From positions 1 to 64,000 of the forward strand of contig NVWB01000009.1 of assembly GCA_002733575.1 (NCBI GenBank): 64,000 nt of DNA, given 5' to 3'. The notes under the pieces are model-generated. The model was given only the letters and a program-made list of their open reading frames with translations. It had not been told where the DNA came from and ran no database searches. Below, piece by piece: positions 1-64,000 of this stretch; position 1 is the first letter of the stretch, and each line of letters starts with the position of its first letter. The translations under genes and the position numbers were made by a program. The stretch comes from Blastopirellula sp. (GTDB taxonomy: Bacteria; Planctomycetota; Planctomycetia; Pirellulales; Pirellulaceae).

Positions 1-72
1 CAAGCGGCATTGAAACGATTGGAGGGCGCCTTTGCGCTGGCAATCATTTTTGCCGGCGATGAAAAACTTTGA
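1..72 (+). pseudogene. Fragment resembling the end of a GlmS glutaminase domain
   Basis: Frame 1 is open from the window edge to a TGA at 70-72. It reads QAALKRLEGAF followed by ALAIIFAGDEKL. This resembles the stretch of glucosamine-6-phosphate synthase (GlmS) glutaminase domains whose usual form is a 'LxxLxGAFALAIxF' segment followed by an acidic turn. The expected continuation (ligARxG) is missing: the frame stops and a PVC-type haem protein begins in another frame at 59. Only 23 residues are available, so the match is from pattern memory. Alternatives are chance resemblance or an assembly join. Confidence 0.35.
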
Positions 73-2947
73 CTTGATGACAGCCAACCGAGATCAACGC
101 ATTTGGGACTTGGCACAAGGGAAACAAGTTCCTGATAAAATCGATGACTCGAATCTCCCAAAACTTCCGCCTCCCAAAGAAGCCCGTGGGGCCAATCGTT
201 GGATGTCGGCCGCCGATGAACTGAAAGAGTTTACGATTGATCCGCGGTTTGATGTGAATTTATTCGCTGGTGAAGAAGAATTTCCAGACATTGCGGCGCC
301 AATTCAAATGCGTTGGGATTCCAAAGGTCGTCTGTGGGTAAGTTGTTCAACGACTTATCCTCATGTTTACCCTGGTAAAGAACAGAACGACAAGTTAGTG
401 ATTCTGGAAGATACTGACGGCGATGGCAAGGCCGATAAATCGACCGTGTTTGCGGATGACTTACACATTCCGCTCTCGTTTGAATTCGGTGATGGCGGAG
501 TCTATGTCTCAGAGATGCCGCACCTGACATTTATCAAAGACACCACCGGCGATGGCAAGGCCGATTATCGCAAGCGAATTTATACCGGGTTTGGCACCGA
601 AGACTCCCACCATGCCCTGCATGACTTTGCTTGGACGCCTGATGGTGATTTGATTTTCCGTGAAGCAATTTTCCATCATTCACAAGTCGAATCGCCCTAT
701 GGGCCTGTGCGTCAACAAAATAGTGGTTGGTTCCGATTCGATCCAGAATCTCAACGATTAACCAGCTTCGGCACGTATCACAGCACCAACCCTTGGGGCG
801 TTACGTTCGACGACTGGGGGCAACACATGGCATCGCATCCGGTGTATGCCGCTGCGTTTCATTCGCTTGACCCGGTTTATCCAAATCAGCATCCTAAGCC
901 GAATGGGCTGACTGCCTACTCTGGTACTTGTGGACAAGAGTTCGTTGACTTCTCGACCTTCCCTGCTGAGATGCAAGGCGGGTTTATCAAGGCACGCTAT
1001 AAACCGACGAACCGAATTGAATATCATCGCTGGAATGAAACTGCATTTGGCTTTAATGAAGAATATGTGTCGGACATTATCTTCTCTTCCAACCTCAGCT
1101 TCATTCCCGTTGACTTGCGCTACGGGCCACGTGGGGCCATGTACGTTTGCGATTGGTACAACCCAATCAAAGGGCATGCCCAGTATTCGTTGCGAGATGA
1201 ACGCCGGGATCGACATTCAGGTCGTATCTGGCGAATCACTGCCAAAGGAGCCCCGCTGGTTGATCCTCCGAAAATTGATGGGGCTTCGATTTCAGAACTT
1301 CTAGAGACCTTAAAACGACCCGAGTATCGTTATCGCTATTGGACCAAACGCGAATTAAGAGAACGAAACACTGAGGAAGTAAAAGAGGCATTGGATCAAT
1401 GGGTGAAAACGCTCGATGCCAATGATCCTCGACTGCGTCATCACCAGATGGAAGCCATTTGGGTTTATCGCGGTATTAATGCACAAAATTTACCACTACT
1501 TAAAGAGTTACTCTCTTGCGAAGAACATCACGCACGAGCGGCCGCTACAGAACAACTTCGTTATTGGCATGCTGATTTGCCGAATGTTGCCAAATTGTTA
1601 AACCGAGCAGCCAACGATGAAAATGGAATTGTACGAATGCAAGCTGCGATTGCGGCAACTTACATTGGATCAGAAGAGGCGTTCCATGCAATTCTCGATG
1701 TGTTGAATCACCCACGTGAAGGCCATTTGGCATACGCGATCACCTGTGCCTTTGGATCGCACACCATGAAGCCCTATTGGGAAAACAACCCGATCTATGA
1801 TATTGCAAAGCTGTTGCAGCAGTCTAAACAGATCAATGAATTAAAAGAGTCTTCGCCGAATGCTTCAGATGCTCAGTTCGATGCACAAACGAATTTGAAA
1901 AAAGTAACGATCTCGTGCATGCCTGAACGGATGCTGTTTACTAACAGACAGTTTGCTGTAACGACGGGTCAGCCAGTGAAGATTGTTTTCACGAACCCTG
2001 ACGCGACGAATCATAACTTAGTGATCGTCAAACCAGGCAGCTTGGCCGAAGTTGGAATCGCGGCTAATGAGATGGCCAAGAACCCGAAGTTTGCGAACTC
2101 CGATTTTATTCCAGCCGATAAAAAGCATTTGATCTTGCATAACACGCCCATGATCGGGCCAACGAAAAAAACGAAGGTGCATGTCTTACGGTTTAATGCG
2201 CCGACTGAACCAGGCATCTATCCGTTTGTGTGTACCTTCCCTGGTCACTGGATTGTGATGAACGGCGAAATTGTGGTTGCCAATGATTTGGCAGACGTTG
2301 ACAGGATGCTGGCGAATCGCAAATCGACGATTGTAAAACAATGGAAGATTGGCGATTTTGACAAGCTTGAAATCAAATCGGACGAAGCCACATTGGTTCG
2401 TGGGATGCAGGCCTTTATGAAGGCTCGTTGTAATCAGTGCCATGTGGTGGCCGGTCATGGAGTCAACTTAGGAGCCGACTTAGCCAAGGTCTCCGAGCGA
2501 TTCAAAGGCAATAAATTGCTACATCAAATCATTGATCCATCGCTTGAAATCGATAAAAAATATCAAACCATCTTGATTCAAAAGACATCAGGCGAAGTCA
2601 TTAGCGGCGTGATCAAAGAGGAATCTAAGAAACAGATCCAGTTGATCTCTAACTTATTAACACCTGAGGTGATCACGGTAGTTCTTAAAAACGAGATTGA
2701 ACAGATGGTTCCATCCAAGGTGTCGTTGATGCCAGAAGGGCTGCTGAATGTATTGACTAAGGAAGAAATTTCCGACTTGGTCTCGTATCTTCAAGCCGGA
2801 GATGACGCACTACCAGACCATTTAAAACACAATCATCAATCGAGTAATGTCAACTATCAGACTGGTGGTCTTAACGTACCAAGTTCACTTTCTGCAATAC
2901 TACAAAAATCTATCGTTGATGATGAATTTTGTGTGGAAGGAAAATAA
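59..2947 (+). CDS. PVC-type haem-binding protein with HEAT, blue-copper and cytochrome c domains (N-terminally truncated)
   Basis: Probably a secreted or periplasmic electron-transfer protein of the planctomycete PVC-type family; its substrate is unknown. Residue numbers count from a TTG at 32. An NHL/sorbosone-dehydrogenase-like propeller spans about 65-400 with calcium-loop-like DTDGDGKAD and DTTGDGKAD motifs. HEAT-like helices span about 420-610. A cupredoxin domain spans about 620-755 with H661, C734, H739 and M743; the Cys-x4-His-x3-Met spacing matches azurin. A cytochrome c domain has C800-x2-C803-H804. Family members usually carry a signal peptide and further sequence before the propeller; here the frame is open only from base 14 and no signal peptide is present. 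TTG at 32 lies in the GlmS-like fragment, so the ATG at 59 is given as the nominal start. The family call is strong; the true start is not in the window. Confidence 0.85.
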   Translation: MKNFDLMTANRDQRIWDLAQGKQVPDKIDDSNLPKLPPPKEARGANRWMSAADELKEFTIDPRFDVNLFAGEEEFPDIAAPIQMRWDSKGRLWVSCSTTYPHVYPGKEQNDKLVILEDTDGDGKADKSTVFADDLHIPLSFEFGDGGVYVSEMPHLTFIKDTTGDGKADYRKRIYTGFGTEDSHHALHDFAWTPDGDLIFREAIFHHSQVESPYGPVRQQNSGWFRFDPESQRLTSFGTYHSTNPWGVTFDDWGQHMASHPVYAAAFHSLDPVYPNQHPKPNGLTAYSGTCGQEFVDFSTFPAEMQGGFIKARYKPTNRIEYHRWNETAFGFNEEYVSDIIFSSNLSFIPVDLRYGPRGAMYVCDWYNPIKGHAQYSLRDERRDRHSGRIWRITAKGAPLVDPPKIDGASISELLETLKRPEYRYRYWTKRELRERNTEEVKEALDQWVKTLDANDPRLRHHQMEAIWVYRGINAQNLPLLKELLSCEEHHARAAATEQLRYWHADLPNVAKLLNRAANDENGIVRMQAAIAATYIGSEEAFHAILDVLNHPREGHLAYAITCAFGSHTMKPYWENNPIYDIAKLLQQSKQINELKESSPNASDAQFDAQTNLKKVTISCMPERMLFTNRQFAVTTGQPVKIVFTNPDATNHNLVIVKPGSLAEVGIAANEMAKNPKFANSDFIPADKKHLILHNTPMIGPTKKTKVHVLRFNAPTEPGIYPFVCTFPGHWIVMNGEIVVANDLADVDRMLANRKSTIVKQWKIGDFDKLEIKSDEATLVRGMQAFMKARCNQCHVVAGHGVNLGADLAKVSERFKGNKLLHQIIDPSLEIDKKYQTILIQKTSGEVISGVIKEESKKQIQLISNLLTPEVITVVLKNEIEQMVPSKVSLMPEGLLNVLTKEEISDLVSYLQAGDDALPDHLKHNHQSSNVNYQTGGLNVPSSLSAILQKSIVDDEFCVEGK

Positions 2948-3436
2948 TCCAACTGTTCTCCCTAGAATGTCATCGTTGTAGACTAGTGCTTGTGAGGTAG
3001 TTGTTTCAACAATTAACTCACAAGCATTTGCTGTTAATAGGGTTATCTACAGTCCTGAAAGCCCGAAACTTCTAAGGTAGATAGTCTTTCACTAATATTC
3101 TACTTAACCAAGGCAAAAAAGCATTGTCCTTTTTTGGTGTTTCGTATTATACTAGTACCTTCCCGCCTGCAGAAACCTTTCATTGGTGAAGCTACCTGCG
3201 TTCTCGGTTGAGCGTTGGATTGGTATTATCCATATCTATTGGTTAGAGATTTTCGCTAGTTGGTCACTGATTGACCTAACTTGGAAGATTCGCGTTTTTG
3301 CAAATACTGATTGTTATCGCACACTGGAAGAAATTCATGGGAGTTTCTGACTCTTAATTTTGTGTGATTCACTGAGTTCGCTTGAACAAGATTCTACCTT
3401 GCGAAGATTGACGACAAATCTATAGAAGAGAATTTT
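2948..3436. other. Intergenic region without recognisable gene
   Basis: No convincing coding frame or RNA gene is seen between the PVC-type gene and the DUF1549 gene. The only structure noted is a short A/T-rich hairpin at 3114-3136 (caaaaaag, 7-base loop, cttttttg), which could terminate the upstream gene. It probably also holds the promoter of the downstream two-gene unit, but I could not pick one. Confidence 0.5.
3114..3136 (+). terminator. Weak candidate terminator hairpin
   Basis: An 8-bp stem caaaaaag/cttttttg encloses a 7-base loop about 170 bases after the PVC-type gene stop. The stem is almost all A:T, so stability is doubtful; the U-rich 3' arm is the main argument. Confidence 0.3.
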
Positions 3437-6400
3437 ATGTTGGGTCAACAAGTTAAGTTCTTCGTTTCGAGTCTTTGCTTCAGTGCTCTTACACTGAGTT
3501 GCTTAGGTGCTTTTGTGCAAGGTGCAGAGGATATCGATTTCAGCCGAGATATTCGTCCGCTGTTGTCAGACAAATGTTTTCATTGTCATGGACCAGATGA
3601 GAACCATCGTGAGGCTGACCTGCGATTAGATCAAGAAGAATTTGCCACTGGCGAACACGATGGTCTCTGGGCATTCAAACCCAATGATCTTGATGAGAGC
3701 GCCGCTTGGTCTAGGATCTCGTCAAAAGATCCTGATGAGATCATGCCGCCACTTGATACCAATAAAACTTTGAATGACAAAGAACGTGCGTTAATTAAAC
3801 GCTGGATTGAACAAGGGGCACAATGGGAAGATCACTGGGCCTACTCCGCCCCAAAATCTCCAGCACTTCCCAAGACGAGTAACCCAGCGTGGTGCAATAA
3901 CCCGATTGATCATTTTGTTCTGGAACATTTAGAAGCCAAGGGGCTTTCGCCAACGAAAGAGGCGGATCGGGCCACACTGGTTCGCCGGGTATCTTACGAC
4001 TTGACTGGTTTGCCTCCGAACTTGGCTGACCTGGATCGTTTTCTGAACGATAAGTCAGAGAACTGGTACGGAAAGATGATCGACCACTATTTGGCGACGC
4101 CAGACTACGGCGAACGTATGACCTTGGCTTGGATGGATGCATCGCGTTATGGAGACACCTCTGTTTTTCACGCCGATGGACCGCGAGACATGTGGCCGTG
4201 GCGAAACTGGGTCATTGATGCCTACAATCAAAACATGCCGTTTGATCAATTTACGATTGAGCAAATCGCAGGCGACTTAATTGAAAATGCGACTCCTCAG
4301 CAGAAAATTGCGTCTGGCTTCAATCGCAATCATGCAACTACCGACGAAGGCGGGGCCATCGCGGAAGAGTGGCGAGTCGATTATGTGGTAGATCGCGTCA
4401 AAACCACAAGCAACGTCTGGCTAGGCATGTCGCTCGAATGCGCACAGTGCCACGACCACAAATACGACCCTTTCTCACAAAAAGAATACTACGGTCTGTT
4501 TGCATTCTTTAATCAGACCTCGGACCCTGGCATGCAGAGTCGAAAAGGAAATCAAACTCCTACGGTCAATGTGCCAGATGCTCAGCGAGACACAAAAATC
4601 GCTACGTTGAAAAAACAGCAGGCTGATGCGGATAAAAAAATCAAGGAGCGTAAGACCGCAGCAACTGAGGAACTTGCGAAGTGGATTGCAATTGAATCGG
4701 AAAAAGCAACAACCGAAGAACTGACTCCGCCTGTCGAAGGATTATTGGCTCACTTTGAACTGAATGAAACTAAAGGGACAGCGGTTGCTGATTCCGTAAA
4801 TAAAGACCGCAAGGGCGAAGTCAAAGGAAAACAACTTTGGCAAGAAGGTAAATTGGGCGGTGGTTTTCGCGTGGACAAGAGCAATTTCATTGAAATTAAT
4901 GGCATTGGAGACTTTGAACGAGACGAAGAAATTAGCTACGGATGTTGGGTCAAGCCACAAGGAAATCCTTCCGGTGTTCCAATCGGAAAAATGAACGAAG
5001 GAAATTCCTTTCGTGGCTGGGATTTATATGTGGCTGGCGGTAAAGTGGCCGTGCATATTATCAACACTTGGCCTACCAATGCACTTAAAGTGACCACCAA
5101 AGCGAAGATTCCTGCCGACAAATGGACACACATATTTGCTACTTACGATGGTTCAAGCAAAACCGATGGCATCAAAATCTACTTTGATGGCAAAGAACAA
5201 CCTTGGGATATCGAGCAGAACGGATTAACGGAATCTATTAAATCAAAAGTTCCAGTGAAAATTGGACGCCGACATACAACAAGTCAGTTCAATGGCATTG
5301 TGGATGATGTGCGGATCTACGACAGAGCGTTAGATCAAAAGGAAGTGGCTTCTTTGGCTGGTAGCGATCCGATTAGCGAAATTCTGCTGATCGAAAAAGA
5401 GAAGCGGACCAAGAAACAAAACGAAACGATCACGAATCATTTCTTTGCATCGATTGACAAACCATCGATCGAATTAGCTAAACATAAAAGTGGACTTGTC
5501 AAAAATGTTTCTGACTTAGAAAAAACGATTATCACATCAATGATCATGGGCGAACAAGAAAAACCTCGTGATACCTTTTTGTTGATGCGTGGCCACTATG
5601 CTTCGCCTGACAAAAGCGAAGCGATCAAGCCTGGAGTTCCCAGCTTTTTACCACCACTGCCAGAAGGTGCCCCTAACAATCGGCTAGGGTTAGCCAAGTG
5701 GATGGTTGATCCATCGCACCCTATGACTGCTCGCGTTACGGTGAATCGTTACTGGTCGATGATTTTTGGTCGTGGGATTGTCAGTTCGGTAATGGACTTT
5801 GGGTCACAAGGAGAATGGCCCTCTCATCCGAAACTTTTAGACTGGCTGGCCACTGATTTCCAGAAAAACAACTGGAATGTTAAACGGACGTTAAAACAGA
5901 TTATGATGTCGGCCACTTATCGCCAGTCTTCGGCCATTCCGTCTAGCATTGCCGAGATTGATCCAGACAATATTTTATTAGCACGAGGCCCGCGTTTCCG
6001 TCTCTCTGGCGAATCGATTCGAGACACGGCATTATCGGCTAGTGGATTGTTAGTCAACAAAGTGGGTGGGCCTGGAGTGCGTCCTTATCAACCACCAGGG
6101 CTTTGGAACGAAGTCTCGTTGGGAGGAAATGTTCGATTTACACTCGATAAAGGCGACAACCTATTTCGCAAAAGCATGTACATCTATTGGAAACGATCAT
6201 CACCGCATCCTGGTATGATGATTTTTGATGCCCCGACTCGAGAGAAATGCGTCGTTCAACGTCCACTGACCAACACTCCGCTTCAGGCACTGTACACGCT
6301 CAATGGCGTTCAGTTTGTTGAATCGGCTCGAGTTTTTGGAGAGCGTTTGATGAAAGAGGGAGGAAAAACCAAGCAAGATAAAATCCGTTTTGGTTATCGC

Positions 6401-6622
6401 CTGCTGACTTCTCACGAACCAAGTGACGCGGCGACGAAGACTTTAACAAAATTGTATCAGTCGCAGTTAGCTCGTTTTCAATCGACACCAGAAGATGCAC
6501 AGAAGTTGATCGCTATTGGCGAAACAAAAGTAGATGAGTCGCTCGACCAGGCTGATCTTGCAGCTTGGACCACCGTGGCCAATGTTTTACTGAATATGGA
6601 TGCAGCTTTAACCAAATTTTAG
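3437..6622 (+). CDS. DUF1549/DUF1553 planctomycete cytochrome with LamG-like domain (PSD1 type)
   Basis: Large exported cytochrome-type protein of 1061 residues, of the family abundant in planctomycetes and thought to act with a Tat-exported DUF1501 partner in breakdown of complex substrates; the reaction is unproven. A signal peptide ends near residue 30 (VQGAED). A planctomycete cytochrome C domain follows with C47-x2-C50-H51. DUF1549 occupies about 140-370 and contains a second CxxCH, C335/C338/H339, in LECAQCHDHKYDPF. A concanavalin/LamG-like domain lies at about 432-635, inserted in the usual place between DUF1549 and DUF1553, and ends in DVRIYDRAL, a typical LamG terminus. DUF1553 covers about 744-1061 with RVTVNRYW. 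The DUF1501 gene follows after 76 bases on the same strand, so the two are probably co-transcribed. Confidence 0.93.
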   Translation: MLGQQVKFFVSSLCFSALTLSCLGAFVQGAEDIDFSRDIRPLLSDKCFHCHGPDENHREADLRLDQEEFATGEHDGLWAFKPNDLDESAAWSRISSKDPDEIMPPLDTNKTLNDKERALIKRWIEQGAQWEDHWAYSAPKSPALPKTSNPAWCNNPIDHFVLEHLEAKGLSPTKEADRATLVRRVSYDLTGLPPNLADLDRFLNDKSENWYGKMIDHYLATPDYGERMTLAWMDASRYGDTSVFHADGPRDMWPWRNWVIDAYNQNMPFDQFTIEQIAGDLIENATPQQKIASGFNRNHATTDEGGAIAEEWRVDYVVDRVKTTSNVWLGMSLECAQCHDHKYDPFSQKEYYGLFAFFNQTSDPGMQSRKGNQTPTVNVPDAQRDTKIATLKKQQADADKKIKERKTAATEELAKWIAIESEKATTEELTPPVEGLLAHFELNETKGTAVADSVNKDRKGEVKGKQLWQEGKLGGGFRVDKSNFIEINGIGDFERDEEISYGCWVKPQGNPSGVPIGKMNEGNSFRGWDLYVAGGKVAVHIINTWPTNALKVTTKAKIPADKWTHIFATYDGSSKTDGIKIYFDGKEQPWDIEQNGLTESIKSKVPVKIGRRHTTSQFNGIVDDVRIYDRALDQKEVASLAGSDPISEILLIEKEKRTKKQNETITNHFFASIDKPSIELAKHKSGLVKNVSDLEKTIITSMIMGEQEKPRDTFLLMRGHYASPDKSEAIKPGVPSFLPPLPEGAPNNRLGLAKWMVDPSHPMTARVTVNRYWSMIFGRGIVSSVMDFGSQGEWPSHPKLLDWLATDFQKNNWNVKRTLKQIMMSATYRQSSAIPSSIAEIDPDNILLARGPRFRLSGESIRDTALSASGLLVNKVGGPGVRPYQPPGLWNEVSLGGNVRFTLDKGDNLFRKSMYIYWKRSSPHPGMMIFDAPTREKCVVQRPLTNTPLQALYTLNGVQFVESARVFGERLMKEGGKTKQDKIRFGYRLLTSHEPSDAATKTLTKLYQSQLARFQSTPEDAQKLIAIGETKVDESLDQADLAAWTTVANVLLNMDAALTKF

Positions 6623-6698
6623 TTCAAAGCTGAAACACGTCATTACAATGTTTTCAATAAACAATCCAACATAATTTCCCAACACAGGGGCCATAACG

Positions 6699-8150
6699 AT
6701 GAATCCTATTCAGCAACGTCAACAATTGATGTCCCGACGCTCACTTCTGCAAGGTGGATGTGGAATCCTGGGTGCCGCCGGTTTACATGGGCTGATTAAT
6801 ACTCCGGCTGCAAAGGGCGATGTCGTCTATGGCGGAATGCCGGGCCTGCCACACTTTGCGCCAAAAGCCAAACGTGTGATTTATTTATTCTTCTCAGGTG
6901 GGCCATCGCATATTGATATGTTCGATTACCATCCCGAGATGCGTAACCTGCATGGCAAGGAACTGCCAGAGTCGGTTCGCAACGGACAACGGCTCACAGG
7001 GATGACCAGCGGACAAAAGAAATTCCCTTGCGTTGCGCCAATGTTTGAGTTCAAAAAATATGGAGAACACCAAACTTGGGTCAATTCAGACTTACTGCCG
7101 AATATTGCTTCCATTGTTGACGATATCACTATCGTCAAAAGTATGAACACCGAAGCGATCAATCATGATCCGGCGATTACTTATATCAACACTGGAACCC
7201 AGCAAATCGGCAAGCCTTCGATGGGTTCATGGCTAAGTTATGGTCTAGGTGGCATGAATGAAAACTTACCTGCTTATGTCACGATGATCTCAAAAGGCCG
7301 AGGGCAAAGTCAGGCATTATATTCTCGTCTATGGGGATCAGGTTTTCTACCAAGCCGTCACCAAGGCGTTTCAATGCGAAGTGGCAAAGACCCTGTTTTG
7401 TATTTAACTAATCCTGACGGAATAACACGTGAAGCTCGACGCGAACAACTAGATGCTCTTGCAGCACTAAATGCGGAAGAGTTCGGTCAGTTTGCCGATC
7501 CTGAAATTCAAGCACGCATCTCACAATACGAGATGGCATATCGGATGCAAACCGCTGTGCCTGAACTGTTTGATGTTTCTCAAGAAACGGAAGAAACCTT
7601 TAAACTGTATGGTGACGAAGCCAGAAAGCCTGGTACGTTTGCTCGAAACGTACTGCTAGGTCGACGAATGTTGGAACAGGGCGTCCGTTATATTCAACTG
7701 TTTCACCGTGGCTGGGATCAACATGGCAGCTTGCCGACCAAGCTTAGGCAGCAATGTGAAGATATTGATCAACCAGCAGCGGCGTTAATCAAAGACTTAA
7801 AACAGCGCGGCATGTTTGAAGATACGCTCGTAATTTGCGGTGGAGAATTTGGTCGCACGATTTATTCGCAAGGGGCTTTATCCGAAAAGAATCATGGCCG
7901 GGATCATCACGGGCGATGTTTCAGCACTTGGATGGCAGGCGCAGGCGTCAAACGTGGTTTTGAATATGGCAAATCCGACGATTGGGCCTATAACATTGTA
8001 GAGAACCCTGTGCATATCAATGACTTGAATGCAACCATCTTGCACAATGTAGGTGTTGATCATAATCGATTCACATTCAAACACTTGGGGCTAGACCAGC
8101 GACTTACCGGAGTCGAAGGTGCCAAGGTGGTTAAAGATATCTTGCTGTAA
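6699..8150 (+). CDS. Tat-exported DUF1501 protein
   Basis: Protein of 483 residues with a twin-arginine signal, SRRSLLQGG at residues 12-20 followed by a hydrophobic stretch. DUF1501 proteins are alkaline-phosphatase/sulfatase-fold-like exported proteins that almost always sit beside a DUF1549/DUF1553 cytochrome, as here. Visible family landmarks are [17 protein letters not shown] near residue 70, GGEFGRTI near residue 385 and KNHGRDHHG just after it, likely metal-binding His/Asp positions. A purine-rich 'cacagggg' lies about 10 bases before the ATG. The catalytic activity of the family is not established, so no substrate is proposed. Confidence 0.93.
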
Positions 8151-8175
8151 GATCGGCATACACAAAAATTAATCA

Positions 8176-9252
8176 CTATCTAAAAATAAACTTTTTTCCA
8201 TTCCACGTATAGGGTTTGCTGATTGCCGATTGTAGACCGTTGGTGGTTTTGTTGCCGGTATTAATTCCATTTTCAAAACATGGCAGTAGCTTAAATATTC
8301 CACTTCTGGGAATTGGTTCGCTCACGGTAATCTTAAACGACCCATCACTTGCTACTCGTGAGACATAACTTTTATACCAGTAAGGTCCAGGGGCCCCCTG
8401 AGATTGATCGACAAGCACGACACTATGGCAAGGCATATCGCTTCTGATTTTCCCAGTGATCGTGATTTCTTTTTTACGCAAATCAAACTTGGCTTGGTAG
8501 GCTGAAAGTTCAAGCTGCTTGGGCATTGATCCACGCTGCTCGACTGTGCCAGTGAAAACAGGGTGCTTCCAGATCATGGCAGATGCCGCTGGGGTCATAT
8601 AATAGGTACGGTAAGGTTTCTTTATTAACTTTCGATAGTTAATCAGATTTGGGCCCATCAACGAGACATCTTCTCTTTGCTTCTTAAGCGGCCCTATATG
8701 TGGCAGGCTAAAAACGTGACCAAGCTCATGAATATAAGTTTTTGTCACCAAGGGGTCTGGTACTTTAGGGTATCGAACCATACAAACCCCACCGCCCTTT
8801 GGTGTGCCTAGCCCTCGCCAGTCTTTATATTCCCGGTCCTCACCCAGCCACACAAAGATCCAATACATGTTGCCATGATCTGGCAAAGAATACTGTTCCT
8901 CGGTTTTAAGGCGAACACTTCTCGCAAATCCCCACTTGTCATACGCTCCGCTGGCCGCCGTTTTATCCCCTTTAATTCTTCGGACGACAATTTCATTCAT
9001 ATCGTCACGTGTGAAAAACTGTTCCCGAACCGGTGGGTACCCTGCTTTCTTGAGCCACTTAACAAAAAACTGTTCTGTGAAAGAACCTAATTGTTTGAGT
9101 CGCAGCTCAGCATCGACCGGAGGCTCAATATCTGACGGCGTAAACAGAACAATCTCGACTCGTGGAACTTTCTCCGCACTCTCGGCAATCAGAAAAGAGC
9201 ACGGCACAACTAATAGAACAGTTAGTAAAGAAAGAACTTGATGTTTTCTCAT
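8176..9252 (-). CDS. Secreted putative zinc metalloprotease (HExxHxxxxxH)
   Basis: Protein of 358 residues with an N-terminal signal peptide (hydrophobic to about residue 22, cleavage near IAESAEK). Residues 175-185 read HELGHVFSLPH, giving H175, E176, H179 and H185, the HExxHxxxxxH spacing of metzincin-like zinc proteases. The usual glycine at position 8 of that motif is serine. A methionine follows about 20 residues later in SLMGPN and could be a Met-turn. The C-terminal third looks like a beta-sandwich. I do not recognise the exact family. The gene is convergent with the DUF1501 gene, only 25 bases apart, and separates the two cytochrome/Tat modules. Protease is inferred from the motif alone. 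Confidence 0.75.
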   Translation of the reverse strand: MRKHQVLSLLTVLLVVPCSFLIAESAEKVPRVEIVLFTPSDIEPPVDAELRLKQLGSFTEQFFVKWLKKAGYPPVREQFFTRDDMNEIVVRRIKGDKTAASGAYDKWGFARSVRLKTEEQYSLPDHGNMYWIFVWLGEDREYKDWRGLGTPKGGGVCMVRYPKVPDPLVTKTYIHELGHVFSLPHIGPLKKQREDVSLMGPNLINYRKLIKKPYRTYYMTPAASAMIWKHPVFTGTVEQRGSMPKQLELSAYQAKFDLRKKEITITGKIRSDMPCHSVVLVDQSQGAPGPYWYKSYVSRVASDGSFKITVSEPIPRSGIFKLLPCFENGINTGNKTTNGLQSAISKPYTWNGKKFIFR

Positions 9253-9622
9253 GATTATTGTAATTCACTTTGCAAGAATTAAATGGAATCAGATTTCATT
9301 ACTATAGCAGTGAGTAGCCCTAATGGAAAACTGCGTGAGAAACGCGATGTGATAACGTGACCTACTACCTTCTAATTTTTAAACAAATCAGATTTGACGA
9401 AAACAGGAGGATTCAGCTATAATAGGCTTAGAAATAAGAGTTGCATGAATTAATAACCTTCAAGGTATTTGCAGCGACTGTATTTTTACACCCCTTGACG
9501 GATTTTACGACTTTGTTCGTCCTTCCTTTTAGTCCGTTATTAATACTGTCTGAACAATCGTTGATATCAGAATCATATCCTCTGGTAGACATCGACTTAG
9601 TTCAACACGCCATTACATCATC
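9253..9622. other. Intergenic region with divergent 5' ends
   Basis: This stretch lies between the starts of the metalloprotease (minus) and the DUF1592 gene (plus). It contains one good sigma70-like promoter (9394-9423) reading right. An open frame at 9441-9626 starts with TTG, resembles nothing known and is not called. Confidence 0.5.
9394..9423 (+). promoter_or_regulatory. Candidate sigma70 promoter for the DUF1592/DUF1552 pair
   Basis: TTGACG at 9394-9399 and TATAAT at 9418-9423 are separated by 18 bases, close to the housekeeping consensus. It would give a leader of nearly 200 bases before the ATG at 9623. No other promoter this good was seen in the gap. Confidence 0.5.
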
Positions 9623-11926
9623 ATGAATATAAATCAAATTCAACAATCCCTTTTGCTCGCATTGCTAATTCTCAGTAATGCAGTCTTCACAGTTGCGGCG
9701 GAAAAGCCGCAGACCAAACCTCTTTCTGGCAAGTTGATCTACCAGAAAATGTGTGCCGAATGTCATGGTGCCCAAGGGGGAGGAGTGGATGAAGTCAATG
9801 AGAACCCACTACATGGCGAACGAACTCTGCTTGACTTAATTAAGGTGATTCATGAAACCATGCCTGAAGAGGAACCGAGTCACTGCGAAGAACAGGATGC
9901 GAAACTGGTTGCCGAATATATCTACGATGCCTTTTACACACCAACTTCACGTGCAGCTTTACCGGGATCTCGGATTGAACTATCTCGGCTCACAACAATG
10001 CAGTATCTGAATACGACTACCGACCTGCTTGTTCAGAATTCCAATGTCGACGAGCAACAAGGTTTAAAAGCGGAATACTTTAAGGATCGAAGTCTGAGTA
10101 GCAAAGGTCTGATCGAATCCAAAATTGATCCGCAGATCAATTTTGACTTTGGTGAAAAGAAACCTTATGAAAAGATCGAAAAAGATAATGAGTTCGCAAT
10201 GCGTTGGCAAGGATCAATCATTGCAGAAGAAACAGGTGTGTACGATATCATTCTAACAACAGCCAATGGGGCCCGGCTTTGGATTAACGATTCCGATGAT
10301 AACTTAATTGACGCCTGGGTCAGTTCCGAGAACAAAAAAACAGAGTACAAGGTAAGCATTCGTTTATTGGGCGGGCGTCCTTATCGCATACGATTGGAGG
10401 CGTTCAAATACAAAGAGAAAAATTGTTCGATCAAACTCGAATGGGATCCACCGCATCGGCCTCGTGAAGTGATTCCGGCCCGCAATCTTAACCCTAAACA
10501 AGTGCCACCCTTTTTTGTCAGTTCGGTCGCTTTTCCCGCCGATGAAATGGTATCAGGCTACGTGCGAGGCAATGCGGTTTCTCAAGCTTGGGATGCCGCC
10601 AGCACGAAGGCTGCAATTGAAGTGGCCAATTACGTTGTCACAAAGTTAGACAAGGTCACCCGCACCAAGCCAGGCGACAGCAATCGTGCAGAGAAAGCGA
10701 AAGAGTTTTGTTATCAGCTAACAGAAAAAGCATTTCGTCGGCCCCTGACAGACGCTCAAAAGGATTTCTTCGTTGATGCTCACTTTAATGATAAAACAAA
10801 AGTGGTCGATTCAGTCAAACGGTCAACGATTCTGGTCTTGAAATCACCACGGTTTTTGTACCCTAATGTCAAGCAGAAACAACTCGATGACTATGATGTC
10901 GCCAATCGTTTGGCATTGGCACTTTGGGACTCGCTACCCAACGATCAAGCATTGGGTTACGCGAAGTCACAGAAGCTAAACACGCCGAAACTTGTTGCTC
11001 AACAGGCCAAGCGAATGTTGAACGATCCGCGTACCAAGGCCAAGTTGCGAGATTTCTTTCATCACTGGCTCTTGCTCGATGAAAAAGAAAGTCTGAATAA
11101 AGACCAATCCTTATTCCCCAACTACGACGAGCAAACGGTGGCCGCATTGCGAACTTCGCTTGACTTGTTTTTAGACGAAGTCGTTTGGGAAGGAGACGCT
11201 GATTTCCGCAGATTAATGGATGCCGATTATATTTATATGAACGACCATTTATCGACCATCTACGACATCGAACTACCCGAAGGCACAGGCTTTCGTAAGG
11301 TTGCGTTTGAAAAAGATCATCGCGCAGGAGTTATTACCCATCCTTACCTGATGTCAAATTTTGCTTACCATAATCTGAGTTCACCCATTCATCGTGGAGT
11401 GTTTGTCACGCGTCACTTATTGGGACGATCACTCAAGCCGCCTCCGCAGGCAACCGAATTCAAACACGATAGTTTTACCCCAGGCATGACCACCCGCGAT
11501 AAAGTGGCCATGATTACTGAACCAGCCGCCTGCCGAGGTTGCCATGCAATCATCAACCCGTTGGGATTTAGTTTGGAGCATTTCGATGCGATTGGTCGAT
11601 ATCGTGATAAGGAAGAAGGCCAAATGATTAACGCCGCTTCTGACTATTCGACAGTTGACGGGATTATAGTACAATTCAAGGGTGCTCAAGACTTGGCTAA
11701 TTATATTGCTAGCAGCCGACAGGCCCACGGAGCATTCGTAGATCAACTATTCCATCATATCGCTAAACAACCCATCAACGCCTACGGCGAATCAACACGT
11801 GATTCGCTGATAGATTCCTTCCAAAAAAACAATTTCAACATCAAACAACTATTAGTTGACTGTGCAACTGTGGTTGCACTTCACAATTACGAACTAGAGG
11901 GTGAGCAAGATGCTACGAAAAAATAG
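9623..11926 (+). CDS. DUF1592/DUF1588/DUF1585 cytochrome protein with PA14 domain
   Basis: Exported cytochrome-type protein of 767 residues. Order: signal peptide (residues 1-26, TVAAEK); a cytochrome c-like domain with C44-x2-C47-H48; a short DUF1587-like segment ([16 protein letters not shown]); a PA14-like beta-barrel at about 147-287, often carbohydrate-binding; a DUF1595-like segment ([14 protein letters not shown]); DUF1592 ([12 protein letters not shown]); DUF1588 with a second CxxCH, C637/C640/H641, in [13 protein letters not shown]; and DUF1585 at the C-terminus. Its stop overlaps the start of the DUF1552 gene, so the two are translationally coupled. This is the second of two analogous cytochrome/Tat-protein modules in the region. 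Role in polysaccharide breakdown is inferred from the PA14 domain. Confidence 0.93.
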
Positions 11927-13232
11927 ACGAGCGTTCTTCCGTGATTTAGGAATTTCGGCAGCTGCGTTACCGCTAGTCTCAGGATTGCCGAGCCTTGGGT
12001 TTTCAGAAACACAAAAACCCGTTCGTAAACAACGCATGATTATCATGTTCAGCCCGAATGGAATTGTGCCTAAAGATTACTGGCCCGATGAAGAAGGGGC
12101 TGACTTTAAGCTCAAACGAATCATGGCTCCGCTGGCCGATTATCAAGATCGAATGTTGGTTCTAAATGGCATCTCAGACAAAGTTCGCGGAGATGGCGAT
12201 AGCCACATGCGCGGCATGAGCTGCTTACTGACAGGCGTCGAACTGCTACCGGGCAACATTCAAGGTGGTTCCCACACGCCAGCAGGCTGGGCCAGTGGAA
12301 TGTCAATCGATCAAGAACTCAAGCATTTCCTTCAAGCAAACGAAGCAACACGAACACGCTTTGGTACTTTAGAGTTTGGCGTGAATGTTCCAGAACGTGC
12401 CGACCCTTGGACTCGCATGGTTTACGCTGGCAGCAACAAACCGATTGCACCGATTGATGACCCTTACTTGATGTTTGAAAAACTGTACGGACAAGTTCAA
12501 GACCGCGAGAGTTTACACAGCATTCTCGACAGTGTACGACAAGATTTAAAGAAAATTCGCTCTCAGGTCAGCACAGAAGATCGTCATCTATTAGAAGAGC
12601 ATGAAGCGTTTGTTCGTCAGATGGAAGAGGAACTCAAAGTTGCGGCTGAGCAGAAACTCTCTTTCGAGGCACCTATCCAAGAGCCTGGCATCAAAGAGGC
12701 CGACGAAAACATGCCGCTTCATAGCAAGATGCAAATTGACTTATTGGTCAATAGTCTGGCCAACGACATGGCACGCATTGCCACGCTGCAATATACACGC
12801 AGTGTTGGTCAAGCACGTATGTCTTGGATTGGTGTGAAAGATGATCATCACGGGCTTTCGCACAAGCCAGATAATGACGAAGAAGCTCAAGAAAAACTAG
12901 TGAAAATCAACACTTGGTTCTGCGAGCAATTACATTACTTGGTCAAAAAACTGGATGAGACCAAAGAGCCAAACGGCACTGGAACCATGCTCGACAACAC
13001 CACGGTGATTTGGACCAATGAACTAGGCAAAGGCAACTCGCACACGCTCGATAACGTACCATTTGTTGTAGTCGGCAATGGGCTCGACTATAAAATGGGT
13101 CGATCCTTGAAATATAGCGGAGTTCCCCATAATCGATTCTTGATGTCGATGGCCCACAGCTTTGGACATAATCTCGAAACATTCGGAAATTCCAATTTCT
13201 GTGGAGATGGCCCGCTGAATGATTTAACGTAA
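11910..13232 (+). CDS. Tat-exported DUF1552 protein
   Basis: Protein of 440 residues, the usual partner of DUF1592-type cytochromes in planctomycetes. A Tat signal is visible as [10 protein letters not shown] near the N-terminus, followed by a hydrophobic stretch. DUF1552 is an exported family distantly like DUF1501; motifs include [24 protein letters not shown] and DDHHGLSH. The ATG at 11910 was chosen over an in-frame GTG at 11901 because GAGG at 11897-11900 is spaced correctly for it. The gene overlaps the previous one by 17 bases and is followed by a strong terminator at 13266-13298, which closes this two-gene unit. No enzymatic function is established. Confidence 0.9.
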
Positions 13233-13265
13233 TCAACGCTCATACACGAAAACATCTGTTCTTTC

Positions 13266-13298
13266 AAAAAAGCATTGCTCATTGGGCAATGCTTTTTT
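13266..13298 (+). terminator. Strong intrinsic terminator after DUF1552 gene
   Basis: A perfect 13-bp inverted repeat (AAAAAAGCATTGC / GCAATGCTTTTTT) with a 7-base loop and a run of six T. Being flanked by A and T runs it could work in both directions. Confidence 0.85.
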
Positions 13299-13325
13299 GC
13301 TATGTGGCAGAGAATCATGTACAAT
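13297..13325 (+). promoter_or_regulatory. Candidate promoter of the Gfo/Idh/MocA gene
   Basis: TTGCTA at 13297-13302 and TACAAT at 13320-13325 are 17 bases apart, starting within the T-run of the preceding terminator. The -10 box lies 51 bases before the ATG at 13377. Confidence 0.4.
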
Positions 13326-13376
13326 GCGAAAACCCCTTCTCCTTGATCTCTCCTTTTTATCAACGGAAATAGAGAC

Positions 13377-14738
13377 ATGCCTCAACCTAATACATCAAAA
13401 TATACTCGACGAAACTTTCTAAAAACCTCTTCGGCGGCAGCGATTGGTGCCACAGTCACGGCACCGGCTTTTATTTCAGCACAATCTCCAAACGAAAAAC
13501 TGAATATCGTGGTCATCGGATGCGGAGGACGGGGTGGTAGTAATTTAGGTAATGTGATGGGCGAATCGGTTGTTGCCCTGTGTGATGTCAACGAACAAAA
13601 CTTGAACAAAGCAGCCAAACGTGTACCAAGGGCACAGAAATTCAAAGACTACCGCGAGCTGTATGAAAAGTTCTCACCCTCCAAGTATGATGCAGTTGTT
13701 GTGAGTACTACCGAACATACCCATGCGTTTGCAACCATGCCTGCTCTGCGAAACAAGAAACATGTCTACTGCGAGAAACCGCTGACGCACAGTGTTCATG
13801 AGGCTCGAAAAATTACCGAGGCTGCCAAGCAAGCTGGCGTAGCGACGCAAATGGGAACACAAATTCACGCGGGTAACAATTACCGACGCGTGGTTGAATT
13901 GATTCAAGGTGGGGCGATTGGCAATGTAACCGAAGCCCACGTTTGGGTTTCTCGGGCCTGGGGATTGCAATCACCGGAAGACGCCAAGAAGCATCGTGAT
14001 ATTGTTTCTGTACAAGATCGTCCTAAGCAATCAATGCCGATTCCTTCGCAACTTGATTGGGATCTGTGGATTGGGCCTGCCCCGATGCGACCGTATCATG
14101 AAGTTTATTTCCCTGGACCCAAATGGTACAGATGGTGGGATTTTGGTAACGGCACCATGAGCGATTTGGGAAGTCACTGGATTGATCTCCCATTTTGGGC
14201 GCTCGACTTAGATGCCCCCACATCAATCGAAGCTTCTGGGCCACCTGCACATGCTGAAATTGCACCTGCTTCGATGTCAGCAAAATATGAATATCCGGCA
14301 CGTGGTACACGGGGGCCCTTATCTTTGACTTGGCATCAGGGGACATCGAAACCTGATATTTGGACCGAAGGCAAAATTCCTCAATGGGGCAGTGGTGTCG
14401 TATTTATTGGCGACAAGGGAATGCTACTTTCCGATTACGGGAAACACGTACTGCTTCCCACTGAAGACTTTGCTGATTTCCAGAAACCAGAGCCGACGAT
14501 TCCCAAATCGATAGGCCATCATGCCGAGTGGATTCATGCATGTAAAACTGGCGAACCTACGACTTGTCACTTCGGTTACGCTGGTCCTTTGACCGAAGCC
14601 AACCATCTGGGCAATGTGGCGTATCGGGCTGGCAAGAAATTGGTCTGGGACAGCAAAAACATGAAGTTCCCGAACGCCCCTGAAGCGGAACAGTTTCTTG
14701 GACGTGAGTATCGCAAAGGCTGGAGTTTAGAAGGATAA
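13377..14738 (+). CDS. Tat-exported Gfo/Idh/MocA family oxidoreductase
   Basis: NAD(P)-dependent sugar-type oxidoreductase of 453 residues. A Tat signal ([13 protein letters not shown], residues 10-22) precedes a Rossmann domain with [11 protein letters not shown] at about 46-56. The conserved EKP motif (YCEKPLTHS, Lys near residue 133) marks the catalytic region, and the C-terminal alpha/beta domain follows ([21 protein letters not shown]). Exported Gfo/Idh/MocA proteins with Tat signals are common in planctomycetes and usually act on sugars or their derivatives; the substrate cannot be told from sequence. The gene stands alone between a strong terminator and a hairpin at 14774-14810, so it is probably monocistronic. 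Confidence 0.92.
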
Positions 14739-14773
14739 ACTCTGCACAATTGCATCAACTTGACTGCACCAAA

Positions 14774-14816
14774 GATCAAGAAATAGCCGGTATTCTGGCT
14801 ATTCTTGATCTATTTC
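14774..14816 (+). terminator. Terminator hairpin after the Gfo/Idh/MocA gene
   Basis: GATCAAGAAATAGCC pairs with GGCTATTCTTGATC with a single bulged A, followed by a T-rich tail (tatttctt). It begins 36 bases after the stop codon. Confidence 0.7.
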
Positions 14817-14970
14817 TTGCCAACCAGAGAATCACGGATTTCCCCGTCTCGTCATCTATTGCTTTGGTTGATACGATAGGCTGCTAGGATTCACTTTGCG
14901 AAGTCGATTCTAGAACAATCACTTCCTTATTTGCCCTATTAATATCGATTTAGCACGAGAGTCAACGAAG

Positions 14971-16074
14971 ATGAAGGCAGTTGCGGTCACACCCGGTACT
15001 CCAAATAGTGTTCACCTAAAAGATATCCCCATGCCATCATTGGATAAATATCCCAATGGCAAGGGTGTATTGGTCAAAGTGCTAAAAGTGGGCGTAGATG
15101 CTACTGATAAAGAGATCAATGACGCTCTTTACGGCAACTCACCTCCTGGAGATGACCACCTGGTATTGGGTCATGAGTCATTCGGCATTGTTGAAGAAGT
15201 TGGCCCTAACGTCACTAAAGTGAAAAAGGGCGACTATGTAACCGCCACAGTTCGAAGACCTGGCGGTTCGATCTACGATCAAATCGGCACGTACGACATG
15301 ACTTCGGAAGAGACCTACTACGAACGTGGTATCAATCTGCTTCACGGATACATGACGGAGTATTTTGTCGATGAAGAAGATTACATCGTTAAAATTCCAC
15401 CGGGACTAAAACATCTTCACGTGTTGATGGAGCCTATGAGTTGTGCGGCCAAGGCAGTACAGCAAGCTTTTGAAGTTCAACGCCGTATGAAAGTTTGGCG
15501 TCCGAAAGTAGCTTGGGTGATGGGAGCCGGACAGATTGGCTTGCTAAGCACTTTGACGTTGAAGCTTCGCGGATTGCAGGTTTACACCATCGCACGTTCG
15601 CCTGCCCCCAGTTTAAAAGCCGAGATCACCGAAGGGATGGAAGCCACTTACATTAGCACGAAGGAACGTAGCCTAGAGGACTTGGTGGCCGAAACTGGTA
15701 AGCCTGACATAATTGTTGAAGCGACCGGCAGTAGTGTAATAGCCTTTGAGAGTATGAAGTATCTAGGTCTCAATGGTGTGCTAGTTTTGACCAGCATTAC
15801 CGGTTCTGACACAAAGCACGAACTGCCAACTGACAAAATAAACATCGAATGGGTTTTGGGTAACAAGTTGCTACTGGGTTCAGTGAACGCAAATAGCGAA
15901 CATTTTGAGGCCGGCATCAAAGATTTGGCTTTAGGCGATGTGATGTTTCCGAATGTGATTCAGAAGATTTTGACCAACCCTGTCGATGGGCTGGATAATT
16001 ATCAGGAACTTATTCGCTTGCTGGTCGAAGAGAAATCGGCCCTCAAAGTTTATATGAATGTAGCAGACGAATAA
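14971..16074 (+). CDS. gdh: Glucose 1-dehydrogenase, zinc MDR family, haloarchaeal-like
   Basis: Zinc-dependent medium-chain dehydrogenase of 367 residues that would oxidise glucose (or a related aldose) to the lactone with NAD(P). The N-terminal GroES-like domain carries the zinc site: D43 (GVDATDKEI), H68 and E69 (LGHES), E154 (LMEPMS). Most archaeal glucose dehydrogenases have Cys at the first position; Asp there is the arrangement known from haloarchaeal glucose dehydrogenase. The four cysteines of a structural zinc lobe are not seen. The Rossmann motif is GAGQIG at 185-190, and [13 protein letters not shown] is typical of the glucose dehydrogenase subfamily. A terminator follows. The next gene is a molybdopterin oxidoreductase, but the terminator argues for separate transcripts. 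Substrate preference is inferred. Confidence 0.85.
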
Positions 16075-16103
16075 GTATTAGCGACATAACAGAATTTCTT
16101 TCT

Positions 16104-16142
16104 AGCAGACCCCGTAAATTACTGGGTCTGCTTTTGTTTCTT
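16104..16142 (+). terminator. Intrinsic terminator after glucose dehydrogenase
   Basis: AGCAGACCC pairs with GGGTCTGCT around an 11-base loop and is followed by TTTTGTTTCTT. Confidence 0.8.
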
Positions 16143-16235
16143 GATGTTCAACTAAGCCAATTATGGTAGAATGCTGGTAGAGTATTTTACTCTCATTAAT
16201 TACAAATAAACCTCTCTTGATGATTCATAAATCTG

Positions 16236-18416
16236 ATGCGAAAGTTAAAAAGCGGCGGCGGCTGGCAAGCAATCCGATACACGTTTAAAAAAGCACGGGA
16301 ATCTGGTGGCCTGTATAAATTCTGGAAAGCCATGCGATCCAAAAATGCCTGCAAGACGTGCGCACTCGGTATGGGTGGACAAAAAGGGGGCATGGTCAAC
16401 GAGGCCGGTAGCTTCCCGGAAGTTTGCAAGAAATCAATGCAAGCCATGGCGGCCGATATGCAAGGTGCCATTCAACCCGATTTTTGGAAAACCTATAGCA
16501 TCGCACAATTGGCCAAGTTCACTCCGTATCAAATGGAACATAGCGGGCGGCTTTCGCAGCCGGTGTTGTATACGCGAGATTCTGATCATTACCAACCGAT
16601 CACCTGGGAAGATGCGTTCGAGCGAATCACAAGTAAACTCAAAGCACTCACTGCGGATGAAACCTTTTGGTATTTCAGCGGCAGAAGCTCGAACGAGGCC
16701 GGTTTCCTATTGCAATTGTTTGCCAGAATTTATGGCACCAATAACGTCAACAATTGCAGTTATTACTGTCATCAAGCAAGTGGCGTAGGGCTTACCAGCA
16801 CAATCGGCAACGGCACCGCGACCATCGTGCTTGACGATGTTGATCATGCCGACTTGGTGTTTGTGATAGGTGGTAACCCGGCCAGTAATCACCCCCGGTT
16901 GATGTCGACCTTGAAGCACATTCGCCGCAAAGGTGGCGAGGTGATCGTCATCAACCCCGTGATTGAAACTGGCTTAGTCAATTTCAAAGTGCCGAGTGAC
17001 CCAATCAGCTTATTGTTCGGCACAAAGATCGCGTCCACGTATGTTCAACCACATATCGGTGGAGATCTGGCTCTACTGAAAGGCATTGCCAAACGCATCG
17101 ATGAGATGGGTGCAGCCGATGAAGACTTCTTACAAAACCATTGTGACAATCATGAAGAGTGGTTGGCCAGTATTCGTGAGTTAAGCTGGGAAGAAATAGA
17201 AGCCAAGTCTGGCGTGGCGCGTCCACAAATTGATGAAATTGCAGAGAAGTACGCCAAGTCGAAAAATGCGGTGTTCAGTTGGACGATGGGCATTACGCAT
17301 CACGCCCATGGAGTACAAAACGTCCAAGCCATTGCCGCTTTGGCTGCCATGCGTGGCATGGTCGGTAAGCCACACGCAGGGTTAATGCCAATTCGTGGGC
17401 ATTCCAATGTTCAGGGAATTGGTTCCGTGGGTGTTACGCCTACGCTAAAAAAAGCGATCTTTGATCAGCTTGAAAGTGAATACGATATCAAGCTTCCGAC
17501 GACTAAAGGCTTAGACACGTTGGCCTGTATGGACCAAGCAAAGTCTGGGCAAGTGAAATTTGGATTCTGTCTTGGGGGCAACTTGTATGGATCGAATCCT
17601 GACTCCGAATACGCGCAAGCGGCGCTTGAGAATCTTGACATGTTGGTATTTATGAGCACTACGCTCAACACAGGACACGCCACCGGCTTGGCGAAAGAAA
17701 CGATCATTCTCCCTGTATTAGCACGCGACGAAGAACCTCAGGTCACCACGCAAGAATCGATGTTCAATTTGGTCCGCCTCTCGGATGGGGGCGAGGCTCG
17801 GTTTGAAGGGCCAAAGAGCGAAGTGGAAGTGATTTCTTCAATCGCCAAACGCACATTGGGAACCGAAGGAGCCATCGATTGGGGATTGATGGAAGACACC
17901 GGACAAATTCGCCAAGCCATTGGCAAGGTGGTTCCAGGCTATGAAAAAATCAAAGAGATAGAAAAGACGAAGGAAGAATTTCAAATTGATGGCCGTACTT
18001 TCCATCAGCCCAAATTTCCTACTGACACTGGCAAGCTCAAACTCTTCTCGCACGATATCCCTGATCTACAGGGTGAAGAAGGCGAACTGCGTGTGATGAC
18101 TGTTCGCAGTGAAGGACAGTTCAACACGGTGGTCTATGAAGAAGAGGACATTTATCGGGGAATTGATCGCAGAGATGTGATTGCCATGAACCCTGCCGAC
18201 TGTAAAAAGCTAGGAGTGGCCCAAGATCAAAAGGTCAACATCACTTCAGATACAGGCACAATCAAAGGGTTTTTAGTACGTGAATTTGACGAAATCCTGG
18301 CAGGCAATGCTTTGATGTATTTCCCAGAAGCTAACGAACTGGTCTCTCGACAGATCGATCCACAATCGAGAACACCTGCTTATAAATGTGTGATTGTGAA
18401 GGTAGAGCCTGTTTAA
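16236..18416 (+). CDS. FdhF/YdeP-type molybdopterin oxidoreductase alpha subunit
   Basis: Cytoplasmic molybdopterin-guanine-dinucleotide oxidoreductase of 726 residues, matching the YdeP-like group of formate-dehydrogenase-related proteins. There is no Tat signal. An N-terminal CKTCALGMGG (C39, C42) is the degenerate iron-sulfur region typical of this group. The molybdenum-site region is NNCSYYCHQASG (C174, C178). GGNPASNHPRLM and GLMPIRGHSNVQG are MGD-binding landmarks, and the C-terminal molydopterin-dinucleotide-binding domain begins near residue 610. In E. coli YdeP is linked to acid resistance; the electron donor and acceptor for this group are not established. An upstream ATG at 16220 is out of frame. 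No Shine-Dalgarno is seen before 16236. Confidence 0.88.
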   Translation: MRKLKSGGGWQAIRYTFKKARESGGLYKFWKAMRSKNACKTCALGMGGQKGGMVNEAGSFPEVCKKSMQAMAADMQGAIQPDFWKTYSIAQLAKFTPYQMEHSGRLSQPVLYTRDSDHYQPITWEDAFERITSKLKALTADETFWYFSGRSSNEAGFLLQLFARIYGTNNVNNCSYYCHQASGVGLTSTIGNGTATIVLDDVDHADLVFVIGGNPASNHPRLMSTLKHIRRKGGEVIVINPVIETGLVNFKVPSDPISLLFGTKIASTYVQPHIGGDLALLKGIAKRIDEMGAADEDFLQNHCDNHEEWLASIRELSWEEIEAKSGVARPQIDEIAEKYAKSKNAVFSWTMGITHHAHGVQNVQAIAALAAMRGMVGKPHAGLMPIRGHSNVQGIGSVGVTPTLKKAIFDQLESEYDIKLPTTKGLDTLACMDQAKSGQVKFGFCLGGNLYGSNPDSEYAQAALENLDMLVFMSTTLNTGHATGLAKETIILPVLARDEEPQVTTQESMFNLVRLSDGGEARFEGPKSEVEVISSIAKRTLGTEGAIDWGLMEDTGQIRQAIGKVVPGYEKIKEIEKTKEEFQIDGRTFHQPKFPTDTGKLKLFSHDIPDLQGEEGELRVMTVRSEGQFNTVVYEEEDIYRGIDRRDVIAMNPADCKKLGVAQDQKVNITSDTGTIKGFLVREFDEILAGNALMYFPEANELVSRQIDPQSRTPAYKCVIVKVEPV

Positions 18417-18591
18417 GAGTGTCAGATTTGAGTGACAAAATTATCGAGGGTTAAATCAGTTGTAGCGATTGACCTACATACGATTAACTTTTACATAAAT
18501 ACCATATGAGAAAAACCCTATTAGTCGATTTCATCTTGTTTGAATTGTAGGCTTACAACAGAACCAAGATCAATTGAAAATCGGGGAAATA

Positions 18592-19110
18592 ATGTCTCTT
18601 ACATCTGTAGTTGATTTAAATACTCTTTTGGCCTTCTGTGCATGTGACAGCTTTGACAGATTGACACATCAAGCAGTTCAACACCGTATTGACTATGAAA
18701 ATGATCTTCAAACGATCACCAAATGGTCAGAGATAAATGATGGGCATCACAATGAAAAGCGTTTAGGAAACAGATATCAGTATCGCGGAACTTTTACACT
18801 CGCTTTTTTGTCAACTCAATTCTCTGAAGACACAAATTGTCCAGAACTAATCCGTATCGAAGCCTTCGGCATTGATCTCTCTACCAAAGGGGCAAGATTT
18901 CTTTGCCCGAATGAGTTTATGCCAATGGATAATGATGACCTTACCGAAATCATAAAGTTAGATCATAATTTATCTATTTCAGATAATATCGTTTTAGGGA
19001 TTCTTCAACCTGATAGCAGTTGGATTCTGATGCAATCGGAAATCCGTCGTATCCGCAAAACACGAAATCAGTTAAATGACTTCGGTGTCAAGCTTTTGGG
19101 GCGGCAGTAA
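18592..19110 (+). CDS. PilZ-like domain protein, first of a tandem pair
   Basis: Small protein of 172 residues with both halves of the c-di-GMP-binding PilZ signature: an RxxxR motif (R57-LGN-R61, in NEKRLGNRY) and D95-L-S97-T-K-G100. The two halves are further apart than in most PilZ domains (about 34 residues), which implies a longer loop between strands. It shares the central motif GHHNEKR and its overall plan with the next gene, so the two are tandem duplicates. ATG at 18592 is preferred over an in-frame TTG at 18574 because GGGGA sits correctly before it. No signal peptide or membrane segment is seen, so it is probably cytoplasmic. The binding of c-di-GMP is inferred from the motifs only. 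Confidence 0.75.
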   Translation: MSLTSVVDLNTLLAFCACDSFDRLTHQAVQHRIDYENDLQTITKWSEINDGHHNEKRLGNRYQYRGTFTLAFLSTQFSEDTNCPELIRIEAFGIDLSTKGARFLCPNEFMPMDNDDLTEIIKLDHNLSISDNIVLGILQPDSSWILMQSEIRRIRKTRNQLNDFGVKLLGRQ

Positions 19111-19160
19111 GTAACGATAATTCCAACCGATAAATCTTCCATTACTTAAACGGTAATACC

Positions 19161-19694
19161 ATGTCTCTCGAATCTACATCTTGGTCTGATACCCATGTCA
19201 ATCTGTTTGAAACACTGCCTAATAGCAATCGGGATAACCTATTGACTCATGTCCCATTACAAAAGCAATCCGATAAAGAGCGGGCATTTCAAGCTTTTGA
19301 GAAGTGGTCAAAAATCAACGAAGGGCATCACAACGAAAAACGGATAGGTGAACGGTATCACTATCATGGTTTACCAGTCGTGACGTTTACCACCTTAGGT
19401 CTTGTGAACGATACCAAATTAGAAGAACTAGTTTGTATCGAAGTATTCGCAAAAGATATTTCGACCAACGGGGCAGCCTTTCTTTGCTCAGACGAGTTGC
19501 GACCGATAGGCAGCTTTAGCTCAAACATCAATCAATTGCAACTGAGCAAATGTATTTCTGTGAAAGATCAAATCGCCTTGGGCTTGCAGATTGAACCCAA
19601 CCAGTGGACTTGGTTGCATGCCAATGTTGTCCGCATCCGCAAGGCTCTTGCAGGTTTTATAGATGTTGGATTAGAGTTCACTGGCAGGGCATAA
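19161..19694 (+). CDS. PilZ-like domain protein, second of a tandem pair
   Basis: Paralogue of the preceding gene, 177 residues, 50 bases downstream on the same strand. PilZ signature: R61-IGE-R65 and D99-I-S101-T-N-G104. The shared block runs from KWS..IN.GHHNEKR through the DxSxxG strand and the terminal strand with RIRK. Both start MSL and have an unrelated, polar N-terminus of about 45 residues, which may interact with different partners. Likely co-transcribed with the first copy. There is no visible Tad or flagellar gene next to it; the Tad pilus locus of this window lies about 22 kb away, so a link to pilus control is speculation. Confidence 0.75.
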   Translation: MSLESTSWSDTHVNLFETLPNSNRDNLLTHVPLQKQSDKERAFQAFEKWSKINEGHHNEKRIGERYHYHGLPVVTFTTLGLVNDTKLEELVCIEVFAKDISTNGAAFLCSDELRPIGSFSSNINQLQLSKCISVKDQIALGLQIEPNQWTWLHANVVRIRKALAGFIDVGLEFTGRA

Positions 19695-19794
19695 TTTATT
19701 TGAACCTGATACGGTGTCTGTAGAGAAGAGACTATCAGGAGCCCTTAATCTACAGATCAAGTGTATCGCCAGTTGGCGTCTCTGACTGAATCGA

Positions 19795-20682
19795 TCAGAC
19801 TGTGCCGGCTTGTTTTTCTTTTCGTCGTCTGCGAAGTGCCCCTATTCCCATGCAGCATGCACCGATGCCAAAGATGGCCATCGAAGTGGGTTCAGGAATC
19901 GTTGAATGGTTTTCGATGGAGACGTGTAGGACGTAGTCCGTACATTCTGGTAATGCAAGTCCTGTCAAACCTCCAGTATGATTAAAGTAGTTACCATCTC
20001 CAACATCTGTGTCTCTGTTGCCGTCCACTTTGCCTACACCGATGTAATAGGTGCCCGATTTAGTAAATCGATATTGAATAAATGGATCAAAAAATGGAGC
20101 ATAGACAGAGGAGGGGGAGGCATCATGTTCCTGAGGAAAATAACCAGCTGTAGGCGGGGCGTAGTCAGCTGGATTTAGTATGGCATAGCCAGTATCAAAA
20201 TACTGTGCAGCATTTCTTATCCGGTCGTCATTGTAAGCAAGGACTTTGCCTTCAGAATCGAAGAGTGCAAGGACCGTATCAATCTGACCTCCTGCTTTCT
20301 CAGAAGTGTTTCCATAATCAATATCGAAGATACCTAATGGATTGCTGATAGGGTTGAGTATGACATCAAATGAGAAGTAGTCGAAAGTACCATTGCCTGT
20401 CGCAACGATTGTGGCATGAGGAATCGTACCAGAGGTGTTTGTATTATAGATGTCAGCAATAATTCCACTAGCAACAAAATCCAAAGAAAACGCACCATTA
20501 ATGTCTTGAGCATTCGCTAGTGAATTATTGACTGCAAGTGGATTAGGGGAATCTATCTCTGTGGTAATGTTACCCACACCTTGCAGCAGATCTGCTACAT
20601 TTAGAGTCGCTGCCTGCACCTGAGTTGCTAAAGCTCCCAAGGCTGCTATGCACATTGCTGTTCGTTGAAGTAGTCGTATCAT
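19795..20682 (-). CDS. PEP-CTERM sorted exported protein
   Basis: Protein of 295 residues with an N-terminal signal peptide (ALGALATQVQA) and a C-terminal sorting signal: IPEPTSMAIFGIG, a short hydrophobic helix and an arginine cluster (RRRRK). This is the PEP-CTERM tripartite signal cut by exosortase-type enzymes, so the protein probably ends up at the cell surface or in extracellular matrix. The middle resembles a bacterial pre-peptidase C-terminal-type beta-sandwich, with FDYFSFDV, DTVLALFDSEG and YYIGVG. Start: a methionine codon with GAGAAG five bases upstream gives 20682; two earlier in-frame ATGs (20700, 20694) lack such a site. The exosortase itself is not in the window. Confidence 0.85.
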   Translation of the reverse strand: MIRLLQRTAMCIAALGALATQVQAATLNVADLLQGVGNITTEIDSPNPLAVNNSLANAQDINGAFSLDFVASGIIADIYNTNTSGTIPHATIVATGNGTFDYFSFDVILNPISNPLGIFDIDYGNTSEKAGGQIDTVLALFDSEGKVLAYNDDRIRNAAQYFDTGYAILNPADYAPPTAGYFPQEHDASPSSVYAPFFDPFIQYRFTKSGTYYIGVGKVDGNRDTDVGDGNYFNHTGGLTGLALPECTDYVLHVSIENHSTIPEPTSMAIFGIGACCMGIGALRRRRKEKQAGTV

Positions 20683-20924
20683 GTTGCTTCTCATTTGCAT
20701 ATCTAGTCTCGAATTTTCTCTTGATTTCCGAGAATCTATTTGTTGTCACAACTTGTCTATTGTTAATTTATCACACCACGCAGGCCTGGAGCAATAGTAA
20801 AAATAGGTAAAATAGGAAATATCGTAAAATAATACCCAAACCTCCTAATTGCACCTGTTGATTGGCGGTTTTTAACCAACTGGGGAGCTAAAAACCGCTG
20901 GCCTAATTTATGTTAAGTACAAGA

Positions 20925-20943
20925 AACGGCCTATTCTAGGCCG
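20925..20943 (-). terminator. Terminator-like hairpin downstream of PVC-type gene
   Basis: A perfect 7-bp stem (CGGCCTA / TAGGCCG) with a 3-base loop. Read on the minus strand it is followed by TTTCTTG, a fair U-tract, about 165 bases beyond the stop of the 21108-24248 gene. Confidence 0.5.
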
Positions 20944-21028
20944 AATTTAAGAAGAATCATAAAAGAGAGGGCCACATTTCGGAGTCGCTTTGGGCCAGTT
21001 ATGCTCTAAAACTTATGGCTATTTATAC

Positions 21029-21064
21029 AATAAGCCGTTAGTCACAAGTGACTTACGGCTTATT
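21029..21064 (-). repeat. Long inverted repeat (17-bp arms)
   Basis: Arms AATAAGCCGTTAGTCAC and GTGACTTACGGCTTATT pair over 17 positions with one mismatch and a 2-base loop. It starts 44 bases after the stop of the minus-strand PVC-type gene. No T-run follows on either strand, so it may protect or process the mRNA 3' end, or be a terminator of atypical form. Confidence 0.6.
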
Positions 21065-21107
21065 GCGTTCGGTTGATTGATCCAAGATTACTGTGAGTTG
21101 GCGATTA

Positions 21108-24100
21108 TTACTTGGGTAACTGACTTTTCAGTTCGTTCTGCTTCGCTGGTCCGCCTTGATTGACTTCCATGAGGAACTTAACCAAGTCGAGGAACTGTTC
21201 TCTTTCGGTGAGTAAATTGACGAGCCCAGGCGGCATCGCAGATACTTTTCCTTGCTTCATGCCGAGCAGTTCTTCCTTATCAATTTCGATTTCTTTGCCA
21301 CTCGCAGGCTCTCGTAGAACGAGGGTCTCTTCGTCTTCTCGCACATGAAACCCGGTTATCACCAAGCCGTTTTCGGTTTGAACGATAATCGGTTCAAAAC
21401 CTTTGCGAATGACTTTGGAGGGTGTCAGCACAGATTCAACAAGAAAAGTATCGGTGACTCCATCTCGTTTCGAGGATAAGTCTGGCCCTAGGCGATCTCC
21501 GACCGCTGGATCGTGACACTTCACACACGATAAAGCTTGAGTGTAGAAAAGTGCCGCACCGCGGGCCGCATTGCCGGTTGCTTTAGCGTCTCGGGCCAAA
21601 ACTTCAGGGTTCTCTTCAGCCAGAAGTTGGGCCAAAGATTTGCCTGATAAATCGGTGTCAGCCGGAAGTCCTTTCAGAGCTAGTTCGTGAATTGACCAGT
21701 ACTTATTTGGTGAATACCCGGTTTGAGTAATGCGAATATGTTTGCTCGGCTCTGTGGAGTTTAATTCAATCACCTCGACTGGCTGTGAGCCTTTGCCTTG
21801 AGCAACCGGATCTCCCCAGTTTTTACCATCCATCGAAATATGAACCAAGTATCCGCGTGGATAATCGTCGTTCGATCCCCGTGTGTCGAGTGTCAACGAC
21901 AGAACTCGGGTAGGTTCAGGCATTTCGATTGAAAACCACATCCCCGGTTTTTGTGTGGCCCCGGTGTCCCAGCGACTCTTGATCTCTCCGTCTACCGAGG
22001 CACTCACTTTATCAGAACCATGACTGGCGGTCAGTTTCCAATTGCGTCGGCTTTCGAGCGAAGGCGGATCAAACGGTTTCAATTCCTTCAAAGTCCAAGG
22101 GCCAACTCGATTGGAAGATGCGGCTCGAATTCGTGCCACGTCAGCCTCTTCGACCAGCGGTGCTCGATTTTCCCAACTGTTCCGAATATAGGTTGCCACA
22201 TCGGCAATCCAACGATCATCGTTGGCGCCCATTGGTAACATTAAACCAGCAGCATAGGTTTTTTCTTCCACAGGCCCAATCAACCCGTTGAGTAGAATCC
22301 GGGTCAGTCGTTCTTTGTGACCACGCACTCGATTTGACCCGGCAAGTGGAGGCGCCAACAGCAGATCTTTATTGTCAGGAGTCGGCATCCCTTTTCCATC
22401 GGCACCATGACACGTAGTACAAAGCGTGGTATACGTCAGTTTGCCGCGAACGACCGACTCGGCCAACAGTTTGTTTCGGCGTCTTAGTTCTTCTAACTTA
22501 CGGCGTTCTGCTGCCAGGGCTTCAATTTGCGAACGAATCCGATTGGCGATACTAGCTACAGGACTGTTACTCTCATGAGCCTTTAGAATCGCGTCTGTGA
22601 TCGATTCTGCGTTCGGATGCGCTCCACGACTGATTGAAAGCAACACTTGAATCACCACGTTAGGGTCACTGTCATCAGCAAGGTTCCTGATGCCTTCATC
22701 TAAAGAGCGATCATCGGCCAAAGTTGACTCGGCAATTCTTACTGCGGCTGCACGAACGCGAGCATCTGCGTCAGCGAATCCCTGCTGCAACAGGCTTGTA
22801 TCCACTGCATCAAGTCCTTCCAAAGTCCATAAAGCGTGAAGTCTGCCTAACGCACTTTTGCCTGAACGTGCAAGCTTTTGCAACGCTGGCACAACGCTTT
22901 TATCACTATGAAGAATAATTAACTTTTGTGCCTCACTTCGCCACCATCCGTTAGGGTGCGATAGATGGGCGACCAACTGGGCAGGTGTTTCATCAAGCAT
23001 CCGAGGTTGTTGTGATTCACGTTTGGATGTTTCGTGTTCAACCCGGAAAATCCGACCTCGACCGATATTTTTATCGAGTTCATATTCTTGAACAATGCCG
23101 CGTAAATACGATCCTTCACGAACCCAATTGCCTTCTTGAATAATGCCTCGATACATGTCGACTAGATAGAGACACCCATCAGGGCCTGTGGCACTATTGA
23201 CTGGTCGAAAGTTGGGATCAGTCGACGCGATAAATTCTTTTTGGTCATAAGCATTCGAGACGACGATGCGGCCATTGTCATTCGTGACTTTGGCTCTGCG
23301 AATCAAGCGGCCGACTGGCTCACAGATAATCAGATCGCCATACAAGTCACCCGGCATTCGGTCGCCACGGAAGATTGATTGTCCGCAACTAGCGGTAAAG
23401 CGATTGAGAGAGTTGTCGTCTCGCAAACGAGCACGACCCCCTTGTGTGTCTGGAATATCGTCTAAGGGAAAGACTTCACGGAATCCATCGGCTTGTTCGC
23501 CTGGCAGTGAGATGTTGCCGTAGATAATGGGCCGCTGAAAGTTAATGGCCGGGTTTTCGCCACCAGCGCTGGAATAAAAGATTCGTCCAACATCATCGTG
23601 AGTTAATCCCCATTGGCCTGCTCCCAGTGGCATCGATTCACGAACAACTTCGCCGGTGGTGAATCGATATCTATGATTCGAATACGTTGTGTATAGCCAA
23701 TTATCGATATTCCAAATCAATCCACTGGGCTGATGTTCCAAATTACCACCCCGATTGCCACCTTCATGCCAAAGTTCAATCTTGTCGGCCACGCCATCGC
23801 CGTTGGTGTCTTGGTAGCTTTTTAAGTCGAGCGTGTTGGTCTCACGAATAATGACCCGATCTAACAGGGGCAAAACCATGCGTGGCAGCGATAAGTTATC
23901 GGCAAACACGGTATGTTTATCGTAAATCCCATCTCCATTGGTGTCTTCATGACGCGATACTCGGCTCGTTGATTGCAATTGATCTTTCCCGTCGATCTCC
24001 TGCATGTAGGTTCTCATCTCAACCACATACAAACGGCCGTTCCCGTCCCAGGCAATTGCCGAGGGTTCATGAATCTGCGGCTCGGTCAAAACAGGTATCA

Positions 24101-24248
24101 CTTTGTACCCATCTTGCACGACCATAGTTTTGATCGAATCTTCGGGAGATAAAGGGGGTGCCTTAGAACTAACTTGTTGGGCTAAAGCTGGAAGTGAAAT
24201 TAGTAGGGTCAGTCCGAATACTAAAAGCGCAGACAGGCTTTTTGTCAT
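21108..24248 (-). CDS. PVC-type haem-binding protein with HEAT, two CxxCH and F5/8-type (discoidin) domain
   Basis: Exported protein of 1046 residues. Signal peptide ends near residue 23 (SLPALAQQV). A propeller dehydrogenase-like domain follows at about 40-400 (IAWDGNGRLYVVEM, DTNGDGIYDKHTVF, DTNGDGVADK). HEAT-like repeats are at about 420-570. The first cytochrome c domain has C610-x2-C613-H614 (CTTCHGADGKGMP). A discoidin/F5-8-type domain at about 725-860 would bind carbohydrate. The C-terminal planctomycete haem domain has C908-x2-C911-H912 (CVKCHDPAVGDRLGPDLS). GGAGATC before the ATG supports the start. Family members are thought to oxidise sugar-type substrates and pass electrons to their own haems; the substrate is unknown. 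It stands alone, with hairpins after its stop. Confidence 0.92.
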   Translation of the reverse strand: MTKSLSALLVFGLTLLISLPALAQQVSSKAPPLSPEDSIKTMVVQDGYKVIPVLTEPQIHEPSAIAWDGNGRLYVVEMRTYMQEIDGKDQLQSTSRVSRHEDTNGDGIYDKHTVFADNLSLPRMVLPLLDRVIIRETNTLDLKSYQDTNGDGVADKIELWHEGGNRGGNLEHQPSGLIWNIDNWLYTTYSNHRYRFTTGEVVRESMPLGAGQWGLTHDDVGRIFYSSAGGENPAINFQRPIIYGNISLPGEQADGFREVFPLDDIPDTQGGRARLRDDNSLNRFTASCGQSIFRGDRMPGDLYGDLIICEPVGRLIRRAKVTNDNGRIVVSNAYDQKEFIASTDPNFRPVNSATGPDGCLYLVDMYRGIIQEGNWVREGSYLRGIVQEYELDKNIGRGRIFRVEHETSKRESQQPRMLDETPAQLVAHLSHPNGWWRSEAQKLIILHSDKSVVPALQKLARSGKSALGRLHALWTLEGLDAVDTSLLQQGFADADARVRAAAVRIAESTLADDRSLDEGIRNLADDSDPNVVIQVLLSISRGAHPNAESITDAILKAHESNSPVASIANRIRSQIEALAAERRKLEELRRRNKLLAESVVRGKLTYTTLCTTCHGADGKGMPTPDNKDLLLAPPLAGSNRVRGHKERLTRILLNGLIGPVEEKTYAAGLMLPMGANDDRWIADVATYIRNSWENRAPLVEEADVARIRAASSNRVGPWTLKELKPFDPPSLESRRNWKLTASHGSDKVSASVDGEIKSRWDTGATQKPGMWFSIEMPEPTRVLSLTLDTRGSNDDYPRGYLVHISMDGKNWGDPVAQGKGSQPVEVIELNSTEPSKHIRITQTGYSPNKYWSIHELALKGLPADTDLSGKSLAQLLAEENPEVLARDAKATGNAARGAALFYTQALSCVKCHDPAVGDRLGPDLSSKRDGVTDTFLVESVLTPSKVIRKGFEPIIVQTENGLVITGFHVREDEETLVLREPASGKEIEIDKEELLGMKQGKVSAMPPGLVNLLTEREQFLDLVKFLMEVNQGGPAKQNELKSQLPK

Positions 24249-24388
24249 CTTGATCTCCGGGAGAGTATTTATAGCGAGGCGAGTTGAGTGGGTTGGAATT
24301 CTGAACTAAATTAAATTCCAACCTCAGGGAAGGTAATTAAGTAATGTTAATCACAAAAAGACTTTGACACAAGCAACCGCCGAAATCC

Positions 24389-27300
24389 TTACTGCTCCCA
24401 ACTGCGTAATTTTTCGACCCATTTCATCATGGCAGGTCGGTTTTTCTCAAATACTCCGAACAGAACTAAGATGCAAATCCCCAGTCCAATACCAAACGCC
24501 CACCATGGCCAAGTATGATCAATTGCTTTGGTTGCATGCCAGACCATGCTGACGATTGAAAGTAAAACAAAACTCGAACCTAAATATAAAAAGGCTCTTA
24601 CCTGAAAGATCATGCCAGCAAACACACCCAACACAGATAAACTGAGCAGTACAATTGGCCCCCAAATGCTTTCACCTACACCACGCATAAACATCTCGCC
24701 ACTCGAACTGACATAGATCAGCATCACGCAAGCATAACGAATTGCGGTTAATTGTTTTTCATTTAACTGATGGCGATTAAGATGCGCGGCCACCAGCACA
24801 GATGCCGCTGGCGGAATCAACCAGAATTGAGGCTGCCCGAGAAACGAGAAATCGTTTTCTGATAGCAATGCCCAGAAAGCTGCATTGGCTGCAACAATAG
24901 CCGCAACAGAACTGAGGGCCGATTTGCGAGCAAAACTCAAAACGGTATACAATATCCCTACTCCAAACAGCAGCGATGGGTAATGCGTGCTATCGGCTGA
25001 ATACATCCAAATTCCTAACACGGGCAATAGTGGTAAGAATGCACCAGTTCGTTGTAACGGCTCACCGAGCACTCGAACGCCTTTGCGTTGAAACAGTTCG
25101 CCAATGCCGACGCCAACAAATGCAATTCCCATAACCACATAGGGCCAGTAAGGTCGGAAGTTTTGGAACCACTCGGGCAGTGTCATCATAAGATGTGCGA
25201 AGATTAACGCTCCAACAGCTTCCGCACCATACACATACCACATGCGTTGTTCTTCGGATGTTCCTTTGGCTTTCGATAATGCCATCACGATCAATCCGAC
25301 AATAAATAGACCCATAATGACAGCGATCGCAGCGGCCTGCACTGCCCCAACAGGTGATCCCTCGCCGGTCTCGTAATACAATCCTTCCACCGCCAGCACG
25401 GCAAGCAACGACACGCCTGCCAAAGAAGCGAATAATTTGGTGATCGATTGAATCGGAGTTCGCCAGTCACTTTCTTCAGGCACCTGTCTCGCTATCACCG
25501 CTCCGTAAATAAAAGTCAATCCAGACAGCACCATTTGAAATCGGATCAACCGTTCAAGGATATCTTCGCCAATCCAATGAGGGTCGATGTCTGCCCAACT
25601 GAGATAAATGGCAGACAAGGCGGTCATCAGCAGTGTGGCATATTGCAACATCACGCGACGATGTTGCTGAGCCAATGCGGCCAGAGCCACGGCTAAAAAC
25701 GCAGGACTAAATCCGCTGCTGATTCTCATCCAACGCTCTTCATAGCTTAGGACAACGACCAAAGCGATTAACACCGAGGCAATCGCCAAAATCATATTGA
25801 CGACTGGCAACCACCTTGCGGTTCGCTTTAAACCTTGAACCGGGTCTGCGATGCTGAGAGATTGTCCCAGCTTCGAGAGAAAGACACCCTGTCGCCAGAG
25901 TGTGCTCGTCAGCAGAGCATATCCAGTGATCACCATGCCAATTGCAAAAAATGCTTGTGGCACGTTCAAATGACCACGGAAAGCAGTGATTTGCAGCGGG
26001 TTTAATACCAATTGAGCGTGGTCCAACGCGAAAACTGCAACAATGAGTCCCCAGGCATACAGTGCCGGAATTGAAAATGAACTTCGATTATCCCAAAGAA
26101 TGCCCAGTAGCAACGCACCTAATCCAATCAGCAGCAAAACGCTAAACGGATCAGCGGTATCGATGAGTAATTTCCTCGATAAACAATTCAGACAAAAACC
26201 GGCACCATAGAACAGCATTGCACCAGCGGTGGCTCCGATGGCCGAAAGTACATGGATTCGCGGAAGCTTAAACTGTAGTTCGAGCCCTGTCTGATTTCGA
26301 CGTTGATAAAAGATTTCTATCATCAACCAAACTCCGGCCGTGATGATCAACGCCAGTAAATTCAACTCGACCAACAGAACAAACTTTTGTACTGCCATGG
26401 ATGAAGGTACCGCTTGAGAGATTGCAACAATTCCATAAACCGAAGCGGCAGACATTGTAAGCAAAGTAGAAACATACGCATACAACTGACTTCGCCGACT
26501 CCAGGCAGTCACGCCTGACATTATTGCCAGAACCACGAACGTGCCGACCGACCACCAAGGCATTTGTGGATCAAACAGAGAACCACGAACCGCTAACAAG
26601 ATACATAAAGCACTAACAGCGGTTGCATCTCGCCATAATTGTGGCCATTTGATGGCCGCTGCCGTTAAACAACCAGCGGTGATTAGCCAGCCAGCAGTCA
26701 ACACATGATATGCCAACCAACTTCGGGGAGTGGTAACATCGCTTAAATCAAAGTACATCGCCAGAATGGCTGTGAACGCCAGTGCAAATCTACTTAGCCA
26801 CGAAATTTGTTCTTCCACTTTTTTGTGCCGCAAAGTCCAGCAACTTCCGCCCAAGGCCATTCCCCAAGCTAAGAAACTTGCCCAACCACCTAACGGCTGT
26901 GCATGTAGTTGCGGTATTCTGTCTGGCACTAATACGACTGCGAAAGCGGCCCAAACTGCTAGAGCTCCGACTGTGCCTAATGTGGTTTTAAGCTGTATTT
27001 CAAGGTACAGATCTGACTCCGTAGGCTCGGTCGACTCCGTAGACTCCTTGGGTCCAATCCAGTGTTCAAGTGCCAACCACACAATGCTGTAAACACCCAA
27101 GGCCACGGCATTCCATTGAAGCAACTCGGCCCAAAACTCAGGCGAGTTACTGGTCCCTTCCATCGTATAAGCCAACGTAACGATATACTGCGTGAGTAGT
27201 GACCCGGCAAGTGCGAAGACCGAGCGGCGTTCGCGGATTGCGTGACCCAGGAATGTTGCCACTAAAAATATCAGTGGAACAATGAAAGAGACGGTGTGGC

Positions 27301-30300
27301 TTAGACTTCCAAACCAACAATCGGGCGACGGCTGCCCTATTGGTAAGTCCGAAGCGACACGAACTGCGGTGATCGTTGTCAGTGCCACAACAGGAAAACT
27401 GCCGAGTAATAAAGCTGAATCTCGAATTAACACGGTAGCGTCTGATTGTGTCTCACAGTCAAACCAAGCATTCAGTTTGTTGCCTAACGGTTGGCGGAAC
27501 CACACTACCGCTGCACTCAACAACACATAGCTTGCAAAGAACCATCGCAGGGCCGATGCCGTTGCAGTTACGCTTTCCCAAGGGGCTGCAAGCAACAAGG
27601 GAACAGCCGCGGTTGCAATAATCAACGTGAGGATAAGTTCGCGCGTTAGTCGTTCTCGCATGCCTGAAAGCAGGGCCAATGAGACAAGTGCCCACACGCC
27701 CCAGGCTTTCAGGCCATATATTTCAGGTGATTGCAAGTTCTTTATAGATAGAATCCCTAATTCGTGGAGCATCCCAGGCCAACAAGCCCAGACGCCTAGT
27801 CCAAACATGACGAGTACGATTGAATGCAGGATTACTTCGTCTACTGTGTACAGCGTGCTGCGCAAGACTTGGCTGATAGACTTCCATCGTTTGGCATAGC
27901 AACGCAAGAGACTCCAGGCCATACACCAGAGGGCCAGTACGCCTAATTGAAGCTGCCAGTGTCGAAGGTCTGAATACCAGTATTGGCCCCAATTTTTCTG
28001 CTGACTGTAACTGGTGATGAAAAAGCAAATCGTCAAAGTGGCAAAACATTGAAATGCCATGAGTGCATCCGACCTTCGATGCAAGACTGCAAAGATCAAC
28101 CAGACAATTGAAATACCCAACAGATAAAGAGCATGCAGTGAAAACTGAGCATGTAAGATCCAAATAGCAAACGGAGCAGTTAGCAATGCTGTTACCAGCG
28201 AAGCGATGCTGAGTGGCGTAGCAACCTCATGCCAAATATGTGACTTTCGCTGGCTTGGTGGAATTGAAATGTTTTTCCATGAGGCGACCAATGCGGCAAC
28301 CGCACAAACGATTGCATGAATTAAAAATGCCACTAACACAGGTCTCTCGAAAGCAAGACCGCGATACGTTAGCCATTCAACAAGCGGGTCATTCATCCAG
28401 AGCCCATGCACTAAAGTTGAGAGCAAGAGCCCTGACCCAACATACGTGCATATTTGTTTTGTATTGTTAGGTGCCGAGAAGCTCAGGCACGCGATAATGA
28501 AAGCTCCCAAAGTGTAGAACGCCAAGATTGGGGTGGCCAGCCAAGTATCGCCACCAGGTCCGAAGCCAGAGTAAAGTGCAATCACAATACTGATTGCCGC
28601 CAATCCGGCGGTGCTCCAAAAATAACTTCGACCTTCTTCCTGATAGCGTTGCTTGAAAATCACAACGCCGAGAGTTCCAATCAAAGCAGCGAAGAAAGTC
28701 AGCGCCACGCTGCTACTTCCCAAGGTGAAGACTTCCCACAATCGCCATGAAAGTTCATCGCCATGCCCGGTGAAATGATCTTGAAACAGATGAAAGCTTA
28801 CTAGATACGACAATGCTAAACAGCCAATTGCCACGATGTGAAGTCTCGGCAGTTTGCTTATCACCGCCAACAGAGTTAGGATGATGAAGTTGACGATTCC
28901 GACCGCAAGCAATAACGGCGGCTCAGGCCATGCCAGCAGAACGGCCCCGCCCATCATGACTCCGCCAATTAGTGCAATCGCGGTTCCTGTGGTTCGCCAA
29001 GTTGTCATCGTTTTCGCAGTCGAGCGACGGTGAACCAGTAATCCAGTGCCTAGTAAAACGGCAGATGACATACTGAGAAACGGAGTCATGTTGGCCAAGG
29101 CATCCAAGATAGATTCATTGTGAGACAGAAAGATCCCAAGCGGTGCCAACAGAGAGAATACAGACAGCCCCAGCACGATAAATATTTCTTCTGCACGCTT
29201 AAACGAAATCTGTTTCCACTTGATCGAGCGATTCAATTGAAGGAACATCCCAATGAGAAAACCGGTCACCGGCAGTGCTAGTAGAAGCGTGGTAGTTTTT
29301 AAATCATTCACCGGTAGCGCCATTCGGTCTATGATCAGTTGACCAATTGAGGTGCTAAAGATGACAATTGCTAAACGCTTCCAACCTTCTCCTACCAGTG
29401 ACTTACCTGCGGAGTAGGTTATCCAGCCGAAACAACCCAGACCTACAGCTACGGCCAGCAAATAAAGTGGATCGGTCACCTCGCGTGGTTGCGAGTCGGA
29501 AAGAAAGATTGCGGCTAAAAAGTTGAGCGGAATTAAGAGCATCGCAATGATCAGTACACCACGGCTGGTAGTCTTCAAATTCCAACGCTTCAGCGTGTAC
29601 ATGCCTGCGCCGTAGATTGCCAACGTGATCAGCATGAAAAGCAAGGCCGCAAAATACGGAATGGTATCGCTGAGTGCCGTGCGTAAACTGATTACCAGCC
29701 CAACTGCGCTACCTACGATCAGTAGCCCACTTAGCAGTTCGCCCCAACGGATATTCTTTTCGGCCATGAACGCTTGCAGCAAGTCGGCCATCTTTTGCCG
29801 AACCACCGGTGGACGTGGCGGCTCCGGTTCTTGATCTAAAGGATGCACCGGTTCCGCAGGTCGCTGCAAACGCTGAAGGGCCGATTTTCTTCTCTGTTCT
29901 TCATTTGCTGGCGGCGGCGATACTTCTTCCACCAACGAAGCCACTACCAGTTCTTCATCTTCCACGTCCGAATTAACGGTTGGCGTTTGAGAAGCAACAC
30001 TGGGCGTTGCTTCAATGCTCTGTGGTTTTGGCATCGTCTCCAAAGGAATTGGTTCAAGAGTCGATTTTTCAGGAACAACGGGCTTGTCCGTCTTCGGCTG
30101 TGATTCTCCACTTAGCGGAAGTGGTTGAAGATTCTCAGAAATCAGATCAGTGTTGAGTTTACAATTTGGGTCATGCAGCATCTTGATCAGCCGAGCATGT
30201 TCGGCCTGCGATATCTGACCACGCTGAAGCATGCGTCGATATTCTCGGATGACGGCCTGAGTGTCTTCCTGTCTTGAAGTAGCTTGAGATGTTGTTTGTT

Positions 30301-30469
30301 GTGAAGCTGATTGAGAAGGATTTATTCTGTTTTGAGAAGAAGTAATCGTGGCCTTTCCACTCATGGCTCCAATCATGGCCGCAAATAGCAACCACAGGCC
30401 ATGCCCGACTAAAGTGATAAATAAGACTAGGAAACCTAAAATGCAAAGTATGGTAATTAATTGTTCCAT
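24389..30469 (-). CDS. Giant polytopic membrane protein, function unknown
   Basis: Protein of 2026 residues. One hydrophobic helix lies at residues 5-35. A polar, proline-rich segment of about 185 residues follows, including a short SHOCT-like helix pair (EYRRMLQRGQISQAEH). From about residue 235 to the C-terminus it is an almost continuous series of hydrophobic segments separated by short charged loops, several dozen in all. No catalytic motif or known transporter signature was recognised. It loosely recalls large multi-span proteins of the DUF2339/DUF2157 type, but I cannot confirm that. A smaller membrane protein (30720-31586) lies upstream on the same strand, 250 bases away. The reading frame is intact over 6 kb, so it is under selection despite its size. 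Confidence 0.85.
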   Translation of the reverse strand: MEQLITILCILGFLVLFITLVGHGLWLLFAAMIGAMSGKATITSSQNRINPSQSASQQTTSQATSRQEDTQAVIREYRRMLQRGQISQAEHARLIKMLHDPNCKLNTDLISENLQPLPLSGESQPKTDKPVVPEKSTLEPIPLETMPKPQSIEATPSVASQTPTVNSDVEDEELVVASLVEEVSPPPANEEQRRKSALQRLQRPAEPVHPLDQEPEPPRPPVVRQKMADLLQAFMAEKNIRWGELLSGLLIVGSAVGLVISLRTALSDTIPYFAALLFMLITLAIYGAGMYTLKRWNLKTTSRGVLIIAMLLIPLNFLAAIFLSDSQPREVTDPLYLLAVAVGLGCFGWITYSAGKSLVGEGWKRLAIVIFSTSIGQLIIDRMALPVNDLKTTTLLLALPVTGFLIGMFLQLNRSIKWKQISFKRAEEIFIVLGLSVFSLLAPLGIFLSHNESILDALANMTPFLSMSSAVLLGTGLLVHRRSTAKTMTTWRTTGTAIALIGGVMMGGAVLLAWPEPPLLLAVGIVNFIILTLLAVISKLPRLHIVAIGCLALSYLVSFHLFQDHFTGHGDELSWRLWEVFTLGSSSVALTFFAALIGTLGVVIFKQRYQEEGRSYFWSTAGLAAISIVIALYSGFGPGGDTWLATPILAFYTLGAFIIACLSFSAPNNTKQICTYVGSGLLLSTLVHGLWMNDPLVEWLTYRGLAFERPVLVAFLIHAIVCAVAALVASWKNISIPPSQRKSHIWHEVATPLSIASLVTALLTAPFAIWILHAQFSLHALYLLGISIVWLIFAVLHRRSDALMAFQCFATLTICFFITSYSQQKNWGQYWYSDLRHWQLQLGVLALWCMAWSLLRCYAKRWKSISQVLRSTLYTVDEVILHSIVLVMFGLGVWACWPGMLHELGILSIKNLQSPEIYGLKAWGVWALVSLALLSGMRERLTRELILTLIIATAAVPLLLAAPWESVTATASALRWFFASYVLLSAAVVWFRQPLGNKLNAWFDCETQSDATVLIRDSALLLGSFPVVALTTITAVRVASDLPIGQPSPDCWFGSLSHTVSFIVPLIFLVATFLGHAIRERRSVFALAGSLLTQYIVTLAYTMEGTSNSPEFWAELLQWNAVALGVYSIVWLALEHWIGPKESTESTEPTESDLYLEIQLKTTLGTVGALAVWAAFAVVLVPDRIPQLHAQPLGGWASFLAWGMALGGSCWTLRHKKVEEQISWLSRFALAFTAILAMYFDLSDVTTPRSWLAYHVLTAGWLITAGCLTAAAIKWPQLWRDATAVSALCILLAVRGSLFDPQMPWWSVGTFVVLAIMSGVTAWSRRSQLYAYVSTLLTMSAASVYGIVAISQAVPSSMAVQKFVLLVELNLLALIITAGVWLMIEIFYQRRNQTGLELQFKLPRIHVLSAIGATAGAMLFYGAGFCLNCLSRKLLIDTADPFSVLLLIGLGALLLGILWDNRSSFSIPALYAWGLIVAVFALDHAQLVLNPLQITAFRGHLNVPQAFFAIGMVITGYALLTSTLWRQGVFLSKLGQSLSIADPVQGLKRTARWLPVVNMILAIASVLIALVVVLSYEERWMRISSGFSPAFLAVALAALAQQHRRVMLQYATLLMTALSAIYLSWADIDPHWIGEDILERLIRFQMVLSGLTFIYGAVIARQVPEESDWRTPIQSITKLFASLAGVSLLAVLAVEGLYYETGEGSPVGAVQAAAIAVIMGLFIVGLIVMALSKAKGTSEEQRMWYVYGAEAVGALIFAHLMMTLPEWFQNFRPYWPYVVMGIAFVGVGIGELFQRKGVRVLGEPLQRTGAFLPLLPVLGIWMYSADSTHYPSLLFGVGILYTVLSFARKSALSSVAAIVAANAAFWALLSENDFSFLGQPQFWLIPPAASVLVAAHLNRHQLNEKQLTAIRYACVMLIYVSSSGEMFMRGVGESIWGPIVLLSLSVLGVFAGMIFQVRAFLYLGSSFVLLSIVSMVWHATKAIDHTWPWWAFGIGLGICILVLFGVFEKNRPAMMKWVEKLRSWEQ

Positions 30470-30719
30470 CTTACTGATTCACTTATGATGTCGTTATTTC
30501 TATTACGAACTAAACGATAATCCATAATGGGTGAGCAAGCGAGCCTTTAAACAGTTGTTGCAAAAAAGAAGCAAGATTGACTCCTCCATCTCCCATGAAC
30601 GCGAAATCGAGCGATGAATGGGTTAATCAGATACGAAATGTTATTGGAAATCGCCTACAATCGTTGGTTTTTAGACAGGGTTCAAGCTTTAGACCTGCTG
30701 TGTGTGGAATTCTCACAGC

Positions 30720-31586
30720 TTAATTCGGAAACAGAAACACCGTACCCACCCAAGCACACGCTAATCCGCAGACGTGCATTAATAGCAGCATTGTGCCCAG
30801 ACTGAGTTGAACTCGGCTATCATGTCTTCCGCGAGTTAAGGCCCGGTGTCCGTCGAACTGTTGAATCAGCGTCGTCACGATTAATAAGACCGCACAAGCG
30901 ATTGCCACCTTGCCGCCGATAAGGATTTCGTTGGCTAATAAGATCCCAGGCACTATAAACGTAAGGCATATCGCGGCGGTGATCGTCAGCGCAAGTTGCA
31001 GCCACATGGTTGCGGTATACCACGATTTGCAGTAGCGAAGAGTTAGTGGAATCAGCGCTAATAAAATCGCTGAGATCGTTAATGCACCGCCAATAAAAAA
31101 GATTGCGTTCCAATCGGACTCTGTCACCTCTGATTCAGAGCCGCTAGGTTCAAGGCTTAACAACGCTAACACAATTGCGAATAACACAAAGCAGGTGTTG
31201 ACAACGATTAAACTCGCATAGCTCCACCATAAGATACGCGATTTTTCAGGGTCATTCGTCCAGACCAAAACCAAGGTGCCTATCGAGATGACCAATCCTA
31301 AAATAAAAGGCCACGCGATATAGAATTTCAGAAAGGCATTATCCGTTGTGATGCCTTCAGCAATGATCACTTCGCCCAAATAGATGGTGTTGTTGCTACA
31401 CCCTTTGTACGCAGGTAATAACAAACAACAGAAAAGCAAAATCCCGCTTGTCCAAGTGGGCGTAAAGACAGAAGCAAACAGTTGTTGCCAGAGGGCAGGC
31501 CGGTCTCTCTCTTGCGTGAGACTAACACGTTCACCTTGATCCTCGGTTGCCAAGGTTTCAAGTTCATTGGTTGAATGCGTGGACAC
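30720..31586 (-). CDS. Multi-pass membrane protein, function unknown
   Basis: Protein of 288 residues with a polar N-terminus of about 40 residues and about seven hydrophobic segments (near 44-60, 92-110, 122-145, 165-187, 196-222, 228-246 and 262-284). The start is GTG; GGGGAT lies about 15 bases upstream, a little far for a ribosome binding site. No family was recognised. It lies directly upstream of the giant membrane protein on the same strand, so the two may be functionally linked. Confidence 0.75.
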   Translation of the reverse strand: MSTHSTNELETLATEDQGERVSLTQERDRPALWQQLFASVFTPTWTSGILLFCCLLLPAYKGCSNNTIYLGEVIIAEGITTDNAFLKFYIAWPFILGLVISIGTLVLVWTNDPEKSRILWWSYASLIVVNTCFVLFAIVLALLSLEPSGSESEVTESDWNAIFFIGGALTISAILLALIPLTLRYCKSWYTATMWLQLALTITAAICLTFIVPGILLANEILIGGKVAIACAVLLIVTTLIQQFDGHRALTRGRHDSRVQLSLGTMLLLMHVCGLACAWVGTVFLFPN

Positions 31587-31746
31587 GAGAAAGCAATCCC
31601 CAAAGCGTGCATCAAAAATTGTGATTGATCAATTATAAGCAGAACAACCCATGCTTGAACATCATTCGATTCATCCGGAAAAGCGACTAAAAACCCAGCT
31701 TCACACTTGCAGTTAATGAGAATCGCCCCTTTTGGCACAAAATATT

Positions 31747-31755
31747 TGCTATAAT
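31747..31755 (+). promoter_or_regulatory. Extended -10 promoter of the toroid-repeat protein gene
   Basis: TGCTATAAT at 31747-31755 is a perfect extended -10 element, 54 bases before the ATG at 31809. No good -35 box is seen at standard spacing, which extended -10 promoters tolerate. Confidence 0.5.
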
Positions 31756-31808
31756 GCGATCAGTAAGTTATTCGTCTCTCAGCTTTCAGTCTTTGTGGAA
31801 AAAATACA

Positions 31809-32798
31809 ATGCATCGTTCTTTCTCCATTTCAGCTTTTCTTTTGATCTCATGGTCTATTACGACTACGAGAATCGCAATGGCAGAAGATGTTCAACCAAC
31901 AGACGAGAATGTGGTTGCGGTGATTGAGAAAAGTTTGCCGTATCTCGAAGCGAAAGGCCAGTATTGGATTGACGAAAAAAAATGTGTCTCTTGCCACCGT
32001 GTGGATGTCATGGTCTGGAGTTTCGCCGAAGCAAAAAAACGAGGAATTCAATATGATTACGAGAAGCTAGATGAGTGGATCGACTGGTCCCTCAATAAAA
32101 TGGGAGTAAAGGATGACGAGGGGATTTCAACAGGCAGCAAAAATATTGATGGGGTTTCAAAAATCCTATTCGGATTGCAACAAAGCGAAGTAAAAAACAA
32201 ATCGATCACCAGCCTAGCGAACTTAATCATTGATTCGCAGCAAGAGGATGGCTCCTGGAAACCGAATGGCCAATTGCCAGGGCAAAAACGACCAATCGAA
32301 GAGACGACCCAAGTTTCGACGATGTGGAATCTGTTCGCACTTCAATCCAATTCGATCCCACAAAAAAAATTATCACCGATCCAAGATAAAGCGAACGCTT
32401 ATTTAAAAAATGCCGATCCAGGTCTCAGCACAGAATGGTATGCCTTGCAACTATTACTGGCGAATGGAACCCAAGATCAAGCCAAAATCTCGACGGCACT
32501 TGAAGAACTACGGTCTCTCCAAAAAGAAGATGGTGGCTGGGGTTGGCTGGCGAACGAAGAGAGTGATGCATTGGCCACAGGCATCAGTCTCTATGCCATG
32601 AGTGTTGCAGGCATGACAAAAGACAAGACTCCGATGAGCAAGGCGATTCAATTTCTGATCTCAACGCAGCAAGCAGATGGTTCTTGGAAAGTGAAAGGGA
32701 CCAAAGAAAAAAAGAAAGCCACCGTGCAGGAAACGGCAACGTATTGGGGGACTGCTTGGGCTACGATTGGATTGCTGCAAACGCTGCCAAGTGAATGA
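31809..32798 (+). CDS. Exported terpene-cyclase-like alpha-toroid repeat protein with CxxCH motif
   Basis: Protein of 329 residues with a signal peptide (to about residue 25, RIAMAED). A cytochrome-like C59-x2-C62-H63 (KKCVSCHRVD) follows. The rest consists of helical-pair repeats with QxDGSW-type motifs: QQEDGSW, QKEDGGWGW and QQADGSW, as in the squalene-hopene cyclase/prenyltransferase alpha-toroid fold. The DxDD catalytic motif of squalene cyclases is not seen and the protein is half their length, so cyclase activity is unlikely. The single CxxCH could bind haem c covalently. An extended -10 promoter precedes it and a hairpin follows. Similar proteins occur in planctomycetes, but the role is unknown. 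Confidence 0.8.
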   Translation: MHRSFSISAFLLISWSITTTRIAMAEDVQPTDENVVAVIEKSLPYLEAKGQYWIDEKKCVSCHRVDVMVWSFAEAKKRGIQYDYEKLDEWIDWSLNKMGVKDDEGISTGSKNIDGVSKILFGLQQSEVKNKSITSLANLIIDSQQEDGSWKPNGQLPGQKRPIEETTQVSTMWNLFALQSNSIPQKKLSPIQDKANAYLKNADPGLSTEWYALQLLLANGTQDQAKISTALEELRSLQKEDGGWGWLANEESDALATGISLYAMSVAGMTKDKTPMSKAIQFLISTQQADGSWKVKGTKEKKKATVQETATYWGTAWATIGLLQTLPSE

Positions 32799-32889
32799 TT
32801 TTACAAATTTACTTGGTTCAAATTAGATTCTATTCAATGGATAACACATAGCCCTGTAACATGTTATGTCATATTGTGGGTTTCTGCTC

Positions 32890-32914
32890 ATTGCGATACT
32901 GCGCAATTTTTATT
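32890..32914 (+). terminator. Candidate terminator after toroid-repeat gene
   Basis: ATTGCG and CGCAAT form a 6-bp stem with a 6-base loop, followed at once by TTTTATT, 92 bases after the stop. The stem is short. Confidence 0.45.
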
Positions 32915-32970
32915 AGGCTATCTTACGCCACTTTATTTCCTTATACCCTAATCCTTGAAGGAAAGCATAG

Positions 32971-34266
32971 ATGAGAATCGTTGCTCTTGCCCTATTCTGT
33001 TTGCCGTTGTTGGTTGGTTGTCCAAGTAACGCACCTGCCCCAGCACCAGCACCAAACGCACCTGTTGCGCCGCCGGCAGTTTCTGTTGAACCAGATGACA
33101 AAGATGTCATTGCAGAGCTCGAAGCTAAAGGTGGACGCTTAACGATTGATGCAAACGGAGTTGTCACTCGCGCCGATTTTGAATCTGCTGTAGTTTCCGA
33201 TGCCGATATTGTGGGGATCGAAAAACTAAAACGACTTCAAGTGCTGAAACTCTACGGTGCTGAAATCACAGACAAAACTGCCGAACTACTCAAAGATCAC
33301 CAAGAGCTTAAAGATGTTTCCTTCACTAACGGAACGATCACAGATGCTGGAATACAACACCTTACCTCTGCCAAAAATCTTTCTGTTATTTCATTGCGAC
33401 GTACCAATATCTCGGACAAAGCCTTGGAGATCATGAAGGCGTTTCCCAAGTTGCGTTCGCTTGATTTAAGGTTCTGCAATATCACAGATGCTGGCATGGC
33501 CCATGTAGCCACCATGGTTAATATCGAAGTATTACGATTAGAAGGGACCGCGGTTGGCGATAAAGGACTGGAGCATATTCAGGGGCTCACCAAAATTAAA
33601 TTCCTCAATTTACGGGATAAATCAGTCACCGATGTTGGTTTTAGCTACATCAAAAACTTTAAAAACCTGCAAACCCTTGAGACGAACGGAGTGGGGGTCA
33701 CCAACGATGGCCTGGCTCATTTGGCAGGTCTGACCAATCTAGAAAAACTACACTTGTTCCGAGCTCAAATTGGTGACGAAGGGCTCATCCACCTCAAAGG
33801 TCTAACCAAACTCAAGGACTTAAAACTTCGACAGACGGGCGTTTTTGGTCCTGGGTTGGAGCATTTAACTGGACTTACCAACTTAGAAATCCTGGATCTG
33901 AGTGAGACAAACCTCAGTGACAAAGGAATGGTTCATCTTGGAAAAATTAAATCACTGACTTCACTTAACCTCTGGCAATCTTATGTCGAGGATGATGGAC
34001 TCGCCAATCTTTCTGGTCTGACGAATCTCAAAATGTTAAACATTGATGAGCTTGGTATAACCGATGCTGGCATCGCTCACTTGGCACCGCTGGTCAATCT
34101 CGAAACCCTGTCGTTGAACGAAAATAATGAGATTTCTGATGATTCCATTGAAGTTCTGTCGAATTTTAAAAAACTTAAAACCTTGAACACGAAGTTCACA
34201 GGCATCAGTGAAGAAGGCATCGAAGAACTTAAAAAATCGGCCCCTGATGTAGAGTGGACCAACTAA
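32971..34266 (+). CDS. Leucine-rich-repeat lipoprotein
   Basis: Protein of 431 residues with a lipoprotein signal peptide: the lipobox LLVG-C17 ends the hydrophobic stretch. A proline/alanine linker follows (PAPAPAPN). Then comes an N-terminal cap (VIAELEAKGGRLTID) shared with the LRR genes at 58.8-63.1 kb. About 14 LRRs of 24 residues follow, of the type LxxLxxLxLxxTxITDxGLxHL. AAGGAAAG lies at good distance before the ATG. LRR lipoproteins of this kind are probably anchored and used for protein-protein contact; no partner is known. It is followed by a strong terminator. Its repeats are much more diverged than those of the 58.8-63.1 kb cluster, so it is an older member. Confidence 0.88.
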   Translation: MRIVALALFCLPLLVGCPSNAPAPAPAPNAPVAPPAVSVEPDDKDVIAELEAKGGRLTIDANGVVTRADFESAVVSDADIVGIEKLKRLQVLKLYGAEITDKTAELLKDHQELKDVSFTNGTITDAGIQHLTSAKNLSVISLRRTNISDKALEIMKAFPKLRSLDLRFCNITDAGMAHVATMVNIEVLRLEGTAVGDKGLEHIQGLTKIKFLNLRDKSVTDVGFSYIKNFKNLQTLETNGVGVTNDGLAHLAGLTNLEKLHLFRAQIGDEGLIHLKGLTKLKDLKLRQTGVFGPGLEHLTGLTNLEILDLSETNLSDKGMVHLGKIKSLTSLNLWQSYVEDDGLANLSGLTNLKMLNIDELGITDAGIAHLAPLVNLETLSLNENNEISDDSIEVLSNFKKLKTLNTKFTGISEEGIEELKKSAPDVEWTN

Positions 34267-34289
34267 CAGAAAATCATTTCTGCAATCAC

Positions 34290-34330
34290 AAAAAAAGTCC
34301 TTCATGCGATACATGAAGGACTTTTTTCTT
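34290..34330 (+). terminator. Strong bidirectional terminator
   Basis: A perfect 16-bp stem (AAAAAAGTCCTTCATG / CATGAAGGACTTTTTT) with loop CGATA lies between the converging LRR lipoprotein and Dabb genes. A runs on one side and T runs on the other suit both directions. Confidence 0.9.
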
Positions 34331-34375
34331 TTAGCAACGATTAAAGATCGTTTTCGGTTTCAGATCAAATGAAGC

Positions 34376-34708
34376 TTAACCAACACTGACCGTAGAATCA
34401 AAGACGCGTACTTTGGCCCAGCTTTCTTTGTTCTCGGCAATAAACTGATTGTGGCGATCTGCTACTTGATATTGATTTTGTGTCTCAAGCGAATCAAACA
34501 CGACATGCAGGGCAACGTGAAATTCTTGGTCGTTGACTTCTCGTGTTAGCTCGGATGTTAAATGACCTGCGGAAAAGAAAACACAGCCAGGGTGTCCCGT
34601 CAGGTACTCGTGACAAGCGGCAACCAGTTTGTCGATTGCTTCGCTAGAGCTATCTTTGAGTGTGAAGAATACATCGTGGTTAATGTGAACACGTGGCGTA
34701 TCAGACAT
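34376..34708 (-). CDS. Dabb (stress-responsive alpha/beta barrel) family protein
   Basis: Small cytoplasmic protein of 110 residues matching the dimeric alpha/beta-barrel (Dabb) fold: an opening VHINHDVFFTLKDSS strand, KLVAACHEYLTGHPG helix, HVALHVVFDSLETQNQYQ and a final VRVFDS strand. Family members are mostly of unknown function. The start at 34708 (MSDTPRVHIN) is preferred to the open frame starting at 34789 because the fold begins there and GCGGAAAC precedes it. The bidirectional terminator at 34290-34330 lies downstream. Confidence 0.85.
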   Translation of the reverse strand: MSDTPRVHINHDVFFTLKDSSSEAIDKLVAACHEYLTGHPGCVFFSAGHLTSELTREVNDQEFHVALHVVFDSLETQNQYQVADRHNQFIAENKESWAKVRVFDSTVSVG

Positions 34709-34807
34709 ATTGAGTTTCCGCAGGTAATAGAGTGAAAGGGAACGGTATGGGTAATTAGATACTTTAACGATTACCGCATCACTCAACAATGTGCCGTAGA
34801 ACGAAAT

Positions 34808-34839
34808 AAGGCTTTGAGCCTAATATGCTCAAAGCCTTT
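34808..34839 (-). terminator. Terminator after the FHA gene
   Basis: A 12-bp stem (AAGGCTTTGAGC / GCTCAAAGCCTT) with a 7-base loop. On the minus strand it ends with a T-rich tail (TTATTTCG), about 40 bases beyond the stop of the FHA gene. Confidence 0.8.
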
Positions 34840-34878
34840 AAATAGTGTTTGCAAGATTGCTAAATCGAGTGTGCCTTA

Positions 34879-35289
34879 TTAATGTCTTCGAGTTGTTCTG
34901 CCTCCGATTCCGGCTCGCTCTAATAACGATTGGCTCAAAATTTCATCGACAACGCTCTCTTCCGCCGGAGGTGGACCAACCGCGCCCAGGTTCACTGGCT
35001 CGTAGCTGACTTCATATTCATGTTTTGCTATTGAAAGGATATCGCCCGGATCAAGTCTCTTTTCTGACTCGAGACGCTTACCATTGGCTTTGGTACCGTT
35101 TCGACTATTTTCATCTCTAATGAACCAATAGCCATGCTTAACAAAAAGTGTGCAATGGTGTGAAGACACATTTTTGAACCGAAGTGCGATATCACACGAT
35201 TCTCGACGCCCAATGATTAGAATATCTTTGAGCAACGGAATTGGGTCACCTCCGCCAACTGGTACGAGTTCTCCGAATTTTCCTGCCAT
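34879..35289 (-). CDS. FHA domain protein
   Basis: Small protein of 136 residues consisting mainly of one forkhead-associated domain, a phosphothreonine-peptide-binding module. The conserved residues are all visible: IGRRESCDI (Gly-Arg), VSSHHC (Ser-x-x-His), DENSRNGTKANGK (Asn-Gly) and a last strand KHEYEVSYE. A short C-terminal tail carries GIGGRTTRRH. The start MAGKFGEL at 35289 is preferred to the longer frame (to 35418), because AAGGGG sits seven bases upstream. It implies Ser/Thr-kinase signalling; no kinase gene is in the window. Confidence 0.9.
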   Translation of the reverse strand: MAGKFGELVPVGGGDPIPLLKDILIIGRRESCDIALRFKNVSSHHCTLFVKHGYWFIRDENSRNGTKANGKRLESEKRLDPGDILSIAKHEYEVSYEPVNLGAVGPPPAEESVVDEILSQSLLERAGIGGRTTRRH

Positions 35290-35450
35290 GTATTTCCCCT
35301 TGGTTTGGGTGACTTGTTCTGGGTGATGCCTCTTCGGGTTTTTCTCAATGCCGCAAAGGCATCTGTCTGAGGAAGACCCATCTTGATAAAATAAGAAAAT
35401 GAAATATCTACTTGCCACTGTACCAACTTTTATGAAGTAGTCAACTTGTT

Positions 35451-36407
35451 TTGACCAATAATAGCCCCCCTAAATCTACGGAATGGCGTGATGCTGGACT
35501 GCGTTATCATTCATATAACTTCTTTCTCAGAAGGAAGTTCGGTCAACGTATCCAAAAAGTCAGCTTAGATGCAAAATTTACATGCCCCAATGTTGATGGG
35601 ACTGTGGCGAAGGGAGGATGCACGTTTTGCGACAATCGTAGCTTCAGCCCAAGTCGTCGGGTTCCGATTTATGACATCTCCGATCAGCTAGAAGATGGCA
35701 TGCGGAGATTAAAAGCACGGTATAAAGTCGATCGATTTATCTCCTATTTTCAGCCAGCAACCAATACATATGCTCCGGTTGAACGATTGCGTCCGCTGTA
35801 CGAACAAGCCATCAATCACGAAAAAGTGGTCGGCATGGCCATTGGAACTCGGCCTGATTGTGTCGCAGACGATGTCATGGACTTGCTTGAAGAAATGGCA
35901 GGCAAGACATTTCTTTCTGTTGAATACGGAATGCAAACTATCCACAACCGCTCGCTCGATTGGATGAACCGGGGCCATCATCACGATGCTCTGTTAGATG
36001 CCTTGGAAAGAAGCAAGGGCAGGGGGTTTGAAATCTGTGTGCATGCCATCATCGGTTTGCCAGGCGAAACCCATGACGACATCATGGCCACTGCCGATGC
36101 GATTGGCGAACTGAATATCGATTCGGTCAAGATTCACAATCTCTACTGTGTCAAGAATACGCCACTGGCAGACGACGTAGAATCTGGCAAAGTTCAACTC
36201 ATGGAACTTGATGAGTATGCCCCTACGCTAGTCGACTTCCTCGAACGCATTCCTCCGCATTTGTTAGTAGAACGAACCATCGGCGATGCGCCACGTGACT
36301 ACTTTGTTGGCCCAGAGTGGTGCCTAGATAAACAAGCGGCACTACGCAAGATCGAAGCCGAGTTTGAGCGGCGAGATACCTGGCAGGGGAAGAAGTATAA
36401 GGGCTAA
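35451..36407 (+). CDS. TIGR01212/YhcC-family radical SAM protein
   Basis: Radical S-adenosylmethionine protein of 318 residues. The cluster-binding cysteines are in CPNVDGTVAKGGCTFC, the longer Cys-spacing typical of the TIGR01212 (YhcC) group rather than plain CxxxCxxC. Further landmarks are YFQPATNTYAP, VGMAIGTRPDCV, VEYGMQTIHNRSLDWMNRGH, HAIIGLPGE and KIHNLYC, all characteristic of this family. The substrate of the family is not established; relatives are Elp3-like. The start is a TTG at 35451; there is no in-frame ATG before the cysteine motif. It is divergent from the FHA gene and convergent with the following ABM-like gene. Confidence 0.9.
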   Translation: MTNNSPPKSTEWRDAGLRYHSYNFFLRRKFGQRIQKVSLDAKFTCPNVDGTVAKGGCTFCDNRSFSPSRRVPIYDISDQLEDGMRRLKARYKVDRFISYFQPATNTYAPVERLRPLYEQAINHEKVVGMAIGTRPDCVADDVMDLLEEMAGKTFLSVEYGMQTIHNRSLDWMNRGHHHDALLDALERSKGRGFEICVHAIIGLPGETHDDIMATADAIGELNIDSVKIHNLYCVKNTPLADDVESGKVQLMELDEYAPTLVDFLERIPPHLLVERTIGDAPRDYFVGPEWCLDKQAALRKIEAEFERRDTWQGKKYKG

Positions 36408-36428
36408 CAAATCTTGTTGGTCAGCCTG

Positions 36429-36755
36429 TCACTCTCCAAACGCCTTTATTCCTTCCACTCTTGCCACCTTGAGTTCATAGCTGGCATACCAACATTCTTT
36501 GCCCAATCGCTGGGCTTCTAGGTGTTCGGCCTGTTCTCGCCAGGCTTTGATCGATTCTAGGTCTTTCCAGTAGGAGATTGTGATTCCAAATCCCACTTCA
36601 TTTTTTGCTGATTCGATGCCCAGGTAACCAGGCTGTTGTTGGGCTAGTGCTTCCATGTGATTGGCCATTTGAGCGTACTTGTCAGGCTCAATCCCCGATA
36701 ACTGCGAGCCAAATATCACCGCATAATAGGGCGGTTGGGGTAGATCGTTTTTCAT
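36429..36755 (-). CDS. ABM (antibiotic biosynthesis monooxygenase-like) domain protein
   Basis: Small protein of 108 residues with the ferredoxin-like dimeric barrel of ABM proteins: YYAVIFGSQ, MANHMEALAQQQPGYLGIESA, FGITISYWKDLESIKAWREQAEH, AQRLGKECWYASYELKVARVE. Family members include cofactor-free monooxygenases and haem-degrading proteins, but most genomic examples are uncharacterised. The start at 36755 (MKNDLPQPPYYAV) is chosen because the fold begins there and AAGG precedes it; the open frame extends further to 36845 without support. Convergent with the radical SAM gene, 21 bases apart. Confidence 0.85.
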   Translation of the reverse strand: MKNDLPQPPYYAVIFGSQLSGIEPDKYAQMANHMEALAQQQPGYLGIESAKNEVGFGITISYWKDLESIKAWREQAEHLEAQRLGKECWYASYELKVARVEGIKAFGE

Positions 36756-36907
36756 AAAGCTGAACCTTGTGAATATAATTGCCGTTTCAGCACGGAAATC
36801 CTTACCATAAAACATTTTAGCCCGCTTGACGATCTGGCAACTCACATTCTACGATGGTAGATTCGACTCGGAAAGTCTACCTCTTTCTCTGGGATTGTAA
36901 TTCACCG

Positions 36908-38215
36908 ATGGACAAAACCAAGGTGGCCATTGTTGGCGTAGGAACTGTTGGCGCAGGCGTGGCCCGAATATTGCTTGATCATGGAGATCGCACCGCGAAA
37001 AATGCCGGAACAACTCTCTGGCTCGAAACCGCCGTTGTGCGAGATCTGGCTAAGCCCCGCGATTGCGACTTGCCAGATGGCGTTTTGACCGATGATATTC
37101 AAGACGTAATCAACAACGATGAGATCAAAGTCGTCGTTCAGTTGATCGGTGGAGTCGAAGCCGCGCGAACGATTATGCTTGAGCTTCTGGAAAGCGGCAA
37201 GGACATCGTTACCGCCAATAAAGCGTTGATTGCTGAGCATGGGCCTGAGCTATTCGCCAAGGCGAGAGAACTTGGCCGCTCAATCGCTTTTGATGCCGCA
37301 GTCGCTGGTGGGATTCCGATCATCACGAATCTCACGCAATGTTTGGCTGCCAACCAAGTCACATCGCTACGCGGAATTCTAAACGGTACCAGCAACTTTA
37401 TTGTTTCGCAAATGGAACAAGGGGCCGATTACGATGGAGCAGTTGCTGAGGCCCAACGGCTTGGATATGCCGAAGCTGACCCAGCGATGGATGTCGATGG
37501 CACCGATGCCGCACAAAAACTGGCGATCTTGGCCCACATTGCTTACGGGGCAGAGATCGATTGGAAGAAAATACCAAAAACCGGAATCGATACGCTCGAT
37601 ACCGTTGATTTGAAATATGCCGAAGAGCTTGGATATAAAATTAAACTATTGGCCGTCGCACAAATGTCAGACGATGGCCTTGAGCTGCATGTGTCTCCGA
37701 CGTTAGTCAAAGCAGGTTTGCCACTGGCAGAAGTCCGAAGTGCTTACAATGCAATTAGCGTCGAAGGAGATCAAGTCGGTCGACTCTTCTATCATGGACT
37801 CGGGGCAGGTCAAAAGCCGACCGCTTCGGCTGTGGTTGCTGATTTGATTGATACCGCTGTTGGTCGAACGGCACTCACCTTCCGCACGCTGAAGTTATTT
37901 ACAGAACACAATCCTAGCGTTCAGATTTGTCCTTCTGAGAAAATCGTTGGGCGTTATTACTTCCGTTTTGTGGTAGCCGATGAGCCAGGGGTGTTGGCCG
38001 ATATTACAAGAATTTTCGGAACGCATAATATCTCAATCGCATCGGTGATTCAACATGAGCCTGATGAGAACGAAACGCAAGCCGAAGGCGTTTATGTGCC
38101 GTTGGTCATTATGACACACACCGCCTGTGAAGGTGAAGCTGAATCTGCTTTGACCGAAATTAATGATCTACCTAATGTTCGACCTGGTAGCCGAAAAATG
38201 CGAGTTTTAAACTAA
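36908..38215 (+). CDS. hom: Homoserine dehydrogenase
   Basis: Reduces aspartate semialdehyde to homoserine for threonine and methionine synthesis. About 435 residues: NAD(P)-binding motif GVGTVGAGVAR, the catalytic domain with TANKALIAEHG, GGIPIITNLTQCLAAN, GILNGTSNFIV and YAEADPAMDVDGTDAAQKLAILA, then a C-terminal ACT domain (YYFRFVVADEPGVLADITRIF) for feedback control. The ATG at 36908 (MDKTKVAIVG) is preferred to the ATG at 36854, which adds an unconserved extension. The proposed homoserine kinase follows after 13 bases and aspartate kinase after that, so this is an aspartate-to-homoserine-phosphate operon. Threonine synthase is not in the window. Confidence 0.96.
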   Translation: MDKTKVAIVGVGTVGAGVARILLDHGDRTAKNAGTTLWLETAVVRDLAKPRDCDLPDGVLTDDIQDVINNDEIKVVVQLIGGVEAARTIMLELLESGKDIVTANKALIAEHGPELFAKARELGRSIAFDAAVAGGIPIITNLTQCLAANQVTSLRGILNGTSNFIVSQMEQGADYDGAVAEAQRLGYAEADPAMDVDGTDAAQKLAILAHIAYGAEIDWKKIPKTGIDTLDTVDLKYAEELGYKIKLLAVAQMSDDGLELHVSPTLVKAGLPLAEVRSAYNAISVEGDQVGRLFYHGLGAGQKPTASAVVADLIDTAVGRTALTFRTLKLFTEHNPSVQICPSEKIVGRYYFRFVVADEPGVLADITRIFGTHNISIASVIQHEPDENETQAEGVYVPLVIMTHTACEGEAESALTEINDLPNVRPGSRKMRVLN

Positions 38216-38228
38216 CCCGAGAGAAACT

Positions 38229-39431
38229 ATGAAATACGCGATTGTCATACCGGATGGCTGTGCCGATGAACCTCAAGAATCTCTCGGCGGAAAAACTCCA
38301 CTCGAAGCGGCCCATACGCCCAACATGGATGCGATTGCCGCGGCAGGCGTTGTCGGACGAGCCAACAATGTGCCCGATCATCTGCCGGCTGGCTCAGCCG
38401 TGGCCAATATGAGTTTGATGGGCTACTCTCCACTGGAAAACTTCACTGGCAGGGCACCGCTAGAAGCGGCCGCTCAGGGAATTGAACTGGGTGCCGAAGA
38501 TTGGGCTATCCGCTGTAATCTGGTAACCGTTCAAGACCAGGTAATGAAGGACTTCACGGCGGATCATATTTCTAGTGAAGAAGCGGCCAATTTGTTGAAG
38601 TTCGCGCAAGAGAAACTTGCCACCGATCAAATGGAATTCAAGCCAGGCGTAAGCTACCGAAATCTGTTGCTCTTTCGTGAAGGAGAGGTTGCTGCACCAT
38701 TTTCAGATGACACACGCACTACACCGCCACATGATCTGACCGACAAGAGTGTGCTGGACGATTTCCCAAGAGGGCCAGGAAGTGCTTGGTTATCTGATTT
38801 AATGGGCCAAAGTCTCGAACTATTTGCTGATCATCCTATCAATAAAAAACGAATCGCCGAGGGTAAGTTGCCAGCCACCAACCTTTGGCTCTGGGGACTT
38901 GGCAAACGACCAGCGTTAAAACCATTCAAAGATATCTACGGCATTCAAGGCAAAATGATCACCGCAGTTGATTTGCTGCGGGGCATTGCCACACTGATCG
39001 GTTGGGATCGCATCGAAGTCCCAGGTGCCACTGGCTATACCGATACCGATTATGCCGCAAAAGGACAATACGCGATTGATGCACTGCCTGACACCGATTT
39101 GATTTGTGTGCATGTTGAAGCCACGGATGAAGCTTCACACGAAGGCGATGTAGCCGCAAAAATTAAAGGGCTGGAAGAGATTGATGCGAAAATCGTTGGC
39201 CCTTTGCATCAGGCGTTAAAAGATCAGGGCGAGTACCGAATTATTGTCTTGCCAGATCACCCCACACCAGTCCGCACAAAAACGCACAGTCATGGATTTG
39301 TTCCGCTTGCGATCTGTGGAACTGGAATCACTGCTGACTCACTTTCGTCTTATGATGAGCCCCATGCTGAAAAATCGGACTTGAGTTTTGACCAAGGTTG
39401 GGACATGATGGACTACTTCCTCAAGTCCTAG
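38229..39431 (+). CDS. Archaeal-type phosphoglycerate-mutase-like proposed homoserine kinase
   Basis: Protein of 400 residues in the alkaline-phosphatase superfamily, closest to the cofactor-independent archaeal phosphoglycerate mutase (ApgM) group. Motifs: YAIVIPDGCADEP (metal-binding Asp), AHTPNMDAIAAAG, LPAGSAVANMSLMGY (likely nucleophile Ser region), HVEATDEASHEGD and VLPDHPTP (metal ligands). A subgroup of these proteins is annotated as a proposed homoserine kinase (TIGR02535) from its recurring linkage to threonine genes. Here it sits 13 bases after hom and 78 bases before lysC, which fits that role and gives the pathway a kinase step. GAGAGAAACT before the ATG is a fair ribosome binding site. 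The mutase alternative is not excluded by sequence alone. Confidence 0.85.
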   Translation: MKYAIVIPDGCADEPQESLGGKTPLEAAHTPNMDAIAAAGVVGRANNVPDHLPAGSAVANMSLMGYSPLENFTGRAPLEAAAQGIELGAEDWAIRCNLVTVQDQVMKDFTADHISSEEAANLLKFAQEKLATDQMEFKPGVSYRNLLLFREGEVAAPFSDDTRTTPPHDLTDKSVLDDFPRGPGSAWLSDLMGQSLELFADHPINKKRIAEGKLPATNLWLWGLGKRPALKPFKDIYGIQGKMITAVDLLRGIATLIGWDRIEVPGATGYTDTDYAAKGQYAIDALPDTDLICVHVEATDEASHEGDVAAKIKGLEEIDAKIVGPLHQALKDQGEYRIIVLPDHPTPVRTKTHSHGFVPLAICGTGITADSLSSYDEPHAEKSDLSFDQGWDMMDYFLKS

Positions 39432-39509
39432 TGTGAATTAGCCATGGACTAGGCAAGCGTATTGTAGTTTCATACTTATTTTCCTTTGTTCGTATCTTGC
39501 TGAAATATC

Positions 39510-41294
39510 ATGTCTCTTATTGTTCAAAAATATGGCGGAACCAGCGTTGCTGATTGCGAGAAAATCACAGCGGCTGCACGTAAAGCAATTCGTGCTCAAA
39601 AAGAAGGTCATCAAGTGTTGATGGTCGTGAGCGCCATGGGCAAGAATACCGACATGCTTGTTGGGTTGGCAAAAGAGATTACCGAACGTCCATCGGCCCG
39701 AGAAATGGACATGCTGCTTTCCACTGGCGAACAAGTCAGTGTGTCGCTGATGGCAATGGCAATTCATGCACTGGGCTATAAAGCGGTAAGCCTAACAGGT
39801 GCTCAAATTGGAATCAAAACCGACAGCACGCACACCAAGGCCCGCATTCATTCGATTGAAACTTCACGTGTTCAACGATTACTTGACGAAGGCAACATTG
39901 TGATTGCCGCTGGTTTTCAGGGGATCGATGAAAACTTTGAAATCACCACGCTCGGTCGAGGTGGAAGTGATACCACAGCGGTTGCCTTGGCCGCCGTCCT
40001 GAATGCTGATGCTTGTGAAATCAATACCGATGTCGACGGTGTTTACACCACCGATCCTCGAGTGCTGCCTGATGCCAGAAAACTAAGCCGTATTAGTTAC
40101 GACGAAATGCTGGAACTTGCCAGCTTAGGTGCCGGCGTGATGCACAGTCGCTCCATCGAATTTGCCAAAAAGTTTGGCGTGCCAATTCATGTACGCAGTA
40201 GTTTTACTGATGTGCCTGGCACGATGATCGTTGACCAAGTTGAATCGAAGTCTCGACCTGTCAGTGGTGCCGCTATCACAAAGAATGAGGCCCGGGTTAC
40301 TGTTGAAGGTGTTCCCGATATTCCTGGAATCTCACACCAACTATTTGCAAGTATTGCATCCCGCGCCATTGCCGTTGATATGGTTGTGCAAAATGTTGGT
40401 AACGATGGCAAAGCAAATGTTTCGTTTACCGTGCCTGAAGAAGAGCTTCAACAAACTTTGGAGGCGGTCAAAGAGGTTCATGAAGGAATTCATGATTCCA
40501 ATATCTCACACGATAATCAGGTCTCAAAAGTCTCAGTGGTTGGTCTCGGCATGGCCGATCAACCTGGTGTGGCTGACAAGATGTTCCGAGTGCTCTCGGA
40601 GGCAGATATTAACATTCAGATGATTACCACCAGTGAAATCAAAATTTCTGTTTTGGTCGCTCGGGAAGATGCACAGCGTGCTTTGCAAATTGTGCATAAT
40701 GGTTTTCAATTGGACGTGGCGCCAGATGACGCTCCGCAATCTGCCGAGGCGGTGAAGCGTGAACGCGAACTGGACGCGGCTGAAGTGGTCGCCCAACTTC
40801 GATTTATGGAAGACTTGACCATTGATGACATCTCGCTCGATAACTCTCAGGCCCTGGTCACAATTCGTCAAATACCGGATACGCCAGGCATTGCTGCGAA
40901 AGTGTTTGAAGCGATTGCAGAAACAGGGATTCTTGTCGATATGATTGTGCAGAATGTCGGTCGAGATGGTTCTGCCAATATCAGTTTCACCATCCCAAGA
41001 GAATCGGTGGCTGATGCTCAGAAAGTGACTGAGACGATTGGAAAAGATCTGGGTGCTGAGGAAGTCACCACAAAAGCTGACGCGGCCAAATTATCGGTCT
41101 CTGGTATCGGACTTCGTAGTCATACCAGTGTCGGAATTCGTATGTTTGAAGCATTGAGCAAAGCAGGCATCAATGTCGACTTGATCAACACTTCCGAGGT
41201 AATGGTCAACGTGATTGTTGATAACTCAAAAGCGGATGACGCACTCGCTTGTCTTAAAGAGGCATTTGCTGATGTGCTAATGGACAGTAAGTAA
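39510..41294 (+). CDS. lysC: Aspartate kinase with four ACT domains
   Basis: Phosphorylates aspartate, the first step to lysine, threonine and methionine. Length 594 against about 400 for the usual single-chain form. The kinase domain covers about 1-240 (VQKYGGTSVAD, FQGIDENFEITTLGRGGSDTTAVALA, EINTDVDGVYTTDPR, YDEMLELASLGAGVMHSRSIEFA). Then two ACT pairs follow in tandem: the first at about 265-410 (VPDIPGISHQLF; GLGMADQPGVADKMF), the second at about 445-590 (IPDTPGIAAKVFEAIAE; GIGLRSHTSVGIRMFEALS). VDMVVQNVGNDGKANVSFT and VDMIVQNVGRDGSANISFT show that the second pair is a duplicate of the first. Four-ACT aspartate kinases are known in cyanobacteria and planctomycetes. Likely in one unit with hom and the kinase gene. 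Confidence 0.95.
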   Translation: MSLIVQKYGGTSVADCEKITAAARKAIRAQKEGHQVLMVVSAMGKNTDMLVGLAKEITERPSAREMDMLLSTGEQVSVSLMAMAIHALGYKAVSLTGAQIGIKTDSTHTKARIHSIETSRVQRLLDEGNIVIAAGFQGIDENFEITTLGRGGSDTTAVALAAVLNADACEINTDVDGVYTTDPRVLPDARKLSRISYDEMLELASLGAGVMHSRSIEFAKKFGVPIHVRSSFTDVPGTMIVDQVESKSRPVSGAAITKNEARVTVEGVPDIPGISHQLFASIASRAIAVDMVVQNVGNDGKANVSFTVPEEELQQTLEAVKEVHEGIHDSNISHDNQVSKVSVVGLGMADQPGVADKMFRVLSEADINIQMITTSEIKISVLVAREDAQRALQIVHNGFQLDVAPDDAPQSAEAVKRERELDAAEVVAQLRFMEDLTIDDISLDNSQALVTIRQIPDTPGIAAKVFEAIAETGILVDMIVQNVGRDGSANISFTIPRESVADAQKVTETIGKDLGAEEVTTKADAAKLSVSGIGLRSHTSVGIRMFEALSKAGINVDLINTSEVMVNVIVDNSKADDALACLKEAFADVLMDSK

Positions 41295-41310
41295 AATCCA
41301 ACCATCTTTA

Positions 41311-42372
41311 TCAATTACGAACCGGTGGTAATAACCGTATCGATTGTGGAGTGGGCGGTGTCTTGCCTGTTGGTGGCAGAAGCTTAATTTCAGACTTTGG
41401 AGATGTTAAGTTGTCTGGACTAGGAGGAAGTCTTCCCTGCTTACTACTACTTGGTATAGAGGCACTTGGTTTTGTTGCTACACGTGCAGATTCTGCTGGG
41501 TTATTCTCAATAAGTGTCAATAACGCTTCGGCCTCTTCGAAGTCTACTTTCTGACTTAAGGCTTCTTGAAGATGCGATTTAGCTAACTCTTGGTCGCCTC
41601 GCCTTTGTAAGAGAAATGCAATATTGTAATGGGCGACTGCGGTTCCATGTGCATACGCAAACTGTGAGTGGGCTTCTTTTAAACGATTCGCCTCGAATAA
41701 CACATTGGCCATGTTATTCCGATATCTTTTATTATCAGGTTCCAATTTTATTGCTTTGTAGATGGAAGCCAGCGATTTATCGAACTGATTACTACGTGCG
41801 TATAATAACCCTAAGTCATTATGGGGAATTGGATTTTGCGGATGTATGCTTGTCGCTTTTTTTAGCGGAATAATGGCTGCTTCCAGTTTTCCCTGCCGTA
41901 ATATTAATCTTCCATAGCTCAGTAGTGTTTTTAAGTCGGTAGGATGAAAATCTACTGCGAGTTGATATTGTTGCTCTGCTGCAACATAGTTCCCCGATCT
42001 TTCGTAGCCAGCAGCCGCTCTTAGAAAGGAATTTAACTGAGCTTGATCGGCTGAGCTCAATGTTGCTATTGGCTGTGTTGCTGAATCGGTTGCGGATATT
42101 GAAGGGGTGAGCGAATTCTGATCTTGCGGTGTCCCTAGCTGAGGGCCTTGTTGTCCATTTTCATTTGAGTCTTTGGATGTGAATTGAACCAGTTTGATTT
42201 TGGTTTTCGAAAACTGACCTAACAGCCCACCCAAAGTCGATTTCTTTTGTGGTGTCGAATTGCCTGGTCCTTCTGCTACAACCACTGTTGATACAACAGT
42301 TGAACTAGTAAAAATCATTGTGACAATGACCAGTGAAATCCATCTCATTTGATAAAATCCTTGAGGAATCAT
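41311..42372 (-). CDS. TPR-repeat protein, TadD-like
   Basis: Exported protein of about 353 residues with a signal peptide or membrane anchor (MRWISLVIVTMIF and following). A polar, glutamine-rich linker follows, then four to five tetratricopeptide repeats at about 115-290 (AAGYERSGNYVAAEQQYQLAV, YGRLILRQGKLEAAIIPLKKA, LGLLYARSNQFDKSLASIYKAI, MANVLFEANRLKEAHSQF, IAFLLQRRGDQELAKSHL). The C-terminus is Pro/Ser-rich with IRLLPPV. It is the last minus-strand gene in the Tad pilus region, and TPR proteins (TadD) are regular pilotin-like parts of Tad loci, so that role is proposed. Two starts are possible: 42372 (AGGAATTGC before it) and 42348; the first is given. Confidence 0.75.
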   Translation of the reverse strand: MIPQGFYQMRWISLVIVTMIFTSSTVVSTVVVAEGPGNSTPQKKSTLGGLLGQFSKTKIKLVQFTSKDSNENGQQGPQLGTPQDQNSLTPSISATDSATQPIATLSSADQAQLNSFLRAAAGYERSGNYVAAEQQYQLAVDFHPTDLKTLLSYGRLILRQGKLEAAIIPLKKATSIHPQNPIPHNDLGLLYARSNQFDKSLASIYKAIKLEPDNKRYRNNMANVLFEANRLKEAHSQFAYAHGTAVAHYNIAFLLQRRGDQELAKSHLQEALSQKVDFEEAEALLTLIENNPAESARVATKPSASIPSSSKQGRLPPSPDNLTSPKSEIKLLPPTGKTPPTPQSIRLLPPVRN

Positions 42373-42597
42373 GCAATTCCTACAGTTTGAGCCCCTGCAT
42401 GAATCCAAGTGATGAAGGACGTAATGTCAATCTACCACATGAACATTCCGAATAATCGTAAAAGCTTCCCTTTTTTATCATCGTCTAATCTGCATCGAAA
42501 CTAAAAAGAATCAGGTCGATTGCTAAAAGAGATAACATATCGGAGTAGTGAAAGTGGTTCTTAGAAGCTATCAATCAAGGTTAGCTGATTCAACATG

Positions 42598-42636
42598 AAA
42601 AAAGGTCAGAGTGAGAATGCTCACTCTGACCTTTTG
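42598..42636 (-). terminator. Strong terminator after the unknown secreted protein gene
   Basis: A perfect 15-bp stem (AAAGGTCAGAGTGAG / CTCACTCTGACCTTT) with a 4-base loop. On the minus strand it ends in a run of six T. It begins 26 bases beyond the stop at 42663 and separates this gene from the TPR gene. Confidence 0.9.
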
Positions 42637-42662
42637 CTATTTGCGTTTATGATCGAAACCTC

Positions 42663-43202
42663 CTAGCTGCCGCTGTCACTGCTTGCAGCGGGTAGTCGTG
42701 GAGCAGGAATCGATTGTCGTTCGGCATTGTAGATGTCGTTGATATAATCTGCTGAGCGTCCACTGGGTTCTCTACTGGTTGGGTACACTTCCAGAGATCG
42801 TTCGTCTCCAACAATCCGAGCAAGTGCATCTTTGGTCGATTGCATTCTTGCTTCGGTAACAGAGGTTGTGAGTCCTTCTAAAACAAACACAGACCGTCGA
42901 TCTGGCGTATTTCTCAAGATCTGTCGAGCTTTCATCTCACCTGCATGGTTAATCTGGTGCGTCACACTATCAAAATGAAACCTGCCAAGTGTGTTTTGAA
43001 GGCGAATACCATTTTGCACCATTAAATTTAGGTGAGAATTGGTAGCAGCTCTGTCTTGGTAGTTGAATGGGGCAGGCCAGCATTTATTGCGTACATAATC
43101 AACTCGAACACTGTTCCAAAATTGTTCCCAATCTGCTTTGGCAGATTGATTCATGGTTAGTGATGCAATACCGATAGCAAATAGTAAAAATAGTCGTTTC
43201 AT
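42663..43202 (-). CDS. Secreted protein of unknown function at the end of the Tad locus
   Basis: Protein of 179 residues with a clear signal peptide (MKRLFLLFAIGIASLTMNQSAKA). The mature part begins DWEQFWNSVRVDYVRNKCWPAPF and has a central IRLQNTLGRFHFDSVTHQINHAGEM-type segment; the charged/polar C-terminus ends AASSDSGS. A BON-like or stress-protein fold is conceivable (FVLEGLTT, VTEARMQSTKDALARIV), but I do not recognise a family. GAGAAGGG stands before the ATG. It lies 324 bases after tadC on the same strand and has its own strong terminator, so it may be a separate unit. Its position suggests an envelope role linked to the pilus, as inference only. Confidence 0.75.
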   Translation of the reverse strand: MKRLFLLFAIGIASLTMNQSAKADWEQFWNSVRVDYVRNKCWPAPFNYQDRAATNSHLNLMVQNGIRLQNTLGRFHFDSVTHQINHAGEMKARQILRNTPDRRSVFVLEGLTTSVTEARMQSTKDALARIVGDERSLEVYPTSREPSGRSADYINDIYNAERQSIPAPRLPAASSDSGS

Positions 43203-43526
43203 GGGTTTACCCTTCTCATTGGATAGAAATAGTTCCTATCCAAAAAGCTTCACAAGTATTTAGATTAAAGAGACCAAATCGACCCAAGTTGGCTCTTTGT
43301 TGACAGGATTTAATCACAAATTAGTCTGTTTTAGACCTATTTGATTATCGACGTGTCTACCCATTGAGAGTCAAGAAGATAGCAGTCGCCGTTACAATAT
43401 GCAGAATAAGCGTGACTGTCTGTTCATTTCATTCAGAAATCGACAGATCGTCTAGTCTCAAGATTATCGGGTCAGACAGTGTAGAACTATGTTACGGATT
43501 ATTCCGTCAATACAGTTTGCCTAAAC
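43203..43526. other. Intergenic region within the Tad locus
   Basis: Between tadC and the unknown secreted protein gene. I see no coding frame and no clear hairpin. It should hold the promoter of the secreted protein gene, but none could be picked with confidence. Confidence 0.45.
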
Positions 43527-44495
43527 CTACTTTGTTCCGGCCATCATTGGTAACATTTCATTGACCACGGTGATAGCTGCTGGCCCAACCAGGACAACAA
43601 AGATGCCTGGAAAGATGAAGAAGACCAAGGGAAAGATCATCTTCACTGCGGTTTTGGCCGCTTTTTCTTCAGCAATTTGACGCCGTTTAGTTCTCATTGA
43701 ATCACTTTGAACTCGCAATGCTTGAGCAATACTTGATCCGAATTTGTCTGCTTGAATTAAGATACTGGCCAATGAATGTAGATCATCCACACCAGTTCGT
43801 TCTCCTAATTCATGTAGCACTTCGCTACGAGCGCGACCAACTTGAAGTTGGAAATTACAGAGTCCAAATTCTTCTGCAATTACGCGATACGTTTTCTTCA
43901 TTTCTTCAGAGACCCGACGCATTGCCTGATCTAGTCCTAATCCAGCTTCGACACAAACGACCATCAAATCGAGTGCGTCAGGCAAAGCGAGAAAGATCTT
44001 TTCTTTACGTTTTCTTCCTAAATACCAGAGGCCAAGTCCGGGAATATAAAAGAAGAGCCCTGCAATTGCGACTGCTTTAAAAATCCCCGACTGATTAAAT
44101 TGCCCTAGCAATACCACGGTTCCGCCACCCAGCATTAAACCTAAAATCAAACAGGCAAACTGAATTCCGAGAAACAGAGTCGGCGCACTCTCGCTACGAA
44201 AACCGGCATGGCTGAGTTTGTTTTTTAGTTTATTGGCATCTTTATCATTTCTAGGTTGCAGAGGCTTAGCGAGTGCAGGAGAGACATTTTCCAGCATCTT
44301 CGCCATCGCTTCGGAGGTTGTAGCACTACTCTCTCTATTTTTTCGTAGCAACGGATCTTTGAATTCATCTAATCGATCTTCCGCGCGACTGCTCTTTTGA
44401 CTGAACATGTCAAACAACCACCAAGCAGCAACGGCAATCATTCCGAATACCGCCACTGGAATAACGTAGATCATATTGATGTTTTCTAAGTTCAT
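43527..44495 (-). CDS. tadC: Tad pilus inner-membrane platform protein TadC
   Basis: Type II secretion F-domain protein of 322 residues, one of the two membrane platform proteins on which the TadA ATPase acts to assemble Flp pili. Hydrophobic segments: near 8-28, two about 115-165, and two near the C-terminus (MIFPLVFFIFPGIFVVLVGPAAITVV). The T2SF core contains ALPDALDLMVVCVEAGLGLDQAMRR and HSLASILIQADKFGSSIAQALRVQSDSMR. It starts 6 bases after the tadB stop, so the two are translationally linked. Confidence 0.93.
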   Translation of the reverse strand: MNLENINMIYVIPVAVFGMIAVAAWWLFDMFSQKSSRAEDRLDEFKDPLLRKNRESSATTSEAMAKMLENVSPALAKPLQPRNDKDANKLKNKLSHAGFRSESAPTLFLGIQFACLILGLMLGGGTVVLLGQFNQSGIFKAVAIAGLFFYIPGLGLWYLGRKRKEKIFLALPDALDLMVVCVEAGLGLDQAMRRVSEEMKKTYRVIAEEFGLCNFQLQVGRARSEVLHELGERTGVDDLHSLASILIQADKFGSSIAQALRVQSDSMRTKRRQIAEEKAAKTAVKMIFPLVFFIFPGIFVVLVGPAAITVVNEMLPMMAGTK

Positions 44496-44501
44496 AGCGA
44501 A

Positions 44502-45470
44502 TTACACCTTGATATCAATAATTTTTTTGATGACATAAGCACCTAATAATTGTGCCACGACCGCACCAGCAAGCATTTGGTTTCCTAGTGGATCGGTGAA
44601 CAGCATCATCACATAGGTTGGATTAAGTCTCCACATCACAATAAACAATACAGGAGGCATGGCTAGTAGAACGATTCCTGAGATGCGACCTTCGCCTGTC
44701 AACGCCTGGATTTGGCCACGCAGTTCCATTCGTTGCCTCACAAGTTTACCGATCTTGTCTAAAATTTCGGCCAGATCGCCCCCGGTTTGTCTTTGTAAAA
44801 CAATCGCTGTTCCAAAGAATTTCAAGTCGAGATTCGGAATGCGTTCCGTCATTAGTTCGATCGCATCCTCTAAGGGAACTCCTAAGTTTTGCGATTCAAA
44901 TACTTTGCGAAATTCACTTCCGATAGGCTCTTTCAATTCATCCCCTACCAGTTGAAAACCGGCCCCTAAGCTGTGTCCTGCGCGTAAAGCACGAGAGATT
45001 AATTCTAACGCATCAGGCATTTGGTTTCCGAACGCATTGAGCCTACGCCCGCGTTTAAATTTCACCCAAGTAATTGGACAAATCGCAAGCATCACTGCAA
45101 CGATAGGTCCAACATAAACTGGAGCACCAATGATTGTCGGAAGTACAAGCCCTGCGCCAGCCAACCCTAGAGTGACCAGGACAAATTTAGAAACAGACAT
45201 ATTGCTTTGTGCCTGCTCTAAGAAGAGTTTGAGATTGAAGTACTTTGCAACAAAGTCTTCTATTTGGTTCGTTTCCCCTAATAGGTCGGCGTTTAGCAAG
45301 CCACCTTGGTTGCTGATGCCCGGTATTGATGACGTGTTTGAACTGCCAGTCATTGAATCTAATCGGCTCTCAACTTGTTCATTCACATCTCCACGCAGTA
45401 GCATGGCGAGTCCACCTACAAGAGCAGCGACACCGACAAATGCAGCAATTGGAATTAAGATTGATAACAT
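44502..45470 (-). CDS. tadB: Tad pilus inner-membrane platform protein TadB
   Basis: Paralogous T2SF-domain protein of 322 residues. A membrane segment is at residues 3-25, a pair near 95-140, and two at the C-terminus (VLLAMPPVLFIVMWRLNPTYVMMLF and the last 25 residues). Core motifs: QMPDALELISRALRAGHSLGAGFQLVGDELKEPIGSEF, ALQRQTGGDLAEILDKIGKLVR-like segment. AAGGA sits correctly before the ATG. It lies 38 bases downstream of cpaF. Together with TadC it should form the hetero-oligomeric platform of the machine. Confidence 0.93.
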   Translation of the reverse strand: MLSILIPIAAFVGVAALVGGLAMLLRGDVNEQVESRLDSMTGSSNTSSIPGISNQGGLLNADLLGETNQIEDFVAKYFNLKLFLEQAQSNMSVSKFVLVTLGLAGAGLVLPTIIGAPVYVGPIVAVMLAICPITWVKFKRGRRLNAFGNQMPDALELISRALRAGHSLGAGFQLVGDELKEPIGSEFRKVFESQNLGVPLEDAIELMTERIPNLDLKFFGTAIVLQRQTGGDLAEILDKIGKLVRQRMELRGQIQALTGEGRISGIVLLAMPPVLFIVMWRLNPTYVMMLFTDPLGNQMLAGAVVAQLLGAYVIKKIIDIKV

Positions 45471-45508
45471 AGTAAGTTTTTCCTTTGCTCCAATGTTTGT
45501 GAGTTCGA

Positions 45509-46828
45509 TTAATCTTGCATCATCACTCGTTGACGGAACGCACTGGCCGGTAGATGCACGCCTGCGGATTCAAGTCGGGTCATGAAATTGGGGCGAACGC
45601 CTGTCGAAATAAATTGTCCACGAGCCCGGCCAGTTTCATCAATGCCTGATTGTTCATATTTATAAATGTCTTGCATCACAACCGTGTCTTGTTCCATGCC
45701 GATGATTTCAGTAATGTGTGTGACACGCCTGCCACCTCCTTGTAATCGATTGACTTGAATGACCAAATCTACCGCACTTGCAATTTGCTGACGCATTGCC
45801 TTGATTGGCAGGTCAAATCCACCCATGGAAATTAATGTTTCAATCCGAGCAATCGCATCTCGTGGAGTATTCGCATGCACCGTGGTCATGGAGCCTTCAT
45901 GGCCTGTGTTCATGGCTTGTAGCATGTCGAGAGTCTCGGCTCCACGACACTCACCAATAATGATTCTTTCTGGTCGCATACGCAGTGCATTTCGCACTAA
46001 ATCGGTCGCAGTAATTGCCCCTTTTCCTTCGACGTTGGGAGGTCGAGTCTCTAGCCGCACAACATGTTCTTGTTGCAACTGAAGTTCCGCAGCGTCTTCA
46101 ATAGTAATGATTCGTTCACTATCTGAGATAAAGCTAGATAAGGTGTTCAGTAAGGTAGTTTTTCCAGAGCCTGTACCGCCGGAAATAATGATATTCAAAC
46201 GCGCCTTCATGGCCCCTTCGAGTAGCATGACCATTTCTGGAGTGAATGCCTTGAAGTTCAGAAGATCTTCTAACTTCAGAGGGTTTGACCCAAAGCGGCG
46301 AATGGAAACGGAAGCACCGTCGAGTGCCAAAGGGGGAATGATTGCATTGAAACGCGAGCCATCAGGCAAGCGTGCATCAACCATCGGGCAGGTTTCATCA
46401 ACACGTCTGCCAACCTTAGACACAATACGGTCGATTATTTGTAACAGATGATCGTTGTCACGAAATGTGACACTGCTTTTTTCGATCTTGCCCCCTTTTT
46501 CGCAGTAAATTTGGTGAGGACCATTGATCATGATATCACTGATCAAAGGGTCTTTGAGCAATAACTCAAGTGGTCCGAGTCCAAAAGTTTCATCCAGAAC
46601 TTCCTCAATCAAGCGATCTCGTTCGTTTCGGTTGAGTAAGGTTTCTTCGGTATCGCACAGATGTTCGACAACTAATCTGATTTCGCGTCGTAAGGTTTCG
46701 CCTTCAAGTTCACCGACTTTGGACAAATCAAGCTTGTCTACAAGCTTTCCATGAATCCGTCGTTTGAGATTTTCAAACTCAACATTCTTGGAGTCCACAT
46801 TTTTTTCATCGGATTGTAATGTTCTCAC
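45509..46828 (-). CDS. cpaF: Tad pilus assembly ATPase CpaF/TadA
   Basis: Secretion ATPase of 439 residues that powers pilus assembly on the cytoplasmic side of the membrane. Walker [10 protein letters not shown], Walker B region [11 protein letters not shown], Asp box ([10 protein letters not shown]) and His box ([17 protein letters not shown]) are all intact. The N-terminal domain ([23 protein letters not shown]) is typical of the CpaF group. The start is GTG at 46828, supported by AAGGA at proper spacing. It begins 255 bases after cpaE; that gap carries no gene I can see and may contain an internal promoter. Confidence 0.95.
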
Positions 46829-47083
46829 TTTTGATTCCTTACCTGACTCGCAGGGGCCTTGTTGGGAGCGGAAGCCAATTGCCTGGAGTTACGTCTAGAT
46901 TTAGGAGAAACAATGGCATCCTGCTGAAGGATAGCTTATGCAATCAATGGTCGCAGGAGTGAAAGGCAACAATTAACAAAAGAATTGACGGTCATTACGA
47001 TTACATCAAATAAGCAGATTCTTTTGTCGCATGGGTAGAAAGGAAATGCGAGTGATTACAGTCTGTCATTATTCAGTTGATGA

Positions 47084-48322
47084 CTAATCAACTGAATTCA
47101 CTTCAGATTGGCTTGCATTGCTTTTACTTGAGAGAAAACTGAACCATCGTCCAATTCCATTTTCGGATTCTGGAGTGTCAGACTTCGTCTGATCGTTGGA
47201 AAAATGGTTTGCCATTTGCTTGATCGACTGAGTGATTGAAGACTTTGGAGCATGTTCAATCAGTGGAATACCATTGTTGCGGACTTCACTCATGACTCGA
47301 TAGTCATTGGGGATTTGCCAGAAGTTATCAACGTCGATTGTCTCTTTAGCTTTCTTTAAGCTAATTTGCCCACTTTCCAGTCCAATGCGATTAACTACGA
47401 TTTCGGTCTTTTCTTTGAGTCCCTCGATCTCGCCAAACGACATCATCAGACGAACCGTATTTCGTAGACAAGGCAAATCCAACTGAATCATGATCAGGCT
47501 TGTACTGGCTTCTTTCAAGGCAACCATGTCTAATTTGCTATAGCTTTTCGATAGATCGATAATGAGATGCGTGAATGTGGCCTTCATCAGACCGAGAACG
47601 CGTTGAAAATCAGCAGGATTGATCAGGCTGTCTTCATGCAATTGAACTGGTCGTGGTAACAGAAACAAGCCAGACGAGTGTTCTGTTAATGATCGTTTTA
47701 ACAGATTGAAATCTAATCGCTCAATGTTTTGTGCGACATCAACTAAGGTGTAATCTGGAATGGTGTCTAAGCACACATCGGCATCGCCTAGAGCCAAGTC
47801 TAAGTCGATTAAGGCAACATTGTGATCTTTGTTCTGTGCCAAAGCACAGCCCAGGTTGACTGCCAAACTGGTTGAACCAACTCCGCCAGTTGCTCCGCCT
47901 ATCGTAATGACTTTGCAACCACGAGATTTCGTTTCACCACGCCCATTTTTTTGATTGCTGATTCGATCAAGAGCCGCCACCAGTTCTTCTATCGTCAGCG
48001 GTTGCGTTAAAAACTCTTTTGCGCCAGCACGCATTGCTTGTAGAATCAGATTGCCATCGGTCGAACTGCTAAGCACTAAGACACTGCATTCAGGTGCTTT
48101 CGCAGCTAGTTCTGCAACAAGATCTAAGCCCTTCTCTGGATCAGCGTCAAGCGAGACGATTCCAACATCAGGGTTGGTTTGACTGACAACATCAGCGAAG
48201 AATTCATAGCGAGAACACTCTGCTTCTAGCCAGACGATATCCATGGCTAGCAAGATAGATTTCAATGATTCACGTGTTGAATCTTGTGGATCAACAACAG
48301 CGACTCGCAAAACATTGTTCAT
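47084..48322 (-). CDS. cpaE: CpaE/TadZ pilus localisation protein
   Basis: Protein of 412 residues with an N-terminal receiver-like domain (about 5-125; VAVVDPQDSTRESLKSILL, VLVLSSSTDGNLILQAMRAGAKEFLTQPL) and a C-terminal ParA/MinD-type ATPase domain. The Walker A region is GGATGGVGSTSLAVNLG: it keeps the glycines but has Ser where typical ParA proteins have the P-loop Lys, an atypical form often seen in TadZ proteins. ALIDLDLALGDADVCLD follows as the Walker A' region. In the receiver, Asp lies in VSLDAD rather than the classical position context, so phosphorylation is uncertain. It would position the Tad machine in the cell. Confidence 0.9.
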   Translation of the reverse strand: MNNVLRVAVVDPQDSTRESLKSILLAMDIVWLEAECSRYEFFADVVSQTNPDVGIVSLDADPEKGLDLVAELAAKAPECSVLVLSSSTDGNLILQAMRAGAKEFLTQPLTIEELVAALDRISNQKNGRGETKSRGCKVITIGGATGGVGSTSLAVNLGCALAQNKDHNVALIDLDLALGDADVCLDTIPDYTLVDVAQNIERLDFNLLKRSLTEHSSGLFLLPRPVQLHEDSLINPADFQRVLGLMKATFTHLIIDLSKSYSKLDMVALKEASTSLIMIQLDLPCLRNTVRLMMSFGEIEGLKEKTEIVVNRIGLESGQISLKKAKETIDVDNFWQIPNDYRVMSEVRNNGIPLIEHAPKSSITQSIKQMANHFSNDQTKSDTPESENGIGRWFSFLSSKSNASQSEVNSVD

Positions 48323-48415
48323 GGCAGGTTAACTCTAAGCATTCGTTTCAAAATTGAATTCAATGACACAGCAATACTTCAATAGGCAAGTATAGGCCGT
48401 AGTTAGAGTTGCCGC

Positions 48416-50011
48416 TTAAAAATTAAGTTCATCAAACCCAATTGGGCCGATCAATCCAAGCTCCGCTGGTAGTGATTGTGCCGATAAAGTGACCTCTGGA
48501 ACTTGAGGAACTGGTGCTGTGAGATTGCTTGAGTCAGGCTGTACTGGTTGTCGAATGCTCGTCTGATCAGGGGCAAATCGACGAAGCAGTTTCGCATCTC
48601 GTTTGGTCGGAACGATTTGAATCGTCGCTTCAGGCACAGTCGGACCGGCTGGAACAATCGCACCGGTTGGAACGTCTTCGTACTGCTCAATAAGTACACC
48701 GCCGGAAGTACCTGGTTGATAATTGTTGGGCTCGCAATTAGGCACTTCGGCATACCCTCGCCAATAGAGTTCTTTATCGTTTAGAATGCCGGTCGATGAG
48801 CCAGGATATTCCAGAGGAACTTCGACAGCATCGAGCGCACCCACTAGTTCAGGTGTTACCATAATTATTAATTCGACTTCTTCAATTTCATTATGAACTC
48901 TGCGAAAAGGAACACCAAAGTAAGGGAGGTCAGCCAAGTAAGGAATTCCGCCATTAGTGGTCACTATTCTTTCTTCAATGAGCCCTGCTAATACAATCGT
49001 TTGGCCTGATCTTAATTCCACGGCAGTATCAATATTTCTAGTTCTAAAGCCAGGGACAGTACCAAAACCAAGACTCTCGTCGATTGAGCTAATCTCAGGT
49101 CGGATTTCTAAGCGAATGTTTCCATTACCGAGAACGATAGGTACGAAGTCAACTTGAGTCCCAAACTTTTTAAAGTCGACAGCAGGTGGTTGATTATTTC
49201 CTGTAGGAAGTGAATAGGCAACCTCGCCACCTGAATGAAACACTGCTGGCCGACCACTGATCGTCAGTAAATTCGGTTCTGACATTAATTTAGCGACTTT
49301 GTTTTCTCTTAGAGCTTCGAGTTCAACAAACAAATTGCTTGTAACGGACCCAATAAATACATTATGGTCGATAGCCAAATCACTTGAAATAAAATCACCA
49401 GCAGTAAAATTAATCCCTAAGTTCCTCAGCTTCGTCCGAGATATTTCATAGACTTTCACCTTCAACATAACTTGTTGAACACCACCAACGGTAATGTTGT
49501 TAATTACTTTGGGATAGTAGTCTTCGGCCATCTCAACGATGAGAGACACCGCTTCAGGGCGGTCAACATAGCCAGAGAGAATCACGCTACTTGATAGGGG
49601 GCGTACTCGAATCGAGGAATGCGGAAATTCCGATTCAAGTAACATTTGTAGTTCACGGCCATCTCCGGTAATAATGACATCAATGGTATGAATGCTGCCA
49701 TCTTCTGACCAAAGGTTCACCTGCGTCACGCCGGGTTTGGTTGCGGAGACCTGAATTTGATTTTGAGCCAGCGGGGTCAAGGTCAACAAATCTGGATTGT
49801 TCACCTGAGCTTTGGGGATATTGGTGTCCAACGTAAAGATACGACTTGAATTGACCATAATTTCAAGCCGCTGATTGGGTGCGTTTACATGAAAGTTCAC
49901 GCTTGTGGGGTTCTGTATTTGGGCTTCTGCTATCTGTATGGCAGAAGAAACGATCATGCACGTTGCAGTAATTGAAAGTAATGAGAGCAACAAGCTTCGT
50001 TTAATAATCAT
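48416..50011 (-). CDS. cpaC: Tad outer-membrane secretin CpaC/RcpA
   Basis: Secretin of about 531 residues that forms the outer-membrane pore of the Tad pilus. Signal peptide ends near SAIQIAEAQ. A pilus assembly N-terminal domain follows (IMVNSSRIFTLDTNIPKAQVNNPDLLTLTPLAQNQ region), then a BON-like segment (RVRPLSSSVILSGYVDRPEAV). The secretin core covers about 180-430 (VMLKVKVYEISRTKLRNLGINF, LLTISGRPAVFHSGGEVAY, VELRSGQTIVLAGLI, LPYFGVPFRR, IIMVTPELV). The C-terminus is an extended Pro/Gln-rich tail. The start at 50011 is chosen because the signal peptide begins there; the open frame to 50071 adds residues unlike a signal. It follows cpaB closely. Confidence 0.92.
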   Translation of the reverse strand: MIIKRSLLLSLLSITATCMIVSSAIQIAEAQIQNPTSVNFHVNAPNQRLEIMVNSSRIFTLDTNIPKAQVNNPDLLTLTPLAQNQIQVSATKPGVTQVNLWSEDGSIHTIDVIITGDGRELQMLLESEFPHSSIRVRPLSSSVILSGYVDRPEAVSLIVEMAEDYYPKVINNITVGGVQQVMLKVKVYEISRTKLRNLGINFTAGDFISSDLAIDHNVFIGSVTSNLFVELEALRENKVAKLMSEPNLLTISGRPAVFHSGGEVAYSLPTGNNQPPAVDFKKFGTQVDFVPIVLGNGNIRLEIRPEISSIDESLGFGTVPGFRTRNIDTAVELRSGQTIVLAGLIEERIVTTNGGIPYLADLPYFGVPFRRVHNEIEEVELIIMVTPELVGALDAVEVPLEYPGSSTGILNDKELYWRGYAEVPNCEPNNYQPGTSGGVLIEQYEDVPTGAIVPAGPTVPEATIQIVPTKRDAKLLRRFAPDQTSIRQPVQPDSSNLTAPVPQVPEVTLSAQSLPAELGLIGPIGFDELNF

Positions 50012-50095
50012 CCGTGAATATCCTAGCGTAAAATAGGTACGCGCCCCAGTCATCCGTGTAAAAGAGCCCATAATCCATCGGGCTCTGACATTTTT

Positions 50096-51181
50096 TTATT
50101 CTTCTGCTTCAGTGTTTGTAGGAAAGCTAATCTCCTCAGAGGCGTCACCTTTCACAGGCGTCCCAGAGGAAATTGGTGTTTGTTGACCAGTTGGTCGTTG
50201 CTGTTTGACCGGAAATTGGTTGAATGAATTTCCGCCAGAGCGAACTTCCTGTGGAAGTCCCCCTTCTTTATTGAACTCAAATCGTTTAACACCATCGGGT
50301 GAGATCAAATCCATAGTCCAAGCCGGTTTGGATTCTGTCATCACTGGCTGAGTTACTACTTCTGGACTTGATTTACCGAAGTTTTCTAAAAAATCACCGA
50401 ATGACCCTTGGTCATCGGAGTTTGCTTTCACCTGTTTTTCGGTGGTATCAGGGTCTGCATTTTCTTGTATCCCTAGAATTTCCTCAAGTGTCGCATCGTC
50501 AGTATCGCCGAGATCTTCATCATTCGGAGGACGTAATGAAAGGCTTAAAGTGCCTATCTGCGAAGCCAAGGTCAACACTTCAACTTGAGATGGTATGACA
50601 AGGAGTGAGACTGTTTTCGCAGCGATGGAATTTCCACCATCACCCGAATCACGTGTCACTTGCTCGTTGACTGCAAAGACTCGAACATTTTTTAGGAAGG
50701 TTCGAGTAATCGCTTTTTTGGTTCCAGGAAGACTCTTGAGATATATCAAGACATCAACGCGGTCGCCAGGCAAGATTAATCCAGAGGCAGCGCTTTCGGC
50801 AGTCACACGAACAGCAATTGAGCGATATCCAGTGGGGATCAGTTTCGAGGCACCGCGGTCTTCGTCTGAACCGAACAGATTTCGAGAAAAGATTGGTGCT
50901 CCAGTATAGATTCGATCACGTGCCAAATGTAATTCAACATCTTCGATCTTTGATAACGCACCTTCTGGTACACGATCTTTCGGCCACTCTTCTAGTTTTA
51001 CCATTTCGGCTGTCAGTGATTCGTTGATATCTATATCTTCGATCGCGACAAATATCTTTACCATCTCTACGGCTGGAACTTGTTTGGTATTCTTGGAATC
51101 AAGAACTTGTGTGATCCCAACTGATGCAACTAGGCCACATCCGCTCGCGATAACAATTAGTATGATTGCTTTAGGACGCAT
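50096..51181 (-). CDS. cpaB: Tad pilus protein CpaB/RcpC
   Basis: Periplasmic/inner-membrane-anchored Tad protein of 361 residues with an N-terminal membrane helix (IILIVIASGCGLVASVGITQVL). An SAF-type domain follows (VFVAIEDIDINESLTAEMVKLEEWPKD-type segment) and then the RcpC domain with YRSIAVRVTAESAASGLILPGDRVDVLIYL. The C-terminal third is low-complexity, acidic and Gln/Pro-rich. AAAGGAAAG gives a good ribosome binding site. It is the first gene of the run cpaB-cpaC-cpaE on the minus strand, preceded by a 406-base gap with a direct repeat. Confidence 0.9.
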   Translation of the reverse strand: MRPKAIILIVIASGCGLVASVGITQVLDSKNTKQVPAVEMVKIFVAIEDIDINESLTAEMVKLEEWPKDRVPEGALSKIEDVELHLARDRIYTGAPIFSRNLFGSDEDRGASKLIPTGYRSIAVRVTAESAASGLILPGDRVDVLIYLKSLPGTKKAITRTFLKNVRVFAVNEQVTRDSGDGGNSIAAKTVSLLVIPSQVEVLTLASQIGTLSLSLRPPNDEDLGDTDDATLEEILGIQENADPDTTEKQVKANSDDQGSFGDFLENFGKSSPEVVTQPVMTESKPAWTMDLISPDGVKRFEFNKEGGLPQEVRSGGNSFNQFPVKQQRPTGQQTPISSGTPVKGDASEEISFPTNTEAEE

Positions 51182-51340
51182 TGTCTTTCCTTTCTGCCAA
51201 CTCTACCTGAACTGGTCTAGCTGGCAGTGTTACACGATAGCGTGCAAAATGGTTGATATCTTGTTCATCGGAACAGGTGCTGCAAATGAGCAAAAACTAA
51301 TCGTTACGCCAAATAACCGGTAAAATGGTTGCATTGGACA

Positions 51341-51359
51341 TCATCGTTTTGATCGGAAT
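51341..51359. repeat. 19-base direct repeat, copy 1
   Basis: TCATCGTTTTGATCGGAAT. The second copy at 51454 differs at one position. Lies 160 bases upstream of the cpaB start codon. Confidence 0.7.
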
Positions 51360-51453
51360 CTTCCATCCCTGTTCTAATTGACCGTCACAGCCAAACGACT
51401 ATCGTAAATACAGGAAACATGGCAAAAAGGTAATATACATCTGTTGCCGTGTC

Positions 51454-51472
51454 TCATCGTTATGATCGGAAT
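51454..51472. repeat. 19-base direct repeat, copy 2
   Basis: TCATCGTTATGATCGGAAT, 18 of 19 bases identical to copy 1 and in the same orientation, 113 bases apart start to start. The ATCnnnnnGAT core is partly palindromic, which would suit a DNA-binding regulator. Confidence 0.7.
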
Positions 51473-51587
51473 AACCGTCAAGCTTTATGTAGGGTGAAAA
51501 GTTTGCTCGTTAAACGTTTTTCAAAGTGCCTATATTCACAAGTTGTGGTAAGGATCTATAATTTTAATGTCTTTGAAAAGTGATCGA

Positions 51588-52154
51588 TCAGAGGAGTAAT
51601 CCGATCCAAGCGAAGTAACCAATGGTTCCAATCGCAATTGGAATGCCATAAGGCAACAGTAACATGCTAGGTTTACGCTCAGCCGCAATGGCTGCTAGCT
51701 GATTCGGGTCTTTGATTGTCATAATCTCGTTCAGGATCACTCTGGCCTGATTGGTATGTTTCTTCCAGCCATTGCGATAACCGACCATTAGCATGGCACA
51801 AATTGCACCGGCAACAGCAGAGATACAGAAGGCATAAAAGGTATGAGTTCCGTGCATCCAAGCTCCAACGCCTGCTAGCAACTTGACGTCTCCAGCGCCC
51901 ATGCCTCCGATAGAATACAAAGGCAAGAGCAATGCTAGGCCAACAATAGTTCCCATCATGCTCCAACCGAGACCTTCCCAGCCAAATGCTACTCCGCTGT
52001 AAATCCAGCCAGTAATCACAAAAGGAAAGGTGATCCAATTGGGCACTTTCAATTCGAAGCCATCGATGACAGCCGCTAAAATCAGTGTGATCGTTACGAC
52101 CCAAACCGGCCAATTATCGATCATCGACTGGCCCATATCAAAAATAATTCCCAT
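51588..52154 (-). CDS. cpaA: Prepilin peptidase CpaA/TadV (A24 family)
   Basis: Aspartyl membrane protease of 188 residues that would cut the Flp prepilin after its leader glycine. Both catalytic aspartates are visible: D31 in AAVIDGFELKVPN and D89 in GMGAGDVKLLAG (the GxGD motif). Hydrophobic segments fit five to six membrane spans. It lacks the N-terminal methyltransferase domain of PilD-type enzymes, as TadV does. GAGGAGAG before the ATG at 52154 fixes the start. It lies between flp and cpaB, with gaps of 341 and 406 bases, so it is likely its own unit. Confidence 0.93.
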   Translation of the reverse strand: MGIIFDMGQSMIDNWPVWVVTITLILAAVIDGFELKVPNWITFPFVITGWIYSGVAFGWEGLGWSMMGTIVGLALLLPLYSIGGMGAGDVKLLAGVGAWMHGTHTFYAFCISAVAGAICAMLMVGYRNGWKKHTNQARVILNEIMTIKDPNQLAAIAAERKPSMLLLPYGIPIAIGTIGYFAWIGLLL

Positions 52155-52495
52155 GACTCTCTCTCCTCAGTCGGCGATCCCCTGTTCGGGGCCGATTTAC
52201 CTGGAATTCCTAAGTTTCTTACGATTGGTTTTGCACACTATTTTGTCAGCGAGCAAAATGTTATTTGCTGAGAAAATCTAGGTTATAGAACGAGGTAATC
52301 TGCATATTTCTTCTCGAATTATCAAAAAAGTCCTCTGAATTTGGATAGTCAAGAGATACCAGTTGATCAAATATTCCAATGACTGGCGTAAAAAAAGCCC
52401 TTTGACTCTACAAGTAGAGACAAAGGGCTTTCGGTTTTATCATCCTTGCGATGACTCCAACTAAAAGTCATGGCATACGACTAGATCAGCTTAAA
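52155..52495. other. Intergenic region between flp and cpaA
   Basis: Contains the flp terminator (52391-52430) and the presumed cpaA promoter region. No further gene seen. Confidence 0.5.
52391..52430 (-). terminator. Terminator after flp pilin gene
   Basis: A long stem, AGCCCTTTG-CTCTA pairing with TAGAG-CAAAGGGCT with one internal mismatch, in a hairpin with a short loop. On the minus strand it ends in a run of seven T. It lies 66 bases beyond the flp stop and would isolate flp transcription from the assembly genes. Confidence 0.88.
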
Positions 52496-52693
52496 TTAAG
52501 CTCCACCAGTCGCATTGGCAGTAGACATGTCAGCTCCAATTTTGGTGAAGGTTGCGTTTGCTTGTGTACCAATCGCTTGGATAGCGGTTAAACACACAAT
52601 CACAATCAACGCCAACATTACAGCATATTCCACTGCTGTTGGGCCATCTTCTGATACGAGGAAACGTTGTACTTTCAATGCGAGACTATTCAT
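52496..52693 (-). CDS. flp: Flp type IVb pilin
   Basis: Major pilin precursor of 65 residues. The class IVb processing motif is EDG-PTAVEY: cleavage after G17 with E22-Y23 at the conserved places, followed by a hydrophobic helix AVMLALIVIVCLTAIQAI. The short leader and tiny mature size (48 residues) are typical of Flp. GGAGG before the ATG is the strongest ribosome binding site seen in this region, which fits high expression. It is the first gene of the Tad locus on the minus strand and has its own terminator. Confidence 0.96.
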   Translation of the reverse strand: MNSLALKVQRFLVSEDGPTAVEYAVMLALIVIVCLTAIQAIGTQANATFTKIGADMSTANATGGA

Positions 52694-53272
52694 GGGGTTC
52701 CTCCAAAGGGTGCCGGAATCGGCATAAAAAAAGGATGTTTTGATAGTGCTTCGATCTTATGCGAATCGTCGACTCGCAGGCCTGTCTATAGCAGATCGAA
52801 ATACATCATAAAAAGGTTAAAAAGTGCCCTAATCCCATGAAACATGCCCAAAGTAACTAATGCTTCGATAGATAATTTCTATCTCAGCAATCCCTTCGGC
52901 AACCAGGCTTCCACTCATTGTGGCCCTTGGTTTTGCGTCCCGTTTTCACAAACGGTTTGCCCTTTCGAGGTCATAGAGGCGAACAGGCCTTTGGCCCATC
53001 TTTCACCGATACCTTCAAACATCAAATGATGTTAAGAAATCAGAATTTAAAAGACGGGTAGTTTGACAAGACGATTTTTTAAATCGTTGCCAGAGAGTTA
53101 TCAGTGATTGACCCTCTGAACACTTGAAACTTAGTTCGTGTACCGGCAGAGTCAAACATCTGACTTTAGATAATCTGGGAATAAACATGAAAATAACTGC
53201 GGCGACAGACGTAACTACTGTACCTATTGGATTTTATCTCAAGTTCATGTTTAGAAAAGAAAAGCGAATCCA
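52694..53272. other. Long intergenic region upstream of flp
   Basis: 579 bases between the glcF stop and the flp start. A short perfect hairpin lies at 53071-53087 (ACGATTT/AAATCGT, 3-base loop) and a small stem (TGCCG/CGGCA) just before the flp ribosome binding site. A plus-strand open frame at 52844-53029 is not credible. It must hold the flp promoter, but I could not place it. Confidence 0.5.
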
Positions 53273-54577
53273 TTAAAGAGAAACTTCTCGATAGCTCATA
53301 TCAAGCAAGTCCATGGGATGATAAACATCGAGCTTTACGCCTTGGGAGCGTGCTTGTTGCTCTATTTGTAGCGCACAGCCTGCGTTGGCGGTGATGGCCG
53401 CGCTGGCGGAAGTGCTAATGATATTATCCATTTTTCGTTGACTCAAACGATCCGACATTTCTGGCTGCGTCATATTATAAGTACCAGCCGCACCGCAACA
53501 GAGTTCAGATTCAGGCAACGGAATTAATTTCAAACCAGGAATGGCCTCTAGCAGATTTCTCGGTTGCTGACGGATTTGCTGCGCATGGGCCAGATGACAA
53601 GCATCGTGATAAGTGGCAGTTAAAGAAATCTTTCCCTTGGGAGGTATCAGCCCAAGTTCATCGAGAAACTCGTTGACATCACGAATCTTCTCTTCCAATT
53701 GCTTTCGAGCAGGCTGGCCTTCATCTTGCCAGTGGTGTCCGTATTCTTTTAGCATGGCCCCGCAGCCGGCAACATTGACAATCACTGCATCAATATCTGG
53801 AATATCAAAAGCCGTTACATTTTGATCGGCAAACTCTTTGGCTGGTTCACTCTCGCCTGCATGAAAATGAATGGCTCCACAACAAACTTGATTACGAGGC
53901 ACCACCACATCGCAGCCGTTTTCCTGTAGCACACGCACGGTCGCCCATTGCGTATGGTCAAACATCACACTACCGATACACCCTGTGAATAAAGCAACTT
54001 TTGCCCGCCGTGTTCCCTTGGCTTCAAAGAATTCCGGCAACGGGGGTGCCTCTGGTTTCAGCTTCGGTAGCATGCGAGACATGCGATCAAGAGGCTTGGG
54101 CAATAACGAAGAGACTAGCTTGGTGCGGATGATCCAATCGAGCCCTAGTCGTTGTAACCAGCGAGCTGGTGCCAATGCTCGACGTAATTTTTTGGGGTAT
54201 GGGAATGTATCGAACAGAAATTTGCGCATCAACCAGCTAGGCGGATCGCCATCCGCGACTGCTTGTTCTTGCATGGCTAAACGGAACGGCTCAATGATAT
54301 TTCCATATTGCACGCCAGAAGGACACGCACTTTCGCAAGCGCGGCAATCTAAACATAAATCAAGATGGCGTTTGACTTCTGCTGTCGCTTCAATACGTTC
54401 GTCCGCAACGGCTCGCATCAAGTAAATGCGGCCACGCGGGCTATCGTTCTCGTTGCCTAATTCAACGTAAGTTGGGCATGACGCAGTGCAGAGCCCGCAG
54501 TGTACGCAATCAAGAAACAGTCCATAGTCAATTTTACTGGCGGGATTTGTGCTTTTAATCTCGTGCGTGTCGCTCAT
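53273..54577 (-). CDS. glcF: Glycolate oxidase iron-sulfur subunit
   Basis: Iron-sulfur electron-transfer subunit of 434 residues of the membrane-associated glycolate oxidase (glycolate to glyoxylate). Two 4Fe-4S clusters are at CVHCGLCTASCPTYVE and CLDCRACESACPSGVQ. Two CCG domains follow, with FTGCIGSVMF, QVCCGAIHFHAGE, VAGCGAMLKEYGH, TYHDACHLAHAQQIRQQPR and SELCCGAAGTYN. The length and order of motifs are as in GlcF. Last gene of the glcD-glcE-glcF operon, 30 bases after glcE. Confidence 0.95.
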   Translation of the reverse strand: MSDTHEIKSTNPASKIDYGLFLDCVHCGLCTASCPTYVELGNENDSPRGRIYLMRAVADERIEATAEVKRHLDLCLDCRACESACPSGVQYGNIIEPFRLAMQEQAVADGDPPSWLMRKFLFDTFPYPKKLRRALAPARWLQRLGLDWIIRTKLVSSLLPKPLDRMSRMLPKLKPEAPPLPEFFEAKGTRRAKVALFTGCIGSVMFDHTQWATVRVLQENGCDVVVPRNQVCCGAIHFHAGESEPAKEFADQNVTAFDIPDIDAVIVNVAGCGAMLKEYGHHWQDEGQPARKQLEEKIRDVNEFLDELGLIPPKGKISLTATYHDACHLAHAQQIRQQPRNLLEAIPGLKLIPLPESELCCGAAGTYNMTQPEMSDRLSQRKMDNIISTSASAAITANAGCALQIEQQARSQGVKLDVYHPMDLLDMSYREVSL

Positions 54578-54607
54578 CGATTTTTCTCAATTCAGGAAGA
54601 TAGGTTA

Positions 54608-55870
54608 TTATCGATAAACAAATCGACCAGGGTTTAGTACGTTGTCAGGATCAAACTGTTGTTTCACATCGTTCATCAAATCATAAGGAACGCCAAGTCC
54701 TCCCCAAGTCAATTGATGCGTGCATTCTTGATTGCCAGGATTGGATATCACACACACATTGCCGCCACTAGATGAAACCGCTGGTAGCAGATGTGATGAC
54801 AAGAGATTGGCGATTCCAATACCAGGAATTTCTGACATGCGGATATGAACAATGCCATTGAGTGCATGCGACACGATATCAGCGTTGTGATCTAACTGGC
54901 GAACGAGTTCACAAAACGAGACGACTTGACTGCTTCTAAGGCTGGCTTTGAGAACCAGCGGTGAAACATTCTCATTTGCCTGGTTTGCCGGAAATTCAAC
55001 CAGCCTCTCCCATAGTAGGTCGCTCTGTTGTTGGTCAAGACTGGAAACCTGTTGTGCCTGAAGCTGCGATAGTTCAGCAGAAAGAGTGCTCTCCATCCAG
55101 TCAACTTCAGTGGAAGTTCCCGACAGTAATACTGCCAACACGGATTGCTGATCATTGATTGACAATAAGTTCAAGCATTCCATCGAGGCAATCTGTGGAC
55201 CTTGTAAAAGTTCAACCGCTGATGGTGTCACCTCGGAACTTGCCAGTGATTCCAATACTTCTTCAATCTTTTCGGGGCGATTATCGGCAAGGACAATCAT
55301 TTTTTGATCAGTCGACTTGGGTCGAACCTTTAGCGTGACTTGCGTGATGATTCCTAGAGTTCCTAGTGATCCAGTGAGCAGCTTGCAGAAATCGAACCCT
55401 GCCACATTTTTCACCACTCGTCCGCCACCGTGAAAGACTTTCCCTAGTCCGCTAACCGCTTCAATGCCAATCACGTAGTCTCGGATCGTGCCCATGCCCA
55501 ATCGACGTGGACCATTCCAGCCAGTCGCAATCACTCCGCCGATCTGTGCTTGATCACTACATGGAACGTCAATCGGCAGTTCTTGATTTTCTGCGGCTAA
55601 GATCGTCTTCAATTGATCCATCGTCATGCCGGCCTGCACGGTGACTGTCATGTCTCGCGCAGGGAAATCAACCAACTGGTTGAGCTTTGCCATAGACAAA
55701 CCGGTGCCTGATTGTTTGGCAGGCATTCCATAATCTAAGGACGTTTGTCCGCCGAGCGGATAAATTGCGGTCTCTTGTTCTCGTGCATTCAGAATAGAAG
55801 CTTGAATCTCTTCTATTGTGCTAGGTTCAAGAGTCTCTTGAATCGGTAATTGGTTGATAATACTACTCAC
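54608..55870 (-). CDS. glcE: Glycolate oxidase FAD-binding subunit GlcE
   Basis: FAD-binding (FAD_binding_4, p-cresol methylhydroxylase-type fold) subunit of 420 residues. Motifs: YPLGGQTSLDYG, VTVQAGMTMDQL, QAQIGGVIATGWNGPRRLGMG, DYVIGIEAVSGLG, VVKNVAGFDFCKLLTGSLGTLGIITQVTLKVRP, and a C-terminal FDPDNVLNPGRF. Together with GlcD and GlcF it makes the glycolate oxidase complex. The start is GTG at 55870 with AGAGAAAC upstream. It lies between glcD (62 bases) and glcF (30 bases). Confidence 0.93.
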   Translation of the reverse strand: MSSIINQLPIQETLEPSTIEEIQASILNAREQETAIYPLGGQTSLDYGMPAKQSGTGLSMAKLNQLVDFPARDMTVTVQAGMTMDQLKTILAAENQELPIDVPCSDQAQIGGVIATGWNGPRRLGMGTIRDYVIGIEAVSGLGKVFHGGGRVVKNVAGFDFCKLLTGSLGTLGIITQVTLKVRPKSTDQKMIVLADNRPEKIEEVLESLASSEVTPSAVELLQGPQIASMECLNLLSINDQQSVLAVLLSGTSTEVDWMESTLSAELSQLQAQQVSSLDQQQSDLLWERLVEFPANQANENVSPLVLKASLRSSQVVSFCELVRQLDHNADIVSHALNGIVHIRMSEIPGIGIANLLSSHLLPAVSSSGGNVCVISNPGNQECTHQLTWGGLGVPYDLMNDVKQQFDPDNVLNPGRFVYR

Positions 55871-55932
55871 GTTTCTCTAGTTCGTTTTCAAATACACAAT
55901 GTCGTTGTACACACGAATGATTGGAATTGAAC

Positions 55933-57384
55933 TTACATCGCTGCTCTACGCCCAGGATGCTTGTGTTCTAGTCCACAAGCGCCAGCAGTGGGTAACATTT
56001 TGCCGGGGCTGAGTCGATTGGTCGGGTTAAACGCAATTCGCAACCGAGTCATTGCATCTAGATCATCCTCCGTAAATAACTTCCGCATAAAGTCAATCTT
56101 TTCAACACCAATTCCATGCTCGCCAGTCACGCTGCCACCGCAGTCGATGCACTCTTGTAGAATCTCGGAGGAAGCATCAAGTACTCGTTTTACTTGAGCA
56201 CCATCTCTCTCATCGAACAAGAGAATCGGGTGGATATTTCCATCGCCAGCATGAAATACATTCACAATCTGAATATCGTATTTCTTACTGACTTCACGAA
56301 TCCGTTTTAATATCTGGGGAAGTTTAGTCCGCGGCACTACTCCATCTTGTGTGCAATAGCTAGGGCTCAGCCTTCCAATTGCCCCGAATGCCTGTTTGCG
56401 ACATTTCCAAAGAGCGGCTCGCTCTTGATCGGTTTCGGCTTGGCGTACTTCCGTTGCACCATATTGATTGCACAGTTCTATGATGCGTTGTTTTTGTTCG
56501 TTGAGCCCCGCTTCTAATCCATCGATTTCAATCAGCAAAACCGCGCCGGCATCTAGCGGGAAACCAAAATGGAACGCTTCTTCCAGCGCCACAATGATAT
56601 CGTGATCCATCAGCTCTAACGCGGCCGGTACAATTCCTGAACCAATAATTTCGCTAATGGTTTGCGTGGCGTCTTCTACGGTGTCGAACACCCCGAGCAT
56701 CGTTCGCCACGATTGAGGATCTCGGGTCAATCGAACCCAGGCCTTGGTGACAATTGCCAGTGTGCCTTCGCTGCCAACGATTGCTCCGACTAGGTCTAAT
56801 CCTGGAGCATCTTCTGTTGGCCCGCCTAGTTGAATAATTCTTCCGTCTGCCAGAACCGCTTCGACGCCAAGAATATGATTGACCGTGACTCCGTACTTTA
56901 AAGTGTGAGGGCCGCCGGAGTTTGTTGCCACATTGCCACCAATGGTGCAAGCCCCTTGGCTCGAAGGATCAGGTGCATAGTGATAGCCGCTTCCCTTTAA
57001 CGCGTTGGTAAGCCAGACATTGACCACGCCGGGCTCTACCACTGCAAACCGATCTCGCAGATTGATCTCTAGAATCTCTTTCATACGCGTGAGAACAATC
57101 ATCACGCCGCCGCCGACTGGCAAAGTACCGCCTGCTAAACTGGTGCCTGCTCCACGCGGCAAAAATGGTATATCGGCCCTATTACAGACTTTGACAATTT
57201 CAGAAACTTGCTCCGTTGTCGTTGGAAAGACAACCACATCTGGTGAATTCTTATCAATTACAAAACCATCGCACTCGTAGACCATCAGTTCGCTACGTGC
57301 AGTCAGAACTGCCTCGTGGCCAACGATCTTACGCAATTGGGCAATGGTATCTTGTGAGATTTTAGTCGAGGAGTTCAGTTTCAT
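55933..57384 (-). CDS. glcD: Glycolate oxidase FAD-linked catalytic subunit GlcD
   Basis: Catalytic FAD subunit of 483 residues. Motifs: FPTTTEQVSEIVKVCNRADIPFLPRGAGTSLAGG, VVEPGVVNVWL, YAPDPSSQGACTIGGNVATNSGGPHTLKYG, GAIVGSEGTLAIVTKA, then the FAD-oxidase C domain with GVVPRTKLPQIL, VNVFHAGDGNIHPILLFD, TGEHGIGVEKIDFM and LSPGKMLP. First gene of glcDEF on the minus strand; glycolate is oxidised to glyoxylate, with electrons going to the quinone pool. The divergent DUF481 gene shares its upstream region. No malate synthase or glyoxylate gene is in the window. Confidence 0.95.
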   Translation of the reverse strand: MKLNSSTKISQDTIAQLRKIVGHEAVLTARSELMVYECDGFVIDKNSPDVVVFPTTTEQVSEIVKVCNRADIPFLPRGAGTSLAGGTLPVGGGVMIVLTRMKEILEINLRDRFAVVEPGVVNVWLTNALKGSGYHYAPDPSSQGACTIGGNVATNSGGPHTLKYGVTVNHILGVEAVLADGRIIQLGGPTEDAPGLDLVGAIVGSEGTLAIVTKAWVRLTRDPQSWRTMLGVFDTVEDATQTISEIIGSGIVPAALELMDHDIIVALEEAFHFGFPLDAGAVLLIEIDGLEAGLNEQKQRIIELCNQYGATEVRQAETDQERAALWKCRKQAFGAIGRLSPSYCTQDGVVPRTKLPQILKRIREVSKKYDIQIVNVFHAGDGNIHPILLFDERDGAQVKRVLDASSEILQECIDCGGSVTGEHGIGVEKIDFMRKLFTEDDLDAMTRLRIAFNPTNRLSPGKMLPTAGACGLEHKHPGRRAAM

Positions 57385-57638
57385 CAGGGCATCGCTCTTA
57401 GAAAGAGAGTGGGAAGGCCCTCTGATTATAAGGCAATCGATGTTCAGTTTGAACTAAGCTTAAAAAGATTTTTGATGAACAAAGAAAAGTTGTGTACTTC
57501 CAGATTCGTTCAGTTTCTCCGCCGATTGCGTTGCTAGCAGCGGTATTTGGTCTTGGCAGTTTGAACTGGTTTCGCTATATATTCTCGGCCAGTTTACAGA
57601 GTTTGAAGCGTCTATCACCAATAGGACAAGCAACGTAC

Positions 57639-58721
57639 ATGTTTTTCACTGCTATTCGAATTATGCCAACCTTGTTTTTAACTGGCTTACTGATTGCATT
57701 GAATTGTTCCAACAGTGCTGCGCAGCAGTTCTATCAGCATTTGCCCGTACTAAATCAGGCTCCTGTTTACAATCCTTCTGATATCCAACTCTCGATTTAT
57801 TCTGATTCTCAGTATCCAACTCAACCTGCTATTACACAAGAACTACCCTATTTGGCACCCATGCTAGATTCTTACCCTCAAGCCAATGCCGATGAACTCA
57901 TCAGCTACGACCCTCTGCCGATGGTCGAGGCAATTGAGACGCAAATTGAACTACCTGAAATTGTGAATGAGATTTCCGAGTCAATTGAAATCGAAGAACT
58001 CGATGCATCAGACTATGGTTATTTTGAATCCATCCCCTACGACGAATGGGTGCATGCCGATTATTGGTTTGGTCGCGCGAAATGGAAAAACAGCTTAGAG
58101 TTTGGGTTAAACGGCCAGACAGGCAACGCCGAATCTGTCAACTTTAGAGTCGGCGGGAAAATTAAACGGGAAGGCAAGCGGACCAACTTCCTCGCCGATA
58201 TCAAGCACTCCAGGGCCAGTTCATCGGGCATTCAAAATGAAAACAACGCGCTGTTCAATGGGAAAATTGAATGGCCGTTCATGGATCGAAAATGGCATTT
58301 CTTTTTGAAAAATGGGTTGGAATACGACGAGTTTAAAGATTTTGACCTGCGTGTCTCGGTCAGTACTGGTTTGGGTTACAAGTGGATTAAAACAGAACGC
58401 ACTGACCTGACATTCAGTTTTGGCTCTGGTATCTCACGAGAATATGGCTCCTCCGATAACAGCATCGTCCCGGAAGGCCTGTTTGCCATCGAGTTTGATC
58501 ATGAACTGACAGAACGTCAGTCGATTGACTTCAAAATGGATCACTTTCCAGACTGGACCGGTTTCGGAGAATTTCGAAATGTCACGGACTTTGGCTATAA
58601 CATCATGCTCGATGAATCATTGAGCCTAAAATTAGGTCTGGTCAATCGCTATGACAGCACGCCTAATAATAGCCAGCGTAACGACTTAAATTACGCCTTG
58701 CTACTTTTGTGGAAGAACTAA
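57639..58721 (+). CDS. DUF481 family outer-membrane protein
   Basis: Exported protein of about 360 residues. Signal peptide MPTLFLTGLLIALNCSNSAAQQ. A polar, acidic linker of about 110 residues (EAIETQIELPEIVNEI region) precedes a DUF481 domain with beta-strand repeats characteristic of outer-membrane barrels: WKNSLEFGLNGQTGNAESVNFRVGGKIKREGKRTNFLADIKHS-type opening, HFFLKNGLEYDEFKDFDLRVSVSTGLGYKW, DLTFSFGSGISREY and a last strand ending YALLLLWKN. The start is a choice: 57639 (ATG, followed by a complete signal peptide) rather than the GTG at 57492, which adds an unlikely extension. DUF481 proteins are YdiY-like and of unknown function. Confidence 0.83.
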   Translation: MFFTAIRIMPTLFLTGLLIALNCSNSAAQQFYQHLPVLNQAPVYNPSDIQLSIYSDSQYPTQPAITQELPYLAPMLDSYPQANADELISYDPLPMVEAIETQIELPEIVNEISESIEIEELDASDYGYFESIPYDEWVHADYWFGRAKWKNSLEFGLNGQTGNAESVNFRVGGKIKREGKRTNFLADIKHSRASSSGIQNENNALFNGKIEWPFMDRKWHFFLKNGLEYDEFKDFDLRVSVSTGLGYKWIKTERTDLTFSFGSGISREYGSSDNSIVPEGLFAIEFDHELTERQSIDFKMDHFPDWTGFGEFRNVTDFGYNIMLDESLSLKLGLVNRYDSTPNNSQRNDLNYALLLLWKN

Positions 58722-58745
58722 ATCGACCGCGAAAAACTCTTGAAG

Positions 58746-58854
58746 TTGGGATTGATAATCGAGGCAAGACGTTCGTGTAATCCCAGGTGAATTTCCGGCG
58801 ATGATGTTTATCTAGTATTCCCCATGGGTTCCTTCTGCCGTATCGAAGTGGAAC
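58746..58854 (-). repeat. Orphan copy (A) of the LRR-gene upstream segment
   Basis: From 'ttgggattgataat' to 'gaagtggaac' this stretch matches, with scattered differences, the segments just upstream of the LRR genes at 59555 and 60568, in the same orientation. It has no LRR gene downstream: the DUF481 gene ends 25 bases beyond it. In this copy the frame that stays open in copies B and C is interrupted (ATG then TAA after 4 codons). Confidence 0.85.
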
Positions 58855-59555
58855 TAATATTTTGTTACTACTCTACAATTGGGAAGAGCTATCTTGAGTT
58901 CTAACACTCCGGCATTCGTGATCTGCGTTTTGACGAGGTATAGGTAATCCAGACTAGTCAGGCCTTTCAGATGTTCCAATCTGGCATCCGTGATTTTTGT
59001 GCCGGAGAGGTTCAGGCTTGTCAGTCTGGTAAATCCTTTCAGATGCTCCAATCCCTCATTCGTGATCTGAGTGCCGTTAAGATACAGTTGATTAAGGCTG
59101 GTCAGAGCTTTCAGACGCACCAACCCGGCATCCGTGATTATTGTCTCGCTTAGGGACAGGTAACTCAATCTGGTCAAGCCTTTCAGGTGTTCCAAGCCCG
59201 CATCCGTGATTTTTGTGCCTTTGAGCCCCAGGCTTGTCAGACTTGTCAAGCCTTTCAGATGCTCCAATCCCTCATCCGTGATCTGCGTATTATCGAAGTA
59301 CAGAGTATTCAAACTGGTCAGGCTTCTCAGGTCCTCCAACTCGGCATCCGTGACCTGCGTGTCGCTGAAATGGACTTCAATCACCTCACCTGATTTTTTA
59401 TCGAGAATGACAAAGCCGCCTAACTTTTCGATTTCCTCGATGGCGGCTGCCTCTTCTGATGTTGGCAACGTTTCCTGAACGACTGGCGTAGACTCAGTCC
59501 CGCACCCACACAAGAGTAGAACGAGCATAAACACTAAAGCAAGAAACGGTTTCAT
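58854..59555 (-). CDS. LRR lipoprotein, 24-residue repeats (member 1)
   Basis: Protein of 233 residues. Lipoprotein signal with lipobox LLLC-GC (cysteines near residue 16-18); an N-terminal cap follows (AAAIEEIEKLGGFVILD). Seven LRRs of 24 residues come next, of the form TxITDAGLEHLKGLTSLxxLxL. The C-terminal cap is ELKIALPNCRVVTKY. The start at 59555 gives MKPFLALVF, identical to its two neighbours. The longer open frame (to 59648) continues through conserved upstream DNA but would bury the signal peptide. AAGG is present upstream. Cell-surface or periplasmic protein-binding role is likely; no partner is known. First of three tandem members. Confidence 0.85.
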   Translation of the reverse strand: MKPFLALVFMLVLLLCGCGTESTPVVQETLPTSEEAAAIEEIEKLGGFVILDKKSGEVIEVHFSDTQVTDAELEDLRSLTSLNTLYFDNTQITDEGLEHLKGLTSLTSLGLKGTKITDAGLEHLKGLTRLSYLSLSETIITDAGLVRLKALTSLNQLYLNGTQITNEGLEHLKGFTRLTSLNLSGTKITDARLEHLKGLTSLDYLYLVKTQITNAGVLELKIALPNCRVVTKY

Positions 59556-59677
59556 GATTGAGCCTTGGTTTGGATTGATAATAGAGCTAAGACGTTCGCG
59601 TGGTCCCATGTGAATTTCCGGCGATGACATTTGTCCAGCATTTCCCATGGGTTCCCTCTGCGGTAGCGAAGTGGACC
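59553..59677 (-). repeat. LRR-gene upstream segment, copy B
   Basis: Runs from the start codon of the LRR gene at 59555 upstream to 'gaagtggacc'. It matches copies A and C. It probably carries the promoter and leader of the gene. Confidence 0.85.
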
Positions 59678-59680
59678 TTA

Positions 59681-60568
59681 TTATTCTATCACATCACAAT
59701 TGGGAAGAGCTGCCTTGAGTTCTGACAGCCCGGCGTCCGTGATCTGTGTGTCGTTGAGGTATAGAGTTTTCAGACTGGTCATACCTTTCAGATGTTCCAG
59801 TCCGGCATCCGTGACCTGCGTGTCTTCGAGGTAAAGGTGTCTCAGACCAGTCAAGTCTTTCAGATGTACCAACCCGGCATCCGTGATCTGCGTGTTCCTG
59901 AGGTGCAAGCGATTGAGACTGGTCAGGCCTTTCAGATTTTCCAGTCCAGCGTCCGTGATCTGCGTGTCGCTGAGGTGCAGGATATTGAGACTGGTCACGT
60001 CTTTCAAATGTTCCAGCCCCGCATCCGTGACCTGTGTGCCGTTGAGGCTCAGGTGTGTCAGACTAGTCAGGCCTTTCAGATGTTGCAGTCCGGTATCCGT
60101 GATCTGCGTCTCGCCGAGATACAGAATATCCAGACTGGTCATGCCTTTCAGGTGTTCCAGCTCGGCATCCGTGATTTTCGTGCGGAGGAGATTCAGGGTA
60201 TTCAGTTTGCTCAGGCCTTTCAGATGCTTCAGTCCAACGCCCGTGATCTGCGAGCCGCTGAGGTGCAGGGCATTCAGACTGGTTAAACCTTTCAGATGTT
60301 CCAACCCAGCATCCGTGATTTTTGTGTCTTCAAGGTAAAGATAAGTCAGACTAGTCAAACCTTTTAGATGTTCTAATCCCTCATCCGTGAGCTGCGTGCT
60401 CCAGAGAGTGACTTGAGTCACCTCACCTAATTCGTTGAGCGTGACCAAGCCGCCTAACTTTTTGATTTCCGTGACAGCGGCAGCCTGTTCTAAAGTTGGC
60501 AACGTTTCCTGGACGCACCCGCAGAAGAGTAGAACGATTGGAAACACTAAAGCGAGAAACGGTTTCAT
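59681..60568 (-). CDS. LRR lipoprotein, 24-residue repeats (member 2)
   Basis: Protein of 295 residues with the same signal peptide (MKPFLALVF; lipobox LLFC-GC), the same cap (AAAVTEIKKLGGLVTLN) and ten 24-residue LRRs. It ends with the shared cap ELKAALPNCDVIE. The start at 60568 was chosen as for its neighbour; the frame stays open upstream to 60661 through the duplicated leader. It differs from member 1 mainly in the number of repeats, as expected from slippage or unequal crossing-over within the 72-bp array. It is separated from member 1 by the B leader and 3 bases from its end to copy B. Confidence 0.85.
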   Translation of the reverse strand: MKPFLALVFPIVLLFCGCVQETLPTLEQAAAVTEIKKLGGLVTLNELGEVTQVTLWSTQLTDEGLEHLKGLTSLTYLYLEDTKITDAGLEHLKGLTSLNALHLSGSQITGVGLKHLKGLSKLNTLNLLRTKITDAELEHLKGMTSLDILYLGETQITDTGLQHLKGLTSLTHLSLNGTQVTDAGLEHLKDVTSLNILHLSDTQITDAGLENLKGLTSLNRLHLRNTQITDAGLVHLKDLTGLRHLYLEDTQVTDAGLEHLKGMTSLKTLYLNDTQITDAGLSELKAALPNCDVIE

Positions 60569-60690
60569 GATTGGGCCTTTATTGGGATTGATAATAGAGC
60601 TAAGACGTCCGTGTGGTCCCAGGTGAATTTCTGAAGATGACATTGATCCAGCATTTTCCATGAGTTCCCTCTGCCGTAGCGAAGTGGGAC
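60566..60690 (-). repeat. LRR-gene upstream segment, copy C
   Basis: Upstream segment of the LRR gene starting at 60568, closely matching copy B along its full length; ends 'gaagtgggac'. Confidence 0.85.
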
Positions 60691-63051
60691 TTATTGTTTG
60701 TTTACGTTACATTTGGGAAGAGCTGTCTTGAGTTCTGACAGCCCGGCATCCGTGATCTGCGTGTTGCTGAGGTCCAGGTGTGTCAGACTGGTGAGTCCTT
60801 TCAAATGTTCCAGTCCAGCATCCGTGATCTGCGTGCCGCTGAGGTACAGCTTAGACAGGCTAGTCAGGCCTTTCAGATGTTCGATCCCAGCATCAGTGAT
60901 CTGCGTATTATCGAGGACCAAGTGTGTCAGGCTGGTCAGTCCTTTCAGATGTACCAGCCCGGTATCCGTGATCTGCGTGCTAAGGAGGCCCAGTGTATTC
61001 AGTTTGGTCATGCCTTTCAGGTGCACCAATCCCTCGCCCGTGACCTGCGTCTCGGAGAGGCCCAGGTGTGTCAGACGAGTCAAGCCTTTCAGATGTTCCA
61101 GTCCGGCACCCGTGATCTTCGTGTCGTTGAGGGTCAGGTTATTCAGACTGGTCAAGCCTTTCAGATGTTCCAGTCCGGCATCCGTAATCTGCGTGTTGTG
61201 GAGGCCCAGTGTATGCAGTTTGGTCATGCCTTTCAGGTGCACCAATCCCTCGCCCGTGACCTGCGTGCCACCAAGGGTCAGGATATTCAGACTGGTCAAA
61301 CCTTTCAGATGTTCAAGCCCGGCATCCGTGATCTGCTTGTCATCGAGCATGACTAGAGTCACCTCACCTGATTTGTTGAGCACGACCAAGCCGCCTAACT
61401 TTTTGATTTCCGTGATTGCGTCAACCTGTTGTGACGGTGACAATGTTTCCTTGCTCGTCTTCACGTTTTCTACACTAATGCGGCAACTGGGCAATGCACG
61501 TTTCAACTGTGCAACCCCGTCTCTGCTGATAAACGTACCTGAAATATCAAGGTTTTTAAGTGACTCTAACGCGAGTAAATGCTTGAGCCCGGTATCCGTG
61601 ACCTGTGTGCCTTCGAGCATCAGGTATTCTAGACTGGTCAGACTTTTCAAGTGCTTCAGTCCAGCATCCGTGATCTGAGTGTCTTTGAGAAATACGGCTT
61701 CCAGACTGGTCAAGCCTTTCAGATGTTCTAGCCCGGCATCCGTGATCGGCGTGTCTTCGAGCATCAGGCCTTTTAGACTGGTCAGACTTTTCAAATGTTT
61801 CAGTCCAGCATCCGTGATCTGAGTGTCTTTGAGAACTACGGCTTCCAGACTAGTCAGGCCTTTCAGATGTTCTAGCCCGGCATCCGTGATCTGCGTGTTA
61901 TCGAGGACCAGGGTTGTCAGACTGGTGAGGCCTTTCAGATGTTCCAGCCCAGCATCCGTGATCTGCGTGCCGCTGAGGTTCAGGTATTCTAGACTGGTCA
62001 AGGCTTGCAGATATTTTAGTCCAGCATCCGTGATCTGTGTTTCGTAGAGAGTGACTTTAGTTACCGAACCTAATTGGTTGATCACAACCTTGCCGCCTAA
62101 TTTTTTGATTTCTGTGACAGCGAGTTGAGCTGTTGGCGAAATTTCCAGTTCTTTTATTACTCTGCAATTGGAAAGAGCTGCTATAAGTTTTGACAGTCCA
62201 GCGTTCGTGATCTGCGTGTCGTTGAGGTGCAGTTCATTCAGACTGCTCAATCCTTTCAGATGTTTCAGGCCGGCATCCGTGATCTGCGTGCCGTTGAGGA
62301 ACAAGAATTCCAGACTGGTCATGCCTTTCAGGTCTTCCAGTCCAGCATCCGTGAGCTGAGTGCCCTTGAGGTCCAGGGCAATCAGACTGGTCAGGCCTTT
62401 CAGGTATTCCAGTCCAATACCCGTGATCTGCGTGCCGTTGAGACTTAGGCCCTTCAGACTGGTCAGGCCTTTCAGGTGCTCCAGTCCAGCATCCGTGATC
62501 TGAGTGCCCTTGAGGACCAGTTTTTCCAGACTGGTCATGCCTTTCAGATATTTCAGCCCGGCATCCGTGACCTGAGTGTCACTGAGGCCCAGGTTTTTTA
62601 GACTAGTCAAGCCTTTCAGGTGCACCAGCCCGGCGTGCGTGATCTGCGTGTTGCTGAGGCCCAGGATATTCAGACTGGTCAGACTTTTCAAGTGTTTCAA
62701 TCCAGCATCCGTGATCTGAGTGTCGTTGAGATACAGGCCGTTCAGACTAGTCAGGCCTTTGAGGTGTTTCAGTCCGGTATCTGTGATTTTCGTGCCGTTG
62801 AGGAGCAGGTCTTTTAGACTGGTCAAGCCTTTGAGATGTTCCAGCCCAGCATCCGTGATCTGCGTGTCTTTGAGAATGACATGAATCACCTCACCTGATG
62901 GGTTGAGCGAGACCTTGCCGCCTAACTTTTCGATTTCCGCGATAGCGTCAACCAGTTCTGATGTTGGCAACTTTTCCTGGGCGGAAAGCGTAGACACAGG
63001 CCCGCAGAAGAGTACAACGAACGAAAACACTAAAGCGAGAAACGGTTTCAT
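60691..63051 (-). CDS. Large LRR protein with three cap-plus-LRR modules (member 3)
   Basis: Protein of 786 residues. Signal peptide MKPFLALVF as in its neighbours, but the lipobox is degraded: after LFCG the site reads VSTLSAQE, fitting signal peptidase I rather than lipid attachment. Three successive modules follow, each starting with a cap of the form AIxEIxKLGGxVxxN (near residues 37, 309 and 542) and ending with a cap of the form ALxxCxV. They contain 10, 8 and 9 LRRs of 24 residues. The protein therefore looks like a fusion of three single-module genes whose signal peptides and leaders were lost. It shares upstream DNA only in part (copy D). Function unknown; a large exported binding surface is likely. 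Confidence 0.88.
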   Translation of the reverse strand: MKPFLALVFSFVVLFCGPVSTLSAQEKLPTSELVDAIAEIEKLGGKVSLNPSGEVIHVILKDTQITDAGLEHLKGLTSLKDLLLNGTKITDTGLKHLKGLTSLNGLYLNDTQITDAGLKHLKSLTSLNILGLSNTQITHAGLVHLKGLTSLKNLGLSDTQVTDAGLKYLKGMTSLEKLVLKGTQITDAGLEHLKGLTSLKGLSLNGTQITGIGLEYLKGLTSLIALDLKGTQLTDAGLEDLKGMTSLEFLFLNGTQITDAGLKHLKGLSSLNELHLNDTQITNAGLSKLIAALSNCRVIKELEISPTAQLAVTEIKKLGGKVVINQLGSVTKVTLYETQITDAGLKYLQALTSLEYLNLSGTQITDAGLEHLKGLTSLTTLVLDNTQITDAGLEHLKGLTSLEAVVLKDTQITDAGLKHLKSLTSLKGLMLEDTPITDAGLEHLKGLTSLEAVFLKDTQITDAGLKHLKSLTSLEYLMLEGTQVTDTGLKHLLALESLKNLDISGTFISRDGVAQLKRALPSCRISVENVKTSKETLSPSQQVDAITEIKKLGGLVVLNKSGEVTLVMLDDKQITDAGLEHLKGLTSLNILTLGGTQVTGEGLVHLKGMTKLHTLGLHNTQITDAGLEHLKGLTSLNNLTLNDTKITGAGLEHLKGLTRLTHLGLSETQVTGEGLVHLKGMTKLNTLGLLSTQITDTGLVHLKGLTSLTHLVLDNTQITDAGIEHLKGLTSLSKLYLSGTQITDAGLEHLKGLTSLTHLDLSNTQITDAGLSELKTALPKCNVNKQ

Positions 63052-63082
63052 GATTGGGCCTTTATTGGGATTGATAATAGAA
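63049..63082 (-). repeat. LRR-gene upstream segment, copy D (partial)
   Basis: The first 34 bases upstream of the 786-residue LRR gene match copies B and C (catgattgggcctttattgg and on to ataatagaacc), then similarity stops. This marks the right-hand limit of the duplicated block. Confidence 0.7.
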
Positions 63083-63332
63083 CCAATTCAGGCTCTCAAT
63101 GCCTCACAGTTTAACATTACCCCCTGTCGTGTCAAACTCCTCCCTCTTTGTGACTCCCGTCCTGTATCGTAGGCAAACGGGCGAAAAGTTATCTGGGAAA
63201 TGTGGGTTAAGGCAAGTTCTCAGCCGCATTCTGGCCAAGTATACTGGTTTGATGGCCTTAATCGACCAAAGACCCTTTCCACCAGTTTGCATCTCACTAT
63301 ATCATTGTCTCAATTCCCCACTGAGAAACATC

Positions 63333-64000
63333 ATGACCCGTCTGCCCCGTTGCTCTTCGTATTTATTTGCGATCTTGACCGTCCTAGTTTTCAGTAATTC
63401 ATTTCCTGCTTCTGTCGATGCCGCAGAAGCACGCCCCAACGTGGTCATCTTTTTGATCGACGACATGGGCTGGACCGATCTTGGTTGCCAAGGCAGCACC
63501 TATTTTGAGACTCCCCATATCGATCAACTAGCGGCAGACGGAATTCGATTCACCAATGGATACGCGGCCTGTGCGGTTTGCTCGCCAACCCGGGCGGCGG
63601 TGATGACCGGCAAGTATCCTGCACGAATCGGAGTGACCGACTGGATCAGGGCCGAATTCCAAGGTGGCAAAATGCCCGCCAGCGGAAAGAACCCTACGGA
63701 ATATATCGGGGGCAATAGTCGAAAGTTATTGTGCCCTCCCAATCCTTTATGGATGGAACATGAAGAAGTGACCCTGGCCGAGTTAATGAAGGCCAAAGGC
63801 TACAAAACCTGCTATATCGGAAAGTGGCATCTCGGTATGGAGCCATGGTATCCCGAGTCACAAGGGTTTGATTTCAACTACGGCGGCTGTGATTATGGGC
63901 AACCACCTAGTTATTTCGATCCTTATAAAAATGGCAAACTCACCGGCATTCCGACTTTAAAACCACGGAAAGATGGCGAGTACCTAACAGATCGTGAAGC
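63333..64000 (+). CDS. Sulfatase (formylglycine type), truncated by the window edge
   Basis: Open to the right edge without a stop; 222 codons are visible. Signal peptide MTRLPRCSSYLFAILTVLVF to about PASVDAAEA. The sulfatase core begins RPNVVIFLIDDMGWTDLGC, with metal-binding D43 and D44. C83-S-P-T-R87 (in CAVCSPTRAAVMTGKYP) is the C-x-P-x-R site that is converted to formylglycine. GKWHLG at 163-168 is the second sulfatase signature. Hydrolyses sulfate esters, probably of sulfated polysaccharides, as is common in marine planctomycetes. GAGAAA precedes the ATG. The frame begins 282 bases from the start of the divergent LRR gene. Substrate cannot be told. Confidence 0.93.
   Translation, partial: MTRLPRCSSYLFAILTVLVFSNSFPASVDAAEARPNVVIFLIDDMGWTDLGCQGSTYFETPHIDQLAADGIRFTNGYAACAVCSPTRAAVMTGKYPARIGVTDWIRAEFQGGKMPASGKNPTEYIGGNSRKLLCPPNPLWMEHEEVTLAELMKAKGYKTCYIGKWHLGMEPWYPESQGFDFNYGGCDYGQPPSYFDPYKNGKLTGIPTLKPRKDGEYLTDRE

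What the first reader, a model, noticed from the sequence alone, without database searches (positions are those of the whole stretch)
60691..63051. Triple-module LRR protein built by gene fusion
Three internal caps (near residues 37, 309 and 542), each followed by 8-10 LRRs and a C-terminal cap, mirror the single-module neighbours. The lipobox is lost in the fusion product but kept in members 1 and 2, so location may have changed from lipid-anchored to released.
Basis: partly seen in the sequence, partly recalled or inferred. Interest (0 to 1): 0.55.

Follow-up and report, generated by a model that had tools for sequence, protein, structure and literature searches.

The report
Three-module LRR protein, diversified family
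A bacterium carries a genome-wide set of exported, horseshoe-shaped binding proteins whose scaffold is nearly constant while the presumed binding face differs in almost every repeat, and the gene flagged here is the longest complete one read, three such horseshoes joined in one chain.

Summary
Window 60691-63051 (-) is one 786-aa frame with three N-terminal caps, 10/8/9 leucine-rich repeats (LRRs) and three C-caps. It has a signal-peptide-like start but no lipobox, unlike its two downstream neighbours.

The modules belong to a family found on 15 contigs of this draft planctomycete genome. Neighbouring modules are no more alike than distant ones (cap identity 0.712 within arrays, 0.718 shuffled, p 0.65). 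Fusion is recurrent: 4 of 16 complete signal-peptide genes have two or three caps. Lipobox loss is not caused by fusion: one single-module member also lacks it.

210 internal repeats carry 206 different five-residue concave faces, although scaffold silent sites differ only half as often as in control LRR genes. Concave divergence hardly depends on scaffold divergence. Five first-in-line genes share a promoter-like block; later genes follow a shared noncoding spacer.

Best reading: a lineage-specific repertoire of exported ligand-binding proteins, diversified at the concave face, with fusion as one way to lengthen the binder. Positive selection is probable but not proved (pN/pS inside the variable codons 1.11, interval 0.99-1.22). 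Ligands are unknown.

The parts
60691..63051 (-). 786-aa three-module cap-LRR protein with signal-peptide-like start, first gene of its array
   Evidence: ORF; LRR Pfam; model
63108..63135 (-). promoter-like pair TTGACA / 16 nt / TAAACT upstream of the first gene; the block is shared with four other first-in-line genes
   Evidence: read; upstream block 63031-63165 matched at C64, C20 (twice) and C230 at 73-90%; a short 78% match at C86
62980..63051 (-). signal-peptide-like start MKPFLALVFSFVVLFCGPVSTLSA, no lipobox, possible signal peptidase I site A|Q
   Evidence: AQ kept in 4 of 4 members without lipobox; no signal-peptide predictor was run
62152..62961 (-). module 1: N-cap, 10 LRR strands, C-cap (residues 31-300)
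   Evidence: model; best cap match a C20 gene at 0.883
61468..62139 (-). module 2: N-cap, 8 LRR strands, divergent C-cap (residues 305-528)
   Evidence: model; most divergent of the five local caps
60694..61437 (-). module 3: N-cap, 9 LRR strands, C-cap (residues 539-786); preceded by family linker KETLSPSQQVDAITEIKKLGG and a flexible stretch 529-541
   Evidence: model
60569..60690 (-). conserved noncoding intercistronic spacer with a possible hairpin just after the stop
   Evidence: 26 matches in own genome for 60572-60702, itself included, 15 of them over 70 nt; flat codon-phase variation; hairpin energy
59681..60568 (-). single-module cap-LRR lipoprotein, 295 aa from MKPF
59556..59680 (-). 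second copy of the spacer
   Evidence: match 59559-59685
58854..59555 (-). single-module cap-LRR lipoprotein, 233 aa from MKPF
58746..58853 (-). third spacer copy with no family gene after it
   Evidence: match 58746-58866; sequence

Best explanation
The gene is the longest complete member read of a lineage-specific family of exported cap-LRR binding proteins. Shown by sequence and model: each unit is a signal-peptide-like start (usually a lipoprotein one) or a transmembrane start, a short linker, a helix-hairpin N-cap, a solenoid of 24-residue LRRs and a C-cap; units sit in arrays or alone; five first-in-line genes share a promoter-like block and later genes follow a shared noncoding spacer; in four complete genes two or three modules are joined in frame, and three of the five joints run from a C-cap into sequence like the linker that follows the signal peptide in single genes. 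Shown: the five residues that the LRR fold places on the concave strand face differ in nearly every repeat, while the remaining scaffold is close to constant, also at many silent sites. Inferred: recombination between near-identical scaffold stretches shuffles and multiplies repeats and modules, selection favours new concave surfaces, and the products bind varied outside partners (cell-surface polymers, other cells, phage or predators) at the envelope. In the 786-aa protein three binding arcs act in one chain, probably released or periplasmic and not lipid-anchored.
For: Anatomy. Family spread: 119 LRR matches in own genome at E 0.001, distant LRR genes included; 26 spacer matches; family genes on 15 contigs. 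Joints. Concave hypervariability: 243 repeats, entropy 3.6-4.0 bits at positions 3, 5, 7; 193 of 210 core triplets and 206 of 210 five-residue faces distinct. Decoupling: pairs with 2-5 scaffold differences of 57 nt already differ at 0.80-0.93 of the core residues, as do more distant pairs at 0.91-0.93. Rate: pN at core codons 0.643 against pS at scaffold 0.414, ratio 1.58 (bootstrap over genes 1.49-1.69). Core codons end in C in 81% of their C/T endings against 44% in 15 other window genes, and always-silent C/T differences are 0.31 against 0.47 for transitions at each of the two other codon positions. Controls: 205 repeats of 20 other LRR genes (19 from other genomes, one from this) are equally variable on the concave face but differ at silent scaffold sites in 0.69 against 0.34. 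A related pattern in other genera.
Against: Within the core codons themselves pN/pS is only 1.11 with an interval of 0.99-1.22 that includes 1, so relaxed constraint plus scaffold homogenisation fits too. High concave variability is a general LRR property, and one control gene (L012) is also homogenised. Five controls have C-rich third positions too (L012, L013, L016, L017, L020). Of the four pairs with 0-1 scaffold differences one is identical throughout; it joins two contig ends (C268, C325) and may be one locus. No ligand, no expression data, no second strain. Family genes reach contig ends on C325, C268, C49, C146 and C168, so repeat numbers elsewhere may be wrong. Signal peptide and cap distances across 15 genes are not correlated (rho 0.17, p 0.18), but a star-like tree would give the same, so recombination is not proved.
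Confidence: 0.6

Rival explanations
1. Local fusion: the triple gene arose by deletion of stop, spacer and signal peptide between adjacent genes of this cluster, or by duplication of a module inside one gene.
For: Modules 1 and 3 are 0.81 identical in the cap; the linker before module 3 is like the family's post-signal linker; one clade is not rejected (p-AU 0.12 for five caps, 0.16 for three).
Against: Within-array caps are no closer than across arrays (p 0.65); module 1 pairs with a C20 gene (94/81, not starred); module 2 is distant from all; best matches along the gene move between contigs.
Confidence: 0.3
2. Ordinary LRR drift: an old expansion with loose constraint on the concave face, scaffold kept alike by purifying selection and codon preference, no selection for diversity.
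For: Controls have equally variable concave faces; pN/pS inside core codons is near 1.
Against: The same leucine is mostly CTG at position 1 and mostly CTC at position 6, which a general codon preference does not explain; core codons end mostly in C while the genome does not; coding change in the core exceeds silent scaffold change.
Confidence: 0.3
3. Assembly artefact: repeats on different contigs were joined falsely and the triple gene does not exist.
For: Draft genome of 438 contigs, 88% complete; several family loci end at contig ends.
Against: The array lies inside a 67.3-kb contig with non-LRR genes on both sides; four fusions have different joints; a two-module gene also occurs in another genus (L095).
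Confidence: 0.07
4. Retroelement-driven mutagenesis (a diversity-generating retroelement) makes the variable codons.
For: Variable codons are largely NNC, with AAC the commonest at positions 5 and 7.
Against: Scaffold adenines next to them are conserved (for example 233 of 243 at the middle base of codon 10), whereas such elements (recalled) mutate template adenines in general; hundreds of targets in many genes are not typical (recalled). No search for a reverse transcriptase was made.
Confidence: 0.02

Closest known systems
GALA-like (GL-LRR) branch of the CC-LRR subfamily (PMC2244805, passages read)
   Same: 24-residue repeats with an ITD/VTD-type motif, reported in Gemmata and Rhodopirellula; GALA chains 9j7j and 4xa9 are among the sequence matches
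   Different: No F-box; signal-peptide-like start; repeats nearly constant outside the concave face; arrays with shared spacer
Internalins of Listeria (InlA, InlH, InlK)
   Same: Exported LRR binding proteins (recalled); weak NCBIfam matches (295-aa neighbour to InlH 1.2e-19, 786-aa protein to InlK 2.6e-10); InlA among Foldseek hits
   Different: Far below NCBIfam cut-offs (70 bits against 1050, 39 against 1100); no cell-wall sorting domain among the Pfam matches
Variable lymphocyte receptors of jawless fish (recalled; listings)
   Same: LRR modules with hypervariable concave face on a fixed scaffold
   Different: Genomic genes of a bacterium, each with its own start; no evidence of assembly in the cell
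Leishmania promastigote surface antigen LRR family (PMC2584048, listing and abstract start only)
   Same: Surface LRR gene family; its title reports positive selection and recombination
   Different: Eukaryotic; not compared by sequence here
Cap-LRR lipoprotein-like genes in other genera of the same family (G246, G248, G077)
   Same: Cap, 24-residue repeats with variable concave face, lipoprotein-like start in those read to the start, one two-module gene (L095)
   Different: Different start (MKRLL...), 49-59% identity; spacer not compared

Membership tests
LRR superfamily | Curated LRR models above gathering score | tested here: met
   LRR_4 221 bits against 27, LRR_8 161 against 27
GALA-like / CC-LRR subfamily | 24-residue repeat with ITD-type motif | tested here: met
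   243 repeats LxxLxLxxTQITDAGLEHLKGLTS; motif description read in PMC2244805
GALA effectors | F-box domain | tested here: not met
   no F-box domain in the Pfam scan at E 0.01; the one F-box-named model matched covers LRRs
Internalins | NCBIfam internalin model above cut-off | tested here: not met
   39 bits (786 aa, InlK) and 70 bits (295 aa, InlH) against cut-offs 1100 and 1050
Bacterial lipoproteins (786-aa protein) | lipobox with Cys | tested here: not met
   no match (recalled pattern)
Bacterial lipoproteins (295- and 233-aa proteins) | lipobox with Cys | tested here: met
   Cys18 in both; lipidation itself not tested
Variable lymphocyte receptors | hypervariable concave face on fixed LRR scaffold | tested here: met
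Variable lymphocyte receptors | gene assembled from flanking cassettes in the cell | not testable with these tools
   needs several strains or long reads of one culture
Anti-phage defence proteins | PADLOC model match | tested here: not met
   786-aa and 295-aa proteins scanned; only a weak ThsB partial match, E 0.004, 32 residues
Diversity-generating retroelement targets | reverse transcriptase and template copy near the variable region | not tested
   argued against only from conserved scaffold adenines

The most novel reading that the evidence does not exclude
A bacterial analogue of the lamprey receptor system: hundreds of cassette-like LRR units with a fixed scaffold, actively recombined and selected for new concave faces, giving each lineage its own repertoire of recognition proteins (for kin, prey, predator or phage), with in-frame fusion as a way to make multivalent binders.
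Probability: 0.25. Interest if true: 0.85.

Novelty: new variant of a known kind. Interest (0 to 1): 0.5.

Why it matters
LRR genes are widespread among the relatives: all 29 other genomes of the first search have matches. I found no paper giving the purpose of such planctomycete LRR proteins (searches, open-licence papers only). A family whose scaffold is young while its concave face is saturated with change points to recognition of varied partners. That makes the question testable: sequence several strains, measure turnover of concave codons, and screen cloned modules for ligands. If units recombine within one culture, this would be a prokaryotic receptor repertoire built on the same fold as the lamprey one.

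Tried and rejected
Spacer as an extended N-terminus or upstream peptide: in 11 spacers variation is flat over codon phases (0.121, 0.115, 0.113) while the signal peptide shows the coding pattern (0.150, 0.101, 0.226), so the start is MKPF.

Post-stop hairpin as a genome-wide REP element: the core pattern occurs 22 times with up to 2 mismatches (reversed control 4), and 20 of the 22 lie beside family genes, the others being C64:50821 and C306:1493. Mean energy of 25 copies is -7.1 against a shuffled mean of -4.1 and a best shuffled mean of -5.5, but the consensus fold has little covariation, so no function is claimed.

Spread by phages or plasmids: no relative in IMG/VR (45 stretches matched a pattern, none confirmed). 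In plasmids 25 records match, all under 60% identity; the 8 rows listed have at most 38%. No common neighbour gene or transposase stood out in the starts of flanking ORFs of 12 loci read by eye; they were not run through a family search.

Diversity-generating retroelement: argued against from conserved scaffold adenines; no reverse transcriptase search was made.

Module tree: the caps are short (114 columns), 22 of 35 inner branches are open, and the bootstrap had not settled, so the tree says little inside the family. Its count of 2 changes for the local caps leaves out 19 other family caps and is not used. The cap-to-C-terminus comparison was spoiled by unaligned ends (mean distance 0.62) and is not used.

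Fusions in other genomes: not searched systematically; one two-cap gene was seen while reading 8 stretches from 6 other genomes.

Rows dropped: of 31 caps the 7 TM-anchored ones were left out of the array test; the C168 module was in neither. C-cap-like repeats were dropped for (213 of 243 kept), and for one search also one overlapping out-of-frame ORF on C20 (210 kept). Control genes with fewer than 6 repeats were not used; L022 and L067 gave none. Two genes cut or broken at the C-terminus were left out of the lipobox table (16 of 18 used). In some searches the coordinates of the neighbours included one codon before the start, and the stop codon.

In one search at most 20 candidates per genome were scored. 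A leader-block match on a further contig, C233, was not read.

Full report
Observation. The frame at 60691-63051 (-) codes for 786 residues. Its convincing Pfam content is LRRs. The AlphaFold2 model from the single sequence has confidence under 50 only in the first 29 residues and in 529-541 between modules 2 and 3. It shows three times the plan N-cap helix and hairpin, LRR solenoid, C-cap helix and strand, with 10, 8 and 9 LRR-type strands. Modules 1 and 2 abut; modules 2 and 3 are separated by a flexible linker. pTM is 0.46, so the relative placing of modules is not known. The 50 Foldseek rows shown against PDB are LRR proteins: plant and Toll-like receptor ectodomains, the Chlorobium Roco LRR domain and internalin A.

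The gene is part of a genome-wide family. The window is the first 64 kb of a 67.3-kb contig in an unnamed 9.25-Mb draft genome of 438 contigs, with planctomycete-type domains such as PSCyt1 and PSD1 in the window. The 786-aa protein has 119 matches in its own genome, distant LRR genes included. Reading the loci gave family genes or pieces on contigs C7, C20 (two arrays), C64, C404, C180, C325, C86, C230, C288, C39, C17, C49, C146, C268 and C168. Two N-terminal forms prevail: MKPFLALVF signal peptides, and a transmembrane form (MNEPDNQ...FSMRTLF...) with the cap AVEWVLANGGKV; C17 joins a different membrane start to a lipoprotein-type linker and cap. A cap-LRR start is also fused to the end of a large repeat protein on C168, cut by the contig end.

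Array anatomy. Five first-in-line genes are preceded by a shared block with TTGACA, 16 nt and TAAACT (63108-63135 in the window; block matched at C64, two places on C20 and C230, 73-90%, and in a short stretch at C86). Leaders on C180 and C39 have a different block with TATAAT (by eye). Later genes are preceded by a shared spacer; the window copy has 26 matches in the genome, itself included, 15 of them over 70 nt. The spacer is noncoding and begins with a possible hairpin after the stop. A spacer without a family gene closes the window's array. I infer operons; transcription was not tested.

Fusion. Of 18 signal-peptide genes, 16 are complete at the C-terminus; 4 of these have two or three caps (786 aa; C20 565 aa; C180 340 aa; C230 544 aa). 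Of the five joints, three run from a C-cap into sequence like the linker after the signal peptide: C180 (ALPKCSVMK then SQEPLPTSEPVDAIAEIKK), C20 (ALPKCEVRK then LQDRLLTSQQADIAEFKK) and the second joint of the 786-aa protein. Its first joint (SNCRVIK then ELEISPTAQLAVTEIKK) resembles that linker only weakly, and the C230 joint lies inside a repeat. A two-cap gene also occurs in another genus (L095 in G246). So fusion is recurrent, and module number is one axis of variation beside repeat number (a two-repeat shift duplication in module 2 at 84%).

Local origin. Among 24 caps, within-array identity is 0.712 against 0.718 for shuffled labels (p 0.65). The tree separates the family from seven caps of other genera (99/96) and the transmembrane caps from the rest (99/99), but is mostly unresolved inside. 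Module 1 pairs with a C20 gene (94/81), the 233-aa neighbour falls with genes of C325, C20 and C180 (92/84), neither branch starred, and neither one clade of the five local caps nor one of the three 786 caps is rejected (p-AU 0.12 and 0.16).

Lipobox. The pattern (recalled) is met by 14 of 18 genes and missed by 4, all with CGPxSxxxAQ, which looks like a signal peptidase I type with the same A|Q end. Three of the four are fusions, one is single-module, and one fusion keeps the lipobox (Fisher p 0.027, post hoc, 16 genes).

Concave face. From 243 repeats in 30 frames, positions 3, 5, 7 have entropies of 3.99, 3.81 and 3.63 bits, positions 2 and 8 have 2.97 and 2.62, and the others at most 2.1. 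In the model the strands mostly cover repeat positions 3-7; by the known LRR geometry 3, 5, 7 then point out and 4, 6 in. Among 210 internal repeats 193 triplets and 206 five-residue faces are distinct. Repeats with almost identical scaffold DNA differ in the core about as much as distant ones, apart from one pair that is identical throughout and may be one locus split over two contig ends. Silent scaffold mismatch among equal residues is 0.34 against 0.69 in 205 control repeats from 20 genes, while core residues are as different as in controls (0.92 and 0.91). pN core over pS scaffold is 1.58 (1.49-1.69), but pN over pS inside core codons is 1.11 (0.99-1.22). The like-for-like comparison of transitions in core codons (0.47, 0.47 at the first two positions; 0.31 silent) and the 81% C endings against 44% in other window genes favour faster coding change, though five controls are C-rich too. 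I read this as probable diversifying selection together with scaffold homogenisation; relaxed constraint alone is not excluded.

Range. All 29 relatives of the first search have LRR matches, none close: listed identities are at most 51%, the list being capped. In 241 genomes of the same family, 68 genera, 7 have a match to the family's start at E 1e-15 or better: the own genome (20 scored places, 60-81%) and 6 others at 49-61%, with at most 20 candidates scored per genome. Some of these carry cap-LRR genes with a lipoprotein-like start of their own and low silent divergence (L092 0.20 over 12 repeats, L096 0.18 over 6, the latter cut at its start). So the theme recurs in the family while this set was found in this genome only.

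Function. No PADLOC match of weight, NCBIfam model above cut-off or solved relative gives a specific role. Export, fixed scaffold, variable face and copy number suggest ligand recognition at the envelope. Literature searches listed no report of such a bacterial family; only open-licence PMC papers are searched, so this is weak evidence of absence. I read passages of PMC2244805 only; the other papers were seen as listings with the start of the abstract.

I mended several statements against the calls: the promoter block is shared by five first-in-line genes and not by most arrays, the relatives are 29 besides the own genome, and a tree count that left out 19 caps was withdrawn.

Noticed in passing
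L064 (G000:C168:14000-16392): The end of a large protein with repeated 'DVDGDGDLD' blocks continues in frame into a cap-LRR start (SSLSPSELADAIAEIKKLGG...), cut by the contig end: a module attached to an unrelated protein, or a misjoin.
   Followed up: partly
L050 (C20), frames at oriented 1762-2605 and 2316-2913: A family gene without C-cap overlaps a frame that holds an LRR end, which suggests a frameshifted copy.
   Followed up: no
L055 (C325), after the stop at oriented 2873: The post-stop hairpin has 10 uninterrupted outer pairs here (-17.3 kcal/mol), while most copies are imperfect.
   Followed up: partly
L055 (C325), L053 (C404), L050 (C20): Transmembrane-anchored family members share one array with lipoprotein members, so one array encodes differently anchored versions of the same module.
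   Followed up: partly
window 32971-34266 (+): A 431-aa LRR protein of a more distant group (34-44% to the 786-aa protein) lies in the same window.
   Followed up: no
L062 (C49), oriented 898-1416: An ORF that by eye resembles a tyrosine recombinase lies beside a truncated family gene at a contig end.
   Followed up: no
L012 (G028:C88): A single 542-aa LRR gene of another family in the order has a similarly homogenised scaffold (silent mismatch 0.33) with a variable concave face (0.81).
   Followed up: no
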